64,000 nucleotides of DNA from Lactiplantibacillus plajomi (GTDB taxonomy: Bacteria; Bacillota; Bacilli; Lactobacillales; Lactobacillaceae), in NCBI RefSeq assembly GCF_005405405.1, contig NZ_BJDZ01000002.1, positions 62,001-126,000 of the forward strand, written 5' to 3'. Position 1 is the stretch's first letter, and every line of letters starts with the position of its first letter. Shown here piece by piece: positions 1 through 64,000 of the stretch. The notes under the pieces are model-generated. The model ran no database searches and was not told where the DNA came from. It saw only the letters and a program-made list of their open reading frames with translations. The translations under genes and the position numbers were made by a program.

Positions 1-108
1 GGTGCTTTAAGTCAAAAATTAAATTCCTATGAGGAGTGGTAGTCATTGCAAACTCGGCGTTTGTCTGCTATTCTTTTCATTATTGATAAAATTGAGGAGC
101 GAATTAAT

Positions 109-1485
109 GTGAAAGTAATTAAATTTGGTGGCAGTTCCTTAGCCAGTAGTAGCCAGTTGCAAAAAGTCTTGGCAATCGTCGAGGCCGATGACCAGCGTAA
201 GTACGTCATCGTGTCCGCACCAGGGAAACGCTTCGATGGCGATACTAAGGTCACCGATTTGCTGATCCAGTACGCTCGTCAAACGATTCATCATCAGGAT
301 ACGACCGCGATCAGCACGGCGATTTGCGACCGCTACGCTGAAATCGGCCACGGCTTTAACGTGCCCGCAGCGCAGCTCGAACCGATTTTCGCTACCATTC
401 GCGACTTACCGAAGCAGGAATATGCGGATAACAGCTACTTAATGGCCGCGTTTAAAGCCCACGGCGAACGCCTGAACGCCCAGTTAGTGGCCGCCGTTTT
501 CCAACAATCCGGCTTAAACGCCCGCTACCTTGACCCGCACGATGCCGGGATGGTCGTCACCGACGTTCCCGATGACGCCCAAATTATTGACAGTAGTTAC
601 GACCGGCTCGCTAAGTGGGCCGACAGCGATCAGATTCTCGTGATTCCTGGATTCTTCGCTTATAACCGTAACGGTCAAATTTGCACTTTTTCGCGTGGTG
701 GTTCGGACATCACTGGGGCCATTGTTGCCCGCGGGGTTCACGCCGAACGCTACGAAAACTTTACCGACGTTGACGCCATTTACGCGGTCAACCCGTCGTT
801 GGTGCCACAACCGGCGGCCATCACCGAAATGACCTTCCGGGAAATGCGAGAACTTTCCTACGCCGGCTTTTCGGTCTTCCATGACGAGGCCCTAATTCCG
901 GCAATTCAAGGGAACATCACGGTGAACGTTAAGAACACCAACCACCCTGAGGCTCCCGGGACGTTAATCAAGTCGACCCGCCAACCTAATCCGGACTACC
1001 CGGTCACCGGGATTGCCAGTTCTTCTAGCTTTTGCTCCCTGTACCTGCGTAAATACTTACTAAATAAAGAGGTCGGTTTAGGCCGTAAGATTTTAACGAT
1101 TTTAGAAAATCATCACATCAGTTACGAACACATGCCGTCCGGGATCGACGACTTAACGATCATCTTTGACGAACACCAGCTCAATCCCGACCTGGAACAA
1201 ACACTGATCGATGAAATCTCCGCGGCCATCCACCCGGATGAAATTCACTTTAACCACGACTACTCGATTTTAATGTTAGTCGGTGAAAACATGCGCAACC
1301 GCGTCGGCATCATGTCACGGGCCGCAACCGCGTTAGCTGACCACAACATTAAGTTGATCATGGTCAACCAAGGTGCCAGTGAAATCTCCATCATGTTTGG
1401 GATTCACGACCGCGATGCGGACCAGGCCGTCATCGCCCTGTATAACGAATTTTTTCAAACCGCAAAGTTAATGGCTGAAAACTAA
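109..1485 (+). CDS. aspartate kinase, monofunctional
   Basis: Phosphorylates L-aspartate, the entry step to lysine/DAP, threonine and methionine. The 458-residue protein opens with the kinase signature KFGGSS at residues 5-10. It also has FSRGGSDITGA and the FTDVDAIYAVNP stretch typical of aspartokinases, and ends in two ACT-like regulatory modules (about 310-458, the second with IMSRAATALADHNIKL). I chose GTG 109 because a GAGGAG ribosome site lies 9 bases upstream and the motif then sits at the usual place. An in-frame TTG at 46 with its own GAGGAG would add 21 residues unlike the family. The function call is firm. Allosteric specificity (Lys or Thr) cannot be read from the sequence. Confidence 0.93.
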   Translation: MKVIKFGGSSLASSSQLQKVLAIVEADDQRKYVIVSAPGKRFDGDTKVTDLLIQYARQTIHHQDTTAISTAICDRYAEIGHGFNVPAAQLEPIFATIRDLPKQEYADNSYLMAAFKAHGERLNAQLVAAVFQQSGLNARYLDPHDAGMVVTDVPDDAQIIDSSYDRLAKWADSDQILVIPGFFAYNRNGQICTFSRGGSDITGAIVARGVHAERYENFTDVDAIYAVNPSLVPQPAAITEMTFREMRELSYAGFSVFHDEALIPAIQGNITVNVKNTNHPEAPGTLIKSTRQPNPDYPVTGIASSSSFCSLYLRKYLLNKEVGLGRKILTILENHHISYEHMPSGIDDLTIIFDEHQLNPDLEQTLIDEISAAIHPDEIHFNHDYSILMLVGENMRNRVGIMSRAATALADHNIKLIMVNQGASEISIMFGIHDRDADQAVIALYNEFFQTAKLMAEN

Positions 1486-1493
1486 ATCGTCAA

Positions 1494-1535
1494 AAATGGC
1501 TGTCAGAATAACATCTTCTGACAGCCATTTTTTAT
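1494..1535. terminator. bidirectional rho-independent terminator
   Basis: The perfect 11-bp stem TGGCTGTCAGA / TCTGACAGCCA is followed by T6 on the plus strand and flanked by A4 on the left. It lies between the convergent aspartate kinase and ABC-transporter genes and can serve both. Confidence 0.85.
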
Positions 1536-1546
1536 CGGTCAAATTA

Positions 1547-2392
1547 TTAGTTAATGACCTTTTGATCACCAAACCACTTCTTGTTAATCTTATCGAGGGT
1601 CCCGTTAGCCTTTAACGTTTGGATGCCCTTATCGATTTTCCGCTTCATGGTCTTATCACCCTTACGCATCCCGACCGCGAAATCTTCGGACGGGAAGTTA
1701 CCGACCGTTTCGGTATAGTCCGACGAGTTACTTTCGTGCTTAATGTAGTAGTTGGCGTAAACACTGTCGATGAGTAGCCCCTGAATCCGACCGGCATTTA
1801 AGTCGAGGAAGGCGTTGGTAAAAGTATCGTATTGGACCGGCGTCTTCTTGGCAATTTTATTTTTCAAAATCTTGGGGTTATCGATCAGTGACTGGTACCC
1901 CGATGATCCGGATTGGGCCCCCAGCGTTTTACCGGTCATGTCGTCAAATGAATTGATTTTATTCTTCTTTAACGAAACTAAAATTTGTTGATTTTTTAAA
2001 TACGGCTTGCTGAAGGCCACGACTTTCGCCCGTTGCGGGTTCTTAGTGTAGCCATTCCAAATCAAGTCGATCGTTCCGTTACGCAATTCGGTCGCGTTCA
2101 TCGACCAGTCGATCGTTTGAAAACTGATCTTAATGCCGTAAAGTTTGAAAACGGCGCGCGCCAGGTCAATATCGTAGCCGACCAATTTACCGGATTTTTC
2201 GCGGAATCCCATGGGTACGAAACTATCGTCTAAGCCAACGACGACCGTCCCGCGTTTCTTAATTTTCGACCAAGTATCCTGGGTATCGGCTTTCTGGGTG
2301 ACGTTTTGACCACAGCCACTCAGGGTGGTCGTCAGGCCCATCAGCATCACGAAGATGAGTCCTAATGAAATGAGTCGTTTTCTAATTTTCAA
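1547..2392 (-). CDS. amino-acid ABC transporter substrate-binding lipoprotein
   Basis: Extracellular solute-binding protein of the polar amino-acid family (SBP_bac_3). It has a basic N-terminus, a hydrophobic segment and a lipobox ending LSGC, so it should be lipidated and surface-anchored. The body shows family motifs such as VGLDDSFVPMGF, GYDIDLARAVF and GKTLGAQSGSSG. A TTG at 2392 has an AGGGGG ribosome site 8 bases upstream; the GTG at 2401 overlaps that site. It is the last gene of a permease-ATPase-binding protein operon headed by a T-box whose specifier aligns as CAC (His). That suggests histidine as substrate, but the protein alone does not prove it. Confidence 0.9.
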   Translation of the reverse strand: MKIRKRLISLGLIFVMLMGLTTTLSGCGQNVTQKADTQDTWSKIKKRGTVVVGLDDSFVPMGFREKSGKLVGYDIDLARAVFKLYGIKISFQTIDWSMNATELRNGTIDLIWNGYTKNPQRAKVVAFSKPYLKNQQILVSLKKNKINSFDDMTGKTLGAQSGSSGYQSLIDNPKILKNKIAKKTPVQYDTFTNAFLDLNAGRIQGLLIDSVYANYYIKHESNSSDYTETVGNFPSEDFAVGMRKGDKTMKRKIDKGIQTLKANGTLDKINKKWFGDQKVIN

Positions 2393-2404
2393 TCGCCGCA
2401 CCCC

Positions 2405-3046
2405 CTACTTGCTCTTATTCGGTTCAACGTGGAACATTTCGTCCGCAATATTTTCCGCAAACGTCAAATCGTGGGTCACGACAATTTGCGTCATGCCGTC
2501 CGCCTTCAAGCCCAAAATCAGCTTTTCAACTTCTTGACGGAGGTTCGGGTCAAGTGCCGACGTCGGTTCGTCATAGCACAAGATGTTCGGCTTCATTGCC
2601 AAGGCGCGGGCGATGGCGACCCGTTGCTTTTGACCACCGGATAACTCGTACGGGTACTGGTCAGCGTGATCCGCTAAGGCTAAGCGGGTCAGTAGCGTGG
2701 TGGCGTCCTGCTTGGCTTCCGCCGCGGACTTTTTCAGCACCAGCGTTGGCGCTAAGGTAATGTTTTCCATCACCGTTAAGTTCGGGAAAAGTTCGAAACC
2801 TTGGAAGACCACCCCGATAACACTTTCATTCGTGCGGTTAGTGTACGGTTCAAAGGGCTGACCGTCAATGAAGAACTGGCCGCCGTTGACCTTTTCCAAA
2901 CCGGTGATGCAGCGTAGTAACGTCGTTTTTCCGGCACCGGAAGGCCCCACGATGCTTAGGATTTCCCCGTCCTTAACGGTTAAATTTAAATTATTGATAA
3001 TCGTTTTGTCGCCAAAGCGTTTGGTAATATTTTTAAGTTCTAACAT
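2405..3046 (-). CDS. amino-acid ABC transporter ATP-binding protein
   Basis: Cytoplasmic ATPase of a polar amino-acid importer, 213 residues, slightly short for the class (about 240). Walker A GPSGAGKTT lies near residues 34-42, followed by the Q-loop (VVFQGFELFPNLTV), the signature LSGGQKQR and the Walker B CYDEPTSALDP. The ribosome site GAGGT precedes ATG 3046. The permease gene lies just upstream (gap 12 nt) and the binding-protein gene just downstream, so this is a three-gene import operon. Confidence 0.92.
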   Translation of the reverse strand: MLELKNITKRFGDKTIINNLNLTVKDGEILSIVGPSGAGKTTLLRCITGLEKVNGGQFFIDGQPFEPYTNRTNESVIGVVFQGFELFPNLTVMENITLAPTLVLKKSAAEAKQDATTLLTRLALADHADQYPYELSGGQKQRVAIARALAMKPNILCYDEPTSALDPNLRQEVEKLILGLKADGMTQIVVTHDLTFAENIADEMFHVEPNKSK

Positions 3047-3058
3047 AGTGTGACCTCC

Positions 3059-3700
3059 CTATTTCCAATAACTATAGTGTTTCTCGATCCGGCCGAGAAT
3101 GAACGTCGTCACGGCGGTCAACAGTAAGTAGATGACGCCGACCAACACTAACGGAATCAACGTGACGTCACGGGCCGTGGCCACGTTACCAGCTCGTAAC
3201 AGGTCCCCTAAGCCGATGACGTAAACTAACGATGAATCCTTAACTAAGTTGATAACTTCGTTCCCGACTGACGGCAACACGATTTTGATCACTTGCGGAA
3301 TCACGATTTTACGAATCGTTTGCCCGTAGCTCAACCGTAACACCCGCGCGCTTTCGTACTGCCCGTTGTCAATTGATTGTAACCCGCCACGGAAGATTTC
3401 GGCAAAGTAAGCGGCGTAGTTCAAAATAAAGGCGAACAACGCGGCGTAGTAACGGGGGAAGACGATACCGATTAACGGTAAGCCGTAGAACACGAAAATT
3501 AATTGTAGTAGTAACGGCGTGCCCCGCATCAACCAAACGTAAAAGTGGAGTAACCACTGTAACGGTTTAATGTTGGAAATTAGACCTAACCCCACGACTA
3601 ACCCCAACGGTAGCGACCCGATCAACGTCCAAATAAAAATCTTCAGCGTCATTCCGGCGCCGGAAACTAATGATGGCAAAATTTCTAAAATATAGTGCAT
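3059..3700 (-). CDS. amino-acid ABC transporter permease
   Basis: Inner-membrane permease of the HisM/GlnP type, 213 residues with about five hydrophobic segments. The EAA-loop region is visible at YFAEIFRGGLQSIDNGQYESA, followed by IPQVIKIVLPSVGNEVINLVKDSSL. ATG 3700 has the strong site TAGGAGGGA. It is the first gene after the T-box leader and is co-transcribed with the ATPase and binding protein. By family it would homodimerise and feed a polar amino acid into the cell; the His assignment comes only from the leader. Confidence 0.9.
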   Translation of the reverse strand: MHYILEILPSLVSGAGMTLKIFIWTLIGSLPLGLVVGLGLISNIKPLQWLLHFYVWLMRGTPLLLQLIFVFYGLPLIGIVFPRYYAALFAFILNYAAYFAEIFRGGLQSIDNGQYESARVLRLSYGQTIRKIVIPQVIKIVLPSVGNEVINLVKDSSLVYVIGLGDLLRAGNVATARDVTLIPLVLVGVIYLLLTAVTTFILGRIEKHYSYWK

Positions 3701-3721
3701 GTGCGTTCCCTCCTAGTTTTG

Positions 3722-4091
3722 AGCAACAAAAAAGTCCCCTTGAGAAAAATCTCAAGAGGACGTCTACGCGCGGTGCCACCTCACTTCGCAGCAACTTCAC
3801 AGTTACTGCCTCAGGGAGTTTAGTGATAAAAAAAATCGTCCTTAGGCCTACAGCCTAAGAGGACGATTTCATCGCGGTACCACCTCATGTTCATCAATGG
3901 CTCACACCATTGAACTCAACGAGTTTATCACTAAACTCCGCCGCTAACGAGGCCAACCGAAACGGCTTACTCACTTTCAGCCGTTCAACTCGCAGATGTG
4001 GTTCACTAACGCTAAGGATCGTCTTTCCACCACCGACGACTCGCTGGACAGCTTAACGTTAACTACTCTTCTGTTCCTTGTTTTTTAATGT
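3722..4091 (-). promoter_or_regulatory. T-box leader (His specifier inferred) with a second partial T-box
   Basis: Read on the minus strand. A full T-box unit runs from about 4091: Stem I with GAAC-CAC-ATCTGCGAG (candidate specifier CAC at 3998-4000), T-box core 3874-3885 (AGGTGGTACCGC), and a terminator hairpin at 3830-3869. It is followed by a second T-box core at 3769-3781 (AGGTGGCACCGCG) and a second terminator at 3727-3761, with no room for a Stem I between them. The specifier was placed by aligning to the valS (GTA) and metN (ATG) leaders of this window, which share the GAA-N-codon context. Both terminators must be antiterminated to reach the transporter genes. Confidence 0.85.
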
Positions 4092-4098
4092 TGTTCTC

Positions 4099-4127
4099 AT
4101 AATAATCGAATTCTTCGTCACCGTCAA
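4099..4127 (-). promoter_or_regulatory. sigma-A promoter of the T-box-controlled transporter operon
   Basis: -35 TTGACG at 4122-4127, 17-bp spacer, -10 TATTAT at 4099-4104, placed just upstream of T-box Stem I and just after minD. Confidence 0.8.
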
Positions 4128-4134
4128 GCCCTTT

Positions 4135-4941
4135 TTACTTTTTGTGATGAAAAATTCCGGTGATTCGGGCCCAAACGCCGGGTTTCTGAACTTCTAAGTT
4201 CATTAACGGTACCGTTTCACCCAACAACCGCCGGGCAATGTTGCGGTAGCCTTGTGACGCCGCGTTCTTCGGGTCCAACACGATTGGTTCACCGTTGTTC
4301 GAAGTCCGAATGACGGCATCGTCATCGAAGACGATCCCCAACAAGTCAATTGACAAGTGGTGGGTAATTTCATCGATGTCCATGGTTTCACCGTCCTGCA
4401 TCATCCGCCGGCGAATCCGGTTGATCACTAACTTAGGTGCTTCGGCCAGCGGGTACTGTTCAAGTAGTCCCACCACGCGGTCAGCATCGCGAATCGCCGA
4501 AATTTCCGGCGTTGATACGATAATGGCGGCATCGGCCCCCGCAATCGCGTTCATGAAGCCCTGTTCGATCCCCGCGGGGCAGTCTAACAAGACGTAGTCA
4601 AAGTCGGGCTTTAATTCTTCCACTAACGCCCGGACTTGGTCCGGTTGCAGTGAATCTTTGTCGGCATTTTGCGCTGCCGGTAACAGGAACAATAAGTCGT
4701 CAAAGCGCTTGTCCTTGACTAGTGCTTGCCGTAATTGCGCCCGCCCACGCGTCACGTCCACAATATCGTACAGGATACGGTTATCCAAGCCCAAGATGAC
4801 GTCTAAGTTACGTAAACCGATATCTAAATCGACTAAACAAACCTTTTTCCCCATTAGGGCCAACGCCGTTCCTAAATTGGCCGTGGTGGTTGTTTTACCA
4901 ACACCACCCTTGCCAGAAGTGATGACAATTGCTTTTCCCAT
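4135..4941 (-). CDS. minD: septum site-determining ATPase MinD
   Basis: Membrane-cycling ParA/MinD-type ATPase that recruits MinC to block division away from midcell. The deviant Walker A is GKGGVGKTTTTANLG near residue 9, followed by VDLDIGLRNLDVILG and LLDCPAGIE. A C-terminal amphipathic tail rich in K and aromatic residues (GVWARITGIFHHKK) fits the membrane-targeting helix. ATG 4941 overlaps the minC stop by one base, and the ribosome site GGAGG lies inside minC. It is the last gene of mreB-mreC-mreD-minC-minD. Confidence 0.96.
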   Translation of the reverse strand: MGKAIVITSGKGGVGKTTTTANLGTALALMGKKVCLVDLDIGLRNLDVILGLDNRILYDIVDVTRGRAQLRQALVKDKRFDDLLFLLPAAQNADKDSLQPDQVRALVEELKPDFDYVLLDCPAGIEQGFMNAIAGADAAIIVSTPEISAIRDADRVVGLLEQYPLAEAPKLVINRIRRRMMQDGETMDIDEITHHLSIDLLGIVFDDDAVIRTSNNGEPIVLDPKNAASQGYRNIARRLLGETVPLMNLEVQKPGVWARITGIFHHKK

Positions 4942-5609
4942 CAAATATGTCCTCCATTCCGAGTAAATAACTTCGGTCGTACCCGTTTTAACTGATTCAA
5001 GGGCTGGAAGTCTAACGCCTGAATATCATTAATATACACCACGTTAGTCCCAGCCACCGTTTTGTCGGGATCCACAAGTTCTAACAATTCACCGACCCGC
5101 ACCCGCGGGACCGTGGCTAAAGCACTGACAATAACAGCGTCATTATGATCCGGATAGCCAGCTTCCAAAATACCAGCAACTTCGCCCATCACAAAAATAC
5201 TACCGGTTGCGCGCAAAACGCCGCCCTCGTGAATTTTGCCGAAAAAGAGCACGTCACCCGTAATGGAAACGACCTGGCCGTTCCGGATAATTTGATTAAC
5301 TAAGTGGACCGTACTGCGTTCGATCATCGCCACCGCGTCCGCGGCCAAAATGACGTCCGCAGCCAGCTTATGAATGCTGAACAGCGGATAGCGCTGGACC
5401 AACTGGGTCACCCGTTGCGTCTGTTCCGCCGTCAACAGGCGACTCTGCGTATCCATATCAAAGGAAATGCGCTTATCAGTCGTATTATCCGCTTGGAGTC
5501 GGTCCAGCAAAGTTTTTAAATCAACCATAATGGTCTCGAAACTAGCCGCCTGTCGAAAGACCAGTTCGTAACCGTCGTTGCTTGCTTTTAATACCACACT
5601 TTGCTGCAT
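4941..5609 (-). CDS. minC: septum site-determining protein MinC
   Basis: FtsZ antagonist, 222 residues. The C-terminal beta-helix domain is evident from HLVNQIIRNGQVVSITGDV, GKIHEGGVLRATGSIFVMG and AGYPDHNDAVIVS. The N-terminal domain is weakly conserved, as usual in Gram-positives. I chose ATG 5609 because AAAGGA lies 9 bases upstream; an in-frame TTG at 5630 abuts the mreD stop and has no spaced ribosome site. Translation is probably coupled with minD downstream. Confidence 0.93.
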   Translation of the reverse strand: MQQSVVLKASNDGYELVFRQAASFETIMVDLKTLLDRLQADNTTDKRISFDMDTQSRLLTAEQTQRVTQLVQRYPLFSIHKLAADVILAADAVAMIERSTVHLVNQIIRNGQVVSITGDVLFFGKIHEGGVLRATGSIFVMGEVAGILEAGYPDHNDAVIVSALATVPRVRVGELLELVDPDKTVAGTNVVYINDIQALDFQPLNQLKRVRPKLFTRNGGHI

Positions 5610-5630
5610 GTTAGAATTCCTTTCTGCCAA

Positions 5631-6149
5631 CTAATTGACGCTGAAGTATAATCGCCGGACCGGGTAGTATAAAATAACGAAGATTGCCAAGTTCAACGCA
5701 ATCGTTGGTCCCAGCGTGTAAACGGCGAAATCCGCTAACCCACTGTTGACCACGTCACATAATGAATACCAGGTATAAGCGAAGGCTTCAACGATTGTCA
5801 AATTAATAATATACACCATCAGGAGGGTCAAAAAGTTCAAATCCAACCACGGCTTAACTTGCCGGCAAAGGTAGACGATCAACGGTAAACTGATCAGGTA
5901 AACCCCGATAATTCCAGTGTAGTACCAGTCAAAGACTAAACCGACAAACGCCGCCCAAATTCCAGTCGCCAAGTCGTCACGGTCATCCAAGAAGACGGCG
6001 AAGACTAACCATAGTAGAACCAAGTGTAACACGCTGGTATATGGGTAGGTGAACAGCCGCCCCGCAAAAACGTTCGACAACGAGCCGTCAAGAAACAGGG
6101 CCACGAATAACCCGATTGGAAAAATGATTTTTAAACGTGAGTATCGCAC
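5631..6149 (-). CDS. mreD: rod shape-determining protein MreD
   Basis: Small polytopic membrane protein of the elongation machinery, 172 residues with about five hydrophobic helices and few sequence motifs. Identity rests on size, topology, sequence (FDWYYTGIIGVYLISLPL) and position directly after mreC. The start is GTG 6149 with AAGGGGG upstream. The stop is immediately followed by the minC leader. Confidence 0.92.
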   Translation of the reverse strand: MRYSRLKIIFPIGLFVALFLDGSLSNVFAGRLFTYPYTSVLHLVLLWLVFAVFLDDRDDLATGIWAAFVGLVFDWYYTGIIGVYLISLPLIVYLCRQVKPWLDLNFLTLLMVYIINLTIVEAFAYTWYSLCDVVNSGLADFAVYTLGPTIALNLAIFVILYYPVRRLYFSVN

Positions 6150-6161
6150 CGTTGCGCCCCC

Positions 6162-7007
6162 TTACTGTTCGGCAACCGTCACGACCGTCAAATCGCTTAG
6201 GTCCGCCGCGGGTGTAATTTCAACTTCGGAAGCCAGACCGTAATCGTCGGTCTTAATGGCGGCGACCGTCCCCACGTAAAGGCCCTTCGGAATCGTGCCG
6301 CCCAAACCAGACGTCACGACCTTGTCACCCTTCTTAACCTTAACGTTTGAAGTCACCGACCCCATTTCTAACTGATTACTGCCCTTATCGTAGCCAGAAA
6401 TGATACCGTTGACCGTCTTACCCGCCTTGTTCGTAATTTGAATGGCAAAGCGGTTGGCCGTTGAACTCGTACTGGAGATCAATTCAACCTTTGCGTTCGT
6501 TTGGTTAACTTCCACGATGCGGCCAATCAAGCCGGACTGCGACATCACCGGCATATTCTTCTTGATGCCGGCCGTCGCCCCCTTCGAAATCACGATTTGA
6601 TTCATCCAGGAAGACGGGGTCCGGGTCAAGACGTTAGCCGTCACGCTCGTATAGTCCGACAAGGAATCGTTTAATTTTAATTCCTTACGCAGCTGCTTAT
6701 TTTCCGCACTCATCGTTTGGGCGTTGACCTTCGCTTGGGCTAACTGATCAACTTGTTTCTTTAACTTCTTATTCTCTTGGTAAGTATTCAGTAGATCTGA
6801 AACCGAATTGGTGGCACTTTGTAAGCCGTTCGTCGGCCAAGCCACGACCCGGTCCACCGCCCCCGCCACGTCATTTCCAAATTGCTGGATGAGTGGTGGC
6901 GTTGACTTACGATCCCGAATCGCTACCGAGACACTGACCAAACCAAAACTGATGATTAAAACCACGATCGTAATAACCAGTTTTCGGTTAGAAAAAAACT
7001 TTTGCAT
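6162..7007 (-). CDS. mreC: rod shape-determining protein MreC
   Basis: Bitopic elongasome protein, 281 residues. It has a short cytoplasmic N-terminus, one membrane helix (about 8-28), a coiled coil (about 68-110, TYQENKKLKKQVDQLAQAK) and the extracellular beta-barrel core with SSWMNQIVISKGATAGIKK and GLGGTIPKGLYVGTV. ATG 7007 follows a GGGGG site. It lies 70 bp downstream of mreB and 12 bp before mreD. Confidence 0.95.
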   Translation of the reverse strand: MQKFFSNRKLVITIVVLIISFGLVSVSVAIRDRKSTPPLIQQFGNDVAGAVDRVVAWPTNGLQSATNSVSDLLNTYQENKKLKKQVDQLAQAKVNAQTMSAENKQLRKELKLNDSLSDYTSVTANVLTRTPSSWMNQIVISKGATAGIKKNMPVMSQSGLIGRIVEVNQTNAKVELISSTSSTANRFAIQITNKAGKTVNGIISGYDKGSNQLEMGSVTSNVKVKKGDKVVTSGLGGTIPKGLYVGTVAAIKTDDYGLASEVEITPAADLSDLTVVTVAEQ

Positions 7008-7077
7008 AATGGACCCCCGGTCGAAAATTCAAAGTTTCAACAATAAATAAGCGGGAAGTCATCTTCCCGCTCACCTG

Positions 7078-8082
7078 TTATCGCTTTTTCATAACATCGA
7101 TGCTTTTAAGTGATTCACCGGTTCCGACCGCAACGCAATCGAGCGGTTCGTTGGCGATGAACACGGGAACTTTCGTTTCGTCCGCAATCACTTCGGAAAG
7201 GTTCTTCAAAAGCGCCCCGCCACCGGTCAACACGATCCCGTGATCGATAACGTCGGCAGCGATTTCTGGGGAAGTTTCTTCCAAGGTTTCCTTAATCGCT
7301 GAAATGACTTCGGCCACAATTTCTTGAATGGCTTCGGCCACGTCCACGGCTGAGATTTCAACCGTCTTCGGTAACCCTGAAAGTAAGTCGCGTCCGCGAA
7401 TCGTTGAACTTTCAATGTCTTTTGCCGCTTCCACTGAAGCTGAACCAACGTCGATCTTCAATTGTTCCGCGGTTCGTTCCCCAATCAGCAAGTTAAACTT
7501 CTGGCGAACGTGGTAAATAATCGAATCGTCGATTTTGTCACCGGCCATCCGAATTGAACGGCTCGAGACGATCCCACCCAGTGAAATCGTCGCAACGTCG
7601 GTGGTCCCACCACCAATGTCAACGACCATGCTCCCGGTTGGATCCATAACGGGCAACCCGGCACCGATGGCCGCTGCAAATGGTTCTTCAATGACGTAGG
7701 CGTCACGCGCACCGGCTACCCGGGTTGCATCAATGACGGCCCGCTTTTCAACTTCGGTCACACCACTAGGTACGCAAACCATCACGTACGGCTTGCCGTT
7801 TGACCGGCCTAATGTCTTCTGAATAAAATACTTCATCATCGCAACGGTGGTATCGTAGTCGGCGATGACCCCGTCTTTCATTGGGCGGATTGCCACAATG
7901 CTTGCTGGTGTACGTCCAATCATATCGCGAGCGTCTGAACCAACCGATACGATTTCACCAGTCTTCGTGTTCTTCGCAACCACGGATGGTTCTCGTAATA
8001 CGATGCCCTTGCCATCAACGTAAACTATCGTGTTGGCCGTACCGAGATCGATCCCGATATTCTTTGTCCCAAATCCGAACAC
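7078..8082 (-). CDS. mreB: actin-like cell shape protein MreB
   Basis: Bacterial actin that organises lateral wall synthesis. The phosphate-1 motif [13 protein letters not shown] is near the N-terminus, then [18 protein letters not shown] and [15 protein letters not shown] prefer GTG 8082, which gives [14 protein letters not shown], matching the usual MreB N-terminus, with GAAGGG 9 bases upstream; ATG 8091 touches that site. It heads the mreBCD-minCD operon. A paralogue (mbl) lies at 43374-44375. Confidence 0.96.
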
Positions 8083-8134
8083 TACATTCATCCCTTCATT
8101 AAATACAAATTTATTTTTTTATTTAGTCATAATA

Positions 8135-8152
8135 GTAAGTATTATAGCATAA
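8135..8152 (-). promoter_or_regulatory. extended -10 promoter of the mreB operon
   Basis: TGC-TATAAT (TATAAT at 8141-8146) lies about 55 bp upstream of mreB. The -35 region is only a T-run, so activity would rely on the extended -10. Confidence 0.6.
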
Positions 8153-8242
8153 TCGCCCAGCATAAAAAATCTGCTTGACCCCTAGCATACCGTAATTTGT
8201 TAAAAAATACAGTCCCACTATTCAACTTAGATAAAATTTAAC

Positions 8243-8286
8243 AAAAAACGCGGTTCGGACAGATGAACATCCGTCCTAACCCCGTT
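8243..8286 (-). terminator. terminator of radC
   Basis: Minus-strand hairpin CGGGGTTAGGACGG / CTGTCCGAACCGCG followed by GTTTTTTG, just beyond the radC stop. Confidence 0.8.
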
Positions 8287-8299
8287 ATTTTACCACATT

Positions 8300-8938
8300 C
8301 TACTCAGAATCCGTATTACAATTTATTAAGCCCTGCTCCGCAAAGCTAAAGTAATCGTTTGCACCGATAACAAAACTATCTAACAAAGGAATCCCCACGA
8401 TTTCACCGGCCATTTGCAGGCGCTTGGTGAAGGCCACGTCCTTCTTGCTAGGCGTCACGTCGCCGCTCGGATGGTTATGGGCAATCACGATTCGGGCGGT
8501 TGCCGTACTGAGTGCGTCCTGTAAGATCTCGCGCGGGTGGGCCGGGCAACTATTGAGGGTCCCCTGGAAAACGACTCGCCGGCGAATGATCTGGTTCTTG
8601 GTGTCTAAGCACAGCAATAATAACCGTTCCTGCTCAAACGTGGCAAAGTCGTTGGCCAACCCGGTCCCAATCTGTTCACTACCATAGATTTGCCCCAGCA
8701 CGATTCGGGAACGGTGCGGTAGTAACTGGCCGCACCGCAGGGCAATCAGCAACCCGTTCCAAAGCGGATCCTTGGCGCTTTGATCTAACCAGCGGTGCGC
8801 CTCACCGGGCGGAAAGGCCCGTTCAAACGCCTGGGCCGCCGCTTGGACCGCGTCTTTTGCCAGAAAGGTCGCAAAGTATTGTTCAGTCAATTCATGAATC
8901 CGGGTCATCGGCAAGTTTTGTTCGGATAAACACGTCAT
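8300..8938 (-). CDS. radC: RadC-family JAB1/MPN-domain protein
   Basis: 212-residue protein whose C-terminal two thirds is the RadC JAB metalloprotease-like fold. The motif HNHPSGDVTPSKKD carries the conserved metal-ligand residues (HxH...D), preceded by an E-containing strand. The N-terminal helical region is short. ATG 8938 has GAAGGGG 8-9 bases upstream. The old DNA-repair role of RadC is doubtful and the biochemical function of the family is unsettled. It stands alone between folC and mreB. Confidence 0.88.
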   Translation of the reverse strand: MTCLSEQNLPMTRIHELTEQYFATFLAKDAVQAAAQAFERAFPPGEAHRWLDQSAKDPLWNGLLIALRCGQLLPHRSRIVLGQIYGSEQIGTGLANDFATFEQERLLLLCLDTKNQIIRRRVVFQGTLNSCPAHPREILQDALSTATARIVIAHNHPSGDVTPSKKDVAFTKRLQMAGEIVGIPLLDSFVIGANDYFSFAEQGLINCNTDSE

Positions 8939-8988
8939 TTTAACCACCCCTTCAGCTAATAATTGCGTAAACGGGGTGGCGCGCCATT

Positions 8989-10311
8989 TTATTTTTCCGC
9001 TTTAAAGTACGCCCGCACCTCGGAGATGAAGTACAGTGAGCCGGTCAATAACAGTACGTCCTCACTCGACATTTCATTCGTCGCTTGGAGTAACGCTTCC
9101 TGCCAAGACCCAAATTGTTCCGCTTGCCGGCCCCGCGGTAGTTCGGTTTCGAGTTGCTGGGGGTCAGTCGCCGGCCGCTTGGTGTTAGGACCCGTGAACT
9201 GGGTTAATAATAACCGCACGTTGGGAAGTTGAGCTAACGTTTTGATCATTTGACCGTGTTGCTTATCCGCCAAGACCGCAAAGATGATGAACACCGTTTG
9301 TTGATTAAAGCGTTCCTGGATGGTCTTAGCTAACTCGGTCACCGCCGGTTCGTTGTGGGCACCGTCAATCATAATCAACGGTTCCGCGTTCAGCCGTTCG
9401 AAACGTCCCGGCCACTGAACGTTGGCTAGGGCCTGCTTAACGTCCCGGTTTTGGACCGGGACCTGGGTCTGCTGGTGCCAATCCAAGTAGGCTGCTAGCG
9501 CGACCGCCGCGTTAGCCACTTGGTAGTCGCCCAGCAACGGCGTCGTCAAATCCTTAAAATGGTGGCGCTCGTCGTCGTAATTAAAGCGTTCCTGCCAACC
9601 TTGGGGCGCTAATAACCGCGTCGCGAAGTCCCGTCCCAGGGTCCGCAATTCGGCGTGCTGGTCAGCCGCCGTTTTTACCATGACCGCTTGGGCTTCATCC
9701 GGTAAGTCACCAACCACGACCGGCACCCCGGGCTTAATAATACCGGCCTTTTGGGTCGCGATGGCGGTCAGGGTATTTCCCAATAACTGCATGTGGTCGT
9801 AGCCGATTGTCGTTATGACACTGACTTGCGGTGTCCAAACGTTGGTCGAGTCAAACAAGCCACCGAGTCCGACTTCAATCACCGCCACGTCAATGTCGGC
9901 GTAGGCAAAGTAGTAAAACATCATCGCCGTAATAATCTCAAATTCAGTTGGCCCGCCTTCCGGTAACAGCTTGTCGAGCTTGGCCACTACCGGCCGAACC
10001 ACTGCCACTAACTCAACGAGCTCGTCGTCACTAATTGGTTGGCCGTCCACGCTGATGCGTTCATTGAACCGCACAATAAACGGCGAGGTAAAGGTGCCGA
10101 CCGTCAGCCCATCCGCCATCAACAGCTCCCGCAGATCCGCCACCGTCGAACCCTTGCCGTTCGTCCCCGCCACGTGAATACCGTGAACTTGTAGCTGCGG
10201 ATCGCCCAGTTCGGCTAAAAACCGCCGCATCCGGGTTAACGTTGGAATCTTCTTAAACTTGGTGCGGCCGTGGATAAACGCCAGGGCCGCTTCGTACGCC
10301 GTGCTCACCAT
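8989..10311 (-). CDS. folC: bifunctional folylpolyglutamate / dihydrofolate synthase
   Basis: Mur-ligase-fold enzyme adding glutamate to folates, 440 residues. P-loop VAGTNGKGSTVADL lies near residue 46, followed by TSPFIVRFNERI, EVGLGGLFDSTNVW, TIGYDHMQLLG and MIDGAHNEPA. ATG 10311 is preceded by GGAGGAATTG; the open frame continues 25 codons upstream, but that part is the hairpin of the intergenic repeat. It follows valS as in many Firmicutes, here separated by that repeat. Confidence 0.95.
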   Translation of the reverse strand: MVSTAYEAALAFIHGRTKFKKIPTLTRMRRFLAELGDPQLQVHGIHVAGTNGKGSTVADLRELLMADGLTVGTFTSPFIVRFNERISVDGQPISDDELVELVAVVRPVVAKLDKLLPEGGPTEFEIITAMMFYYFAYADIDVAVIEVGLGGLFDSTNVWTPQVSVITTIGYDHMQLLGNTLTAIATQKAGIIKPGVPVVVGDLPDEAQAVMVKTAADQHAELRTLGRDFATRLLAPQGWQERFNYDDERHHFKDLTTPLLGDYQVANAAVALAAYLDWHQQTQVPVQNRDVKQALANVQWPGRFERLNAEPLIMIDGAHNEPAVTELAKTIQERFNQQTVFIIFAVLADKQHGQMIKTLAQLPNVRLLLTQFTGPNTKRPATDPQQLETELPRGRQAEQFGSWQEALLQATNEMSSEDVLLLTGSLYFISEVRAYFKAEK

Positions 10312-10328
10312 CAATTCCTCCCTTTGCA

Positions 10329-10496
10329 AAAAGAAGCTGTGACCAACGTCACGGCTTCTTTTAAGTTTCCATCCAATAATCGTCAAAAGGTGCGCTAAAA
10401 GTCAGCTAGCACCGCGCAATGCCGTCGGGCCAACCATCCAAGCTAAGGCTGATTGACCTGACACCGTTAACGCTCACCAACGACGCGCCCTTGTGA
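10329..10496 (-). repeat. dispersed intergenic repeat, copy A
   Basis: The reverse complement of this segment matches 22563-22735 in blocks: GGTGAGC-(GT/AT)AACGG, GCTTGGAT(G/T)GTT, G(C/T)TGACTTTT(A/G)GCGCAC, and a hairpin with arms ending GTGAC / GTCAC (10331-10360). It sits exactly between valS and folC, and its hairpin plus T-run can terminate valS transcription. No coding potential was seen. Confidence 0.7.
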
Positions 10497-13163
10497 CTAA
10501 GCTTGTGCTTGAATATCAGCTAACCGTTGTTTCGTTGCGGCCAGCTTCGATTCGTTATCCGCTAACTTTTCCTTTTCGCTGTTAACGACCGCTTCCGGTG
10601 CGTTGGCAACGAAGCGTTCGTTACCTAGCTTCTTGGTAGCACGCGCGACTTCGCTTTCGAACTTCGCCCGTTCCTTTTCCAACTTCTTAACTTCGTCGTT
10701 CAAATCAACTAATTCGGCTAACGGAATGTAAACTTCCGCGTCGCTGATCACCTGGGTCATCGATAACTTCGGTGCGGTCACGTCCGCGCCAATCGACAAG
10801 GTCTTCGGGTGGGCGAACCGTTGAATGTAATCTTCGTTGGTCTTAAAGACCGTTTGCAACCGCTGGCTGTCGGTCTTGATCAGTAAGTCGACCGCTGACG
10901 ACATCTTAGCGTTGGCTTCCGCCCGAATACTCCGAACGGCAGTGATCAATTCGATCAGTGACGCCATGTCGCTTTCAGCGGCGGCATCGTCAAATTCTGG
11001 GTGGTCGACTGGGTAGTCGGCAACGACCAGCGATTTTCCAACGTGTGGCATTGATAACCAAATCTTTTCGGTTACGAACGGCATGATTGGGTGCAATAAG
11101 CGTAAGGTTTGATCAAGAACGTACGCCAACACGTTTTGCGTGTTCTGCTTAGCGTGAGCGTCGTCGCCCGTCAAGATTTCCTTACTCATTTCAATGTACC
11201 AGTCACAGAAGTCGTTCCAGATAAAGTTATACAGGGCCCGACCAGCTTCACCGAAGTCAAACTTATCAAAGGTGGTAGTGACCTGCTTAACCGTTGCGTT
11301 CAAGCGGCTCAAAATCCACTTGTCAGCGAGCGTCCATTCCGACTTGGCAGGTAAGCTTGGTTGCGTCATTTCACCTAAGTTCATGATAACGTAGCGACTA
11401 GCGTTCCAAATCTTATTAATAAAGTTCCAGGCCGCGTCCATCTTCGTGTAACTGAAACGGACGTCTTGGCCGGCAGTTGAGCCGTTCGATAAGAACCACC
11501 GCAACGCGTCGGCCCCGTATTTTTGAATAACGTCCATCGGGTCAATCCCGTTGCCTAGGGACTTACTCATCTTGCGGCCCTGTTCGTCACGGATCAACCC
11601 GTGTAGTAGGACGTGCTTAAACGGCCGTTTACCGGTAAATTCAAGGCTTTGGAACATCATCCGTGATACCCAGAAGAAGATGATGTCGTAACCGGTGACC
11701 AACGTGTCGGTTGGGAAGTAGCGCTTAAAGTCGGCGGCGTCTTCGTCCGGCCAACCCATCGTTGAAAATGGCCACAGGGCGCTTGAGAACCAGGTATCCA
11801 AAACGTCCGGATCCTGTTCCCAATTTTCAATGTCCTTCGGTGGTTCAACGTCAACGTAAGTTTCGCCGGTCTTCTTGTTATACCAGGCTGGGATCTGATG
11901 GCCCCACCAGAGTTGCCGCGAAATGACCCAGTCGTGGACGTTTTCCATCCACTGGTTGAAGGTTTCTTCAAACCGTTCTGGGACGAAGTCAACCTTGCCG
12001 TCAGTTTGTTGATTCTTCAAAGCTTGTTCGGCGAGTGGCTTCATCTTGACGAACCACTGCGTTGACAAGCGGGCTTCAACTTGAACCCCGGTCCGTTCCG
12101 AATGACCAACACTGTGGACGATTGGGTCAATCTTGATCATCAAGTCCTGATCCTGCAAGTCCTTGACCATCGCTTTACGAGCAGCGAACCGGTCTAAGCC
12201 TTCGTACTTACCCGCGCGGGCGTTCATCGTCGCGTCTTCGTTCATCGTGTTGATGCGTTCCAAGTCGTGGCGGTTCCCAACCTTAAAGTCGTTCGGGTCG
12301 TGGGCCGGCGTAATCTTAACCATCCCGGTCCCGAATTCAGGGTCAACGTAGGCGTCGGCAATGATCGGAATCTCACGGTTAGCCAGCGGTAAAATCACCT
12401 TTTGGCCGACTAATTCCTTGTAACGGTCGTCGCTTGGATTAACGGCAACCGCGGTGTCACCCATCATAGTTTCCGGCCGGGTCGTTGCGATTTCAATGTA
12501 GTGCTGACCGTTAAACGTGAAGTTCTTATCGGCGAACGGGTACTTAACGTGGTAGAAGGCCCCCTGGTCATCCTTATGAATCACTTCGATATCGGATAAC
12601 GCGGTCCGCGCCTGTGGATCCCAGTTGATGATGTATTCGCCACGGTAAATCAAGCCCTTCTTGTAAAGGGTGACGAACACCTTCTTAACGGCGTCGGATA
12701 ATCCTTTATCCATCGTGAACCGTTCGCGTGAGTAGTCGAGTGACAAGCCCAACTTTGCCCACTGTTGCTTAATGATCGACGCGTATTCGTCCTTCCAGTC
12801 CCAAACTTGTTGGATGAACTTTTCGCGGCCCAAATCGTAGCGACTGATGCCCTGTTCGCGTAGCTTGGCTTCAACTTTCGCCTGAGTAGCGATCCCGGCG
12901 TGGTCCATCCCGGGTAACCAGAGCGTATCAAAGCCCTGCATCCGTTTTTGACGAATGATAATATCTTGCAAGGTCGTGTCCCACGCGTGACCGAGGTGTA
13001 ATTTCCCGGTAACGTTCGGTGGCGGTAACACGATTGAATACGGCTTAGCTTGCTTATCGCCCGAAGGCTTAAATAAATCTTGGTCTAACCAGGTTTGATA
13101 ACGACCCTTTTCAACGGCGGTCGGGTCAAACTTAGTTGGCATATCAGTGGTTGGTTCTGACAT
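10497..13163 (-). CDS. valS: valyl-tRNA synthetase
   Basis: Class I synthetase charging tRNA-Val, 888 residues, full length. The HIGH motif is [15 protein letters not shown], the KMSKS motif is [11 protein letters not shown], and the CP1 editing domain contains [17 protein letters not shown]-terminal coiled-coil arm ([19 protein letters not shown]) is present. ATG 13163 follows AAAGGACG; an upstream extension in frame runs into the T-box terminator. It is controlled by the T-box leader directly upstream. Confidence 0.97.
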
Positions 13164-13185
13164 ATGGACACGTCCTTTCGGTGGC

Positions 13186-13446
13186 GATACAAAAAAGTCC
13201 ACTCGTCCTAAGAGTTAGGACGAATGGACTTCGCGGTACCACCTAATTTTAAAGCTAGTACCGAAGTACCGCTTTACAACTTAAACATCATTGTTAACGA
13301 ACGGTGTATCCCGTCCGGTCACCCCTACTGTCGTTCAAGGTGACAGCTCGCAAGCTACCTTCGCTTCAAGTGCGCCGAAAACTTTCCAGTCCCGTTTTCT
13401 TCCTGTGGACGCGGCTTGAAGCTACTCTCTTGCTCATTGCTGAATA
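13186..13446 (-). promoter_or_regulatory. T-box leader of valS (Val, GTA specifier)
   Basis: Minus strand: Stem I contains GAAG-GTA-GCTTGCGAG (specifier GTA at 13356-13358), T-box core AGGTGGTACCGCG at about 13232-13244, and terminator 13191-13231 (AGTCCATTCGTCCTAA / TTAGGACGAGTGGACT plus T6). Confidence 0.95.
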
Positions 13447-13451
13447 GCCCT

Positions 13452-13480
13452 ATTGTAATGAATTTACCTGGGCACGTCAA
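13452..13480 (-). promoter_or_regulatory. promoter of the valS leader
   Basis: -35 TTGACG at 13475-13480, 17-bp spacer, -10 TACAAT at 13452-13457. Confidence 0.8.
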
Positions 13481-13483
13481 TCA

Positions 13484-13978
13484 TTATTCAAATTGTTTGA
13501 GGGCGTCCAGGGCCGCCACGTAGTTTGGTTCGTGGCTGAGGTCCGGCACGATTTCATGATAAACGACCTTACCGGCGGCGTCGACCACGTAAATCGCTCG
13601 CGTCAAGGTTCCGTTATTCGGTAAGTATAAGTTAGTGGCGTAGCCGAACGACAATTCCTCGTCAGAAACGACCGTTAAGTTCTTAACGCCTTCCTTAGCG
13701 CACCAGCCCGCTTGATCCGCCACCGAATTATTAGAAACGGCTAGGAACTGAACGTGCGGGTACTGGTCAGCTTGTTGGTTAAACTTGCGGGTTTGAATCG
13801 AGCAGACCCGCGTATCGATATCGGGCATCACGCTGATCAACACCGGTTTGCCCAGTAGGTCCTTGGTCTTCAACTTCTGATTATGGGTCGTGAATACCTT
13901 AAACTTCGGTAACGCGGCGCCATCTGTAAGTGGTTCACCAACTAAATCTAACTTCTGATCATGAAATAATACTTGCAC
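13484..13978 (-). CDS. tpx: thiol peroxidase Tpx
   Basis: Atypical 2-Cys peroxiredoxin that reduces hydroperoxides with thioredoxin, 164 residues, the usual size. The peroxidatic cysteine lies in DTRVCSIQTRKF and the resolving cysteine in WCAKEG. LVGEPLTDGAALPKF and KPVLISVMPDID are family stretches. The start is taken as GTG 13978, because AAGGGG lies 8 bases upstream and an alternative GTG (13987) falls inside that site. It is monocistronic, between the valS leader and a glutamate-cysteine ligase gene. Confidence 0.93.
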   Translation of the reverse strand: MQVLFHDQKLDLVGEPLTDGAALPKFKVFTTHNQKLKTKDLLGKPVLISVMPDIDTRVCSIQTRKFNQQADQYPHVQFLAVSNNSVADQAGWCAKEGVKNLTVVSDEELSFGYATNLYLPNNGTLTRAIYVVDAAGKVVYHEIVPDLSHEPNYVAALDALKQFE

Positions 13979-14101
13979 AGCAAACACCCCTTCGATAACT
14001 TAAATCCAGCTAATCAATTGCTCTTTGATGAGTATGATTTAAACTTACCGCAATCCGGCGACGGTCGCAAATAATTTTCCTGACTTTGGACCGATTAACG
14101 G

Positions 14102-15349
14102 TTAAAATCGCACCCGGGCGTGGTGCCGGGCCAGCGCCAGTGCCAGTTTAGTCGGCTGGTGCTGGCAATCCCGCAACCAGCGGGCCGCTGGCGTTTGTTC
14201 CGGGTGAGCCAGGCGACTGCGAACGACCCAACTGGCGGTCTGAAACGCCGGCACCCCCAACTGGACGACCAGCTGATCAAATTGTGCTAACAACCAGCGG
14301 CCCTCCGCCAACTGTGCCGTTTCGGCTGTGGGTCGTTCAAGGGCAACTTGGCGGTTCAGTTGCTCACCGTAGTGGATGGCCGCCGCTACGTTTTGCGGGG
14401 CCGGTAAACTTAACATCAATAAAATAAAACCGTGCAAAAAATCGAGTTGCACCTGGTCGACCCCCAGTGGATCAAACGGATTGAGGTCAAAGTTTCGTAG
14501 TTCGAGGTAGTCGATGCCGGTAGCGGCTAAATCCGTGACCGCGTGACCACCGCGCAAGCTTACCTGGCCGTAAAAGGCCTTTTCCGCGCCCAGTTGCCCG
14601 GTCGCAACCAGGTGCTTGAGGTCGGTAACGTAAGCCGCCACCGAGCAATACGAAACCTGAAGCCGGCTTAAATTCGTGTAACCAAAGGGACTGTTCCGAA
14701 TACTGCGCACTGGCTCGGCTGGTCCGGTGTGCGTTAACAAGCGCGGCCAACGCGTCGGACTGGCCCCGAAAGCGTAGGTCAGTAACCACCGGTAACGCAA
14801 ATAATTTTGGGCAACGTGCAAATAAAGTTGGTTCTGGAACTCGCGCCGGTTCATCGGGCCCGCCTGCTGAGCAAACAATTGGTCTAATAACGCCGCACTA
14901 AAACCAACGTTGACGTGCAAGCCACTGATCATTTGCCGGCGACGGCCGCCGCGCCTAGCCAGTTGCTGACGGTACGCGAACGCTTGCGGACTCAACTTGG
15001 CAATCACAATGGCTTCACTCGCCCGCGGTAACGTGGGCGGCATACTCAGCGGCCAAATTAGTTCCGTCGGTCTTAACTGGCTACTGACGCCGTGTTGAAT
15101 CCGTGCCAACGCGGCTAAGGCAGCGTTCGTACTCGTCATTGTGGGGGTGACTAGTTCTAACTGGGTCTCAGCAAAGTCGCGGGTAAGTCCGCGAACCGGT
15201 CGGGGCACGGCCGTTGCTAAGTCGCGCCGCGCCAGTTGCCCCGTGGACGTCACCCGTTGCCCTTCACGCTCGATTCCAATTGTTAACCCAGTCACCGGTG
15301 TGCGGTGTGCCGCCCTCAATAAAGCTGCCTGATAATCCGTACTCGTCAC
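14102..15349 (-). CDS. gshA: stand-alone glutamate-cysteine ligase
   Basis: Should join the gamma-carboxyl of glutamate to cysteine. The 415-residue single-domain protein keeps the family active-site features: GIEREGQRV (E27, E29), DFAETQLELVTP (D58, E61, E65), SGLHVNVGF, WLLTYAFGASP, SIRNSPFGYTNLS and YLELRNFDLNPF. It has no ATP-grasp domain, so alone it would stop at gamma-glutamylcysteine. The start is probably GTG 15349, although the GGGGG ahead of it is very close. A paralogous GshF-type fusion at 23835-26099 has lost many of the same residues. No operon partner is seen. Confidence 0.88.
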   Translation of the reverse strand: MTSTDYQAALLRAAHRTPVTGLTIGIEREGQRVTSTGQLARRDLATAVPRPVRGLTRDFAETQLELVTPTMTSTNAALAALARIQHGVSSQLRPTELIWPLSMPPTLPRASEAIVIAKLSPQAFAYRQQLARRGGRRRQMISGLHVNVGFSAALLDQLFAQQAGPMNRREFQNQLYLHVAQNYLRYRWLLTYAFGASPTRWPRLLTHTGPAEPVRSIRNSPFGYTNLSRLQVSYCSVAAYVTDLKHLVATGQLGAEKAFYGQVSLRGGHAVTDLAATGIDYLELRNFDLNPFDPLGVDQVQLDFLHGFILLMLSLPAPQNVAAAIHYGEQLNRQVALERPTAETAQLAEGRWLLAQFDQLVVQLGVPAFQTASWVVRSRLAHPEQTPAARWLRDCQHQPTKLALALARHHARVRF

Positions 15350-15436
15350 CCCCGATAAATAACATGCCGTTATCTTAGCATATTCCGGCAGCCAACCGAA
15401 CCTCCAAGCCCACGTAAATTTCAGTGGCTTACCAAC

Positions 15437-15477
15437 CCAAAAAACGCCGCTCCCAGAATTAGTCCGGGAACGGCGCC
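15437..15477 (-). terminator. terminator of thiI
   Basis: Minus-strand stem GCGCCGTTCCCGGA / TCTGGGAGCGGCGT followed by T6, just past the thiI stop. Confidence 0.85.
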
Positions 15478-15501
15478 ACTAAAGCTTAATTCAGCTAAAT
15501 T

Positions 15502-16719
15502 TTATAGTAATTCGGCGAAGACGTCTTCCTGGGAGTTCATGTAATTTTCGCCCGGTTTGATTTCCGTCATCTTAACGCCGGCTAACGCCCGTTGCATTAA
15601 ACCGTCAACGTCGATGCGTTGTTCATAGGCGCGTGCCCGGTCCAGTTTCGGGTGGGTCTTCGGTGCCGGTGGCGCAAAGATCGTACAGCAGTCTTCGAAC
15701 GGCATGATCGACAAGTCGTACGTATCAATGTCTTCCGCAATCTTAATGATTTCGGTTTTATCCATCGAAATGACTGGCCGTAAGACCGGCAAGCTGGTGA
15801 CGTCGTTAATCGCCACCATGCTGTCCATCGTCTGCGACGCCACTTGACCAAGTGATTCCCCGTTGAAAATGGCCTTACCGTTGCGTTTACGGGTCATCGC
15901 GTCCATCAAGCGCATCATTAAGCGCCGTTGAACCGTCATCAGATACCCTTCCGGCACCTTCTCCTTGATTTCTTCTTGGATTTCGGTGAACGGAATCTGA
16001 ATGAACTTCACACTACCGGAGAAGCTGGCGAGGGTTGATGCCAACTGCTTGGCCTTAGCCAACGCCTGTTCACTGGTATATGGCGGACTGAAGAAGTGCA
16101 CCATTTCCATATTAACGCCGCGCTTCATCCCGAGGTAGCCGGCAACCGGTGAGTCAATCCCGCCGGAAAGCATCAACATCCCCTTACCAGCCGTACCAAC
16201 CGGTAACCCGCCGGCACCCTGGATCGTTTCGGAAGACAGGAAAATCCCGTTCATCCGGACTTCAACGCGTAAGACGATGTCTGGTTGCTTCATTTTGACT
16301 TTAATACCAGGAACGTGGTCTAAGATTTGGCCCCCGACCATGTCGTTAATTTCGTTCGTATCGTATTCGAACTTGTGGTCCGAACGACGGGTGTTGATCT
16401 TAAAAGTCATTCCCGCTTTGAACTGAGCCTTAACCATTTCAATGGACGTGGCGTAAACCGCGTCCATGTCTTGGTCGACCCGAATACTTGGTGAGAAATT
16501 TTGAATCCCAAAGACCAGCTTCAAGCGGTCCATGACTTTACTCGAATCCTCACCATTCAACATAATGTGCATCCGGTCACGGTTAGCGTGAACCTTCAAC
16601 TCGGGAAAATCGTGCAAAGCTTTGCGAACGTTACGGCCCAAACTGTCGATAAAGTTCCGCCGGTTTTTCCCTTTGGTCGACAGTTCGCCGTAACGCACCA
16701 TGATTTCAGTGTATTGCAT
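15502..16719 (-). CDS. thiI: tRNA 4-thiouridine synthase ThiI
   Basis: Adds sulfur at U8 of tRNA and may supply thiamine sulfur. The 405-residue protein has a ferredoxin-like/THUMP N-terminal part ([22 protein letters not shown]), then the PP-loop [20 protein letters not shown] and [16 protein letters not shown]. The C-terminal rhodanese domain of enteric ThiI is absent, as usual in Firmicutes. It lies 37 bp downstream of a cysteine desulfurase gene, its expected sulfur donor. Confidence 0.95.
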
Positions 16720-16755
16720 GAAAGGTCATTCCTTCTTTCTTAAAAGCTGCCGTCA

Positions 16756-17910
16756 TTAAGCGTCCGCATTAATTTTTGAAAACTTCTGGTAAAGGTCGTC
16801 AAAAACTTTAATAAATTGGTCGGCTTCAGCCAGGGTGTTGTTTTCATCCAAACTGATCCGCACCGCGCTGGTCGCCACGTTTTCTTGAATGTGCATCGCC
16901 ATCAAGGTGCTGGACGCCAAGTGTTTCTTTGATGAGCAGGCACTGGTCGTCGAAATAAAGATGTCGCGGTCTTCAAAGGCGTGGACGATGGTCTCACCGC
17001 GAACACCGTTGATCGTAAAACACAGGATGTGCGGCGCAAAGCCGGCATTCGTTTGGCTAAAAATCGTGACCTTCGGGAAGGTCTTGATGTGGTCGTAAAT
17101 CCGCTGCTTAATTGCGCGTTCACGCGCCACCTTATCCGCTTCATCGGTTAAGAGTAGCCGTAATGCCTTGGCCATCCCCGCAATCGCCGGTAAGTTCTCG
17201 GTCCCCGAACGGGCGTTACTTTCCTGACCACCACCAGTCATCAGTGGTGCTAACTTGCGGCCTTGACGGGCGTAAATAAAGCCGATGCCGCGCGGGGCGT
17301 GGAATTTGTGGCCGGAAAAGGTGACAAAGTCGACCCGGTCGTTCATGATCATGTCCTGAATACCCTTACCGATGCCCTGGACAGCGTCGATGTGAAAGTG
17401 GATTTTCGGGTACTGCTTCAACACGTCAGCAACTTCTAGCAACGGTTGGATCGTCCCGATTTCATTATTGACCGCCATCGTGGAAACCAGGATGGTGTCG
17501 GGCCGAATCGCCGCCTTTAAATCCGCCGCGCTAATGCGCCCCTCGGCGTCGACCGGCAAGTAGGTGACCTCGTAGCCGAGCGTCTTTAACTGTTCCATTG
17601 AATTATGGATTGCCGGGTGTTCGACCGCGGTCGTGATTAGGTGCTTACCAAACGACCGTTTTTCCATCGCCGTCCCCTTCACGACCCAGTTATCACCCTC
17701 GGTCCCCCCAGAGGTGAAGAAGATTTCGTTGGGTTTGGCCCCAATCAAAGTGGCAATTTGTTGCCGCGATTGTTCCAGCAAATGGTAGGCGTTTTCGCCG
17801 AACCGGTGCAAACTGGACGGGTTACCCCAAATTTGCTGGGAAACCTTCGTATACGTATCTAGTACGGCCGGTGCCGCTTGGGTGGTCGCACTATTGTCAA
17901 AATAAATCAT
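16756..17910 (-). CDS. cysteine desulfurase (IscS/NifS family, ThiI partner)
   Basis: PLP enzyme taking sulfur from cysteine, 384 residues. N-terminus MIYFDNSATT, PLP lysine in TFSGHKFHAPRGIGF, and active-site cysteine loop ISTTSACSSKKHLASSTLMAM. The start is ATG 17910 with GAAGG upstream; the longer reading frame has no other support. The gene pair with thiI marks it as the tRNA-thiolation desulfurase rather than the Suf enzyme. Confidence 0.94.
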   Translation of the reverse strand: MIYFDNSATTQAAPAVLDTYTKVSQQIWGNPSSLHRFGENAYHLLEQSRQQIATLIGAKPNEIFFTSGGTEGDNWVVKGTAMEKRSFGKHLITTAVEHPAIHNSMEQLKTLGYEVTYLPVDAEGRISAADLKAAIRPDTILVSTMAVNNEIGTIQPLLEVADVLKQYPKIHFHIDAVQGIGKGIQDMIMNDRVDFVTFSGHKFHAPRGIGFIYARQGRKLAPLMTGGGQESNARSGTENLPAIAGMAKALRLLLTDEADKVARERAIKQRIYDHIKTFPKVTIFSQTNAGFAPHILCFTINGVRGETIVHAFEDRDIFISTTSACSSKKHLASSTLMAMHIQENVATSAVRISLDENNTLAEADQFIKVFDDLYQKFSKINADA

Positions 17911-18027
17911 TTCTGTGCCTTCACTTTCTAACAAAGCAGTGCCACGCACTTACTTCCAATAAGAATTCTTTGCAATTATACCAAATAATACCTACGAAAC
18001 AAGTTCTTTTGTTCGCCGGCAATCAAA

Positions 18028-18068
18028 AACAGCCCTTCAAGCGACCCGCTCGAGGGACTGTTTTAAAA
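18028..18068 (-). terminator. terminator of ezrA
   Basis: Minus-strand stem AAAACAGTCCCTCGAGCG / CGCTTGAAGGGCTGTTTTT. Confidence 0.85.
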
Positions 18069-18075
18069 CAACCGG

Positions 18076-19797
18076 TCAGCCTTCCTGCTTAACCCGTTCC
18101 GCCTGTTTTTGGGCGTAATAACTGTCTTCAATGCGTTTATAAGCGCCCTGATCGACCTTATCGATCGCGGTGGCAATCGTCTCTAAACTCCCGGCGTAAT
18201 CGAACTTTTCGTTGAAGAGCCGTTGAGCCGCTTCACTGGCTTGCTTAACGTCTTCGTTATTGGTCTTATAACGGTTCGCATATTGCAACAGCTGTTCAGC
18301 CATCAACGCGGCGTCGGTCAGATCAGCGGTCTTTTCCTTCAAGGTCGCCATGTCGGCCTGAATAACAATCAGTTGCTTGGTGATATCGTCCATGTTGATG
18401 ACCAACTTATTAATATCGTGGTCCAACCGTTCAATTTCTTTCGACACCACTTGGAAATAATCCAGGTAATCCTTTGGCAAGCCCGGCAGGTTCAAATTCT
18501 CAACCTGCCGCTTAACGGCGTGAATTTCGAAGTCAAAGCGTTGCAAGGTCTCGTGGGCCTTGGATTCTTCAGCCGTCAAGTTAGCTACGCCGTCGTTAAT
18601 GGCTACCTGTTCTTCTTCGATTCCCTTTAACTGCTTATCTTGGTCTTCGAAGTGGGCGGCGATTTCACTGTAAACCGCCTGCTTGCTAGTCAGGGCCGTC
18701 GTATCTTCCTGATAAACCGACTCGATGCCCTTCAACTGTTCATTCAGTTCACGGGTCCGTTCGACTTCGTGGTCGTTCAAAGTGTAACTCTGTGCCAGCC
18801 GATCCAGTTCGATTTGGAGGCGGTGATTTTGATTAGTCGCATGGGTCAGAAACTGGCTAATCTCATCGCGCCGCTTATCCACGACCTGCTTAGCATCCAG
18901 TTCAACTTGCATCACGTCGTAGAGGTGGTCGATCCGCTTTTCAATCGCGTGGTTGCCATTTTCAGCGTCGGAAACCTTCAACTCACCCAACAAGTTGATG
19001 TTATCATCAATGGCTTGCCGCAGCGCCGTAATTTCCGGCTTGATCGAGTCAATTGGGAAATGGAAGTGCTGGTCGACCAATTGTTGGTAGCCACTAGCCA
19101 GTTCGTCCAGTTGGTCGGGAAAGCCACTGACTAAATCCTTATAAATCGGTGGGACCCGGTCAATATCCATCTCAAGTGAGCCGGTATCGTGGTGTAACTG
19201 GTCGAGCACCTTTTCAGCCGCGTCGTGGTCGCCCGACTTAGCGAGTTGTGAAAACTGGTCGAAGTCGCTTTCCAAGTTGGATAAACGGTCCTCCAACTTA
19301 TCAATGCTCGGGCCAAACGAGAAGTTTTGTGACAATAACGTCTTGCGTAAACTCTGGTACTTCTTTTCAAGGCTGGCAACCGCTTGCCGGTGGGCCTCAT
19401 CCGCATCGTCCAAGGCTTGTAACCCCTGGCGGATTTCGCCTTCCTTAGCCTCGATGGCCGTTAATTGGTCGGCCACCTGCTTAAGCCCCTGCTTAGCTGC
19501 CAGAAATTTAACGTTATGGGCGGCCGTACTAATCGTAGTTAACTGTTCACTAACGGCGGGTAATTGATCAGCCTCAACTTGGTGACCCTCAGTTTGCAAC
19601 GCTTCCAGCTTGGCCAACGAACCGCCCGTTAGGCCTAACTGTTCTATTTTTTCGAAATCGGTTGTCTGCATTTGTTGAACTAACGCTTCGTGTTGCTCAG
19701 TCAATTGGCGGACTTGTTTATCTATGTATACCTGAAAGCCCTTGACCGCGGCGTAAATCACAATTGCAACAACCACAATGCCGATTGCTACTTGCAT
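18076..19797 (-). CDS. ezrA: septation ring formation regulator EzrA
   Basis: Membrane-anchored FtsZ regulator, 573 residues, normal size. One N-terminal transmembrane helix (about 2-20, QVAIGIVVVAIVIYAAVKG) is followed by a long cytoplasmic region of spectrin-like coiled-coil repeats rich in E, Q, L and K. ATG 19797 has AAGGGGT upstream. It is transcribed divergently from the GAF-domain gene and upstream of the cysteine desulfurase, as in several lactobacilli. Confidence 0.94.
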   Translation of the reverse strand: MQVAIGIVVVAIVIYAAVKGFQVYIDKQVRQLTEQHEALVQQMQTTDFEKIEQLGLTGGSLAKLEALQTEGHQVEADQLPAVSEQLTTISTAAHNVKFLAAKQGLKQVADQLTAIEAKEGEIRQGLQALDDADEAHRQAVASLEKKYQSLRKTLLSQNFSFGPSIDKLEDRLSNLESDFDQFSQLAKSGDHDAAEKVLDQLHHDTGSLEMDIDRVPPIYKDLVSGFPDQLDELASGYQQLVDQHFHFPIDSIKPEITALRQAIDDNINLLGELKVSDAENGNHAIEKRIDHLYDVMQVELDAKQVVDKRRDEISQFLTHATNQNHRLQIELDRLAQSYTLNDHEVERTRELNEQLKGIESVYQEDTTALTSKQAVYSEIAAHFEDQDKQLKGIEEEQVAINDGVANLTAEESKAHETLQRFDFEIHAVKRQVENLNLPGLPKDYLDYFQVVSKEIERLDHDINKLVINMDDITKQLIVIQADMATLKEKTADLTDAALMAEQLLQYANRYKTNNEDVKQASEAAQRLFNEKFDYAGSLETIATAIDKVDQGAYKRIEDSYYAQKQAERVKQEG

Positions 19798-19968
19798 ATG
19801 AATACCCCTTACCTTAATTTATTCCGTTTTAATTGCGGTACGCGTTCACCCTGTCGAACAGCGACCTTGCATTTTTCTGAAAATCCAATTAAAATCTACC
19901 TTAAATTATAACATAGTCATAACTGGCTAACAGTATCAATTTATGAAGTTTATAGGAGGATTTTCACT

Positions 19969-20430
19969 ATGGCAACCACCGCACCATCATTGATGAATCA
20001 ACAACTCGACGCGCTCCTGTACCAAGAAACAAACCTCGTGGCGAACTTAGCCAACGCCAGTGCCCTACTCAACAGTACCTACGACGATTTGAACTGGGCT
20101 GGCTTTTACCTTTATAACGAGACGACCGGTGAACTGGACCTGGGACCGTTTCAAGGTAAGGTTGCCTGCATGCACATTAAGGTCGGCGCCGGCGTGGTCG
20201 GGACCGCTTACGACACCCAAACTAACCAGCGGGTCCAAGACGTTCACCAATTCCCCGGCCACATTGCCTGCGACAGCGCCAGCAACTCGGAAATCGTGAT
20301 CCCAATTACTAAGGATGGTCGTAAAATCGGGGTGCTCGACGTTGATTCACCGTCATTGGACCGTTTCAGTGCCGAAAATGAAGCCGAATTAAGCGAATTC
20401 GTGGCAATTCTCACCAATCACATTGACTAA
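19969..20430 (+). CDS. msrC: free methionine-R-sulfoxide reductase (GAF domain)
   Basis: Reduces free Met-R-sulfoxide. The 153-residue protein is a single GAF domain with the fRMsr pattern: NWAGFYLYN, a cysteine in GKVACMHIKVGAGVVGTA, and a cysteine in FPGHIACDSASNSEIVIPI. GVLDVDSPSLDRF follows. ATG is preceded by TAGGAGGA. It lies upstream of rpsD on the same strand, and the rpsD promoter starts within its stop region, so the two are probably separate units. Confidence 0.88.
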   Translation: MATTAPSLMNQQLDALLYQETNLVANLANASALLNSTYDDLNWAGFYLYNETTGELDLGPFQGKVACMHIKVGAGVVGTAYDTQTNQRVQDVHQFPGHIACDSASNSEIVIPITKDGRKIGVLDVDSPSLDRFSAENEAELSEFVAILTNHID

Positions 20431-20452
20431 CTAGCTGGTTCCATGTTATGCT
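20423..20452 (+). promoter_or_regulatory. promoter of rpsD
   Basis: -35 TTGACT at 20423-20428 overlaps the end of the preceding gene; -10 TATGCT at 20447-20452 with an 18-bp spacer. Confidence 0.6.
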
Positions 20453-20458
20453 ACTCTT

Positions 20459-20625
20459 TGTGTAAAATAACGCAGCAGTGAGTGGGTAAGCTCGTCAACA
20501 GATTGGTGCCACCCAGTGGTCAGTTAGTAACCTGCGGCTGCAATGGTGAACCCTGCAGTCCGATCTGAACGAATATCGAACTTACATCGGCCTTATTTTA
20601 CTCCAACTAAATATATTGGAGGAAA
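20459..20625 (+). promoter_or_regulatory. structured 5' leader of rpsD (probable S4 autoregulatory leader)
   Basis: A leader of about 170 nt without an ORF. GTAAAATAA at 20462-20470 pairs perfectly with TTATTTTAC at 20593-20601, closing a domain with internal hairpins (for example around CTGCGGCTGCA/TGCAG). S4 represses its own mRNA in bacilli; the same role here is inferred. Confidence 0.5.
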
Positions 20626-20631
20626 CAATTT

Positions 20632-21240
20632 ATGTCTCGTTATACAGGTCCAAGTTGGAAAGTTTCCCGTCGTTTGGGAATGTCCCTTTCCGGTACTGGT
20701 AAAGAATTAGCTCGTCGCCCTTACGCACCTGGTGATCATGGCCAAGGCCGTCGCGGTAAGCTTTCAGAGTACGGTACGCAATTACGCGAAAAGCAAAAGT
20801 TACGGATGATGTACGGTTTATCCGAACGTCAATTTGCCAACTTATTTATCAAAGCTGGTAAGATTCGCGAAGGTAAGCACGGTGTTAACTTCATGATCTT
20901 ACTTGAATGTCGTTTGGATAACATGGTTTACCGTTTAGGTTTAGCCACGACTCGTCGTCAAGCACGTCAATTAGTTAACCATGGTCACATCACCGTTGAT
21001 GGCAAGCGCGTTGACATTCCTTCATACGAAGTTAGTGTTGGCCAAGTTATCTCCGTTCGTGAAAAGTCCAAGAAGTTAACGGTTATCACTGAAGCCGTTG
21101 AAGCCGTTGTTGCACGTCCTAACTTCGTGCAATTCGACGCTGACAAGCTTGAAGGTTCATTAATTCGTTTACCAGAACGTGAAGAACTTGAAGCCGACAT
21201 CGACGAATCACTGATCGTTGAATACTACAACAAACTTTAA
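20632..21240 (+). CDS. rpsD: 30S ribosomal protein S4
   Basis: 16S rRNA-binding protein that starts assembly of the small-subunit body, 202 residues. It begins [21 protein letters not shown] (short-N-terminus Gram-positive form without the zinc cysteines). The S4 RNA-binding domain has [20 protein letters not shown] and [12 protein letters not shown]. The ribosome site TTGGAGG is strong. The codon use is highly adapted, as expected for a ribosomal protein gene. Confidence 0.98.
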
Positions 21241-21276
21241 TTAGGTTAATCGGATCGCTTCGTTGCGATTTCAACC

Positions 21277-21317
21277 TTAAAACCGCGACCCAAGGCAACT
21301 TGGATCGCGGTTTTTTT
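21277..21317. terminator. bidirectional terminator between rpsD and the DUF1054 gene
   Basis: AAAACCGCGA-CCAAG / CTTGG-ATCGCGGTTTTTTT hairpin between two convergent genes. Confidence 0.9.
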
Positions 21318-21321
21318 GACG

Positions 21322-21942
21322 TTATTTTGGCTGACGGACGGCCGCCATTAATGGCTGGTAAACTGGTACTAACTCGTTTAAGGTTGCCGTAAGGACGGTC
21401 GCCCACTCCGCGGGATGGTCGAACTGCGGGTCATCAACGGCCCAACTACGTCCCACTACCAGTTCACTGTGCTTATAGCGTTGAAACTTCGCCAGTGCCG
21501 CCTGGACGTTGTTCGCGGTTGCGGCCCGCGTTAGCGGTTGACCGTGGTTGGTCGCTAGTTGTAACTCCGGTGCAACCGGTGTGAAAATTGTTGTTAAGTC
21601 GGCTGGCGTGAGCGCCGCTTGAACCTTGGGCTTACACTCGTCTAACACGTCGAGGTACAAAAATAAGCGGTCAGGCCACAACCCGAGTTCGAAGTGCGGC
21701 CAACCCTTATACCCACGCTGATTATGGCTAAACGCGACCCAGGTATCGACCGGTGGGTTCTTAAAGCGCCGCAAGTGCTTAGCCACGTGGGCGTAAAACG
21801 GCTGGCCAGTCACCGCCGTTAATTCGGTAACCAACTGCGGTGCCAGCGCCTCGAACTTCGGGTCGATCACCGTTTTAATCAAGTGCATCCGGCCCGCCAA
21901 CGTTGGGTCGTTAAAAATATCAAAGTCGCTCCGGGTAAACAT
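21322..21942 (-). CDS. DUF1054 (UPF0637) protein, YktB-like
   Basis: Cytoplasmic protein of unknown function, 206 residues, of the YktB/UPF0637 family. N-terminus FTRSDFDIFNDPTLAGRM, then HVAKHLRRFKNPPVDTWVAF and GWPHFELGLWPDRLFLYLDVLDE, all typical of the family. No signal peptide or membrane helix. It converges on rpsD with a shared terminator and is probably monocistronic. Confidence 0.88.
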   Translation of the reverse strand: MFTRSDFDIFNDPTLAGRMHLIKTVIDPKFEALAPQLVTELTAVTGQPFYAHVAKHLRRFKNPPVDTWVAFSHNQRGYKGWPHFELGLWPDRLFLYLDVLDECKPKVQAALTPADLTTIFTPVAPELQLATNHGQPLTRAATANNVQAALAKFQRYKHSELVVGRSWAVDDPQFDHPAEWATVLTATLNELVPVYQPLMAAVRQPK

Positions 21943-22079
21943 CTAAATTCCCCCTTTTACTTGGTTCTAACCATACGCTAATCCCCCGCCGCCGTAAAGT
22001 CAGCTGCCACGGATATTCATCGCTATTCACCGGCGAACATGCTACAATGAATGAATAGTCAAAGAAAGGATGTTAGACA

Positions 22080-22535
22080 ATGGCTACTAATGAACAAGAA
22101 CCGGTCGACCGTATTCAGACCGCCATGCACGGGACGCCAAAGCTGCATCCCGACGAACAGCGTAAGTACCTCGGGACTTTTCGTGAACGCGTCGAAGTTG
22201 CGGTCACCGTCTACCAGCTCAAGCGGGCGCACTACGTTGATGAACTTAAACGGGCGTTTGCTGAGCACCCCGAAGATAAACTCTACATCAACGGTAACCT
22301 GGACCAGGATTTCATCGGGCCCTACATTAAAGCAGCTAGTCAAGCGGGGATTCAGTTCACCATCAAGACCGATGACATTTACCGCACCGATGATGAGAAC
22401 TACGCCCTGGTCCTAACCGCCGATCACGCCGTTAACCGCGACGTCATCGACATTCAAAAACGGTATCAGACCCAAGCTGCGCCGAAACAGGACGCGCCGC
22501 ACGGCCTACTTAATAAACTAAAACACTTATTTTAA
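22080..22535 (+). CDS. DUF1694 (YueI-like) protein
   Basis: 151-residue cytoplasmic protein of the YueI family, function unknown. Recognised from MHGTPKLHPDEQRKYLGTF and the central ERVEVAVTVYQLK, NGNLDQDFIGPYIKAA and FTIKTDDIY. ATG 22080 follows GAAAGGATG. The C-terminus is basic and low in conservation. It stands alone, followed by the second copy of the intergenic repeat. Confidence 0.85.
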   Translation: MATNEQEPVDRIQTAMHGTPKLHPDEQRKYLGTFRERVEVAVTVYQLKRAHYVDELKRAFAEHPEDKLYINGNLDQDFIGPYIKAASQAGIQFTIKTDDIYRTDDENYALVLTADHAVNRDVIDIQKRYQTQAAPKQDAPHGLLNKLKHLF

Positions 22536-22562
22536 TAAAAAAACCTCGGTGTAACTAAAAAG

Positions 22563-22775
22563 AGTGTGACAAAAGTCGGTTAGCTGGTGAGCATAACGGC
22601 GTGAGTCAAATAATCCTGGGCTTGGATTGTTTGACTTACGGGGTTAAGCGGAGCCAGTTGACTTTTGGCGCACGTTTCGACTATCATTATTCCGAAACGT
22701 AAAGCAGCTGTGACGCTTGTCACAGCTGCTTTACGCTTCCATCCAATAATTGTTGTCCCGTCGGCCAAAAGTCAG
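22563..22775 (+). repeat. dispersed intergenic palindromic repeat, copy B
   Basis: The left part (22563-22673) matches the reverse complement of copy A. The right part is a large imperfect palindrome: outer arms TTGACTTTTGGC (22658-22669) and GCCAAAAGTCAG (about 22764-22775), inner perfect hairpin AAAGCAGCTGTGAC / GTCACAGCTGCTTT (22701-22732). It lies between convergent genes; the inner hairpin could also terminate transcription. Confidence 0.7.
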
Positions 22776-22800
22776 CCCCCATTTTTTAGGCATGTCTTAG

Positions 22801-23424
22801 CTAGCGGGCGCGTATCAACCCAATCAGGCTCATCGTAAGCATTGCAACCACGACCACACCAATGATTACCGCTGACACCATCGGAACCGTTAAAATGCTG
22901 AGTAACAGCAACACCCCACTGCCGACTAACAAGTAGGCAAAGCGGTACTTCCAATATTGCCAGGCTTCGGGGTGTAAGTTGAAGCCGCGGTGCATCCGCT
23001 GGTAGGCGGTTGCCGAAACCGTTGGCAAGTAGTTGCCCATTGCGATAAAGACCACGCCAACCATGCTAATACTGATTCGCCAAATATCGACCAGGTGACC
23101 CAAATTATAAGCAATCGTCATAGTGTAGGTCACGACCGCAATCAGGGGAACGATCCAGATGACCACCCGTTCAAAGCGCGGCGCCGCCCCCTTGTGTTTG
23201 GCGTTCAGGTGGGTCATCGTCACCGAAAAGAGCTGAATGGCAATCATCAGTAGCGGTAAGCCAAAGACCGCCACCGGTTTCGTCATGAAGCCGTCCGGAT
23301 GGAGGTCCGAACCACCAAAATGGGTCGCCATTAAATTCGGTAGCGCCCGGTAATTCCAAATCCCATAAACCATTGGCAATAAAATCACCACGTAACTTAA
23401 CCAAGCTTGCACTTTAATCTTCAT
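22801..23424 (-). CDS. SdpI/DUF1648-type membrane protein
   Basis: 207-residue polytopic protein with about six hydrophobic segments. The N-terminal DUF1648-like part (LPMVYGIWNYRALPNLMATHF, GFMTKPVAVFGLPLLMI) and the later SdpI-like part (MGNYLPTVSATAYQRM, WQYWKYRFAYLL) match the SdpI family, whose founder gives immunity to a killing factor and signals to SdpR. ATG 23424 overlaps the end of the regulator gene, implying coupling. No toxin gene (sdpC-like) is next to it, so an immunity role is not shown. Confidence 0.82.
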   Translation of the reverse strand: MKIKVQAWLSYVVILLPMVYGIWNYRALPNLMATHFGGSDLHPDGFMTKPVAVFGLPLLMIAIQLFSVTMTHLNAKHKGAAPRFERVVIWIVPLIAVVTYTMTIAYNLGHLVDIWRISISMVGVVFIAMGNYLPTVSATAYQRMHRGFNLHPEAWQYWKYRFAYLLVGSGVLLLLSILTVPMVSAVIIGVVVVAMLTMSLIGLIRAR

Positions 23425-23698
23425 CCTGACTGCCTCCCATCGCACCCATCCGGTAAATCCAAGTCAACATCTCTTCAAACACACTGGTATTCAGTTCGTA
23501 ATACACAAAGTTTTTTTCCTTAGTCGTATTAACTAATCCTGCAGCTTTCAATAATTTTAAATGGTACGACACGGTCGCCTGACTCAGTTGAAAGGCCGCC
23601 GCAATCTCCCCCGCCGACTGCCGGTGGCTTTTCAACCCCTCTAAAATTTGGCGGCGTACCGGGTCGGCAATTGCTTTAAACGTCTGGTTCAACGCCAT
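23414..23698 (-). CDS. ArsR-family winged-helix regulator, SdpR-like
   Basis: 94-residue ArsR/SmtB-type DNA-binding protein: ALNQTFKAIADPVRRQILEGLK, recognition helix AAFQLSQATVSYHLKLLKAAGLV, and wing NTTKEKNFVYYELN. It lacks the metal-binding cysteine motif of ArsR, which fits SdpR-type autorepressors. The upstream palindrome at 23712-23741 overlaps the -10, a classic autorepression layout. It is followed by the overlapping SdpI-like gene. Confidence 0.9.
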   Translation of the reverse strand: MALNQTFKAIADPVRRQILEGLKSHRQSAGEIAAAFQLSQATVSYHLKLLKAAGLVNTTKEKNFVYYELNTSVFEEMLTWIYRMGAMGGSQDED

Positions 23699-23711
23699 CC
23701 ACCGTCACCTC

Positions 23712-23778
23712 AATCTATTTAGAGCTTTATCTAAATAGATTATACCACCTTTTCAGCTTTAATCCACTCTATTTAGAT
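23712..23778 (-). promoter_or_regulatory. operator and promoter of the sdpR-sdpI-like pair
   Basis: Perfect inverted repeat AATCTATTTAGA (23712-23723) / TCTAAATAGATT (23730-23741), 6-nt spacer. A further half-site CTCTATTTAGATTT lies at about 23766-23778. The minus-strand -10 TATAAT (23739-23744) overlaps the palindrome end. Confidence 0.75.
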
Positions 23779-23795
23779 TTTTTTCGAAATAGGGT

Positions 23796-23832
23796 TCCAA
23801 AAAAGTGACCGGTATTACCGGTCGCTTTTACT
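23796..23832 (-). terminator. terminator of the gshF-like gene
   Basis: AGCGACCGGTAA / TTACCGGTCACTTTTTT type hairpin just beyond the stop codon. Confidence 0.85.
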
Positions 23833-23834
23833 AA

Positions 23835-26099
23835 TTAGTTATCAGAATCCTCGGGGTCCGCAAACAGCGCCGTCAATAAATCGTCGGCGACCGGCTGGGC
23901 ATCGCCAAAGGACGGAAAGGCGTGCGGATAAAGTGCCGGGGTGGCGTGAACACCTAAGAAGACCGCCATTTCGGGATGGTCAGCCGTCAGCTCCGCGTAA
24001 AGGTTCGGCATCACAACGTCAAATCCCGCAACCCGTAGACCGAGCGTCCCCGCCAACTTTTCAACCGCCTGAACGTACGACGGGTGCACTTCGGTCGTGA
24101 CGTCCAACAAGTCCGCTCCGTTGGTAAAGGTCGCGTCTTCGCGCAGCAACACCTGACTGCCGCGCCCGACGACCGTCTCCAAGTCCATCTGGTAGGCCGC
24201 CAACCGGTAACGCTCGATTGTCCCGAGCTTAATGGTCGTCTGTGGGTGGCTTCCCGCGTCACCCCGTAACGGGCGGCCGTTTTTGCGGTCTAGCAAAGTT
24301 TGAATCGGCGTACGGCCATCACCCACCACGTTGGCAGGAATCCGCTCAGCTACCGCGCGGACCTTGCCGTCGATGACTAAGAACCGGTAACTAGCCCCAA
24401 CGATGACTTCTTCGGCCATCACCGCGCGGGTCTGTTCGAAGAGCTGGTGAACGACCCGTTCGAATAACTCGCGTTTCGGCATGATTCGAAACACCGCGAC
24501 AATGTCCGGTTCATCGGCCGCTTTCAACACGATGCCACCTTCCTGCGCGAAACGGTCGTAATCATCGATCAGCTGGTTAGCCGTATGGTAAGTCTGCGAT
24601 GCTGGAACTTGCACGCCGTGTTCGGCCAGCAATTGTTTGGCCGCTGCCTTATGCGGCAAGGCACTGGTTAGCGCCTGAGGGTTCAAATCGGTGCCACTAC
24701 CTGCAACTAACAAGCGGGTCGTCTGCCCAGCCGTCAGCCGTAAAATATTCGCCCGTGTATCAACCACGTTCACCCGAATGCCACGGGCCAGCGCCCGTTC
24801 CACCACTAGTTGACTGGATAAGTCCAGCGCACTGAATCCGGGAAGCTGGAACGGCGTTGCCGTGGCATCCGCCTGAAAACCAGCGGCCTGTTGATTAGCC
24901 CAGGCCAAGGGATCCGGCGCCATGGCCACCGTTGCACTCAGCGTCCGTTTCGGGTCTGCGACCCGTTTCTTCAAGGTATCGATCAGCGTGGCGTTGCGTT
25001 CCGGCAAACCGTTTGCGGTCACAAAGTGGCGTAACGCGCCCAGCACTTGTTCAGCCGGCACCGCTTGGGCACTAGCCGTCGTCGGGTTTTCACTGGTGAC
25101 CTGTTCCAGCAATTGACGCGCCTGTTGGTTCACTTGGGGCACCATTTTGGCCGGTAACGCCGGCATCATGGCAAAGTAACTCGCCAACAAGCGGATAAAT
25201 TCAACCGCCTTTTGATCAACCCCGACCGCACTGTTGGGATCCAAGTCGAGGCCTTGGAATTCCAAGTAGTACACACCGTTAGTCGCGAGGTCGGCTAACG
25301 CCCCGTTGCCCCGAAAGCGGACCGGGCCGGCAAAGTCATCGGTGGCCATTAACTGGCCGGCGGTGACTGCCTGCTCTAAGCTGGTCACGTAACTGGCTAA
25401 GGTGCTGTAATCCGCACTGACCTGTCCGTACCGGCCGCTCGTCCCGTGAACGCTGCTCCGTTGCCGCTTGGAACGCCGGTCGGTAAAGTTCAAAGCCGGC
25501 GTCGCCCCAAAGAGGTATTGGATCAACCAGTTCATCCGTACCAGTCCCTGGGCAACTTTCACGTATAGCGCGTTGCGAAAGGCCACGTAACTGGCATACT
25601 GCCGGTGAAAAGTCTCCGTAAATAGGCGTAATAACAACTGTTCGTTAAAACTCAGGTTGACGTGCACCCCGCTGGTCATGAGTTGCCGCACGTTATACTT
25701 GCGGGCCTGCGCGCGCCGGTATTTCAAGTCGTCAGCGTCACTGGCAGTCAGCGCAATTTCACTTAACTTTGCGGGTAACACCGGGTTACTCGATAACGGC
25801 CACAGTAAGTCGCCTGCCGGTAACGCCCGCCGCGCCGTTGCGTTCAGCCCGGTTAAGTAGGCCATCAGCGCACTGACATCGCGCATCGCCGGGGTCGTTA
25901 GTTTCACTTGCGACTGCGCGAAACCGGCCCGTAATTGTCGGTTAGCGGAACGGGTCCAGGCTGCCGGAACCGCCTGCGTCGATAGTTGACCGTCCGAGGC
26001 GACCCGTTGCATCGTCACTTCCAACCCTAAATTTGAATGGCTGACGAGTGGTACCAAGTGGCTCGTCTTAATTGCTTTTCCAATTGCATCTAATTCCAT
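23835..26099 (-). CDS. GshF-like fusion (GCL + ATP-grasp) with substituted active sites
   Basis: 754 residues, the full GshF length: an N-terminal glutamate-cysteine ligase-like half (1 to about 400) and a C-terminal ATP-grasp half (about 470-750). Compared with the stand-alone ligase in this window, GIEREGQ is GLEVTMQ (E29 to T), DFAETQLEL is GFAQSQVKL (three acidic residues to G, Q, K), SIRNSPFGY is SVHGTSGRY and ELRNFDLNPF is EFQGLDLDPN. In the ATP-grasp half the E-L-N-x-N-P metal motif is replaced by LGVHATP, while ANVVGDGRTPI and EVHPSY remain. The frame is open throughout. It may be a pseudoenzyme or have a new substrate; glutathione synthesis should not be assumed. Confidence 0.85.
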   Translation of the reverse strand: MELDAIGKAIKTSHLVPLVSHSNLGLEVTMQRVASDGQLSTQAVPAAWTRSANRQLRAGFAQSQVKLTTPAMRDVSALMAYLTGLNATARRALPAGDLLWPLSSNPVLPAKLSEIALTASDADDLKYRRAQARKYNVRQLMTSGVHVNLSFNEQLLLRLFTETFHRQYASYVAFRNALYVKVAQGLVRMNWLIQYLFGATPALNFTDRRSKRQRSSVHGTSGRYGQVSADYSTLASYVTSLEQAVTAGQLMATDDFAGPVRFRGNGALADLATNGVYYLEFQGLDLDPNSAVGVDQKAVEFIRLLASYFAMMPALPAKMVPQVNQQARQLLEQVTSENPTTASAQAVPAEQVLGALRHFVTANGLPERNATLIDTLKKRVADPKRTLSATVAMAPDPLAWANQQAAGFQADATATPFQLPGFSALDLSSQLVVERALARGIRVNVVDTRANILRLTAGQTTRLLVAGSGTDLNPQALTSALPHKAAAKQLLAEHGVQVPASQTYHTANQLIDDYDRFAQEGGIVLKAADEPDIVAVFRIMPKRELFERVVHQLFEQTRAVMAEEVIVGASYRFLVIDGKVRAVAERIPANVVGDGRTPIQTLLDRKNGRPLRGDAGSHPQTTIKLGTIERYRLAAYQMDLETVVGRGSQVLLREDATFTNGADLLDVTTEVHPSYVQAVEKLAGTLGLRVAGFDVVMPNLYAELTADHPEMAVFLGVHATPALYPHAFPSFGDAQPVADDLLTALFADPEDSDN

Positions 26100-26172
26100 T
26101 TAGATCAATCCAATCGTTTATTTCTACTGACTTCGGTCCTGAACCAATCGTTCGGTGTCCAGTTACTCTAAA

Positions 26173-26181
26173 TGCTATAAT
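26173..26181 (+). promoter_or_regulatory. extended -10 promoter of rarA
   Basis: TGC-TATAAT, with TATAAT at 26176-26181, 36 bp before the rarA start; the -35 is poor. Confidence 0.55.
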
Positions 26182-26217
26182 AGTTTAGACCAATTTTGCA
26201 AGGGGGAGATACTCAGG

Positions 26218-27498
26218 ATGCAACAACCATTAGCTTACCGGATGCGCCCGAAGACGATTGAAGACGTGGTCGGCCAACAACAACTTGTCGGTCCCGGTAA
26301 AATCATTGCCCGGATGGTCAAGGCCAAGCGCCTGTCATCGATGATCTTATACGGCCCACCCGGCACTGGTAAAACCAGCATTGCGAGTGCCATTGCCGGT
26401 TCGACCAAGTACGCCTTCCGGATGTTAAACGCCGCGACTGATAGTAAAAAGCAGTTGCAGATCGTCGCCGAAGAAGCCAAGATGAGCGGGACCGTTATCC
26501 TACTCTTAGACGAAATTCACCGGTTGGATAAAACCAAACAAGATTTTTTACTGCCCCACTTAGAAAGTGGCCGCATCATTTTAATCGGGGCCACCACCGA
26601 AAATCCGTACATTAGCATTAATCCGGCCATCCGTAGCCGGACCCAGATTTTCCAAGTGTTCCCACTGACCGCTGCCGATATCGAACGGGCCGTCAAACGT
26701 GCACTGAAAGACTCAACTAACGGCTTGGGTCAGTACGCGGTCCAATTAGACGATGGCGCCCTGCACCACCTCTGCACCGCAACCGGAGGCGACCTGCGCA
26801 GTGCCCTGAACGGTTTAGAGCTAGCGGTACTCTCGTCAACGCCGGACGCGGCGGGGAAGGTTCACATCACCCAGCCCGTTATTGAGGAGTGCTTACAAAA
26901 AAAGGCGTTATCCGCCGACAAGGACGGTGACGCCCACTACGACGTCATCTCGGCCTTTCAAAAGTCGATTCGCGGTTCCGACGCTAACGCCGCCTTACAC
27001 TACTTAGCTCGGCTAGTTGAAGCCGGCGACCTCAAAAGCATCATGCGGCGCTTAATGGTGATTGCCTACGAAGACGTTGGCTTAGCTAACCCGGCCGCTT
27101 GCGCCCACACGGTGGCGGCGGTTCAGGCTGCTGACCAACTCGGCTTTCCGGAAGCCCGGATTCCGTTGGCCGACGCCGTCATCGAATTAGCGTTGTCCCC
27201 TAAGTCCAACTCGGGCATCAGCGCAGTGGACGCCGCCCTAGCCACCGTCCGGCAGGGCCACTTCGGCGATATCCCGGCCAACTTAAAGGATGCCCACTAC
27301 CAGGGAGCGGCTAAATTAGGCCACGGGGTCGGTTACGACTTCCCCCACGACCACCCTGGCGACTGGGTCGCCCAGCAGTACTTGCCCGATCCAATCAAGC
27401 ACGCGACCTATTACCAACCGAAAACGAACGGTCGCTACGAAAAAGCGCTGGCCGAACAATACGAGAAATTATTAAAGGCCAATGCCGGTAACCGCTAA
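26218..27498 (+). CDS. rarA: replication-associated recombination ATPase RarA (MgsA)
   Basis: AAA+ ATPase acting at stalled replication forks, 426 residues. PLAYRMRPKTIEDVVGQQQL, Walker A YGPPGTGKTS, Walker B LLLDEIHRLD, sensor ATTENPYISINPAIRSR, then the tetramerisation/DUF2075-like C-terminal part (SIRGSDANAALHYLARLVEAGD, AYEDVGLANP). ATG 26218 has GGGGGAG upstream. It is divergent from the gshF-like gene. Confidence 0.95.
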   Translation: MQQPLAYRMRPKTIEDVVGQQQLVGPGKIIARMVKAKRLSSMILYGPPGTGKTSIASAIAGSTKYAFRMLNAATDSKKQLQIVAEEAKMSGTVILLLDEIHRLDKTKQDFLLPHLESGRIILIGATTENPYISINPAIRSRTQIFQVFPLTAADIERAVKRALKDSTNGLGQYAVQLDDGALHHLCTATGGDLRSALNGLELAVLSSTPDAAGKVHITQPVIEECLQKKALSADKDGDAHYDVISAFQKSIRGSDANAALHYLARLVEAGDLKSIMRRLMVIAYEDVGLANPAACAHTVAAVQAADQLGFPEARIPLADAVIELALSPKSNSGISAVDAALATVRQGHFGDIPANLKDAHYQGAAKLGHGVGYDFPHDHPGDWVAQQYLPDPIKHATYYQPKTNGRYEKALAEQYEKLLKANAGNR

Positions 27499-27521
27499 CA
27501 AACGGTCACTAACGGCAATAA

Positions 27522-27550
27522 TTGCAACTTTTATTTTAATATGCTAGACT
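27522..27550 (+). promoter_or_regulatory. promoter of the lacto-usp RNA operon
   Basis: -35 TTGCAA 27522-27527, 17-bp spacer, -10 TAGACT 27545-27550. Confidence 0.65.
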
Positions 27551-27556
27551 ATAAGT

Positions 27557-27795
27557 CGAAATTACTAAGGTGTACGCATTGCCCTAAAAAAAGTGTTGCC
27601 GAACAAGTAATATCACTTTGGGACGAGTGTTAGCTAGTTATCATAACAAGCCTTTTCCTTTGGTAGTTAGAGGACTAGTCAGCTCATCCCACCTGCGTTG
27701 AAGCGGGTCAATACTGAAGGGCGGTTAACGGCACTACTAGTTTTTCCGGAAGGTAACTTCCGTCGGTCAGGATGCGTCCTGGCCGTTTTTTTATC
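27557..27795 (+). ncRNA. lacto-usp RNA motif (6S-like candidate)
   Basis: Structured, ORF-free transcript between its own promoter and the terminator hairpin at 27764-27793 (CAGGATGCGTCCTG plus T7). GGGACGAG (27620-27627) pairs with CTCATCCC (27683-27690) with one C-A mismatch, and CTAGT (27634-27638) pairs with ACTAG (27674-27678), forming a long interrupted hairpin. The described lacto-usp motif lies in lactic acid bacteria upstream of an operon of a hypothetical gene plus a usp gene, exactly the arrangement here; it has been proposed to be a divergent 6S RNA. Confidence 0.72.
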
Positions 27796-27821
27796 CGCTC
27801 TGCGGACTAGGAGGAATTTTC

Positions 27822-28103
27822 TTGATTCAGTTATTATTGATCGTCTACACCCTAATCGCGGCCTGGGTCAGCTACTACTTATTGACCCACCAAGCACGCC
27901 GTTTCCTAATTTTCGACCCGACCCGTAATCCGGCCGTCAAGACGACCGCCCGCGTCGGTGGCAGTTGCATGTTGCTGGTAGCAATCGGTAGCGCCGTCAC
28001 CATCTTTACCCAGAGTACCGTTTGGATTGCCATCGTACTAGCAGCCGGCTGTTTAGTGATGATGGCAATCGGCCTGGTTCTCTTGAGTTTTATGCAAATC
28101 TGA
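27822..28103 (+). CDS. small membrane protein of unknown function (lacto-usp operon)
   Basis: 93 residues, three predicted hydrophobic helices (about 2-22, 44-64, 67-90), with a basic loop HQARRFLIFDPTRNPAVKTT between the first two. It starts at TTG 27822 behind a strong AGGAGG. I recognise no family beyond being the hypothetical gene usually found between the lacto-usp RNA and usp. The conserved pairing suggests a stress-related membrane role, but nothing in the sequence shows it. Confidence 0.75.
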   Translation: MIQLLLIVYTLIAAWVSYYLLTHQARRFLIFDPTRNPAVKTTARVGGSCMLLVAIGSAVTIFTQSTVWIAIVLAAGCLVMMAIGLVLLSFMQI

Positions 28104-28104
28104 A

Positions 28105-28118
28105 AGAAAACGCTTTTT
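28105..28118 (+). promoter_or_regulatory. weak cre-like (CcpA) site upstream of usp
   Basis: AGAAAACGCTTTTT matches 11 of 14 positions of TGAAAACGCTTTCA, 55 bp before the usp start. Confidence 0.3.
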
Positions 28119-28172
28119 ATTTGTTTCGAAAACCTTTACAATAAAGGTATAAAGTATTGAGGGGTGAGAATC

Positions 28173-28655
28173 ATGTTACAACAATACCTACACATTTTAG
28201 TTCCCGTTGACGGTTCTTACGAAGCAGAGTTAGCGTTCAAGAAAGCCGTTGCCGTTGCAAAGCGGAACGGCCCGTTAGCATCCGTCCACATGGTCCACGT
28301 TGTGGATACCCGTGCTTTTCAGAACATTTCCAGTTTTGACACCACGATGGTTGAACAGGTGACCGATACCGCCCAGAAGACTTTGGATAAATACGTTGCC
28401 GAAGCCCACGAAGCCGGCTTGGATAACGTCGACTATTCCATTGAATACGGGGCACCCAAGACGATCATTGCGCGTGACGTGCCTAAAGACCTGAACATCG
28501 ACTTAATCATGATTGGGGCCACCGGTTTGAACGCCGTTGAACGGCTGTTGATTGGTTCGGTGACGGAATACGTGACCCGGATGGCGGTTTGTGACGTGCT
28601 CGTTGTGCGGACCGACTTGGAAAACAAACCGGCACCAAAACCTAAGAAGAAATAA
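28173..28655 (+). CDS. universal stress protein UspA family
   Basis: 160-residue cytoplasmic Usp domain: HILVPVDGSYEAELAFKKAV at the N-terminus and the ATP-binding signature IGATGLNAVERLLIGSVTEYV near 120-140. These are the G-x2-G-x9-G-S residues of the ATP-binding subclass. I chose ATG 28173 because GAGGGG lies upstream at proper distance; the GTG nine bases earlier overlaps it. Second gene after the lacto-usp RNA. Confidence 0.92.
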   Translation: MLQQYLHILVPVDGSYEAELAFKKAVAVAKRNGPLASVHMVHVVDTRAFQNISSFDTTMVEQVTDTAQKTLDKYVAEAHEAGLDNVDYSIEYGAPKTIIARDVPKDLNIDLIMIGATGLNAVERLLIGSVTEYVTRMAVCDVLVVRTDLENKPAPKPKKK

Positions 28656-28672
28656 TCGTTTAAAACTAACTA

Positions 28673-28718
28673 AAAATCAGCTGAGTGACGAAGCGTTCGT
28701 CGTTCAGCTGATTTTTTT
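28673..28718 (+). terminator. terminator of usp
   Basis: AAATCAGCTGA / TCAGCTGATTTTTTT hairpin between convergent genes. Confidence 0.88.
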
Positions 28719-29715
28719 AGCTTAAAATTTGCTCATAAAGGGCCCGCCCCAAGTCGCTCATGGCATTAATTTGGGCCTCCCGTTGACCGGCCTCGGCTAG
28801 CACCACCACGATAATGGTCCCGCGCTGATTTTGAATGATGGCCGCGTCGTTTTGAACACCGTACGTGTCAAATTCACCGGTTTTATTATAAACGGTGGCC
28901 GCGGCCGGTAACGCGTGCGGTAACTTCGTGTGGTTGGCCGTTTGTTTTAAAATTGCTAGCATCGCGCGACTCGCCCGCGCCGAAACCAGCTGGTGATTGG
29001 CTAGCCGGCGTAACAGGCTGGCAACGTCGCTGACCGAGGTGACGTTATCGTGACCGGCTTTTAAGGCTGCCGTATCCATCAAATAGCGGTTTAGCTTCGT
29101 TTGTCGTAACCCCAGCGCCTTAATCTCGGCGTTGACGGCGTCCAAGCCGCCGACCGCGTGAATCATAATGTTGGACGCCGCATTGTCACTGACCGTAATC
29201 ATTCGCTGCGTCACGTCACGGTAAGTTAGCCGGGTGCCGGCTGGTAAGCTTTGCAAGGTGCCGGAACCACCGACCTGGTCACTGGTTTTGAGGACGTAGT
29301 GTTGGTCCAAATCCAGCTTGCCCGCCGCGACCCGTTGATAAACGGTTGCCAAAATGTACAGTTTGATCACACTGGCCGCGCGCTGGGGCTGATTATGCCA
29401 GATGACCGCCGGCTGGCCACTGAGCGGCATGACCGCAACCGCGGTTTTACCGCTCAGCCCGCCCATAGTCGTAGTCACGGTCTTTTGAACGGCAGCTTTA
29501 GAAAATGGCAATGTGGTTGCCGCTTTACGGCTTGCTGACTGCGTGGTCACAGCTGATTGTCGGCGTTGATGTACCGTCCGCTTACCCGAATGACGGCTCA
29601 CAGCCTGCCGATTGCTAACTGGGGATGGCGCCTGTCGATGCCGCCACCCCCAACCACTGACGGCCGCCACCAAGACGACCCCCAATCCAATCAACCAATA
29701 ACGCTGCTTTTTCAT
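28717..29715 (-). CDS. beta-lactamase-fold serine hydrolase lacking the Glu166 motif
   Basis: Anchored exported protein, 332 residues: one N-terminal helix (YWLIGLGVVLVAAVSGWGW), a basic linker, then the class A beta-lactamase-like fold. SxxK is in ASVIKLYI, SDN in VSDNAASNIM and KTG in YNKTGEFD. Where class A enzymes have E-P-x-L-N after T-R-L-D-R, this protein has YLMDTA after TKLNR, so the deacylating glutamate is missing. It is unlikely to give antibiotic resistance; a wall-peptide hydrolase or penicillin-binding role is possible. ATG 29715 follows GAGGGG. Confidence 0.85.
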   Translation of the reverse strand: MKKQRYWLIGLGVVLVAAVSGWGWRHRQAPSPVSNRQAVSRHSGKRTVHQRRQSAVTTQSASRKAATTLPFSKAAVQKTVTTTMGGLSGKTAVAVMPLSGQPAVIWHNQPQRAASVIKLYILATVYQRVAAGKLDLDQHYVLKTSDQVGGSGTLQSLPAGTRLTYRDVTQRMITVSDNAASNIMIHAVGGLDAVNAEIKALGLRQTKLNRYLMDTAALKAGHDNVTSVSDVASLLRRLANHQLVSARASRAMLAILKQTANHTKLPHALPAAATVYNKTGEFDTYGVQNDAAIIQNQRGTIIVVVLAEAGQREAQINAMSDLGRALYEQILS

Positions 29716-29779
29716 GCTGCTCACGTCCCCTCAACTAATAGTCTTAGTATAGGCGTTGTTTCGGAGCGGCTCAATAGCC

Positions 29780-29820
29780 ATAAAAAAATCTGGCCACGGT
29801 TTTCACCGTCACCAGATCAA
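29780..29820 (-). terminator. terminator of the XRE-TPR regulator gene
   Basis: ATCTGGTGACGGTG / (C)CGTGGCCAGAT followed by T7 on the minus strand. Confidence 0.85.
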
Positions 29821-29843
29821 TTCATGCTAACCAGTCAACTTAA

Positions 29844-30740
29844 TTAGGCCTCATTGGCAACCTTTAACGGTGCAATGTGGTAAGCGGCCATCTCTTTAAT
29901 AATTTTTTGCGTCAACGCTTCGTTATGGGTCACCAGACTCAACGCGTACGCCACGTAGTAATGGTCGTGGGCCGACTGAACGTTATTTAAAACGACTTCG
30001 TTAGCCGCCTTTTGCGCGTATAACCGGTCTAACAAGTATAACGACTGACTATCTTGGGCCTTCTTCAACGCTAAGTCAATTAACTCGAGTGCCTCCTCAG
30101 GGAAATTGATCTTAGCGTATAGTTGCGCCGCCGAAGCGTAAATCAAAATTTCGTTTTGTAAGTAATCGTCGTCGCCCATTGGCACCGCCTGCGCGTCCAT
30201 TGAATGGAGCGTGGCGACCGCCTGCTTGACAAAGATTTCTGCTTTATCGTAAGACTGCTTGCGTTCATAAGCTAAGCCGGTACCCAACGTGGCCAGAATG
30301 GCAAACATGTCATGACTGGACTTCACGAACTGGTTCAACAACATGCCGAAGTTAAAGATTGCCTCGTCAGCGTTGTCATTTAAGACCAACTGCAAGTAGC
30401 CTTCGTAGTAGTAATACTGCTTTTTATCGTTGTTACTGCGTAATTGCTTAGGCCGAATTTTGTCGAAGACTTCCTGGGCCTGCTCAAGTTCCGTATGGCG
30501 AATCAAAGAATCAATTTTTTTAAACGTCCGGTATAACTGGTCATCATTTTCAATGATAACTTCTGATAACCGAATACCGAGCCGGTTACATATTTTCATC
30601 ATGATTTTCATACTTGGAATCTTGCTCTTCTTCTCAATCAAACTGATGGTAGCTTGGGTACAAATACCTTCCGCAAGTTCCTTTTGCGACATGCCTTTGC
30701 GCTTCCGAAACTGCCGTACTTTTTCGCCTAATATTCTCAT
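29844..30740 (-). CDS. XRE-family regulator with TPR-like C-terminal domain (Rgg/PlcR type)
   Basis: 298 residues: N-terminal helix-turn-helix (LGEKVRQFRKRKGMSQKELAEGICTQATISLIEKKSK) followed by about 220 residues of helical repeats (LEQAQEVFDKIRPKQLRSN, SYDKAEIFVKQAVATLHSM, FPEEALELIDLALKKAQDS). This resembles peptide-sensing Rgg/PlcR/PrgX regulators. ATG 30740 has GAGGGG upstream, with a 160-nt 5' UTR from a good promoter. No pheromone-like ORF was found next to it, so the signal and targets are unknown. Confidence 0.85.
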   Translation of the reverse strand: MRILGEKVRQFRKRKGMSQKELAEGICTQATISLIEKKSKIPSMKIMMKICNRLGIRLSEVIIENDDQLYRTFKKIDSLIRHTELEQAQEVFDKIRPKQLRSNNDKKQYYYYEGYLQLVLNDNADEAIFNFGMLLNQFVKSSHDMFAILATLGTGLAYERKQSYDKAEIFVKQAVATLHSMDAQAVPMGDDDYLQNEILIYASAAQLYAKINFPEEALELIDLALKKAQDSQSLYLLDRLYAQKAANEVVLNNVQSAHDHYYVAYALSLVTHNEALTQKIIKEMAAYHIAPLKVANEA

Positions 30741-31190
30741 GATAACCCCTCTTTATCTATTGCCTTAAACACTAACTCTTAATTCAACTCACCGGTTCGC
30801 ACGACCCCACTCGCACGCGAACCGTCGCTAAGCACCTAATCAATCCTTGAAGAGAACGTTTAAATGGTTGAACACCATCTAATTGGGCCATACCAATTAC
30901 ACATATAATTATATTCAGATAATACAATTGACGCAAGACATAACTGTAATTCTTATTTAATATTAAGTTATAGCATGCCGTATAACCGCGGTCATTTATT
31001 AATTATCATATCAAGCCGTTTGTTAACCAACTTTATTTAAGGTTAGTTTGCACGTTATCGGTTAATGAAAAGCAACCAATCGGCGTGAAAATCAGCCGGT
31101 TAGTTTCAAGCCCGCCACTTCGTATTCGTAATGGAACTAGTTGTTAAACCCTTAATAATTAATCAGGCTTCTAACAATTACCTCAGCTTA
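30741..31190. other. gene-free AT-rich stretch upstream of the XRE-TPR regulator
   Basis: 450 bp without a supportable ORF on either strand. It holds the regulator promoter (next entry), a hairpin CGGTTCGC / GCGAACCG (30794-30825 region) in the 5' UTR, and an AT-rich segment at about 30890-31060. No repeat or RNA family was recognised. Confidence 0.6.
30908..30936 (-). promoter_or_regulatory. promoter of the XRE-TPR regulator
   Basis: -35 TTGCGT 30931-30936, 17-bp spacer, -10 TATAAT 30908-30913. Confidence 0.75.
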
Positions 31191-32690
31191 TTATAACCAA
31201 GCTAGACACCAGTTCAGTAATTGATAAAAATAGTAATGTGAGCTGATCGCCGGGACCTGTCCCGAGCGGTTGGTGATCAGACCATCGGCCCCCAGCACCG
31301 TTAAGCGTTGCTGGTCCACTAGCCGGTCGACCGTCCAAAAATAAACCGGTTTGCCCGCACGGTGGGCCGCGTTGACCTGCTCACGGCTGGCCGTTAACCC
31401 TTGTAAAGAATAGAAGTCAGCAACACTGTGACTGAAATCCGTTAGGTAAAACGGGGTGACAAAGCCGACCCGCACGCGGGCGTCCCGACGCTTAGCCGCC
31501 ATGATGATCCGGTAGTCCAGTGAATGAACGGCACTACCACGCTGACGAATTTGGTGACCGTAACGGGCAATGAAGGCCCCGGTCAGCTGCTCGGCGTTGG
31601 CCACCGCTTTAATTTCAATCAATAACGGTTGGCGTAGCCGTTTAGCAACCGTTGCGTAATCACTAAACGGGCTGAGCTGCCCGCGTCGCCCGTTTTCCCG
31701 CAGTGACAACCCACTCAACTGGTTCAAGCGGTAATCGGCGACCGCACCGGAACGCCCCGCCAACGCTTGCAAATTCGGGTCGTGCATCACGACCCAGTGA
31801 TTATCGGCGGTCGGTTGAATATCCATCTCCACCATCGCCGGTGCGGTCGTCCGCACCGTTTGTTTCAGGGCACTGGTCGTATTTTGAACCCCGTCGTTAC
31901 CATTAACGCCACGGTGCGCAATCACGGCCGCAACGTGTCCCGGTCCGGGTCGTCCCCACCAGCCGGCAAAGCTAATCGCCGCAATTAGTAACACGACCCG
32001 CCCCCAAATACTCGTTCGTGGCAGCTGAGGCCAACCACGGTGCCAGCACCAACTCAACGCACACCAGGTCGCCACTTGGAGACCCGTCATGGCAATGATC
32101 AACATGCCGAAGCCAGCTGCTGGCCACCAGCTTTCAACTAGCCAGGTGACCGCCAACCAACCACTCGCAAGGATAACCGCCGCTACTACGACCCAGCTGT
32201 AACGGATAAATCGGCGAACAACCGGCCACCACGCCGTCTGCCATCCCTGACGCCAGTACCCGCGCCAGCTGGTTGGTCGGTGCAATTGCTGCCATAGGGC
32301 TGGTAACCACTTCAACGAGTAGCCCCATAGCCCCAGCCACAGCACGCTAACGACCGGGAGCCACTGGTAGCGACTCATAAAGAGGGCGTTTTGAAACGCC
32401 GCCGGTAGCCGCAAACTAACTTGCAAGGTGGCCAAATAACCACACCACCCCAGCGGTAACCAAATCAAGGCGGTCAGATTGACGAGCGCCCAGATCAGGC
32501 CGCGTTGACGCCAGCGCCAGTACCGCGCACCACTAACTTCCGCTAACCACGGTAACCAGCCACTTAGCAGGAGCAGCCCCAATAAACTTAGCGGACCGGC
32601 AACCGTTAAGCCGGCGACTTTAACTACCAATGCTAACAACAAGCCGCAGCACCAGGCTCGCGTCCAACGCTTTTGTCTGTCTCCACTAAT
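31191..32690 (-). CDS. membrane-bound glycerophosphodiester phosphodiesterase
   Basis: A polytopic N-terminal part (about 250 residues, six to seven hydrophobic helices) is fused to a GDPD catalytic domain: IAHRGVNGNDGVQNTTSAL, EMDIQPTADNHWVVMHDPNL, LLIEIKAV and a C-terminal YFWTVDRL. It should hydrolyse glycerophosphodiesters or act on teichoic-acid substrates at the membrane. The start is uncertain: the longest frame begins inside the ddl terminator. An ATT at 32690 lies 7 bases after AGGGGG, and the first ordinary alternative is TTG 32642 without a clear site. The membrane part is shorter than in related lactobacillar proteins I know of. Confidence 0.82.
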   Translation of the reverse strand: MSGDRQKRWTRAWCCGLLLALVVKVAGLTVAGPLSLLGLLLLSGWLPWLAEVSGARYWRWRQRGLIWALVNLTALIWLPLGWCGYLATLQVSLRLPAAFQNALFMSRYQWLPVVSVLWLGLWGYSLKWLPALWQQLHRPTSWRGYWRQGWQTAWWPVVRRFIRYSWVVVAAVILASGWLAVTWLVESWWPAAGFGMLIIAMTGLQVATWCALSWCWHRGWPQLPRTSIWGRVVLLIAAISFAGWWGRPGPGHVAAVIAHRGVNGNDGVQNTTSALKQTVRTTAPAMVEMDIQPTADNHWVVMHDPNLQALAGRSGAVADYRLNQLSGLSLRENGRRGQLSPFSDYATVAKRLRQPLLIEIKAVANAEQLTGAFIARYGHQIRQRGSAVHSLDYRIIMAAKRRDARVRVGFVTPFYLTDFSHSVADFYSLQGLTASREQVNAAHRAGKPVYFWTVDRLVDQQRLTVLGADGLITNRSGQVPAISSHYYFYQLLNWCLAWL

Positions 32691-32703
32691 GAAACCACCC
32701 CCT

Positions 32704-32741
32704 AATAAAAAATGGCTGCGATGAATACCACCATCACAGCC
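32704..32741 (-). terminator. terminator of ddl
   Basis: TGGCTGTGATG / CATCGCAGCCA followed by T6 on the minus strand, directly after the ddl stop. Confidence 0.88.
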
Positions 32742-32757
32742 ACCCACTTAATTTTAA

Positions 32758-33870
32758 TTATTCGGCGTCCAAGGCCACAAAATCGTAGTGAATCTTGGAT
32801 TGCCGGGCAAATTCTTCAAACCCGAGCTTGATCAACCGGTCAATCAGCTCACTGTAACCAATCCCGGAAACTTCCCAAAGTTTCGGGTAAAGGCTAATGT
32901 TCGTGAAGCCCGGTAAGGTGTTGATTTCACCCAAATACGGTTCACCGTCTTCGGAAACGAGGAAGTCGACGCGGGCCATGCCTTTTAAGCCTAATGCTTT
33001 GAACGCCCCGAGTGACATCTCTTGAATCCGTTTCGTTAAGTCGGCTGGTAAATCAACTGGCAACTCGAAGGTCACCCCGCTCGCGTCCACAAACTTATTG
33101 TTGTAGTCGTAGAACGTGTCGGTCTTCGGTACGTCGATTGCGCCGAGCTTCGACGCCTGTGGGTCTTCATTACCGAGAATCGAGCATTCCACTTCACGCG
33201 GATTGTCGATCGATTGTTCGACCAAAATCTTGAAGTCATACTTAAAGGCGTCCGCTAAGCCGTCCAAGTATTCCTGTTCATTTTCAGCCTTATGAATCCC
33301 CACCGACGACCCTTGGTTAGCCGGCTTGATAAAGAGGTGCTCGCCGACCTTTTCCCGCAAATAGGCGTAGGTCATCTGGTCACGATTTTCTGGCGTGACC
33401 ACGACGTAGGCCGTATTTTGAATGTGGTGATGGGTCAAAATTTGTTTGGTAATGTCCTTGTCAAAGCTAGCTGCCGAGGCCAGTACGCCACTACCAACGT
33501 ACGGTTTCTTTAATAACTTAAAGAGCCCCTGCAACGTTCCGTCTTCCCCGAGGTTCCCGTGAACAACGGGGTAAAAAATATCAATATCCTTAGCAAGTGC
33601 CAAGTTCTTGATGGGTGCTAACGGATCACTCATGTCCATCTTCGGCATTTCTTCAGCAACAACGTCGTCTTCTGGTTCACCATCGAATACGCGCCGGGTG
33701 GCCGCATCACTGAGCACGATGCCGTCCTTTGTTAAAAGAAACAGGTCGATATCGTACTTAGATTTGTCCATGGCGTCGTAAATGTTATGGGCGGAGCGCT
33801 TCGAAACGTCGTGTTCCGAAGAATTCCCACCAAACAACAGGCCAACGTGGATCTTTTTTTGTGTCTCCAT
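32758..33870 (-). CDS. ddl: D-alanine ligase, predicted D-Ala-D-Lac type
   Basis: ATP-grasp enzyme making the terminal dipeptide or depsipeptide of the wall precursor, 370 residues. VGLLFGGNSSEHDVSKRSA, FPVVHGNLGEDGT-type region (FYPVVHGNLGEDGTLQG), KPANQGSSVGIHKA, FYDYNNKFVDASG and EINTLPGFTNISLYPKL. In the omega loop, the position that is Tyr in D-Ala-D-Ala ligases (x-K-Y) is Phe (NKF), as in Leuconostoc and intrinsically vancomycin-resistant lactobacilli. The start is ATG 33870; an ATG four codons earlier overlaps the ribosome site. Confidence 0.95.
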   Translation of the reverse strand: METQKKIHVGLLFGGNSSEHDVSKRSAHNIYDAMDKSKYDIDLFLLTKDGIVLSDAATRRVFDGEPEDDVVAEEMPKMDMSDPLAPIKNLALAKDIDIFYPVVHGNLGEDGTLQGLFKLLKKPYVGSGVLASAASFDKDITKQILTHHHIQNTAYVVVTPENRDQMTYAYLREKVGEHLFIKPANQGSSVGIHKAENEQEYLDGLADAFKYDFKILVEQSIDNPREVECSILGNEDPQASKLGAIDVPKTDTFYDYNNKFVDASGVTFELPVDLPADLTKRIQEMSLGAFKALGLKGMARVDFLVSEDGEPYLGEINTLPGFTNISLYPKLWEVSGIGYSELIDRLIKLGFEEFARQSKIHYDFVALDAE

Positions 33871-33972
33871 GATTTTGTTCATCCTATCAAGATTTATTTC
33901 ATACTACGGCTTAATTAATTTTACAATATCTGTCCACAATTGGAAACATTTTTGCAACCAATTATCACAAAG

Positions 33973-35001
33973 TTAAGCATCAAACGGGCCAGTCACGACC
34001 AACTTACCTAACATTTGCCCACTTTCAACGATTCGGTGGGCTTCCCGCAAGTTGGCCGCGTTAAGCCCGGTCAAGACCCGCTTCGTCGTGGCGACTAATA
34101 CGCCGGCATCCGCTAACGCCGCGACCCGCGCAAGAATCGTCCCCTGGGTAGCCATCGTTGGCAACTGGTAGTTGGCCTTGGTAAACATGAATTCCCAAGC
34201 GAAGTTCAAGCTCTTCGGTTTGAGTAACGCCATCGGCAACGGTTGCTGGTTGGTTACAACCGCCACAATCGTCCCTAATGGCCGGACTAACGGCGTCACC
34301 AACGGTAAGTAAATGTCGGTCGAATGGAACAAAATGGCGTGATCGACCGCCGTTAAACCGTTGGCCGCCAGCTGCTCACCAAGGTCATCATGATAATCCA
34401 GCACGACGTCCGCGCCCAAGTCGCGCACCCAGGCCTTGGTCTTGGCCTGGCCGGCAGTCGTGACGACCGTTAAGCCGGCCCACTTTGCCAGTTGAATGGC
34501 AATCGAACCAACACCACCGGCCCCGTTGATAATCAACACTGACTGGCCCACATTGGCCCCAGCGGCCGGGGTCAACGGTAGCTTTTCAAACAACGCTTCC
34601 CAGGCCGTTAACGCGGTCAACGGGAGGCCGGCTGCGTCGGTCATCGACCAGTTTTTTGGCGCTAAGGCGACTAACCGTTCATCGACCAGCTGGTACTGGG
34701 CATTACTTCCCGGCCGGTCAACCGCCCCGGCGTAGTAAATAATGTCGTCCGGCATGATCGTCGTCACGGTTTCACCAACGGCTAGCACCTTTGCAACCGC
34801 GTCAAAGCCGAGGATTCGCGGCGTAGCGGTCTTAGCCTGTCCCTGCCGTTGCTTGGTATCAATCGGGTTGACCGAAGTCGCGAGTACCTCAACTAACAAG
34901 TCCCGACCAGTCGGTTGCGCCACGTCGATCGTGACGTCCCGTAAACTCTCTGCCTGGTCAATGGCCAACCCCTGATAAACCCCGATTGCCTTTGCTTGCA
35001 T
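33973..35001 (-). CDS. zinc-independent MDR oxidoreductase (quinone reductase-like)
   Basis: 342-residue NADPH-dependent medium-chain dehydrogenase/reductase: GroES-like N-terminal half (LVEVLATSVNPIDTKQRQGQ, ILGFDAVAKVLAVG) and Rossmann half with VLIINGAGGVGSIAIQLAKWAG. The zinc ligands of alcohol dehydrogenases are absent, so a quinone or enone reductase role is likely. ATG 35001 follows GAAGGGA. It is probably monocistronic; the natural substrate is unknown. Confidence 0.88.
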   Translation of the reverse strand: MQAKAIGVYQGLAIDQAESLRDVTIDVAQPTGRDLLVEVLATSVNPIDTKQRQGQAKTATPRILGFDAVAKVLAVGETVTTIMPDDIIYYAGAVDRPGSNAQYQLVDERLVALAPKNWSMTDAAGLPLTALTAWEALFEKLPLTPAAGANVGQSVLIINGAGGVGSIAIQLAKWAGLTVVTTAGQAKTKAWVRDLGADVVLDYHDDLGEQLAANGLTAVDHAILFHSTDIYLPLVTPLVRPLGTIVAVVTNQQPLPMALLKPKSLNFAWEFMFTKANYQLPTMATQGTILARVAALADAGVLVATTKRVLTGLNAANLREAHRIVESGQMLGKLVVTGPFDA

Positions 35002-35032
35002 TCCAATTACTTCCCTTCAACGTTAAAAAATA

Positions 35033-36007
35033 CTAACCTAAAAATTCCAACTCATCGTCTAAGTAGTCGACCACCATGGTTGGAAAGTCGTCGTGCAACG
35101 CCATTGCTTCTAACAAGCGGTTGCGGTTAAAGACCTTGGTCCAGGCCGCTTCGGTCGTTGGGACCGACTGCATCACCATCGTACGGTGCCAATCCTTAAA
35201 TGCTAATAACAAGTAGTCACTATACAGTTCGTCCTTATTGGTGATTGCCGCCAGGTAGGTTGATAACCGCTCCGGCTCGCCAAAAATCAGCGGCGTATCC
35301 AGCCGTTGGTACTGGCTAATCAACGCTGCCAGTAACAGGAGCTTATCCGCACGGGCCAACTGCCGTTCCGCGACTAGTTCGTCCAACAGATTACCGATGT
35401 GGGTGTAAGAGTGCGCCCACCCGTGATCACCAACGAAACCGCGGGTATCCCGTTCCAACAATAAGTAGACCGTAAATTGAGTGACTAATACTTGACGACG
35501 GGCACTGGTCATAAAGGTCATCCCCGCGTGGTCGGCGTACAGTAACACGGACAGTAACAGCACGGCAAACGAACGCAGAAAAACGGCGTCGTTTTCCGGC
35601 TCATTGATGTGGGCAAACAGTACGTCGTCACGGACTAACTGGTCAAAAATCTGACCGAGTTGATCGATCGTCAGCAATTGTTGTTGCAAGGCTTCGTTCA
35701 GTAAATAGTAACAGCCACGGTCGCGAATTTCCGGATTCAGTGATCCTAAGTGGCTCAATAAGTGGGTCAGTTGCTGTTCACTGATGGCCGTTAGCGACCC
35801 GTCCGCTAAGCCGTTACGTAACTCCTGCACTAAGTCGAGTACGTCGTCGTCCTCCGGTACGTTGACCGGCGTACTGGGTGCCGCCGGAACTTGTTCGATT
35901 ACGGCCGCCAACTGCCGGGTCAGTGATTGATAAACTTTGCCGGCGCGAAGATCCTGCCTAATTTTAAACACCGCAGCTTTAACCTGCGCCAATTGATTTG
36001 CTTGCAT
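35033..36007 (-). CDS. DUF2785 protein
   Basis: 324-residue soluble helical protein. The DUF2785 core is recognised from IRDRGCYYLLNEAL, ERDTRGFVGDHGWAHSYTHIGNLLDELV and LLLAALISQYQ. The conserved GWAHSxxH pattern could bind metal, but no function is established. ATG 36007 has GAGGTTAC nearby. It stands between an oxidoreductase and a HicDH gene, all transcribed leftward, without evident functional link. Confidence 0.82.
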   Translation of the reverse strand: MQANQLAQVKAAVFKIRQDLRAGKVYQSLTRQLAAVIEQVPAAPSTPVNVPEDDDVLDLVQELRNGLADGSLTAISEQQLTHLLSHLGSLNPEIRDRGCYYLLNEALQQQLLTIDQLGQIFDQLVRDDVLFAHINEPENDAVFLRSFAVLLLSVLLYADHAGMTFMTSARRQVLVTQFTVYLLLERDTRGFVGDHGWAHSYTHIGNLLDELVAERQLARADKLLLLAALISQYQRLDTPLIFGEPERLSTYLAAITNKDELYSDYLLLAFKDWHRTMVMQSVPTTEAAWTKVFNRNRLLEAMALHDDFPTMVVDYLDDELEFLG

Positions 36008-36092
36008 AGTAACCTCTTCATCTCGAATTTAACTTCTATTTTAGCATGCCGCGCGCATCGCTGCCCACGGCCGACGCCTTTTTTCTGAAATA

Positions 36093-36125
36093 AAAAACTG
36101 ACCACCGAAGTCGGCGATCAGTTCG
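36093..36125 (-). terminator. terminator of the HicDH gene
   Basis: GAACTGATCGCCGACTTCGGTGGTCAGTTTTTT-type hairpin on the minus strand (stem ACTGATCGCC / GGTGGTCAGT). Confidence 0.85.
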
Positions 36126-36138
36126 TCAGGCACTCGGC

Positions 36139-37068
36139 CTAATCAATCGGTTCTGGTTGCGGTAATTCGTCCACTTTTGACTTAATGAAATTAGCTGAAC
36201 GCTGGAGCGCCGCCCGTTCTTTTTCCGTTAATTCCAGGTGGATCAAGGACTCAATCCCGTTTTTACCCACAACGGCCGGCATCCCGACGTAGGTTCCAAA
36301 TTCAGGGTCAAACGCCGAAACTGGGCAGGCTAACTGAGCGTCCGCGCTCACAGCTTCGGCTAAGCGGACCCCGCAAGTCGCAATTGCGAAGTTGGTATAG
36401 TGTTTCCCAGCCATCACGGCAAAGGCCCCTTGACGGGCATCTTCTTCCAACTGGTTCAAGTCCAAATCAGGATAAGCGCTAATTGGCTGTCCGTTAACAC
36501 TGACCGTCGACCAGGCAACGAACTGGGAATTTCCGTGTTCGCCGTAAACGTAGCCGGCGACGTTTTTACCGTTAGTTTTCAACGCCTGCCCTACGTACTT
36601 TTGCATCCGGGCCGTATCGAGGAAGGTCCCGGTCCCAAAGACGCGTTCACGTGGAAAACCGGTCATCCGTTGTAAGTAGTCGGTCATGACATCGCACGGG
36701 TTCATAATATCGATGAGGATGCCCTTGAAACCCGAGGCCACGATCTTCGGTGCAATGTCGCGCACAATGGCTTGGTTAGAATCGTATTCACCAAAGCGCC
36801 CCTTACTACTCGCCATATCGATGGCCTTGATGTTGCCGGTCGCAATAATCAGCACCTCGGCATCGGCCAGTGCGGCGTAGTCGTTTAAAATGATTTTCGT
36901 CGTTGAACTTAAACGCGCGGACGCGTCGTCCAAATCTAATTTTTGGGCAGTCGCTAACGCTTCGTTTTGATCAATCAAGACCAGTTCATCAACGGTTCCC
37001 CGTTGAACCAACGTGTAAGCCACCGTGGCACCGACCTGACCTAATCCAATAACACCGTATTTACGCAT
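36139..37068 (-). CDS. L-2-hydroxyisocaproate / L-lactate dehydrogenase family
   Basis: 309-residue NAD-dependent 2-hydroxyacid dehydrogenase: VIGLGQVGATVAYTL (NAD site), TGNIKAID, the catalytic histidine in YGEHGNSQFVAWS, and DTARMQ. GNIK instead of GxxQ at the coenzyme loop and the overall sequence resemble L-HicDH, which reduces branched 2-oxoacids from amino-acid breakdown, more than classical L-LDH. The start is ATG 37068 behind GGGGTC; an in-frame ATG five codons earlier lacks a site. Confidence 0.88.
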   Translation of the reverse strand: MRKYGVIGLGQVGATVAYTLVQRGTVDELVLIDQNEALATAQKLDLDDASARLSSTTKIILNDYAALADAEVLIIATGNIKAIDMASSKGRFGEYDSNQAIVRDIAPKIVASGFKGILIDIMNPCDVMTDYLQRMTGFPRERVFGTGTFLDTARMQKYVGQALKTNGKNVAGYVYGEHGNSQFVAWSTVSVNGQPISAYPDLDLNQLEEDARQGAFAVMAGKHYTNFAIATCGVRLAEAVSADAQLACPVSAFDPEFGTYVGMPAVVGKNGIESLIHLELTEKERAALQRSANFIKSKVDELPQPEPID

Positions 37069-37106
37069 CTTTGCAGACCCCATTCTGTAGTTTATTTGAC
37101 CCCGCT

Positions 37107-37135
37107 AGCGTACCCTGTTAAGGGCGGAAAGTCAA
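37107..37135 (-). promoter_or_regulatory. promoter of the HicDH gene
   Basis: -35 TTGACT 37130-37135, 17-bp spacer, -10 TACGCT 37107-37112. Confidence 0.65.
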
Positions 37136-37170
37136 GCGGGGCGCGGTCTCATGCGTTTTTAATCAAATTG

Positions 37171-38226
37171 TTAGCCGACCTTTTTCAACCAGCGGCGTAA
37201 GCGCTCGTCGACAACCCAATCAAAGATTGCCGCCAACAGGAGCGTTGCCCCAACGACGAAGCCCAAGTACCCCAGCGGGTGCTCGGCTAAGCCCCAGCGC
37301 TGGCCAACCATCATCGGCAACCGTTGCAGGATGTAAATCGAAAATAGCGCAGGGCCACCTAAGTAGGCTAAGAGCGGATTCACGAACCGGAGTTTCATCG
37401 CCAGTAACACCCACCCGCTGACAAACGCTAACGCGGCCAGTTGGTAAGTGGCGAGGTGTAACCAGCCGGTCATGCGCGAACAGCCGTAGTAGCTGATCAC
37501 AAATATTAGCCCGGTCCCGACCAAACTCACCCAGTAACGCGACCAGCGCCGTGCAAGCCAGCCTTCAATCACCGAATGTCGGTAACCGTACCAGAGTCCG
37601 GCCGGATAACTCAAACTGACGACCGCGTAGTAGCTTGGTAAATAGCGGGTTGCAAGCACGCTGTATACCAGCGTGGCGAGCGTCACCAGACCGATTGCCA
37701 GCCGAATACGCCTGCCACTGATTTTGACCGCCGCGTAAGTTAGCAAGTACATCAACAATATGGTAAAAACGTACCAGCCACTGTTGCCAACGGTCGCCAG
37801 ACCCAAGTACGCGGCGGCAATTCGTGACAACGGGTAAGTGTGACCAAGCCATAACCCAACGATTAAGAATAACGTCACCGCTACCGCAAACTTCAGCCAA
37901 ACAAATAGCACCCGCTGTACCGGTAGGTGGTTGACATAGCCGCTCCCCCGCTTTTGCAACTGCACCATAATGCCGTAGCCCGAAAAGGCCAGGAAGGTCG
38001 TGACGATCAGCTCGCCCTTTGTCGCCATCCAAACCGCGGTCCAGCGCATCATCGTACCGTTGGCGGGTAAGTAAGTGACGAAGTGGCTGAATAACACCAG
38101 CAAAATAAACCAGCCGTTAATGGTCTTAGTCGTCTGATGATCTAGGGTCGCCCCCCGCGCTGGTTGCCACCCCGGTCGGACGCTGACCAATAACAGTAAG
38201 CCCAGTAAAATTAATATCAAATCCAC
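37171..38226 (-). CDS. acyltransferase-3-like membrane protein
   Basis: 351-residue polytopic protein with about ten hydrophobic helices. INGWFILLVLFSHFVTY and FLAFSGYGIMVQLQKRGSGYV match the opening of acyltransferase family 3 (OafA/WecH-like), which acetylate surface glycans. The start is GTG 38226 preceded by AGTAGGGA; the longer frame begins inside the metQ terminator. The target glycan is unknown and no glycan cluster is adjacent. Confidence 0.78.
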   Translation of the reverse strand: MDLILILLGLLLLVSVRPGWQPARGATLDHQTTKTINGWFILLVLFSHFVTYLPANGTMMRWTAVWMATKGELIVTTFLAFSGYGIMVQLQKRGSGYVNHLPVQRVLFVWLKFAVAVTLFLIVGLWLGHTYPLSRIAAAYLGLATVGNSGWYVFTILLMYLLTYAAVKISGRRIRLAIGLVTLATLVYSVLATRYLPSYYAVVSLSYPAGLWYGYRHSVIEGWLARRWSRYWVSLVGTGLIFVISYYGCSRMTGWLHLATYQLAALAFVSGWVLLAMKLRFVNPLLAYLGGPALFSIYILQRLPMMVGQRWGLAEHPLGYLGFVVGATLLLAAIFDWVVDERLRRWLKKVG

Positions 38227-38249
38227 CGAATTTTCCCTACTTTCCAAAG

Positions 38250-38288
38250 CAAAAGCGCCCGCCACTCACGCGGCGAACGCTTTTAACC
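38250..38288 (-). terminator. terminator of the metNIQ operon
   Basis: AAAAGCGTTCGCC / GGCGGGCGCTTTT hairpin after the metQ stop. Confidence 0.88.
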
Positions 38289-38297
38289 GGCCCGTTG

Positions 38298-39119
38298 TTA
38301 GTTATCAGAAACCGGCATGATGGCACCCTTGTACTTATTCTTGATCCATTGTTGCGTGGACTTCGACGTTAAGGCCTTCATTAACTTCTTAATGGCTGGT
38401 TTCTTCTGGTCGCCCTTGCGAACCGCCACAATGTTGGCGTACGGCGAGTCAGATTTTTCTAAGGCAATCGCATCCTTATTCGGGTTCAACTTCGCCTGAA
38501 CCGCGTAGTTCGCGTTAATTACGACCGCGTCACCCTCGTTGTTCTTATAAAATTGCGGCATTAACTTAGCTTCGTAAGAGTGCTTGAACTTCAAGTGGCG
38601 TTTGTTGGTCTTAATATCGTTAAAGGTCGCTGAGGTCAGGTCGGTGCCCTTCTTGATCGTAATCAGGCCGGCATCCTTGAACAGCGTCAGTACCCGGCCG
38701 TAGTCGGCCACGTTACTACTTACCAAGACGGTAGCGCCGTCCTTTAAGTCTTTCAAGCTCTTAACCTTTTTCGAGAATACGCCAATGGGTTCCAAGTGAA
38801 CGGAGCCAGCTGAGACCAACGTCCCGTCATTTTGCTTATTCCAGTTCTTCAAGAACGGCGTGTGTTGGAAGTAGTTAGCGTCCAGTTCCTTATTCTTCAA
38901 CGCCTTGTTAGGGAGGACGTAGTCTTGAAAGACTTTAATTTTCAAGTCGACGCCTTCCTTTTTCAATTGTGGTTGCACGTGCTTCAAAATTTCCGCGTGC
39001 GGCACGGACGACGCGCCGACCGTAATCGTCGTCGCATTGCTTGATGATTTCCCACAGCCAACCAGTAACAACGCGCTGGCGGCGATTGCAAGTAACCCAA
39101 TTAACCCTTTTTTCTTCAT
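38298..39119 (-). CDS. metQ: methionine ABC transporter substrate-binding lipoprotein
   Basis: NlpA/MetQ-family lipoprotein, 273 residues. The signal peptide KKKGLIGLLAIAASALLLVGC ends at the lipid-modified Cys. The mature part has TITVGASSVPHAEIL, LDANYFQHTPFLKNWNKQ, HLEPIGVFSKKVKSL and VINANYAVQAKL, typical of the family. ATG 39119 follows AGGAGG at 11 bases; the earlier in-frame ATG is only 2 bases from it. Third gene of metN-metI-metQ under a Met T-box. Confidence 0.94.
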   Translation of the reverse strand: MKKKGLIGLLAIAASALLLVGCGKSSSNATTITVGASSVPHAEILKHVQPQLKKEGVDLKIKVFQDYVLPNKALKNKELDANYFQHTPFLKNWNKQNDGTLVSAGSVHLEPIGVFSKKVKSLKDLKDGATVLVSSNVADYGRVLTLFKDAGLITIKKGTDLTSATFNDIKTNKRHLKFKHSYEAKLMPQFYKNNEGDAVVINANYAVQAKLNPNKDAIALEKSDSPYANIVAVRKGDQKKPAIKKLMKALTSKSTQQWIKNKYKGAIMPVSDN

Positions 39120-39164
39120 GGTTATCATTTCCTCCTAAATAACGTGACGTCCCTTTGATAAATA

Positions 39165-39854
39165 CTAGCTACGTTTATCGATATGCCGGACCGCCAGATC
39201 ACCAATCAATTGGAAAATAAAGACGATGATCACGATGATGACGGTGGCAATTAACGTAATGGCATTGTTGTTGGATTGGAACCCGTCCTGGTAAGCTAAG
39301 TTCCCCAGCCCACCGGCACCGATGGCCCCGGCCATCGCGGTGTAGCCAATCAAACTAATTGTCGTGACGGTAATCCCCGAAACTAACGCCGGCATGCTTT
39401 CCGGTAATAAGACCTTCCGAATAATTTGCCAGCGGTTGGCCCCCATGGACTCCGCCGCTTCAATAACACCGTGGTCGAGTTCGTGGAAAGCCAGTTCGAC
39501 CATCCGCGCGTAAAACGGGGCGGCCGAAATAATTAACGATGGCAGCGCCGCGCGCGGTCCGATAATCGTCCCGACCAACTTTTGCGTGATCGGTAATAAT
39601 AGCACAATCAAAATAATAAATGGAATTGACCGGAAAACGTTGACGAACAACGCCACGATCCAATTCAACGCTTTAACCAACGGATTTTCGCTGTTAGTCG
39701 TTTCGAAGAGCAGTAACCCCAGCGCAATCCCTAAAATCGCCACAACGATCATTGAAGCAATCGTTAGCCAAATCGTTTCCCAAGTTGCTGATAACATGTT
39801 CGCCCAGTCAACGTTTGAAAATTGAAAATACGAACCTAACCCTTGATCATTCAC
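39165..39854 (-). CDS. metI: methionine ABC transporter permease
   Basis: 229-residue inner-membrane permease with about five helices. The cytoplasmic loop ELDHGVIEAAESMGANRWQI carries the EAA-type coupling motif, and GYTAMAGAIGAGGLGNLAY is a MetI hallmark. It overlaps the end of metN by 8 nt, indicating coupled translation. It works with MetN and MetQ to import methionine. Confidence 0.94.
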   Translation of the reverse strand: MNDQGLGSYFQFSNVDWANMLSATWETIWLTIASMIVVAILGIALGLLLFETTNSENPLVKALNWIVALFVNVFRSIPFIILIVLLLPITQKLVGTIIGPRAALPSLIISAAPFYARMVELAFHELDHGVIEAAESMGANRWQIIRKVLLPESMPALVSGITVTTISLIGYTAMAGAIGAGGLGNLAYQDGFQSNNNAITLIATVIIVIIVFIFQLIGDLAVRHIDKRS

Positions 39855-40878
39855 GAGTCAAAACCTCCGTTTCCACGCGCATTTTTTCTAAATACCCCAA
39901 GGCGCCGTCAATCTTGGCGCGGTCGCCGGTCAGTTGAACGTACAACGAACCGATGGCACCTTCCTGCGTCTGGTGAATCCCACCTTCGATAATGTTTAAA
40001 TCCAGTGGGAACTGCTTCAACATCTCGGAAACGATTGGGAGTTGCGCCTGGTCGCCGTGGAAAGTCAAACGGACAATCGTGCCGTTCGGGTACTTTTCCA
40101 GCAACTGATCGACAACAACGGTCGTTTCGTTCAACGACGGCGTAACTTCTTCGTTCACGAAGCGCTTAGTAACGGCTTGCTGGGGGCGCTTGAAGACGTC
40201 CAATACCGGTCCCTGTTCAACGATCTTTCCGCTTTCCATCACCGCCACGTGGTCGGCAATTTTACGAATCACGTGCATTTCGTGGGTGATTAACACGATC
40301 GTCAGGTGCAGTTTCTGGTTAATTGACAGCAACAGGTCCAAAACTTCATCGGTCGTTTGCGGGTCCAACGCACTGGTAGCTTCGTCCGATAACAGGATCT
40401 GCGGGTCGTTTGCTAACGCCCGGGCAATCCCGACCCGTTGCTTTTGGCCGCCGGATAGTTCGGATGGATAGGCTGTTTCCCGTCCGGATAAGCCGACGAG
40501 TTCGGCTAAGTGGTGGGCCTTCTTTTCGGCCTCGGCCTTACTCTGACCGGCAATTTCGAGTGGAAACATGATGTTTTGTAACACGGTTCGTGACCATAAC
40601 AAGTTAAAATGTTGGAAGATCATCCCAATTTTATGCCGTTGTTCACGTAACGGTGCCCCGCTTAACGCGGAAATCTCCACCCCGTCAATATTGACCGAAC
40701 CGCTGGTGGGCGTTTCTAGCCCGTTCAGCATCCGAACCAGGGTACTCTTACCGGCACCGGAATAACCGACGATACCGTAAATATGACCATCTTCAATTTT
40801 CAAGTTAACGTCTTGAACCGCGTGAACCGGCCCTTGCTTAGCTTGAAACGTTTTAGTCACATCTTTAAATTCAATCAA
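39847..40878 (-). CDS. metN: methionine ABC transporter ATP-binding protein
   Basis: 343-residue ATPase: Walker A GYSGAGKST, signature LSGGQKQRVGIARAL, Walker B LLSDEATSALDP. A C-terminal ACT-like regulatory domain (about 265-343, VRLTFHGDQAQLPIVSEM) gives methionine feedback inhibition in MetN proteins. The start is TTG 40878 with a strong AGGAGG. First gene after the Met T-box. Confidence 0.95.
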   Translation of the reverse strand: MIEFKDVTKTFQAKQGPVHAVQDVNLKIEDGHIYGIVGYSGAGKSTLVRMLNGLETPTSGSVNIDGVEISALSGAPLREQRHKIGMIFQHFNLLWSRTVLQNIMFPLEIAGQSKAEAEKKAHHLAELVGLSGRETAYPSELSGGQKQRVGIARALANDPQILLSDEATSALDPQTTDEVLDLLLSINQKLHLTIVLITHEMHVIRKIADHVAVMESGKIVEQGPVLDVFKRPQQAVTKRFVNEEVTPSLNETTVVVDQLLEKYPNGTIVRLTFHGDQAQLPIVSEMLKQFPLDLNIIEGGIHQTQEGAIGSLYVQLTGDRAKIDGALGYLEKMRVETEVLTRE

Positions 40879-40894
40879 TGCGCTTCCTCCTTAC

Positions 40895-41165
40895 ACAATA
40901 AAAAACTTCCCGTCTTGCGGATAATTACACCTAATTATCAACAGGACGAGAAGCTTGCCTCGTGGTACCACCCATTTTCACAACCAGCTCACGCCAATTG
41001 TCTCAAGAGTTTCAAAAAAACTCCGCACGTTAATGGGTGCGACCCAAACGTAGCTTGCCCGAAGGCTCACCACGTTCCATTGTTCCAAGACCATCTTCCG
41101 CTTCACGGGTCGTTTCCTTTCACCAACCAGAAACTCTCTGCGCACCCGTTGCCACGTACTCATCT
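40895..41165 (-). promoter_or_regulatory. T-box leader of metNIQ (Met, ATG specifier)
   Basis: Minus strand: GGAAG-ATG-GTCTTGG in Stem I (specifier ATG at 41092-41094), T-box core GGGTGGTACCACG at about 40962-40974, and long terminator 40902-40952 with a TTCTCGTC / GACGGGAA stem and T6. Promoter TTGATT (41187-41192), 17-bp spacer, GATAAG (41164-41169). Confidence 0.92.
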
Positions 41166-41256
41166 TATCAAAATGATAAATTTTTTAATCAATTACTAAT
41201 CTTAATTACGGTACTGAGTATACCCGACCGCCAATCGGCTTGTCAAGCACTAGCGA

Positions 41257-41553
41257 TTATTCCACATCAATCAACCAAGCAACGCCGTCCGCTGATGAAT
41301 TTAAGGCGTCGTAGCCCTTTGCTAAAGCCGGGTTAACCGCATAAACGGTCCCGCTGATTGGCGCATTAAATTCAGAAACGGCCTTGGTCGCTTCTACGCT
41401 AAGAAACGGATCCTTTTGACTAACCTTATCGCCGACTGCTGGTAACTCGGCGTACTTGATTTCACCCAGTGCTTCGTGGGCAGCCTTGGTCAGACCAATT
41501 CGCGTCCGACCATCAACGTCTTTCGTCCAAAAATAAGTTACATCTTCATTCAT
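41257..41553 (-). CDS. GcvH-like lipoyl-domain protein
   Basis: 98 residues, shorter than glycine-cleavage H protein (about 125). It keeps the lipoyl-lysine context SVEATKAVSEFNAPISG, the following YAVNPALAKGYDALN and a terminal WLIDVE. No P- or T-protein gene is nearby, so it may be a lipoyl carrier in lipoate relay rather than part of glycine cleavage. ATG 41553 is preferred over an upstream in-frame GTG. It lies 33 bp downstream of the rodA stop, on the same strand. Confidence 0.85.
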   Translation of the reverse strand: MNEDVTYFWTKDVDGRTRIGLTKAAHEALGEIKYAELPAVGDKVSQKDPFLSVEATKAVSEFNAPISGTVYAVNPALAKGYDALNSSADGVAWLIDVE

Positions 41554-41585
41554 AGTAAACACCAAACTTTCTCAAATTTTAGTCG

Positions 41586-42791
41586 CTATTCAAAGCGGTC
41601 GTTCCGACTAAACATGTAGGACTTATAGTGGAACCGCATCGACATGATCAGCCCAATCCCGGCCATGTTCGCAATCAGCGCCGACCCCCCTTGACTGATA
41701 AATGGCAAGGGAATCCCGGTCATTGGTAACAGGCCGATACTCATCCCAATGTTTTCAAACACGTGGAAGAGGATCATCATAATGACCCCGGTCGAGATGT
41801 ACGCGTAAAACTCGTTCTTCGTATCGAAGGTGACCCGAATCATTTGGTAAATCAACAAGAAGTACAACAAAATGACGATCGCCGAGCCAATAAAGCCGAA
41901 GTTCTCACCAATCACGGAGAAAATCATATCGGATTCACGCACCGGCACGGTCACGTGCGACACGTTGAAGCCGCGGCCGGTAATTTGACCCGAGCCAATC
42001 GCCTTCATGCTTTGCCAAACTTGGTAAGCATTGTTCGAGGTATCGGTCGACGGGTTCAGCCAAGTATCGATTCGCGCGAACTGGTACTGCTTAAAGCCAA
42101 TTGCTTCCAAAATATGACGACCACTATTCGAAATCACGAGGTACAACGCCGTGCCGGCAATCGCAAATACGATCCCGAAAGTCGGCGCCAGTAACCGCCA
42201 CGTAATGCCGGAAACCAGAATCACGCCCCCCAGGATGGCAAAGAACACCAACATGGTCCCGAAGTCGTTTTGTAACTTCAGTAAAATTGCGACCGGAATC
42301 ATGTAGGCAATCAGCTTACCGATCAATAACCAGTCACTGTTAGTCGTGTGGGTCGGGTACTCGGTGTTATGCATCGTCACGACCCGCCCCATCATCAAGA
42401 TGAACGCCGGTTTCATGACTTCTGACGGTTGTAGCGTCAAGCCGCCGACCGAGAACCAACTTTTGGCCCCGGTACTTTCATAAAGCGACGGGCTGTACAA
42501 GAAGAGCACGGCAACCAGCAGGAATATCCCGAACCAGTAAGCCAGCGGTGCAAACCGCCAGAGTTGTTCCGAATCAAACTGCATCACGATAACGGCAATC
42601 GCCGTCCCGATTACGAACCACATCACCTGCGAAATCACTTGCTTGATCACGCTAACCTGGCTGGAGTCGTGGGCGGCGGCAACGTAAATCGATGCCAAGC
42701 CAATCAAGCCCAACATCATTACTGAGAAAATGATCCCCCAGTCAATTCTTGAATCTTCGTCTTGGTTCCGAAGTCTTGATTCTTCTGCCAC
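41586..42791 (-). CDS. rodA: SEDS peptidoglycan polymerase RodA
   Basis: 401-residue polytopic glycan-strand polymerase of the elongasome, about ten helices. GGLTLQPSEVMKPAFIL, LQNDFGTMLVF, GGRGFNVSHVTVPVRESDMIFSVIGENFGF-type region and GIPLPFISQGGSAL are SEDS hallmarks. The start is GTG 42791 behind AAGGAG. The neighbourhood (mbl, yidD, DUF2969, rodA) is the usual lactobacillar one and fits a side-wall role. Confidence 0.94.
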   Translation of the reverse strand: MAEESRLRNQDEDSRIDWGIIFSVMMLGLIGLASIYVAAAHDSSQVSVIKQVISQVMWFVIGTAIAVIVMQFDSEQLWRFAPLAYWFGIFLLVAVLFLYSPSLYESTGAKSWFSVGGLTLQPSEVMKPAFILMMGRVVTMHNTEYPTHTTNSDWLLIGKLIAYMIPVAILLKLQNDFGTMLVFFAILGGVILVSGITWRLLAPTFGIVFAIAGTALYLVISNSGRHILEAIGFKQYQFARIDTWLNPSTDTSNNAYQVWQSMKAIGSGQITGRGFNVSHVTVPVRESDMIFSVIGENFGFIGSAIVILLYFLLIYQMIRVTFDTKNEFYAYISTGVIMMILFHVFENIGMSIGLLPMTGIPLPFISQGGSALIANMAGIGLIMSMRFHYKSYMFSRNDRFE

Positions 42792-42886
42792 AATTAACGC
42801 TCCTTAATTCTAACTCTCAAGATAAGCTATATTATACAACAACCTGGCACCGAATCGTCGGGACCAGGTTGAAGGTTTACTAAAAA

Positions 42887-43114
42887 TTAGCCTTTGTGCA
42901 GGTGGTAAGCTGACAAGATTTCTTGTAAGCATTCATCAAATGATTTGCTGTGTGCAAACGGGGCACGGTCACTAGCCATTTCGGCTTGGTAACGGTCGCC
43001 GTCTTGAATCACTTGGCCGATCATCTGCTTACCGATCAGCACGTCCGTTACGGTCTGGTTATTAACCTTCGTTTCGTTCAACGTAACGGAGATGGCCTTA
43101 TCTTTTTTTGACAC
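42887..43114 (-). CDS. DUF2969 protein
   Basis: 75-residue soluble protein of the DUF2969 family known from lactobacilli and enterococci. Lysine-rich start (MSKKDKAISVTLNETKVNN), two beta segments (VLIGKQMIGQVIQDGD) and a helical end. Function unknown. Its start overlaps the yidD stop by 17 nt, so it is part of the mbl-yidD-DUF2969 transcript. Confidence 0.85.
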   Translation of the reverse strand: MSKKDKAISVTLNETKVNNQTVTDVLIGKQMIGQVIQDGDRYQAEMASDRAPFAHSKSFDECLQEILSAYHLHKG

Positions 43115-43370
43115 GAGCTTTATCCTCTCTAAATAACGGGTTGCGACGTAAAGTGAACTTCTCCGGTACCGGGTCTAAGCCACCCTTAACCAATGGCTGA
43201 CACCGTAACACCCGGGCGAGCCCCATCAGCGCACCCTTCCCCCAACCGAACCGTTGAATCGCCTCAAGTGCGTAATTCGAGCAAGTTGGTTGGTAACGAC
43301 AGTGCGCTGGCGAAAACGCTGAAAAGGCTCGTTGGTAAAAGTGAATAAACCCAATCAGTAACCGTTTCAT
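43098..43370 (-). CDS. yidD: membrane protein insertion efficiency factor YidD
   Basis: 90 residues with the family signature FIHFYQRAFSAFSPAHCRYQPTCS, then YALEAIQRFGWGKGALMGLARVLRCQP. A small amphipathic membrane-associated protein helping YidC. It starts 3 nt after mbl ends and overlaps DUF2969. Confidence 0.94.
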   Translation of the reverse strand: MKRLLIGFIHFYQRAFSAFSPAHCRYQPTCSNYALEAIQRFGWGKGALMGLARVLRCQPLVKGGLDPVPEKFTLRRNPLFREDKARVKKR

Positions 43371-43373
43371 TCG

Positions 43374-44375
43374 CTACTTTTTCTTCTTCGTCGACTTTTG
43401 CATGTGTTCCAGTAAGATCCCGGCACCCTGGGCAACGTTGTTCAACGGGTGTTCCGCAACGACTACCGGCACCTTCAAGTTCTCACTGATCAATTGGTCT
43501 AAGCCACTTAACAGTGCACCCCCACCGGTCAGCGTAATCCCGCGATCAATAATGTCGGCGGCGATTTCCGGCGGCAAGGTTTCCATCACGTGGTGCGCGG
43601 TGCTGACAATTTGCATCAACGTTTCGTGGATAGCTTCCTCGACCTGGTTCGAGTCGATTTCAATCGACCGCGGCATCCCGGTCACGGTATCGCGTCCGCG
43701 AACTTGCATGGTCTTATCGGCTTCGCCGTCCTGTTTGAAGACTTGCGCGATTTCGATCTTAACCCGTTCGGCACTGCGTTCACCGATCAACAGGTGGTGG
43801 TTATCCTTCACGTAGTTGGCGATGTCCTGGTTCATGCGGTCACCGGCCATTCGTAGTGAGCTGCTGGCAACGATGTCCCCTAATGATAGGACGGCAATGT
43901 CACTCGTCCCACCACCAATGTCGATGACCATGTTACCGCGCGGTTGGAAGATATCCATCCCGGCACCCACGGCTGCGACTTTCGGTTCCACTTCCAAGTA
44001 AACCTGCTTACCACCAGATTTTTCCGCGGCCTGTAAAATGGCCTTACGTTCAATCTCGGTCGTATTCGTTGGGGTACAGATCATGATACTTGGCCGCGAC
44101 ATGACACCGCGAACGTTTAATTTTTTAATAAAGTAGGATAGCATTTCTTCCGTGACGTCAAAGTCCGAAATCACACCGTCTTTCAATGGCCGGATTGCCC
44201 GAATGTTACTAGGCGTTTTCCCAACCATTTGGTAGGCTTCCGACCCGACCGCCAAAACTTGATTCGTGTTGGTATCGATGGCAACGACTGACGGTTCGTT
44301 CAGCACAATGCCCTTCCCCGATACGTAAATCAAAACATTGGCAGTACCCAAGTCAATACCAATATCTAAAGCCAT
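43374..44375 (-). CDS. mbl: MreB-like actin homologue Mbl
   Basis: 333-residue second bacterial actin: [50 protein letters not shown]. It shares the fold with mreB at 7078-8082 but differs throughout. The location beside yidD and rodA and the basic C-terminal tail (QKSTKKKK) fit Mbl. GAGGAG precedes ATG 44375. Confidence 0.93.
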   Translation of the reverse strand: MALDIGIDLGTANVLIYVSGKGIVLNEPSVVAIDTNTNQVLAVGSEAYQMVGKTPSNIRAIRPLKDGVISDFDVTEEMLSYFIKKLNVRGVMSRPSIMICTPTNTTEIERKAILQAAEKSGGKQVYLEVEPKVAAVGAGMDIFQPRGNMVIDIGGGTSDIAVLSLGDIVASSSLRMAGDRMNQDIANYVKDNHHLLIGERSAERVKIEIAQVFKQDGEADKTMQVRGRDTVTGMPRSIEIDSNQVEEAIHETLMQIVSTAHHVMETLPPEIAADIIDRGITLTGGGALLSGLDQLISENLKVPVVVAEHPLNNVAQGAGILLEHMQKSTKKKK

Positions 44376-44451
44376 GTTTTTGCTCCTCTCAAACTTCCAA
44401 TATACAACTTGTCATTATACCATACTCAATTGTTGATGAGAAACGTTGTGG

Positions 44452-45006
44452 CTAATCGTCCCGGCGTTGCGACCACTGATCGACGGTCAACGAGTAGATT
44501 GCTTCGTCACGGTAACGACCGTTGATCAGGATGTTTTCCGGCAACGTGGCGTCTAAGTGGTACTGCCGCCGTTCGGCCACTGCTCGGCTCGCCCGGTTAT
44601 CGACGTCGGCCGCCAGTTGAACCTTATGCAAGTCCAATTCCGTAAAGGCAATCTCTTCTAACCGTTCTAAGGCCTTGGTCATAACGCCGCGACCGGTGTA
44701 GGCTTGGCCCAACCAATATCCGATCTCACCGCGGTGGTTGACCTGACTAATCCCGTGAATGTCGATCATGCCGGCAACTTCACCATCCACGATAATGGTG
44801 GCCAAGAAAACGTCACCGTGTGCCTGCTTGGTCAGCATGCTCTCAATGAACTGCCGTTCGCCTTCGACACTGGTCATCGAATCTAACCAGGCCATCCACG
44901 GCCGTAAGTGCTCACGGTTGCGATCGACTAAGTCGAATAACGGTTCAGCGTCGGCCACCTCGGTCGGTTTTAAAGAAATGTGTTTATCGATAATATTAAT
45001 GAACAT
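44452..45006 (-). CDS. GNAT acetyltransferase, RimJ/RimL-like
   Basis: 184-residue acetyl-CoA-dependent N-acetyltransferase. DKHISLKPTEVADAEPLFDLVDRN, the CoA pyrophosphate loop GQAYTGRGVMTKAL and NRASRAVAERRQYHLDATLPE are typical of the ribosomal-protein acetyltransferase subgroup. ATG 45006 follows GGAGG; the longer frame has no site. The substrate cannot be told. Confidence 0.87.
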   Translation of the reverse strand: MFINIIDKHISLKPTEVADAEPLFDLVDRNREHLRPWMAWLDSMTSVEGERQFIESMLTKQAHGDVFLATIIVDGEVAGMIDIHGISQVNHRGEIGYWLGQAYTGRGVMTKALERLEEIAFTELDLHKVQLAADVDNRASRAVAERRQYHLDATLPENILINGRYRDEAIYSLTVDQWSQRRDD

Positions 45007-45105
45007 GGGAGCCTCCAAAATAGTCTTAATTCGTCGTTTAATTGTAGCTAACAATTAATTTGCATTCAGTGGTGCTAGTTTCATTGGCCTACCCATTCCG
45101 GTGAC

Positions 45106-45153
45106 CAAAAAACCTTCAAAATTGAGTTTATCGCATTTTGAAGGTTTTGTAAG
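45106..45153 (-). terminator. terminator of murA
   Basis: CAAAACCTTCAAAAT / ATTTTGAAGGTTTTTT hairpin on the minus strand. Confidence 0.88.
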
Positions 45154-45169
45154 CAACTTATTAACTTTT

Positions 45170-46486
45170 TTATTCCACCGCTTCGTTTGTGTAAGTACCG
45201 TGCGTCGGCAAAACCGTTTCGTCCGGCGCCTTGACCCGCTTAATGTGGGCACCCAACTTCGCCAGTTTACGGTGGAAGTTGAAGTAACCACGGTCTAAGT
45301 ATTTCAAGTTAGTGACTTCGGTGTACCCGCGGGCAACTAACCCGGCAATCACGAGTGCGGCCGCAGCCCGTAAATCGGTTGCCGCAACTTGGGCGCCACA
45401 GAAATCAGTTGGTCCGTACATGATGACCGAACGACCGTCGATCTTAAAGTCGGCGTTCATCCGCCGTAACTCTTCGAGGTGCATGAAGCGGTTCTCGAAG
45501 ACCGTTTCGGTCAGCAAACTGGTCCCCTGCGCACACAGTTGTAAAATCGTCATTTGTGGTTGCATATCGGTTGGAAACCCGGGATGCGGTAACGTCTTAA
45601 CTGAAGTCGGCTTTAATTGATCCGGGCCAATCACCCGAATCCCGGCGTCTTCTTCGATCACTTGTACGCCCATTTCCCGCATTTTGGAAATCAACGGTTT
45701 ATTATGTTCCGCAATGGCGTCTTCAATCAACACGTTACCACGGGTGACCGCCGCCGCAACCATAAAGGTCCCCGCTTCGATACGGTCCTGCACAACACTA
45801 TGGTCGCAGCCGTGCATACTCGGCACCCCTTCGATGCGGAGCGTTTCGGTCCCGGCCCCAGTGATGCGGGCCCCCATCTGGTTCAAAATGTTGGCGAGGT
45901 CCACGATTTCGGGTTCGCGGGCCACGTTTTCCATAACCGTTTCCCCTTCCGCCAGGGTCGCCGCCATCATAATGTTCTGGGTCGCCCCGACACTCGGAAA
46001 GTCTAAGTAAATCTGCGCACCGTGTAACTTACTGGCACTCGCTTCAACGTAGCCGTCGTGGCGTTCAATCGTCGCACCCAAAGCACTCAGGCCCTTTAAG
46101 TGCAAGTCGATTGGCCGCGTCCCGATGGCGCAACCGCCGGGCATAGCCACCTTGGCATGACCTAAGCGCGCCAACAGCGGTCCCATCACAACGATTGACG
46201 CCCGCATCTTGGAAACGTACTGGAACGGTGCTTCGTACGACAACTGGTCACTCGCATCAATTGTGATTTGCTTATTAATTTCGTCAAAATCTACTTTACA
46301 ATTTAAAAACCGTAAGACATTATTCATTGTGAACACGTCCGATAAAATCGGTACGTTGGTTAAGCGGGTTTGCCCGCTGCTTGCTAAGAGACCGGCAGCT
46401 AAGATCGGTAAGACCGCGTTTTTGGCACCTTCAATGTGCACGTTACCCGTCAAACGTTGACCGCCATGAACAATAATTTCCTCCAT
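45170..46486 (-). CDS. murA: UDP-GlcNAc 1-carboxyvinyltransferase MurA
   Basis: First committed enzyme of peptidoglycan synthesis (enolpyruvyl transfer to UDP-GlcNAc), 438 residues. [18 protein letters not shown], the catalytic-loop cysteine (Cys119) in [16 protein letters not shown] (fosfomycin-sensitive form), and [15 protein letters not shown] 46486 has GGAGGG. It lies downstream of the atp operon, as in many lactobacilli, with its own promoter. Confidence 0.95.
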
Positions 46487-46831
46487 GGATAACCCTCCAT
46501 CATCGCGCGATAATTTCATAATCAGTAACAAATTGATTTGGGTACCGTAATCGGACCCAAATCATTCAAAGCCAACCATTCACCCGCTAATACCTTAATA
46601 ATCAACGGTTCTAAACGTTGGGTTCTTAATCATCATAACATAGAACCAGAATGAATAAATATTACATTTTACAATTTCGTTACATTTTCATCACAATTGT
46701 TGTTTGCTTATGCTTGGTTAACTAATTAGGCCGCTAAACGGAAAGTGAGCCATCAGACTTACCGGATGCGAGGGCAACGGCTTGCATATTTTAGCACTGA
46801 TTTGTGAAAGAATTTACAATATGTTAGACCA
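46487..46831. other. intergenic region between atpC and murA
   Basis: About 345 bp without a gene. An extended -10 TGT-TATGAT on the minus strand (TATGAT at 46632-46637) is the best murA promoter candidate. The rest shows nothing I can name. Confidence 0.5.
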
Positions 46832-46868
46832 CAAAAAAACATCAGTTTCTAAGAAACTGATGTTTTGC
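46832..46868 (-). terminator. terminator of the atp operon
   Basis: ACATCAGTTTCTT / AAGAAACTGATGT (perfect apart from the loop) followed by T7 on the minus strand. Confidence 0.92.
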
Positions 46869-46883
46869 TTGCTAGGATTTACG

Positions 46884-47312
46884 TTAACGATGGGCAACGT
46901 GCAGTCGGTTCACCGCCCGCCGCAATGCGACTTGGGCCCGCGCTAGCTCAGCATCATCGTGCTTTTGTTGCGCTTCTTGAATCCGACTTTCCGCCCGCTT
47001 CCGCGCGTTTTCAGCCCGGGCAACGTCGATATCATTTTGACGTTCAGCACTATCGGCAACGATGGTTGCGACGTTATCACTGAATTCTACGAAACCGCCG
47101 TTAACGGCAATTTCATCGTCTTCCTGATCGGTTTCGAGTTGCTTGATCCGAACTTCATCGATCGCGAGTGACGCAATCACGGGAATGTGGTTAGGTAAAA
47201 TCCCCAGTTCACCATTGATCGTGCGAACGACCAACATCGGTGTTTTATTTTCGTAGACCTGACCGTCGGGAGTTACGATGCTAACGGTGATTGATTTTGC
47301 ATTGTCAGCCAT
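46884..47312 (-). CDS. atpC: F-ATPase epsilon subunit
   Basis: 142-residue central-stalk subunit: N-terminal beta-sandwich (VSIVTPDGQVYENKTPMLVVRTINGELGILPNHIPVIA, FVEFSDNVATIVAD) and C-terminal helical hairpin (ARAENARKRAESRIQEAQ). Last gene of atpBEFHAGDC, 11 bp after atpD. Confidence 0.96.
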   Translation of the reverse strand: MADNAKSITVSIVTPDGQVYENKTPMLVVRTINGELGILPNHIPVIASLAIDEVRIKQLETDQEDDEIAVNGGFVEFSDNVATIVADSAERQNDIDVARAENARKRAESRIQEAQQKHDDAELARAQVALRRAVNRLHVAHR

Positions 47313-47323
47313 GTAAATCCCTC

Positions 47324-48733
<1,410 letters not shown>

Positions 48734-48746
48734 TTAATTCCTCCCA

Positions 48747-49691
48747 CTATTCTTGTGCAACCAAGCCACCAGTAATTTCCGTAATTTCGGTCGTAATAGC
48801 AGCTTGACGCGCACGGTTATATTTCAGATTTAAACTATCGATTAAATCGCCAGCGTTATCTGATGCAGACTTCATCGCCGTAGACGACGAAGCGTGTTCA
48901 GCAGTTTTGGCATCCAAGATGGCACCATAAACGAGGCTTTCGGCGTATTGCGGTAGAACCGCGGATAAAATGGCGTCTTCCGACGGTTCCATTTCGTATT
49001 CGGGACCAACGTCCACCCGCGTATCCTTCGCTTTACGGTTATCCTTTTCACTTTGTGCAAAAGTTTCTTCGGAAATCGGCAACATCTTAATTGCCCGGAA
49101 TCCGGAAGAAAGCCGGTTGATAAAGTGATTATAGAAAACGTAAAGTTCGTCAAAAACTTCGTTATGGTACATCGAGGTAACTGTCTTCACAATTTCACGA
49201 ACCTCTTTAAAAGTCGGCACGTCGGAAACGCCACGGTATTCGTAAGCGACGTTCATGCCGTTCTTCTTATAAAAGTCCGCACCGGTTCCGCCAACGGCAA
49301 GAACCACGGCGTTATCGGTGTTCAACCCGTGTTCGCTCATAAAGTCGTTCGTCTGACGTAAGACGTTACTATTATAGCTTCCCACGAGGCCCCGGTCAGA
49401 GGTGATCACCAATAAACCGCTCTTCTTGACGGGCCGTTGGGCCAACAATTCACTCACGGAAATCGTGTTGGAATTGCTGTTGGTCACTCCGGCACCGGAA
49501 GTCATCAGATGAGCCTTGGCAAGATGGGACACAATGCTTTCAACTTTCGACGCGTACACTTGATACGTCCCGGTATGCTTTTGAATCTGGTTCAACTTAG
49601 CCGTTGAAACCATTTGCATTGCGGACGTAATCTGGTGGGTCTTCTTCGTTGAGTCAATGCGTCGCTTCACATCCATTAATGATTCTGCCAT
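48747..49691 (-). CDS. atpG: F-ATPase gamma subunit
   Basis: 314-residue rotor shaft: N-terminal [39 protein letters not shown] in the middle, and C-terminal [32 protein letters not shown]. An insertion rich in charged residues ([20 protein letters not shown]) is common in lactobacilli. Confidence 0.97.
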
Positions 49692-49721
49692 GCACTACTC
49701 ACCATCCTTTTCAGCCATTAA

Positions 49722-51799
<2,078 letters not shown>

Positions 51800-51813
<14 letters not shown>

Positions 51814-52315
51814 TTCCCAACCCTTCAATGTACGAATTAATTAATGCCTGTTGACCTTCCGGATCCAACTGCTTCTTAATGATCTTCGTCGCAATTTGAA
51901 TCGAAATGTCCGCAACGTCGGATTGGACGTTCTTTAAGGCATCTTGACGCTCCTGTTCAATATCCTTACGTGCGTTTTGCTTATATTGCGTTGCTTCGGT
52001 TTGGGCCTTCGCAACAATGGTTGTGCGTTGCTTTTCCCCGCTTTGCTTAGCGTCAGCAACAATGTCACTGGCTTCAGCGCGCGAGTGCGATAAGGCTTCC
52101 TGACGTTTTTCAGCGAGTTCGGCCGCTTCTTGCCGCGACTTCTGCGCCGAATCAATGTCATTAGCAATCTTATCCGCCCGTTCCGCCATCATTTTGGAAA
52201 CGGGATTCCACGCAACCTTTGCGATGACCGCCATCAAAACAATAAAACTAATGGCAACGAACAGCATATCACCAAGGTATAGACCGGATGCACCGATAAT
52301 TAAATGCGAGAGCAT
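51800..52315 (-). CDS. atpF: F-ATPase b subunit
   Basis: 171-residue peripheral stalk: one N-terminal membrane helix (LYLGDMLFVAISFIVLMAVI) followed by a long charged helix (ADKIANDIDSAQKSRQEAAEL and further) that dimerises. AGGAGG-type site before ATG. Confidence 0.96.
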
Positions 52316-52365
52316 CTAATGACACCTCCTTCTTTCATTTTTTAAAATGAACGTATTGTCCGTGA

Positions 52366-53335
<970 letters not shown>

Positions 53336-53375
53336 TGAATATCACCTCTTTCCTTTAATTTCAGGTGCCACGATA

Positions 53376-53404
53376 ACCTTACCTTGTAACCCGTACAACG
53401 TCAA
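53376..53404 (-). promoter_or_regulatory. promoter of the atp operon
   Basis: -35 TTGACG 53399-53404, 17-bp spacer, -10 TAAGGT 53376-53381, 41 bp before atpB. Confidence 0.65.
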
Positions 53405-53517
53405 TTTTATCGCAACCCGAAATGGTAGACTAGGGTCGCCCCTAATCGAAATACAATGGTAATAATACCACCACTGTTTAAAAATTTCAAAATAATTTCA
53501 ACATTTGTTCATGAGCC

Positions 53518-53568
53518 AAAAATCCCCAAATGTCGGGCGTTTTCACCGTTTTGACATTTAGGGATTTT
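53518..53568 (-). terminator. terminator of the uracil permease gene
   Basis: AAAATCCCTAAATGTC / GACATTTGGGGATTTTT with a loop of about 18 nt, minus strand. Confidence 0.8.
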
Positions 53569-53613
53569 CATAAAAATGTGCTCATTTTCACCCGTTGTCA
53601 ACGATGAAAGCGA

Positions 53614-54894
53614 TTACTCTTCATTAACGGCCTTATCGGGTAAGATTAGGTTCATAATAATTCCTAACACCGTGGCAACCGCCAAGCCGCTGAACTGAAA
53701 GCTGCCCAATTGGAGGTAGGCGTTCCCGATACCAATAACTAGGACGGCCGACGCAATCATTAAGTTACGCTTGCGGTTAAAGTCGATCTGATTGTCGATC
53801 AAAATCCGCATCCCGCTGGAAGCAATCACCCCAAATAACAGGAAACTGACGCCACCGATCACCGGTGACGGGATACTTTCGATTAGTGCGGATAACTTAC
53901 CCACGAAGCTGAAGACGATGGCAAAGAAGGCCGCTCCGGCTAAGACAAAAATGCTGTGAACCCGCGTGATGGCTAAAACCCCAATATTTTCACCGTAAGA
54001 CGTGACGGGCGGGCCACCGACGAAGCCGGCAATGATTGACGCGGTCCCGTCCCCCGCTAACGTATGGTTCAAGCCTGGGTCCTTAAAAAAGTTGCGCTTC
54101 GTTAGTTTATTTAACACCATGATGTGGCCCATGTGTTCCGACATGGTGACAAAGGCAATCGGTGCCATACTTAAGATCGCACCCCAGTAAATTCCCGGTC
54201 GGTACGACAGGAACGGCACTTGAAACTTCGGTAAGGAGAACCATGGCGCGTCCATCACCGGTTTGAAATCAACGATGCCAGCGATGACGGCAATCACGTA
54301 GCCGCAAACGATTCCGATTAAGATTGGTACCAGGCTCATAAAACCTTTTAAGTACATATTGAACACGACCGTTAAAATCATCGTCAGCATGGCGACCACG
54401 AAATAGCGTAAGTCGTAGGCGCTACCGTTCATGGTGGCGTCCTTGGCCGCCGTTCCCGCTAAGGATAAACCGATGACCATGACGATCGGCCCGACCACGA
54501 TGGGGGGTAACGCCTTGTCGATCCAACCGGATCCAATTGCACTAACCAGTAAACTGACCAACAGGTACACGCAGCCAACGGCAACCGTCCCCTGGGCAAT
54601 TGCCGGGTAGCCCGCCGTCTTCATCAGTGACTGCATCACGACAATAAACGAAAAGCTAGAGCCCATGTACGCCGGAATCTTGCCGCGGGTGATCAAAATA
54701 TACATCAAGGTTCCGACCCCGGAACTAAATAACGCGATCCCCGGGTTCAAACCAACCAGAATCGGCACTAAAACGGTCGAACCGAACATCGAAAATAAAT
54801 GCTGAATTGACAACCCCAACCAGCTACCGAACTTAGGCCGGTCGTGAATGTCTAAAACGACTTCATCGTTATGAAACGCCACTTGTTTTTTCAT
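53614..54894 (-). CDS. pyrP: uracil permease (NCS2 family)
   Basis: 426-residue proton-coupled nucleobase transporter, about 12-14 helices. GLSIQHLFSMFGSTVLVPIL, YMGSSFSFIVVMQSL, MSEHMGHIMVLNKL, FVGGPPVTSYGENIGVLAIT and PSPVIGGVSFLLFGVIASSG are UraA/PyrP motifs. ATG 54894 is used because the longer frame enters the attenuator. It is controlled by the PyrR attenuator upstream and lies next to upp, giving a uracil salvage pair in two units. Confidence 0.94.
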   Translation of the reverse strand: MKKQVAFHNDEVVLDIHDRPKFGSWLGLSIQHLFSMFGSTVLVPILVGLNPGIALFSSGVGTLMYILITRGKIPAYMGSSFSFIVVMQSLMKTAGYPAIAQGTVAVGCVYLLVSLLVSAIGSGWIDKALPPIVVGPIVMVIGLSLAGTAAKDATMNGSAYDLRYFVVAMLTMILTVVFNMYLKGFMSLVPILIGIVCGYVIAVIAGIVDFKPVMDAPWFSLPKFQVPFLSYRPGIYWGAILSMAPIAFVTMSEHMGHIMVLNKLTKRNFFKDPGLNHTLAGDGTASIIAGFVGGPPVTSYGENIGVLAITRVHSIFVLAGAAFFAIVFSFVGKLSALIESIPSPVIGGVSFLLFGVIASSGMRILIDNQIDFNRKRNLMIASAVLVIGIGNAYLQLGSFQFSGLAVATVLGIIMNLILPDKAVNEE

Positions 54895-54917
54895 ATGGCA
54901 CCCCTTTTTTGAAGTAT

Positions 54918-55045
54918 GATGGCAAAAAAACGGACAGCCCACCACTCAAAGTGGCCGGGCTGTCCGAAAATACCGTCCCCGCTTACCAGCGGGACGTCCG
55001 TTCATCCTTTTCAGCCTCTCTGAGCTAAATTAAAGGAACTGTTCA
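54918..55045 (-). promoter_or_regulatory. PyrR-dependent attenuator upstream of pyrP
   Basis: Minus strand: PyrR binding loop CAGAGAGGCTGAAAAGGAT (55007-55025 region), then an antiterminator/intermediate hairpin GTCCCGCT / AGCGGGGAC, then the terminator GGACAGCCCGGCCACT / AGTGGTGGGCTGTCC with T7 (54924-54966). UMP-bound PyrR is expected to stop transcription here. Confidence 0.88.
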
Positions 55046-55054
55046 ATTGCAATT

Positions 55055-55083
55055 AGTTTACTCGTGAACGGTAAGCTTGTCAA
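55055..55083 (-). promoter_or_regulatory. promoter of the PyrR-attenuated pyrP transcript
   Basis: -35 TTGACA 55078-55083, 17-bp spacer, -10 TAAACT 55055-55060. Confidence 0.8.
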
Positions 55084-55226
55084 CTTAACGTTCATATTAA
55101 TTAACATGAAAAGTACTGGTTATCCTTTCACATTGTACGAAACCGGTAGTTGGTGGTTACGATAGTCGCGCTCAGGAATTTTTCTACTATATAATAGGAA
55201 ACAATTTATATAATATCGGTCACAAA

Positions 55227-55272
55227 AGGACGGTGCCGACCCTCCTACCGGAAAGTCGGGCACCGTCCTTAA
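55227..55272 (-). terminator. terminator of upp
   Basis: AAGGACGGTGCCCGACTTTC / GGGTCGGCACCGTCCTTTT hairpin on the minus strand. Confidence 0.9.
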
Positions 55273-55284
55273 ATTAAGGCAACG

Positions 55285-55914
55285 TTACTTCGTACCAAAT
55301 AAGCGGTCGCCGGCATCGCCCAAACCTGGGACGATGTAGCCATCTTCGTTCAGATGGTCATCAAGCGCAGCCGTATAAATATCAATATCTGGGTGAGCTT
55401 CTTGGAGGGCCTTAACCCCTTCAGGAGCCGCAACTAAGCACATAAACTTAATGTTACTTGCTCCCCGCTTCTTCAACATATCCATCGCCATGATGGCCGA
55501 ACCACCGGTGGCTAACATTGGATCGACCACAAATAGTTGGCGCTGTGAAATATCACTTGGTAATTTAACGAAATATTCCACGGGTTTCAGCGTCTTTTCG
55601 TCACGGTACATCCCAACGTGCCCAACTTTTGCAGCCGGAATCATGTTCAGAAAACCGTCGACCATTCCGAGACCAGCCCGTAAAATTGGCACGATGGCCA
55701 CCTTTTTACCAGCCAGCGTCTTTTGAGTGGACTTGCAAATTGGCGTTTCAATTTCAATGTCCTTTAACGGCATGTCCCGTGAGACTTCGTAGGCCATTAA
55801 AGTTGAAATTTCGTTGACCATTTCACGGAAGACCTTCGTCCCGCATTCTTTTTCCCGAATAATCGTTAACTTATGTTGAATGAGCGGATGATTCAAAACC
55901 TCAAACTTACCCAT
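55285..55914 (-). CDS. upp: uracil phosphoribosyltransferase
   Basis: 209-residue salvage enzyme, uracil + PRPP to [19 protein letters not shown] start, [21 protein letters not shown] and the PRPP loop [21 protein letters not shown] 55914 is four codons inside the longest frame. It normally follows glyA; here glyA is disrupted. Confidence 0.97.
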
Positions 55915-56370
55915 GTTGCTACGCACACTCCTTAGTGATTTCTTTCTATTGTAGCTAATTTAGCAAGAAAAAACCAGACTTTGATATAAATTCCTTAATC
56001 AACGTCAATCGGGTGCTTAGCCGTTAAGGCCATTGCTTGTTGCTTAACGGCGTCTAAGTTCGCTTGGTCTTCCGGTGCACGCAAGACTTGTAAGATTAAT
56101 TCTGCCACTTTAGCCGCGTCGGCTTCATCAAAGCCACGGGTCGTAATGGCCGGCGTCCCGAGCCGAATGCCGGACGTCTTGAAGGCGCCGAGGGTTTCGT
56201 TCGGAATGGCTTCCTTATTGACGGTAATGTAGACCGTGTCCAATAAGTCTTGGACTTGCCGGCCGTTTAAGCCGGACTTAGTAATGTCTAAGGTCATCAA
56301 GTGGTTATCGGTCCCACCGGAAATCACCCGCACTAAGTCAGAATCATTGAAGACCTTGGCCATCGCCTTA

Positions 56371-57224
56371 GAACCTGTCTAATATCTAAAAAATCTGATA
56401 TAGTTTTATTAAAAAGTGAGTTTTAGCCATGAAAAACTATCCAAGCAATATTACCCGCAAACAATTTGAACAGATTCGACCAGAGCTAGAAAGTTTTCGA
56501 AAACAAACTAGGCCCCGAAAATATGACCTCTACGAGGTCTTCTGTGCGATTATCTATGTCCTAAAAACAGGTTGTCAATGGCGACAAGTTCCAAGTGATT
56601 TTCCTGAATGGCATTCCGTCTATAATTACTACAAGCTTTGGTCTGCATCGCCTTTTGTCACAGAGGCATCGCTACTTGATAACTGTTTAAAAAAATTATC
56701 GCTCAACAGCGTAATTTACAATCACGCTCAGCCAAAACGACATTTATTATAATCGATGCCCAAAGCGTAAAAAATGCAGATACTGCTGAGCATAAAGGTT
56801 ATGATGCAGGTAAAAAAGTTTCCGGTATTAAGCGCCATTTAGCAGTTGATATCAATGGTTTACCACAAGCTATTCACATTACTACGGCTAATGTGTCTGA
56901 TCGTCAAGGAGCCATTGCTATGTTGACGTTATATCGTGAACATCTTAATCACGTCAAAACAGTACTAGTTGATGGTGGGTACACTGGGAACAACTTTTCC
57001 GCCGCTGTTCATTCCAATTTAAAAGCCACCGTACAGGTGGCTAAGCGTAATGAATTACATAAATTTGAAGTGCTTCCGCAACGCTGGTTAGTGGAACGTA
57101 CTTTTAGTTGGCTAGATAAATGTCGGCGCCTTTGGAAAAATTGCGAACGACATCTTAGTACTAGTCGCCAAATGGTTGTTTTAGCTTATTTGATTGTGAT
57201 GCTCAAAAGATATTAGACAGGTTC
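56371..57224 (+). mobile_element. IS5-family (IS427-like) insertion sequence
   Basis: 854 bp with 17-bp perfect terminal inverted repeats beginning GAACCTGTCTAATATCT, flanked by a TTA direct repeat (56368-56370 and 57225-57227). More AT-rich than its surroundings. It carries one transposase in two overlapping frames and is oriented opposite to glyA. Confidence 0.93.
56429..57216 (+). CDS. IS5-family DDE transposase, two frames (probable -1 frameshift)
   Basis: The first frame (56429-56752, 107 aa) has the DUF4096-like N-terminal domain ([37 protein letters not shown]). The second, -1 frame continues as [20 protein letters not shown], then [10 protein letters not shown] and [21 protein letters not shown] to 57216, giving the D, D and E of the catalytic triad. 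The A-AAA-C stretch near 56740 is a plausible slip site joining the frames. Intact in both halves, so the element may still be active. Confidence 0.88.
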
Positions 57225-58148
57225 TTAGCGTTCGCAATAATTTGCCGAGCGTAGTCTTTGAATTCAGGTTGCAAGTCTTCGCCTAAGGCAACCGCCTTGC
57301 CAGCAATCACGTGGTCTAACGGACCACCCTGGTTACCAGGAAAGACCGCGGAGTTGATCTTCTTGCCGTACTTTTCCTTCGCCAAGATCATCCCACCACG
57401 CGGGCCGCGCAGCGTTTTATGGGTGGTCGTTGTCACCACGTCGGCGTATGGTACCGGGTTCGGGTGCAACCCGGCGGCCACTAAGCCGGCGATGTGCGCC
57501 ATGTCGACCATCAGTAACGCACCAACTGCATCCGCAATTTCGCGGAACTTCGCAAAGTCAATGATGCGGCTGTAGGCGGACGCCCCGGCCACGATCAACT
57601 TCGGTTGAAATTCCTTGGCTTGTGCCAAAATTGCGTCGTAGTCCAATTCTTCAGTTTCGGGGTTCAACCCGTAATCGTTAAAGTTGTAAAGTTTACCGGA
57701 GAAGTTAACACTCGAGCCGTGTGTCAAATGCCCACCAGCGTCCAGTGACATCCCCATCACCTTGTCGCCGGGTTGGATCAATGCCATGTAAGCCGCGGCG
57801 TTGGCTTGGGAACCGGAATGGGGTTGAACGTTGGCGTATTCGGCACCGAATAACTTCTTGGCCCGTTCAATTGCCAGCGTCTCAACCTGATCGATGTATT
57901 CATTACCACCGTAAAAGCGGTGACCAGGATAACCTTCGGAGTATTTGTTGGTAAGGACGCTACCTTGTGCAGCCCGAACACCCTTAGAAACGATGTTTTC
58001 GGACGCAATCAACTCGATGTTGTGTTGCTGACGCGCCTGTTCCTTACTAATTGCAGCCCATACTTCTGGATCTTGTTCTTGGTAATTCATGAATAATTCT
58101 CCTCCATTTCGCAAGTAACAACTTTCGGGTTTTCCCGACTTGGCATTA

Positions 58149-59168
58149 TTATACACTAAAATGGGTCTGGCCGGCAGATTTATTTAACCGGTTCATGTAA
58201 GCAGCGCCCAATCCTTTATTATCAAAGGCTTGACACAAAATATCCTTAATTTCTGTTTCCGTATCAAAGTGGCGGAGCCCGGCAAACAGCTCACGGGTTG
58301 CCGATTGAATTCCGGTTCCTAATGAGAATTGTTCGCAATTTGCGGGTAACGCGTTTGCAGTTAAAACGTCGTTGGTCGCCATGACCCCGATTGGGACCGA
58401 TTGGTTGGCCGCCCACTTCAGCGCCGCCGGCCAATCCGTCTTTTGATCAACAATGTACACCTGGGCGGCCGGAGCGTAATGCTTATACTTCATCCCCGGT
58501 GCCTTCGGAACTTCGGTCGCACCAACGTGGTGTTGCTCCGTCATCACCGGTTGACCGATGACGGCTTCAATCGCACTGGCCGTAATTGCGCCGGGCCGTA
58601 AAATGGCAGGCTGATTGGTCGACAGATCCAAAACGGTCGATTCGACCCCGACCTTGGTGGCACCGTCATCCAAAATTCCGGCAATCTTACCATCTAAATC
58701 GTGTAAAACGTGTTGGGCAGTCGTCGGACTGGGCTTGCCCGAAGTATTCGCTGACGGCCCCACGATTGGCGTTTGCGCGGCTCGAATCAACGCGAGCGTG
58801 GCCGCGTTATCCGGATTACGAAACGCCGCCGTCGTCAGGCCCCCGGTCACTTCCGGTGCCAAGGCGCCCGGTTTCAATTGAAAAATCATCGTTAACGGGC
58901 CCGGCCAAAACGCTTTGATTAGTTGCTTAGCCGCCGTCGATAACGGTTGGGCGAAACGCTCGACCGTCGCTTGGTCGGCCACGTGCACGATCAGCGGGTT
59001 ATCACTAGGACGGCCCTTCGCAACGTAAACTTGCTTGACAGCTTTAACGTTGGTGGCATCGGCACCCAAACCATACACGGTTTCGGTCGGAAACGCCACT
59101 AACTGCCCCTCGTCGATTAGCTGAGCGGCCGCTTGTACTTCACTTGGTTTAAACACTTTAGTTTCCAT
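58149..59168 (-). CDS. L-threonylcarbamoyladenylate synthase
   Basis: Sua5/YwlC-type, 339 residues, first step of t6A37 tRNA modification from Thr, bicarbonate and ATP. YrdC domain ([52 protein letters not shown]) and C-terminal Sua5 domain ([20 protein letters not shown]). It lies upstream of glyA and downstream of prmC, a conserved order. Confidence 0.95.
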
Positions 59169-59186
59169 TAATTATCGTTGCCTTCC

Positions 59187-60041
59187 TTATTCGTGATTAA
59201 CGACCCGTAACATCCGGTCGTGGCCCGCCATATCCTGACGAACCGTGACCGTCGCCCGCGGTATCGCTTTTTCAAAAATCGCCCGCAGTGCCGCCGCCTG
59301 GTGATAACCAAACTCTAAGTAGAGCTTACCACCGGCAGCAAGGTGTGGTGCCACCGTGGCGGCGAGCCGCTCATATAATGCCAAGCCGTGGTTGGCAGCA
59401 AATAACGCGCCGTGCGGTTCGTAATTCAAGACGCTAGCGTCCATCACCGGCTCTTCAGCGTGGTCGATGTAGGGCGGGTTGCTGACGATGACGTCAAAGC
59501 GGGTCGCCGGCACGCTCGCCAACAGGTCACTTTGATAAAAATCAACGGCCAAACCGAGGGTGCGCGCATTTTGGCGCGCGACCGTTAACGCACCATCCGC
59601 CACGTCACTTCCTTCAATTTGCCAGTCCGGACGCTCGTGCTTTAACGCTAACGCGATGGCCCCCGAACCGGTGCCCACGTCTAATACGTTGCATGCCGAG
59701 GTCGCGGGGGCGTCGCTGAGTACCCAGTCGACCAGCTCCTCAGTTTCGACCCGCGGAATTAGGACGTTCGAATTTACGGTCAGTTCGAGGCCGTAAAACG
59801 GCGCGCGTCCCAGTACGTACTGGGCGGGTTCACCGGCCGCGACCCGCTTGACCATTGCTTGATAAGTCGTAGATAGTGCCGTGGGCATGGTATCGCGGTA
59901 GTGCACCAGTAGCTGGGTCTGGTCAAAGTGGGTTAACCCCAGTAATAAGAAGCGGGCGTTATCACTGGGCACCCGCGCCGTTTTTAGACAAAAAGAAGCC
60001 CACTGCTGGGCTTCAAAATAAGTTGGTGCGGAATTAGTCAT
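59187..60041 (-). CDS. prmC: peptide chain release factor glutamine methyltransferase
   Basis: 284-residue SAM-dependent enzyme methylating the GGQ glutamine of release factors. SAM motif [21 protein letters not shown] and the catalytic [12 protein letters not shown]. Starts inside the end of prfA (8-nt overlap), its substrate gene, so the two are translationally coupled. Confidence 0.95.
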
Positions 60042-61116
60042 TGGCTAATTGCTCCATCTTCTTGGCTTGGTCGGCTAAGACGAGTGCGTCGATGATTTCT
60101 TCCATTTCACCATTCATCACCCGGTCAAGTTTGTTCAACGTTAGGCCGATGCGGTGGTCGGTCACCCGGTTTTGTGGGAAGTTGTACGTCCGGATCCGTT
60201 CGGAACGGTCACCACTACCGACGGCGGATTTCCGTTCGGCATCGTACTGGTTCTGTTCACGGGATTGGTAATAATCGTAGACCCGCGCCCGCAAAATTTC
60301 CATCGCCTTAGCACGGTTCTGTTGCTGTGACCGCTGATCCTGCATCGAAACAACGATCCCGGTTGGTAAGTGGGTCATCCGCACGGCGGAAGACGTCTTG
60401 TTAATATGCTGACCACCGGCACCGGATGAGCGGAACACGTCGGTCCGAATGTCCTTTTGGTCGATTTTAATATCAACGTCCTTGGCTTCCGGCATCACGC
60501 CGACGGTCGCCGTGGAAGTGTGCACCCGACCAGCCGATTCCGTCACGGGCACCCGTTGAACCCGGTGGGCACCACTTTCGTACTTCAACTTCGAGTAAAC
60601 CTTATCACCAGAAATAATCAGCACGATTTCCTTAAAGCCACCGACTTCGGTTTCGTTGCGGTCCGCAACTTCCACGTTCCAGCCTTGCCGTTCGGCGTAC
60701 TTGGAATACATGTTGAACAGGTCAGCCGCAAACAAGCTGGCTTCGTCACCACCGGCCGCCCCGTGGATTTCCATGATGATGTTCTTATCATCGTTCGGGT
60801 CCTTTGGCAGCATCAATAAGGTAATTTCGTGTTCCAACTGCGCCTTTTCTTCGTTCAAGTTCTTCAAGTCGTCCTTGACCATGGCGTTCATGTCATCGTC
60901 CAACTTTTCGCGCAGTAATTCATCATTTTCGTCGATTTGGCTTTGAACTTCCTTATAACGGTTATACTTTTCGACCGTTTCACGGATGTTCCCCATTTCC
61001 TTCGACAACTTCATGAAGCGTTGCGAATCCGCAATCACTTCGGGGTCACTCAGGAGTTCCCCCAATTCTTCATAACGGTCCGCGACCGCCTGTAACTTAT
61101 CAAAAAACTTATCCAT
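60034..61116 (-). CDS. prfA: peptide chain release factor 1
   Basis: 360 residues, reads UAA and UAG. GGQ motif in [21 protein letters not shown], and an anticodon-mimic region ([21 protein letters not shown]). First of the prfA-prmC-sua5 group, following tdk. Confidence 0.97.
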
Positions 61117-61130
61117 GGTTCGTTAATTCC

Positions 61131-61709
61131 TCACTTTGTTAGTTTCGGCGGGTAAAAGTAGTGTCGGCGGCAAACCGGGTAGTACGCCTCGTTACCCCCG
61201 ATTTGAACCTGCTCGCCTTCATAAACCGGCTGGCCTTCGTGAAAACGTAAGTTCATGATGGCCTTCTTACGACAGAACCAGCAGATGGTCTTCATCTCTT
61301 CGATTTTATCCGCGTAAAGCAACAGGTACTTGCTTCCCTCGAACAGTTCGTTGCGAAAATCGTTCTTCAAACCGAACGTCATCACCGGAATCTGCAAATC
61401 GTCGACGATGTGCGCCAGTTCTAAAACGTGGTGCTTTTTTAAAAACTGGGCTTCGTCGATCAATACACAGGCCGCGTCGGTATTCGTCCGTTTAACGACG
61501 TCCAACACGTTGGTATCATCAAAAATCGGAATGGCCTCGCGTTTTAACCCAATCCGGCTCGCCACGTAGCCCACACCGTCGCGGTTATCCAAGCCGCTAG
61601 TCAGAATAATGACCGACTTATTTTGTTCCTCGTAGTTGTGAGCAACTTTTAAAATTTCAATGGTCTTCCCGCTATTCATCGCACCGTATCGAAAAAATAA
61701 TTGTGCCAA
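61131..61709 (-). CDS. tdk: thymidine kinase
   Basis: 192-residue type II thymidine kinase for salvage. P-loop [15 protein letters not shown], the DEAQF motif ([13 protein letters not shown]) and four zinc-binding cysteines in CWFCRKKA and [10 protein letters not shown] (the last position of the usual pair is partly replaced by His). Located before prfA, the usual Firmicutes order. Confidence 0.95.
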
Positions 61710-61954
61710 GCGACTGACTCCCCTTTTTTTACATATTTCTAGTCAATTATAGCGGATTTCAAGCGGAATTTCAGCCCCGAGCAGCGAAAAGCTATTAACG
61801 AATTCATAAGTTGGCTTGCAACAACGACGGTATTGCTTTTCTTTTAGTATCGTTCAGTATAAAATATTGAAAAGTAGGACTTTGTCCACACACTGTTATC
61901 ACTACGAATGGCCAGTCCCATCCGTAAATCAATTAATAGGGGTACGGATAACTT

Positions 61955-63301
61955 ATGTCAATTAATAGTACGTTAGCCACTTGGACCGGTAAGTCTGCTT
62001 ACTGGTTCCTGCACACTTTCCGTGGCGGTGGGAGTTCACTCCCCGGAAAGCTGGCTTTGAAACTTGACCCAGCAATTTTAAAGCACCTTGCCAAAAACTA
62101 CGACGTGATCGTCATTACCGGAACGAACGGAAAAACGCTCACGACCGCTTTGACGGTCAAAGTGTTACACGAACAGTATCCGGACATCTTAACCAATCCC
62201 AGCGGCTCGAACATGAAACAGGGAATCGTCACGACCTTCCTAACGGCGCCCAAAGCGCACCACAAACCGCTGGCCGTTCTAGAAGTTGACGAAGCCAACG
62301 TAATCATGGTCACCAAGTACATCACCCCGAAGGCCTTCGTCTTTACGAACATCTTCCGCGACCAAATGGACCGCTACGGTGAAATTTACACGACTTACCA
62401 AAAAATTCTGGACGGGGTCGCGTTAGCCCCGGAAGCGACCATTATCGCGAACGGCGACTTACCACTCTTCCATTCTAAGAACTTGCCGAACCCGATGCTC
62501 TTTTACGGCTTTGACTACCAGGCCGATCACGATCAACAGGCCCCGGCCAACACCGACGGCCTGCTCTGCCCGAACTGCCAACACATCTTGCGGTACCATA
62601 GCCGGACTTACAGTAATATGGGTAAGTATTTCTGCCCAAACTGCGGCTTCGAACGGCCCCAGTTAACTTGGAAATTAAACGCGCTGACCAGCATGACGCC
62701 GACCAGTTCTGATTTTGAAATCAACGGTCAGGCGATGCACCTAAACATTGGCGGTCAGTATAACATTTATAACGCGCTGGCAGCCTTCGCCGTTGGCCGG
62801 TTTATGGACGTTCCGGCTAAACAAATCGCCCACGCCCTGAGCGCCAACGACGAACAGGTCTTTGGCCGTCAGGAAACTTTCCACGTTGGCGATAAGGACG
62901 TTACCCTGATTCTGGTTAAAAACCCGGTCGGCTTAAACCAGGTCATTCAGACGATCAGCACCGACGAGCGCCCATTCTCATTCGCCGCGCTACTCAACGC
63001 TAACTACGCTGACGGAATCGATACTAGCTGGATCTGGGACGGCGACTTCGAAAAGCTACCCGAAATGAACATTCCGGCTTTCATCAGCGGTGGTGAGCGC
63101 TACCGTGACATCACGTTCCGCTTGAAAGTGGCCGGGGTGACGCCGGAACAACTGACCGTGATTCCGGACCTAACTAACATGACGGCGGCGATTCAGAACT
63201 TACCGACCAAGCAGGTTTACGTGGTTGCGACCTACACGGCCATGTTGCAGCTCCGCAAGCAACTAGCCAGTCAGGGGATTATTAACGGGGGGATGGCATA
63301 A
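61955..63301 (+). CDS. murT: lipid II isoglutaminyl synthase subunit MurT
   Basis: 448-residue Mur-ligase-like ATPase that with GatD amidates the D-Glu of lipid II. P-loop [29 protein letters not shown], and the MurT zinc ribbon ([10 protein letters not shown] ... [12 protein letters not shown]). The N-terminal helix [18 protein letters not shown] fits the family. ATG 61955 follows a GGGGTACGG region. One base separates it from gatD. Confidence 0.96.
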
Positions 63302-63302
63302 C

Positions 63303-64000
63303 ATGACTTATACACTACACGCCGCCCACTTATACGGCGACTTGATGAACACTTACGGCGACATCGGTAACATTTTAGCGATGGGCTACTACGCCAAGGC
63401 GGTCAACGCCACCATCGACGTCGACCTGGTCAGCTTAGACGACCCCTTCGACCCCGATAAGTACGACTTCGTGCTCTTCGGCGGTGGTCAGGATTACGAA
63501 CAGTCGATTGTTTCTAAGGACTTACAAACCAAGAAGGCGCCGTTAACGCGCTACATCGAAGACGGCGGTCCGTTTCTCGCCATCTGTGGTGGCTTTCAAA
63601 TGCTTGGGCACTACTACATCGGCGCCAACGGTGAAAAGATTGCCGGCATCGGCGCCCTCGACCACTACACGCTTAGTCAAGACAATAACCGCTTTATCGG
63701 CAACATCACCATCAAAAACGCCGAGACTGGCCAGACCTACTACGGTTTTGAAAACCATAACGGGATGACCTTCCTCGGCGATGGTGAACGGCCACTGGGT
63801 GATGTCTTGCAGGGTCACGGGAATAACGGTAAGGATGGTAGTGAGGGTGTGATTTATAAGAACACCTTTGGCTCCTACTTCCATGGCCCGATCTTGGCCC
63901 GCAACGAAGCGTTGGCCAAGCGGATTTTAAAAATCGCCCTCAACCGTAAGTACCCGGACGCCGATTTCAGCGCCCTCGATCAACTCACCGAGGACCTCAC
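63303..64000 (+). CDS. gatD: lipid II isoglutaminyl synthase glutaminase subunit GatD (partial)
   Basis: Class I glutamine amidotransferase-like subunit supplying ammonia to MurT. 232 codons are visible from ATG 63303 without a stop; the 3' end lies outside the window. Begins [23 protein letters not shown]; catalytic Cys in [13 protein letters not shown], His in [10 protein letters not shown]. Nearly complete for a family of about 240-260 residues. Confidence 0.95.

Follow-up and report, generated by a model that had tools for sequence, protein, structure and literature searches.

Why would a bacterium keep a full-length gene for the two-domain glutathione synthase GshF when residues of both active sites have been replaced, and what might the product of such a gene do? 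This question is raised by a locus of Lactiplantibacillus plajomi (contig NZ_BJDZ01000002.1), which we studied in a window of 64,000 nucleotides, with positions counted from the first letter of that stretch. The window genome (2.76 Mb in 77 contigs) belongs to the genus group here called g1. A preliminary description of the window had reported an intact frame of 754 codons with the architecture of GshF, and had suggested selection for another role, not simple decay.

RESULTS

Frame, domains and family assignment

The gene and its two halves are placed as follows:

23835..26099, minus strand: GshF-derived two-domain gene, ATG at 26099, stop at 23835-23837, 754 codons plus stop
24864..26099, minus strand: N-terminal half, residues 1-412, glutamate-cysteine ligase fold, best PF04262 stretch at residues 10-209
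23838..24863, minus strand: C-terminal half, residues 413-754, ATP-grasp, phmmer matches to 3ln6, 3ln7 and 7wac, PF18419 at residues 425-462

No internal stop interrupts the 754 codons that follow the ATG at 26099, and one chain carries both a glutamate-cysteine ligase (GCL) domain and an ATP-grasp domain, so the frame and the architecture are as first described; the border between the halves at residue 412 is our own choice. The protein matches the solved GshF structure 3ln7 with an E value of 6.9e-89 over residues 15-748, and 3ln6 was matched as well. These two structures, the GshF proteins of Pasteurella multocida and Streptococcus agalactiae, share the two-domain order of the window protein, which aligns with them nearly end to end. 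By name, its relatives are Lactiplantibacillus at 13 of 14 loci, the remaining one being an uncultured Lactobacillus MAG. The two NCBIfam models for such proteins disagree on it: PRK02471 (NF002688), whose name designates a working bifunctional glutathione synthase, is passed with 662 bits against a cut-off of 425, and TIGR01435 is missed, the score of 339 bits being roughly half of the 656 that it requires.

Substitutions in both active sites are shared across the genus

The altered and retained positions that concern us most are these:

26013..26015, minus strand: residue 29, E to T, in 21/21 genus rows
25902..25925, minus strand: residues 59-66 with D59G, E62Q and E66K, K66 in 20/21 genus rows
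24498..24524, minus strand: retained K526 together with what was the ATP-grasp P-loop, now shorter and with its glycines gone
24018..24020, minus strand: D694, retained counterpart of the TeCphA1 Mg ligand Asp431
23940..23954, minus strand: residues 716-720, G-V-H-A-T in place of E-x-N-x-N

In E. coli GshA, E27, E29, D60, E67, H150 and R330 serve in the active site; the roles that we assign to ligase-half residues rest on this general background and on alignment to that enzyme. The preliminary description had the exchange of E29 for T, the replacement of D, E and E by G59, Q62 and K66, and the conversion of the C-terminal E-x-N-x-N-P to G716-V-H718-A-T720-P, and all of these are present in the window sequence; among the ligase-half acidic residues E27, E29, D59 and E66, E27 alone is kept. 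It had likewise stated that a stand-alone paralogue (14102-15349) retains the acidic residues, as we find. The change of the Arg of its ELR motif to Gln is there in the window (Q282) but is no group feature, since the genus has R in 16 of 21 rows, Q in three and C in two. To these changes we add the P-loop of the ATP-grasp half, where two residues are missing and the glycines are gone. The protein thus differs from 3ln6 and 3ln7 in the replacement of active-site residues in both halves and the loss of the P-loop, and the features by which a GshF would be recognized, the acidic ligase residues on the one side and the P-loop with E-x-N-x-N-P on the other, are not those it carries.

The altered state is genus-wide and no local oddity. 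The gene was found in all 21 genus genomes searched, with open frames in every one (727 to 798 codons between stops, the shortest in modestisalitolerans at 727), and E29T, E716G, N718H and the shortened P-loop each occur in 21/21 rows of the genus alignment. E66K is seen in 20/21, L. modestisalitolerans retaining E, and D59 is gone in 18/21.

It had been proposed that the substituted positions be checked for variability among active GshF enzymes. They proved to be not variable but invariant: E29, D59, E62, E66, R282, E716, N718 and N720 are each unchanged in 18 motif-intact GshF rows, which were partly classed by these same motifs and are assumed active from their sequences. Seven of the 18, from other families, were chosen by TIGR01435 scores far over the cut-off and not by motifs, and they too have the named residues in 7/7. 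Of the 123 columns that are invariant in the 18 intact rows, 66 are kept in the window's genus, 22 have another residue in at least 95% of its rows, and the other 35 are variable there. The change at N720 need not count as a loss, because Ala occupies the counterpart position in TeCphA1, an active cyanophycin synthetase.

The gene is under purifying selection

Rates were computed by the Nei-Gojobori method with Jukes-Cantor correction. For the two-domain gene, dN/dS is 0.057, 0.047, 0.045, 0.049 and 0.034 in five close genus pairs. Three more distant pairs, whose dS exceeds 1.5, give 0.066, 0.058 and 0.027; two of the seven pairs in the distant set and the nangang-window pair are saturated and yield no value. 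Over the six pairs whose dS lies at 0.37-1.55, the ratio is 0.034-0.066. A ratio near 1 had been named as the mark of plain decay, and the genus pairs, at about 0.03-0.07, are far from it. The C-terminal half is the tighter one in all five close pairs (0.023-0.047 vs 0.044-0.072). Conserved neighbouring genes in the same pairs give values of the same order, for example 0.012-0.040 for EzrA and 0.077-0.122 for a 206-aa neighbour. The homologue in other genera has dN/dS of 0.069-0.128 (six usable pairs; one of nine was saturated), and a motif-intact, rarA-linked GshF of genus group g26 falls in the same range as the window's genus (0.048 and 0.058 in two pairs).

A paralogue in the window offers a second yardstick:

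14102..15349, minus strand: stand-alone GshA-like paralogue with intact motif residues

This protein matches the ligase half with 34% identity over residues 10-389; it differs from the two-domain protein in its intact motifs, its higher dN/dS and its absence from 10 of the 21 genus genomes. In the three species pairs that have both genes, the two-domain gene shows 0.045-0.057 and GshA 0.126, 0.156 and 0.153, so the altered protein is under tighter constraint than its motif-intact paralogue.

The gene has a fixed place beside rarA

Three neighbours mark the locus:

26155..27498, plus strand: rarA-like AAA ATPase, divergently transcribed neighbour
22080..22535, plus strand: 151-aa neighbour, present at many rarA loci whether or not they have the gene, no NCBIfam match
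21322..21942, minus strand: 206-aa neighbour, present at several rarA loci whether or not they have the gene, no NCBIfam match

We take the first of these to be rarA; its nearest NCBIfam models are AAA ATPase and RarA, with both scores below the cut-offs. The other two products are presumably YueI-like (22080..22535) and DUF1054-like (21322..21942). Since many of the neighbours persist at loci without the gene, if not every one everywhere, we rejected neighbour association as a clue to function.

Among 62 family rows, which were picked from matches and are no census, 57 (from nine genera) are divergent from RarA, and the other five show no RarA within their stretches of 5.3-9 kb. Across 101 genomes of the family (40 genera) there were 24 two-domain matches, 20 of them at rarA coordinates and four elsewhere. 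In the order's other families, 30 GshF loci were examined, and none had RarA within about 1.5 kb. Tyr701 is common to all 57 rarA-linked rows and present in none of 12 other rows, and a branch with an SH-aLRT of 100 sets the same 57 apart from the 12. Six of the rarA-linked rows are motif-intact (five from g26, one from g12) and 51 are degenerate. At 10 rarA loci without the gene, a tblastn search of 10-12.5 kb stretches with 69 GshF-like queries, which could overlook strongly decayed remains, detected remnants at none; its lone match (E 4.5e-4) falls inside a ddl-like gene. In the sampled rarA loci, the gene is therefore either whole or absent.

Losses in the two halves may have been stepwise

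A coordinated loss in two domains, as first proposed, is not shown by the wider family. Five of the seven rows of genus group g34 keep E27, E29, D59, E66, H146, R282 and the P-loop, and are without E716, N718 and N720; all five carry G or S in place of E716, T in place of N718, and Q or R in place of E62. Because these rows retain ligase residues and have lost the ATP-grasp ones, the losses in the two halves may have been stepwise, and the g34 pattern fits a history in which the ATP-grasp metal site went first, although convergent loss would fit as well. The 51 degenerate rows fall on one side of a branch with an SH-aLRT of 99. Since the tree was built quickly and joins long branches, and since g12 has two degenerate rows beside an intact one, we do not claim a single origin of degeneration. 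At this one locus the rows range from motif-intact (g26 and one g12 row) to strongly degenerate (g1, g23 and g31), with g34 half-degenerate in between, a series that could serve as a study system for the conversion of an enzyme.

Two g12 homologues (L149 of G049 and L124 of G363) are 655 and 568 aa long, with a shortened ligase half. They are reminiscent of the gap of roughly 100 residues that PMC12967834 gives for the L. casei group, and our guess is that g12 is this group.

The ATP-grasp pocket read against cyanophycin synthetase

The pocket of the C-terminal half can be read against TeCphA1, for which the accessible part of PMC9427784 describes Lys261 and Lys220 as touching the alpha and beta phosphates, Arg309 and Arg323 as near the gamma phosphate, two Mg ions as bound by Asp431 and Glu450, and a critical P-loop (residues 263-269) with weaker His267 and Arg309 mutants. 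In the same enzyme, Asn394 contacts the substrate aspartate. The ATP-grasp (G) domain of this cyanophycin synthetase 1 resembles the window protein in that its phosphate-binding Lys and Arg residues, together with one of its Mg ligands, have aligned counterparts: K526 stands for Lys261, K484 for Lys220, R572 for Arg309, R586 for Arg323 and D694 for Asp431. It differs in that the window protein has no match to a muramyl-ligase domain, and that the counterparts of Glu450 (G716), Asn394 (T657) and the P-loop are replaced. With the Lys, Arg and Asp counterparts kept and the latter three lost, the pocket may still accommodate a nucleotide while being unable to carry out phosphate transfer, though the kept residues could reflect structure instead of binding; in g13 most of them are gone and the frame is still open. 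Our AlphaFold2 models are too poor for a study of the pocket (mean pLDDT 51 for the full protein; pLDDT 55 and pTM 0.53 for the C-terminal half, 15 rows each), and a Foldseek search with the C-half model, which placed GshF and cyanophycin synthetases on top at an rmsd of 13-15 A, is uninformative.

DISCUSSION

We consider the gene to be probably an old, positionally conserved, GshF-derived pseudoenzyme, whose product would no longer make glutathione and would perhaps still bind a nucleotide. This reading draws on the genus-wide changes, the low dN/dS, the retention in 21/21 genomes, the linkage to rarA, the lack of remnants at empty loci and the kept phosphate contacts. Relative to active relatives the protein has lost catalytic residues (with roles taken from TeCphA1 and, for the ligase half, from general background), and the purifying selection and retention across species expected of a conserved pseudoenzyme are both found. 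That selection maintains another role, as the preliminary description suspected, is supported by the low rates and the open frames in all 21 genomes.

By sequence, the ligase half has been stripped of acidic active-site residues, and the ATP-grasp half of the counterpart of one of two Mg ligands, the phosphate-binding loop and the Asn for the acceptor amino acid; the other Mg ligand is retained, as are the pairs of Lys and Arg that surround the ATP phosphates. Such a protein should be unable to produce gamma-glutamylcysteine or glutathione and would be expected to keep a GshF-like fold; its ATP-grasp pocket might bind ATP or a similar ligand without phosphate transfer, and the bound and unbound forms could serve a partner, generally one other than the stand-alone GshA, as its switch or scaffold. 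If this is right, glutathione synthesis cannot be predicted from the PRK02471 name for the chromosomal copy, and a gene without an assigned function is more constrained than its motif-intact paralogue.

The strongest competitor starts from residue 718, where the re-fixed His is the most striking positive feature of the protein. H718 occurs in 37/37 rows of g1, g23, g31 and g11, even though g1 is only 23-31% identical to the other three, and residue 718 is T, E, C, A, S or N in the other degenerate genera. This His group keeps 18 of the 123 intact-invariant columns in at least 36 of its 37 rows (five in the N-terminal half, 13 in the C-terminal half), and by the same threshold only N655D and N718H among the 123 are re-fixed, both in the ATP-grasp half; K526, E563 and D694 are kept in 37/37 rows, and ligase-half residues are scattered in g23 and g31. 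One could imagine that the rarA-linked family is an ATP-grasp type with a rebuilt pocket, a new ligand or reaction and a dead ligase half as scaffold, but we consider this improbable, and we are just as doubtful of its structural side, in which the second Mg ligand and the P-loop were discarded and H718 took the place of Asn near D694. Slightly less likely still, in our judgement, is the specific proposal of a new ATP-dependent ligase that joins a different substrate pair with a rebuilt ATP-grasp half and H718 close to D694. In its favour are the re-fixing of those two columns despite so little identity and the conservation of K526, E563 and D694, but the window protein has lost the glycines of its P-loop as well as the equivalents of Glu450 (Mg ligand) and Asn394 (acceptor contact), and the predicted structures are of too poor a quality to help. 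We also considered a metal site that includes D655, an idea weakened by TeCphA1, in which, by our count on the alignment, the position is Thr and so need not be a ligand. Nor is the His group clearly one clade: the constrained tree has a borderline p-AU of 0.053, and His at 718 may for this reason have arisen more than once.

That the protein still makes glutathione or gamma-Glu-Cys despite its substitutions is what the PRK02471 name says, yet we think it very unlikely, since both halves lack residues that never vary in the 18 intact rows. The published activity of L. plantarum GshAB/GshF is mixed, with negative results in yeast and a cited gain in E. coli. In the accessible text of PMC12967834, none of the Lactobacillus gshAB genes expressed in yeast, that of L. 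plantarum included, raised GSH; the same text cites Pophaly 2017 for a loss of L. plantarum GshAB activity through amino-acid differences, and its introduction cites Xiong 2018 for an increase of GSH in E. coli by L. plantarum GshF. The portion of PMC3462692 at hand describes GSH synthesis in L. plantarum as unreported and its gshF as without gain in Pichia, and the available section of PMC12454333 takes the gshAB/gshF of L. plantarum to support glutathione synthesis in this species, a point on which another paper is more cautious. The L. plantarum GshAB reported as inactive in PMC12967834 is comparable with ours, as the EGD-AQ4 orthologue shares E29T, D59G, E66K, E716G, N718H and the P-loop loss. 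As a guess, the positive report may concern a plasmid-borne, motif-intact gshAB of the same name.

Motif-intact gshAB genes are carried by the L. plantarum plasmids NZ_CP090185.1 (L170, 801-3017) and NZ_CP035169.1 (L171, 3001-5217). These mobile copies belong to the same family and receive the same PRK02471 name as the window protein; they differ in being only 28-29% identical to the rarA-linked protein, in keeping all named motif residues and in showing no rarA among their annotated neighbours. Such plasmid-borne genes might reconcile the conflicting reports on L. plantarum. A GshF is also carried by an ICE of L. hokkaidonensis, according to the excerpt of PMC4377027. One genome (G038, L125) has a second, motif-intact GshF that shows no difference from a GshF of another genus (G042, L156) in the protein alignment, a sign of recent transfer.

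A role as regulatory subunit (prozyme) of the stand-alone GshA appears remote. The two genes lie about 8.5 kb apart in the window, which would suit such a pairing, but the two-domain gene is present in 21/21 genus genomes and GshA in 11, so that 10 keep the former without the latter, and an eleventh genome (G243, L084) has a whole two-domain gene but a GshA frame broken into two open pieces, one of 128 and one of 306 aa. On this distribution, in which the protein is not confined to genomes with a catalytic partner, we rejected the prozyme as a general role. Plain decay of a useless gene is hardly credible, for although active-site residues are lost and the genus shows variation at 35 of the 123 intact-invariant columns, the dN/dS of 0.03-0.07, the open frames in 21/21 genomes and the absence of fragments at 10/10 empty loci speak against it, the rates refuting it unless selection merely kept a useless protein harmless.

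We therefore return to a conserved pseudoenzyme as the preferred reading and ask what of it is new. The inactivity of L. plantarum GshAB is already in print and hence not new; the accessible text of PMC12967834 treats the protein as a lost enzyme, leaves selection, the rarA locus and the spread across genera undiscussed, and does not state which copy was cloned. For selective maintenance, the rarA locus and the His replacement, no report was found among the matches listed, which covered few subscription papers, and no paper was found on lp_2336. Among the matches listed for GshA metal-ligand mutants (the best 8 of 562), there was no direct study of the window protein, and none was found among reports on pseudogenes or transfer.

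Other features of the window

The window also holds RNA elements that score above the Rfam gathering threshold:

3856-4087, minus strand: T-box leader
13213-13446, minus strand: T-box leader
54927-55040, minus strand: PyrR binding site

The second T-box leader lies directly upstream of a gene at 10497-13202, which we take to be a valine-tRNA ligase, and the PyrR binding site is at the start of a 443-aa gene, presumably resembling a uracil permease.
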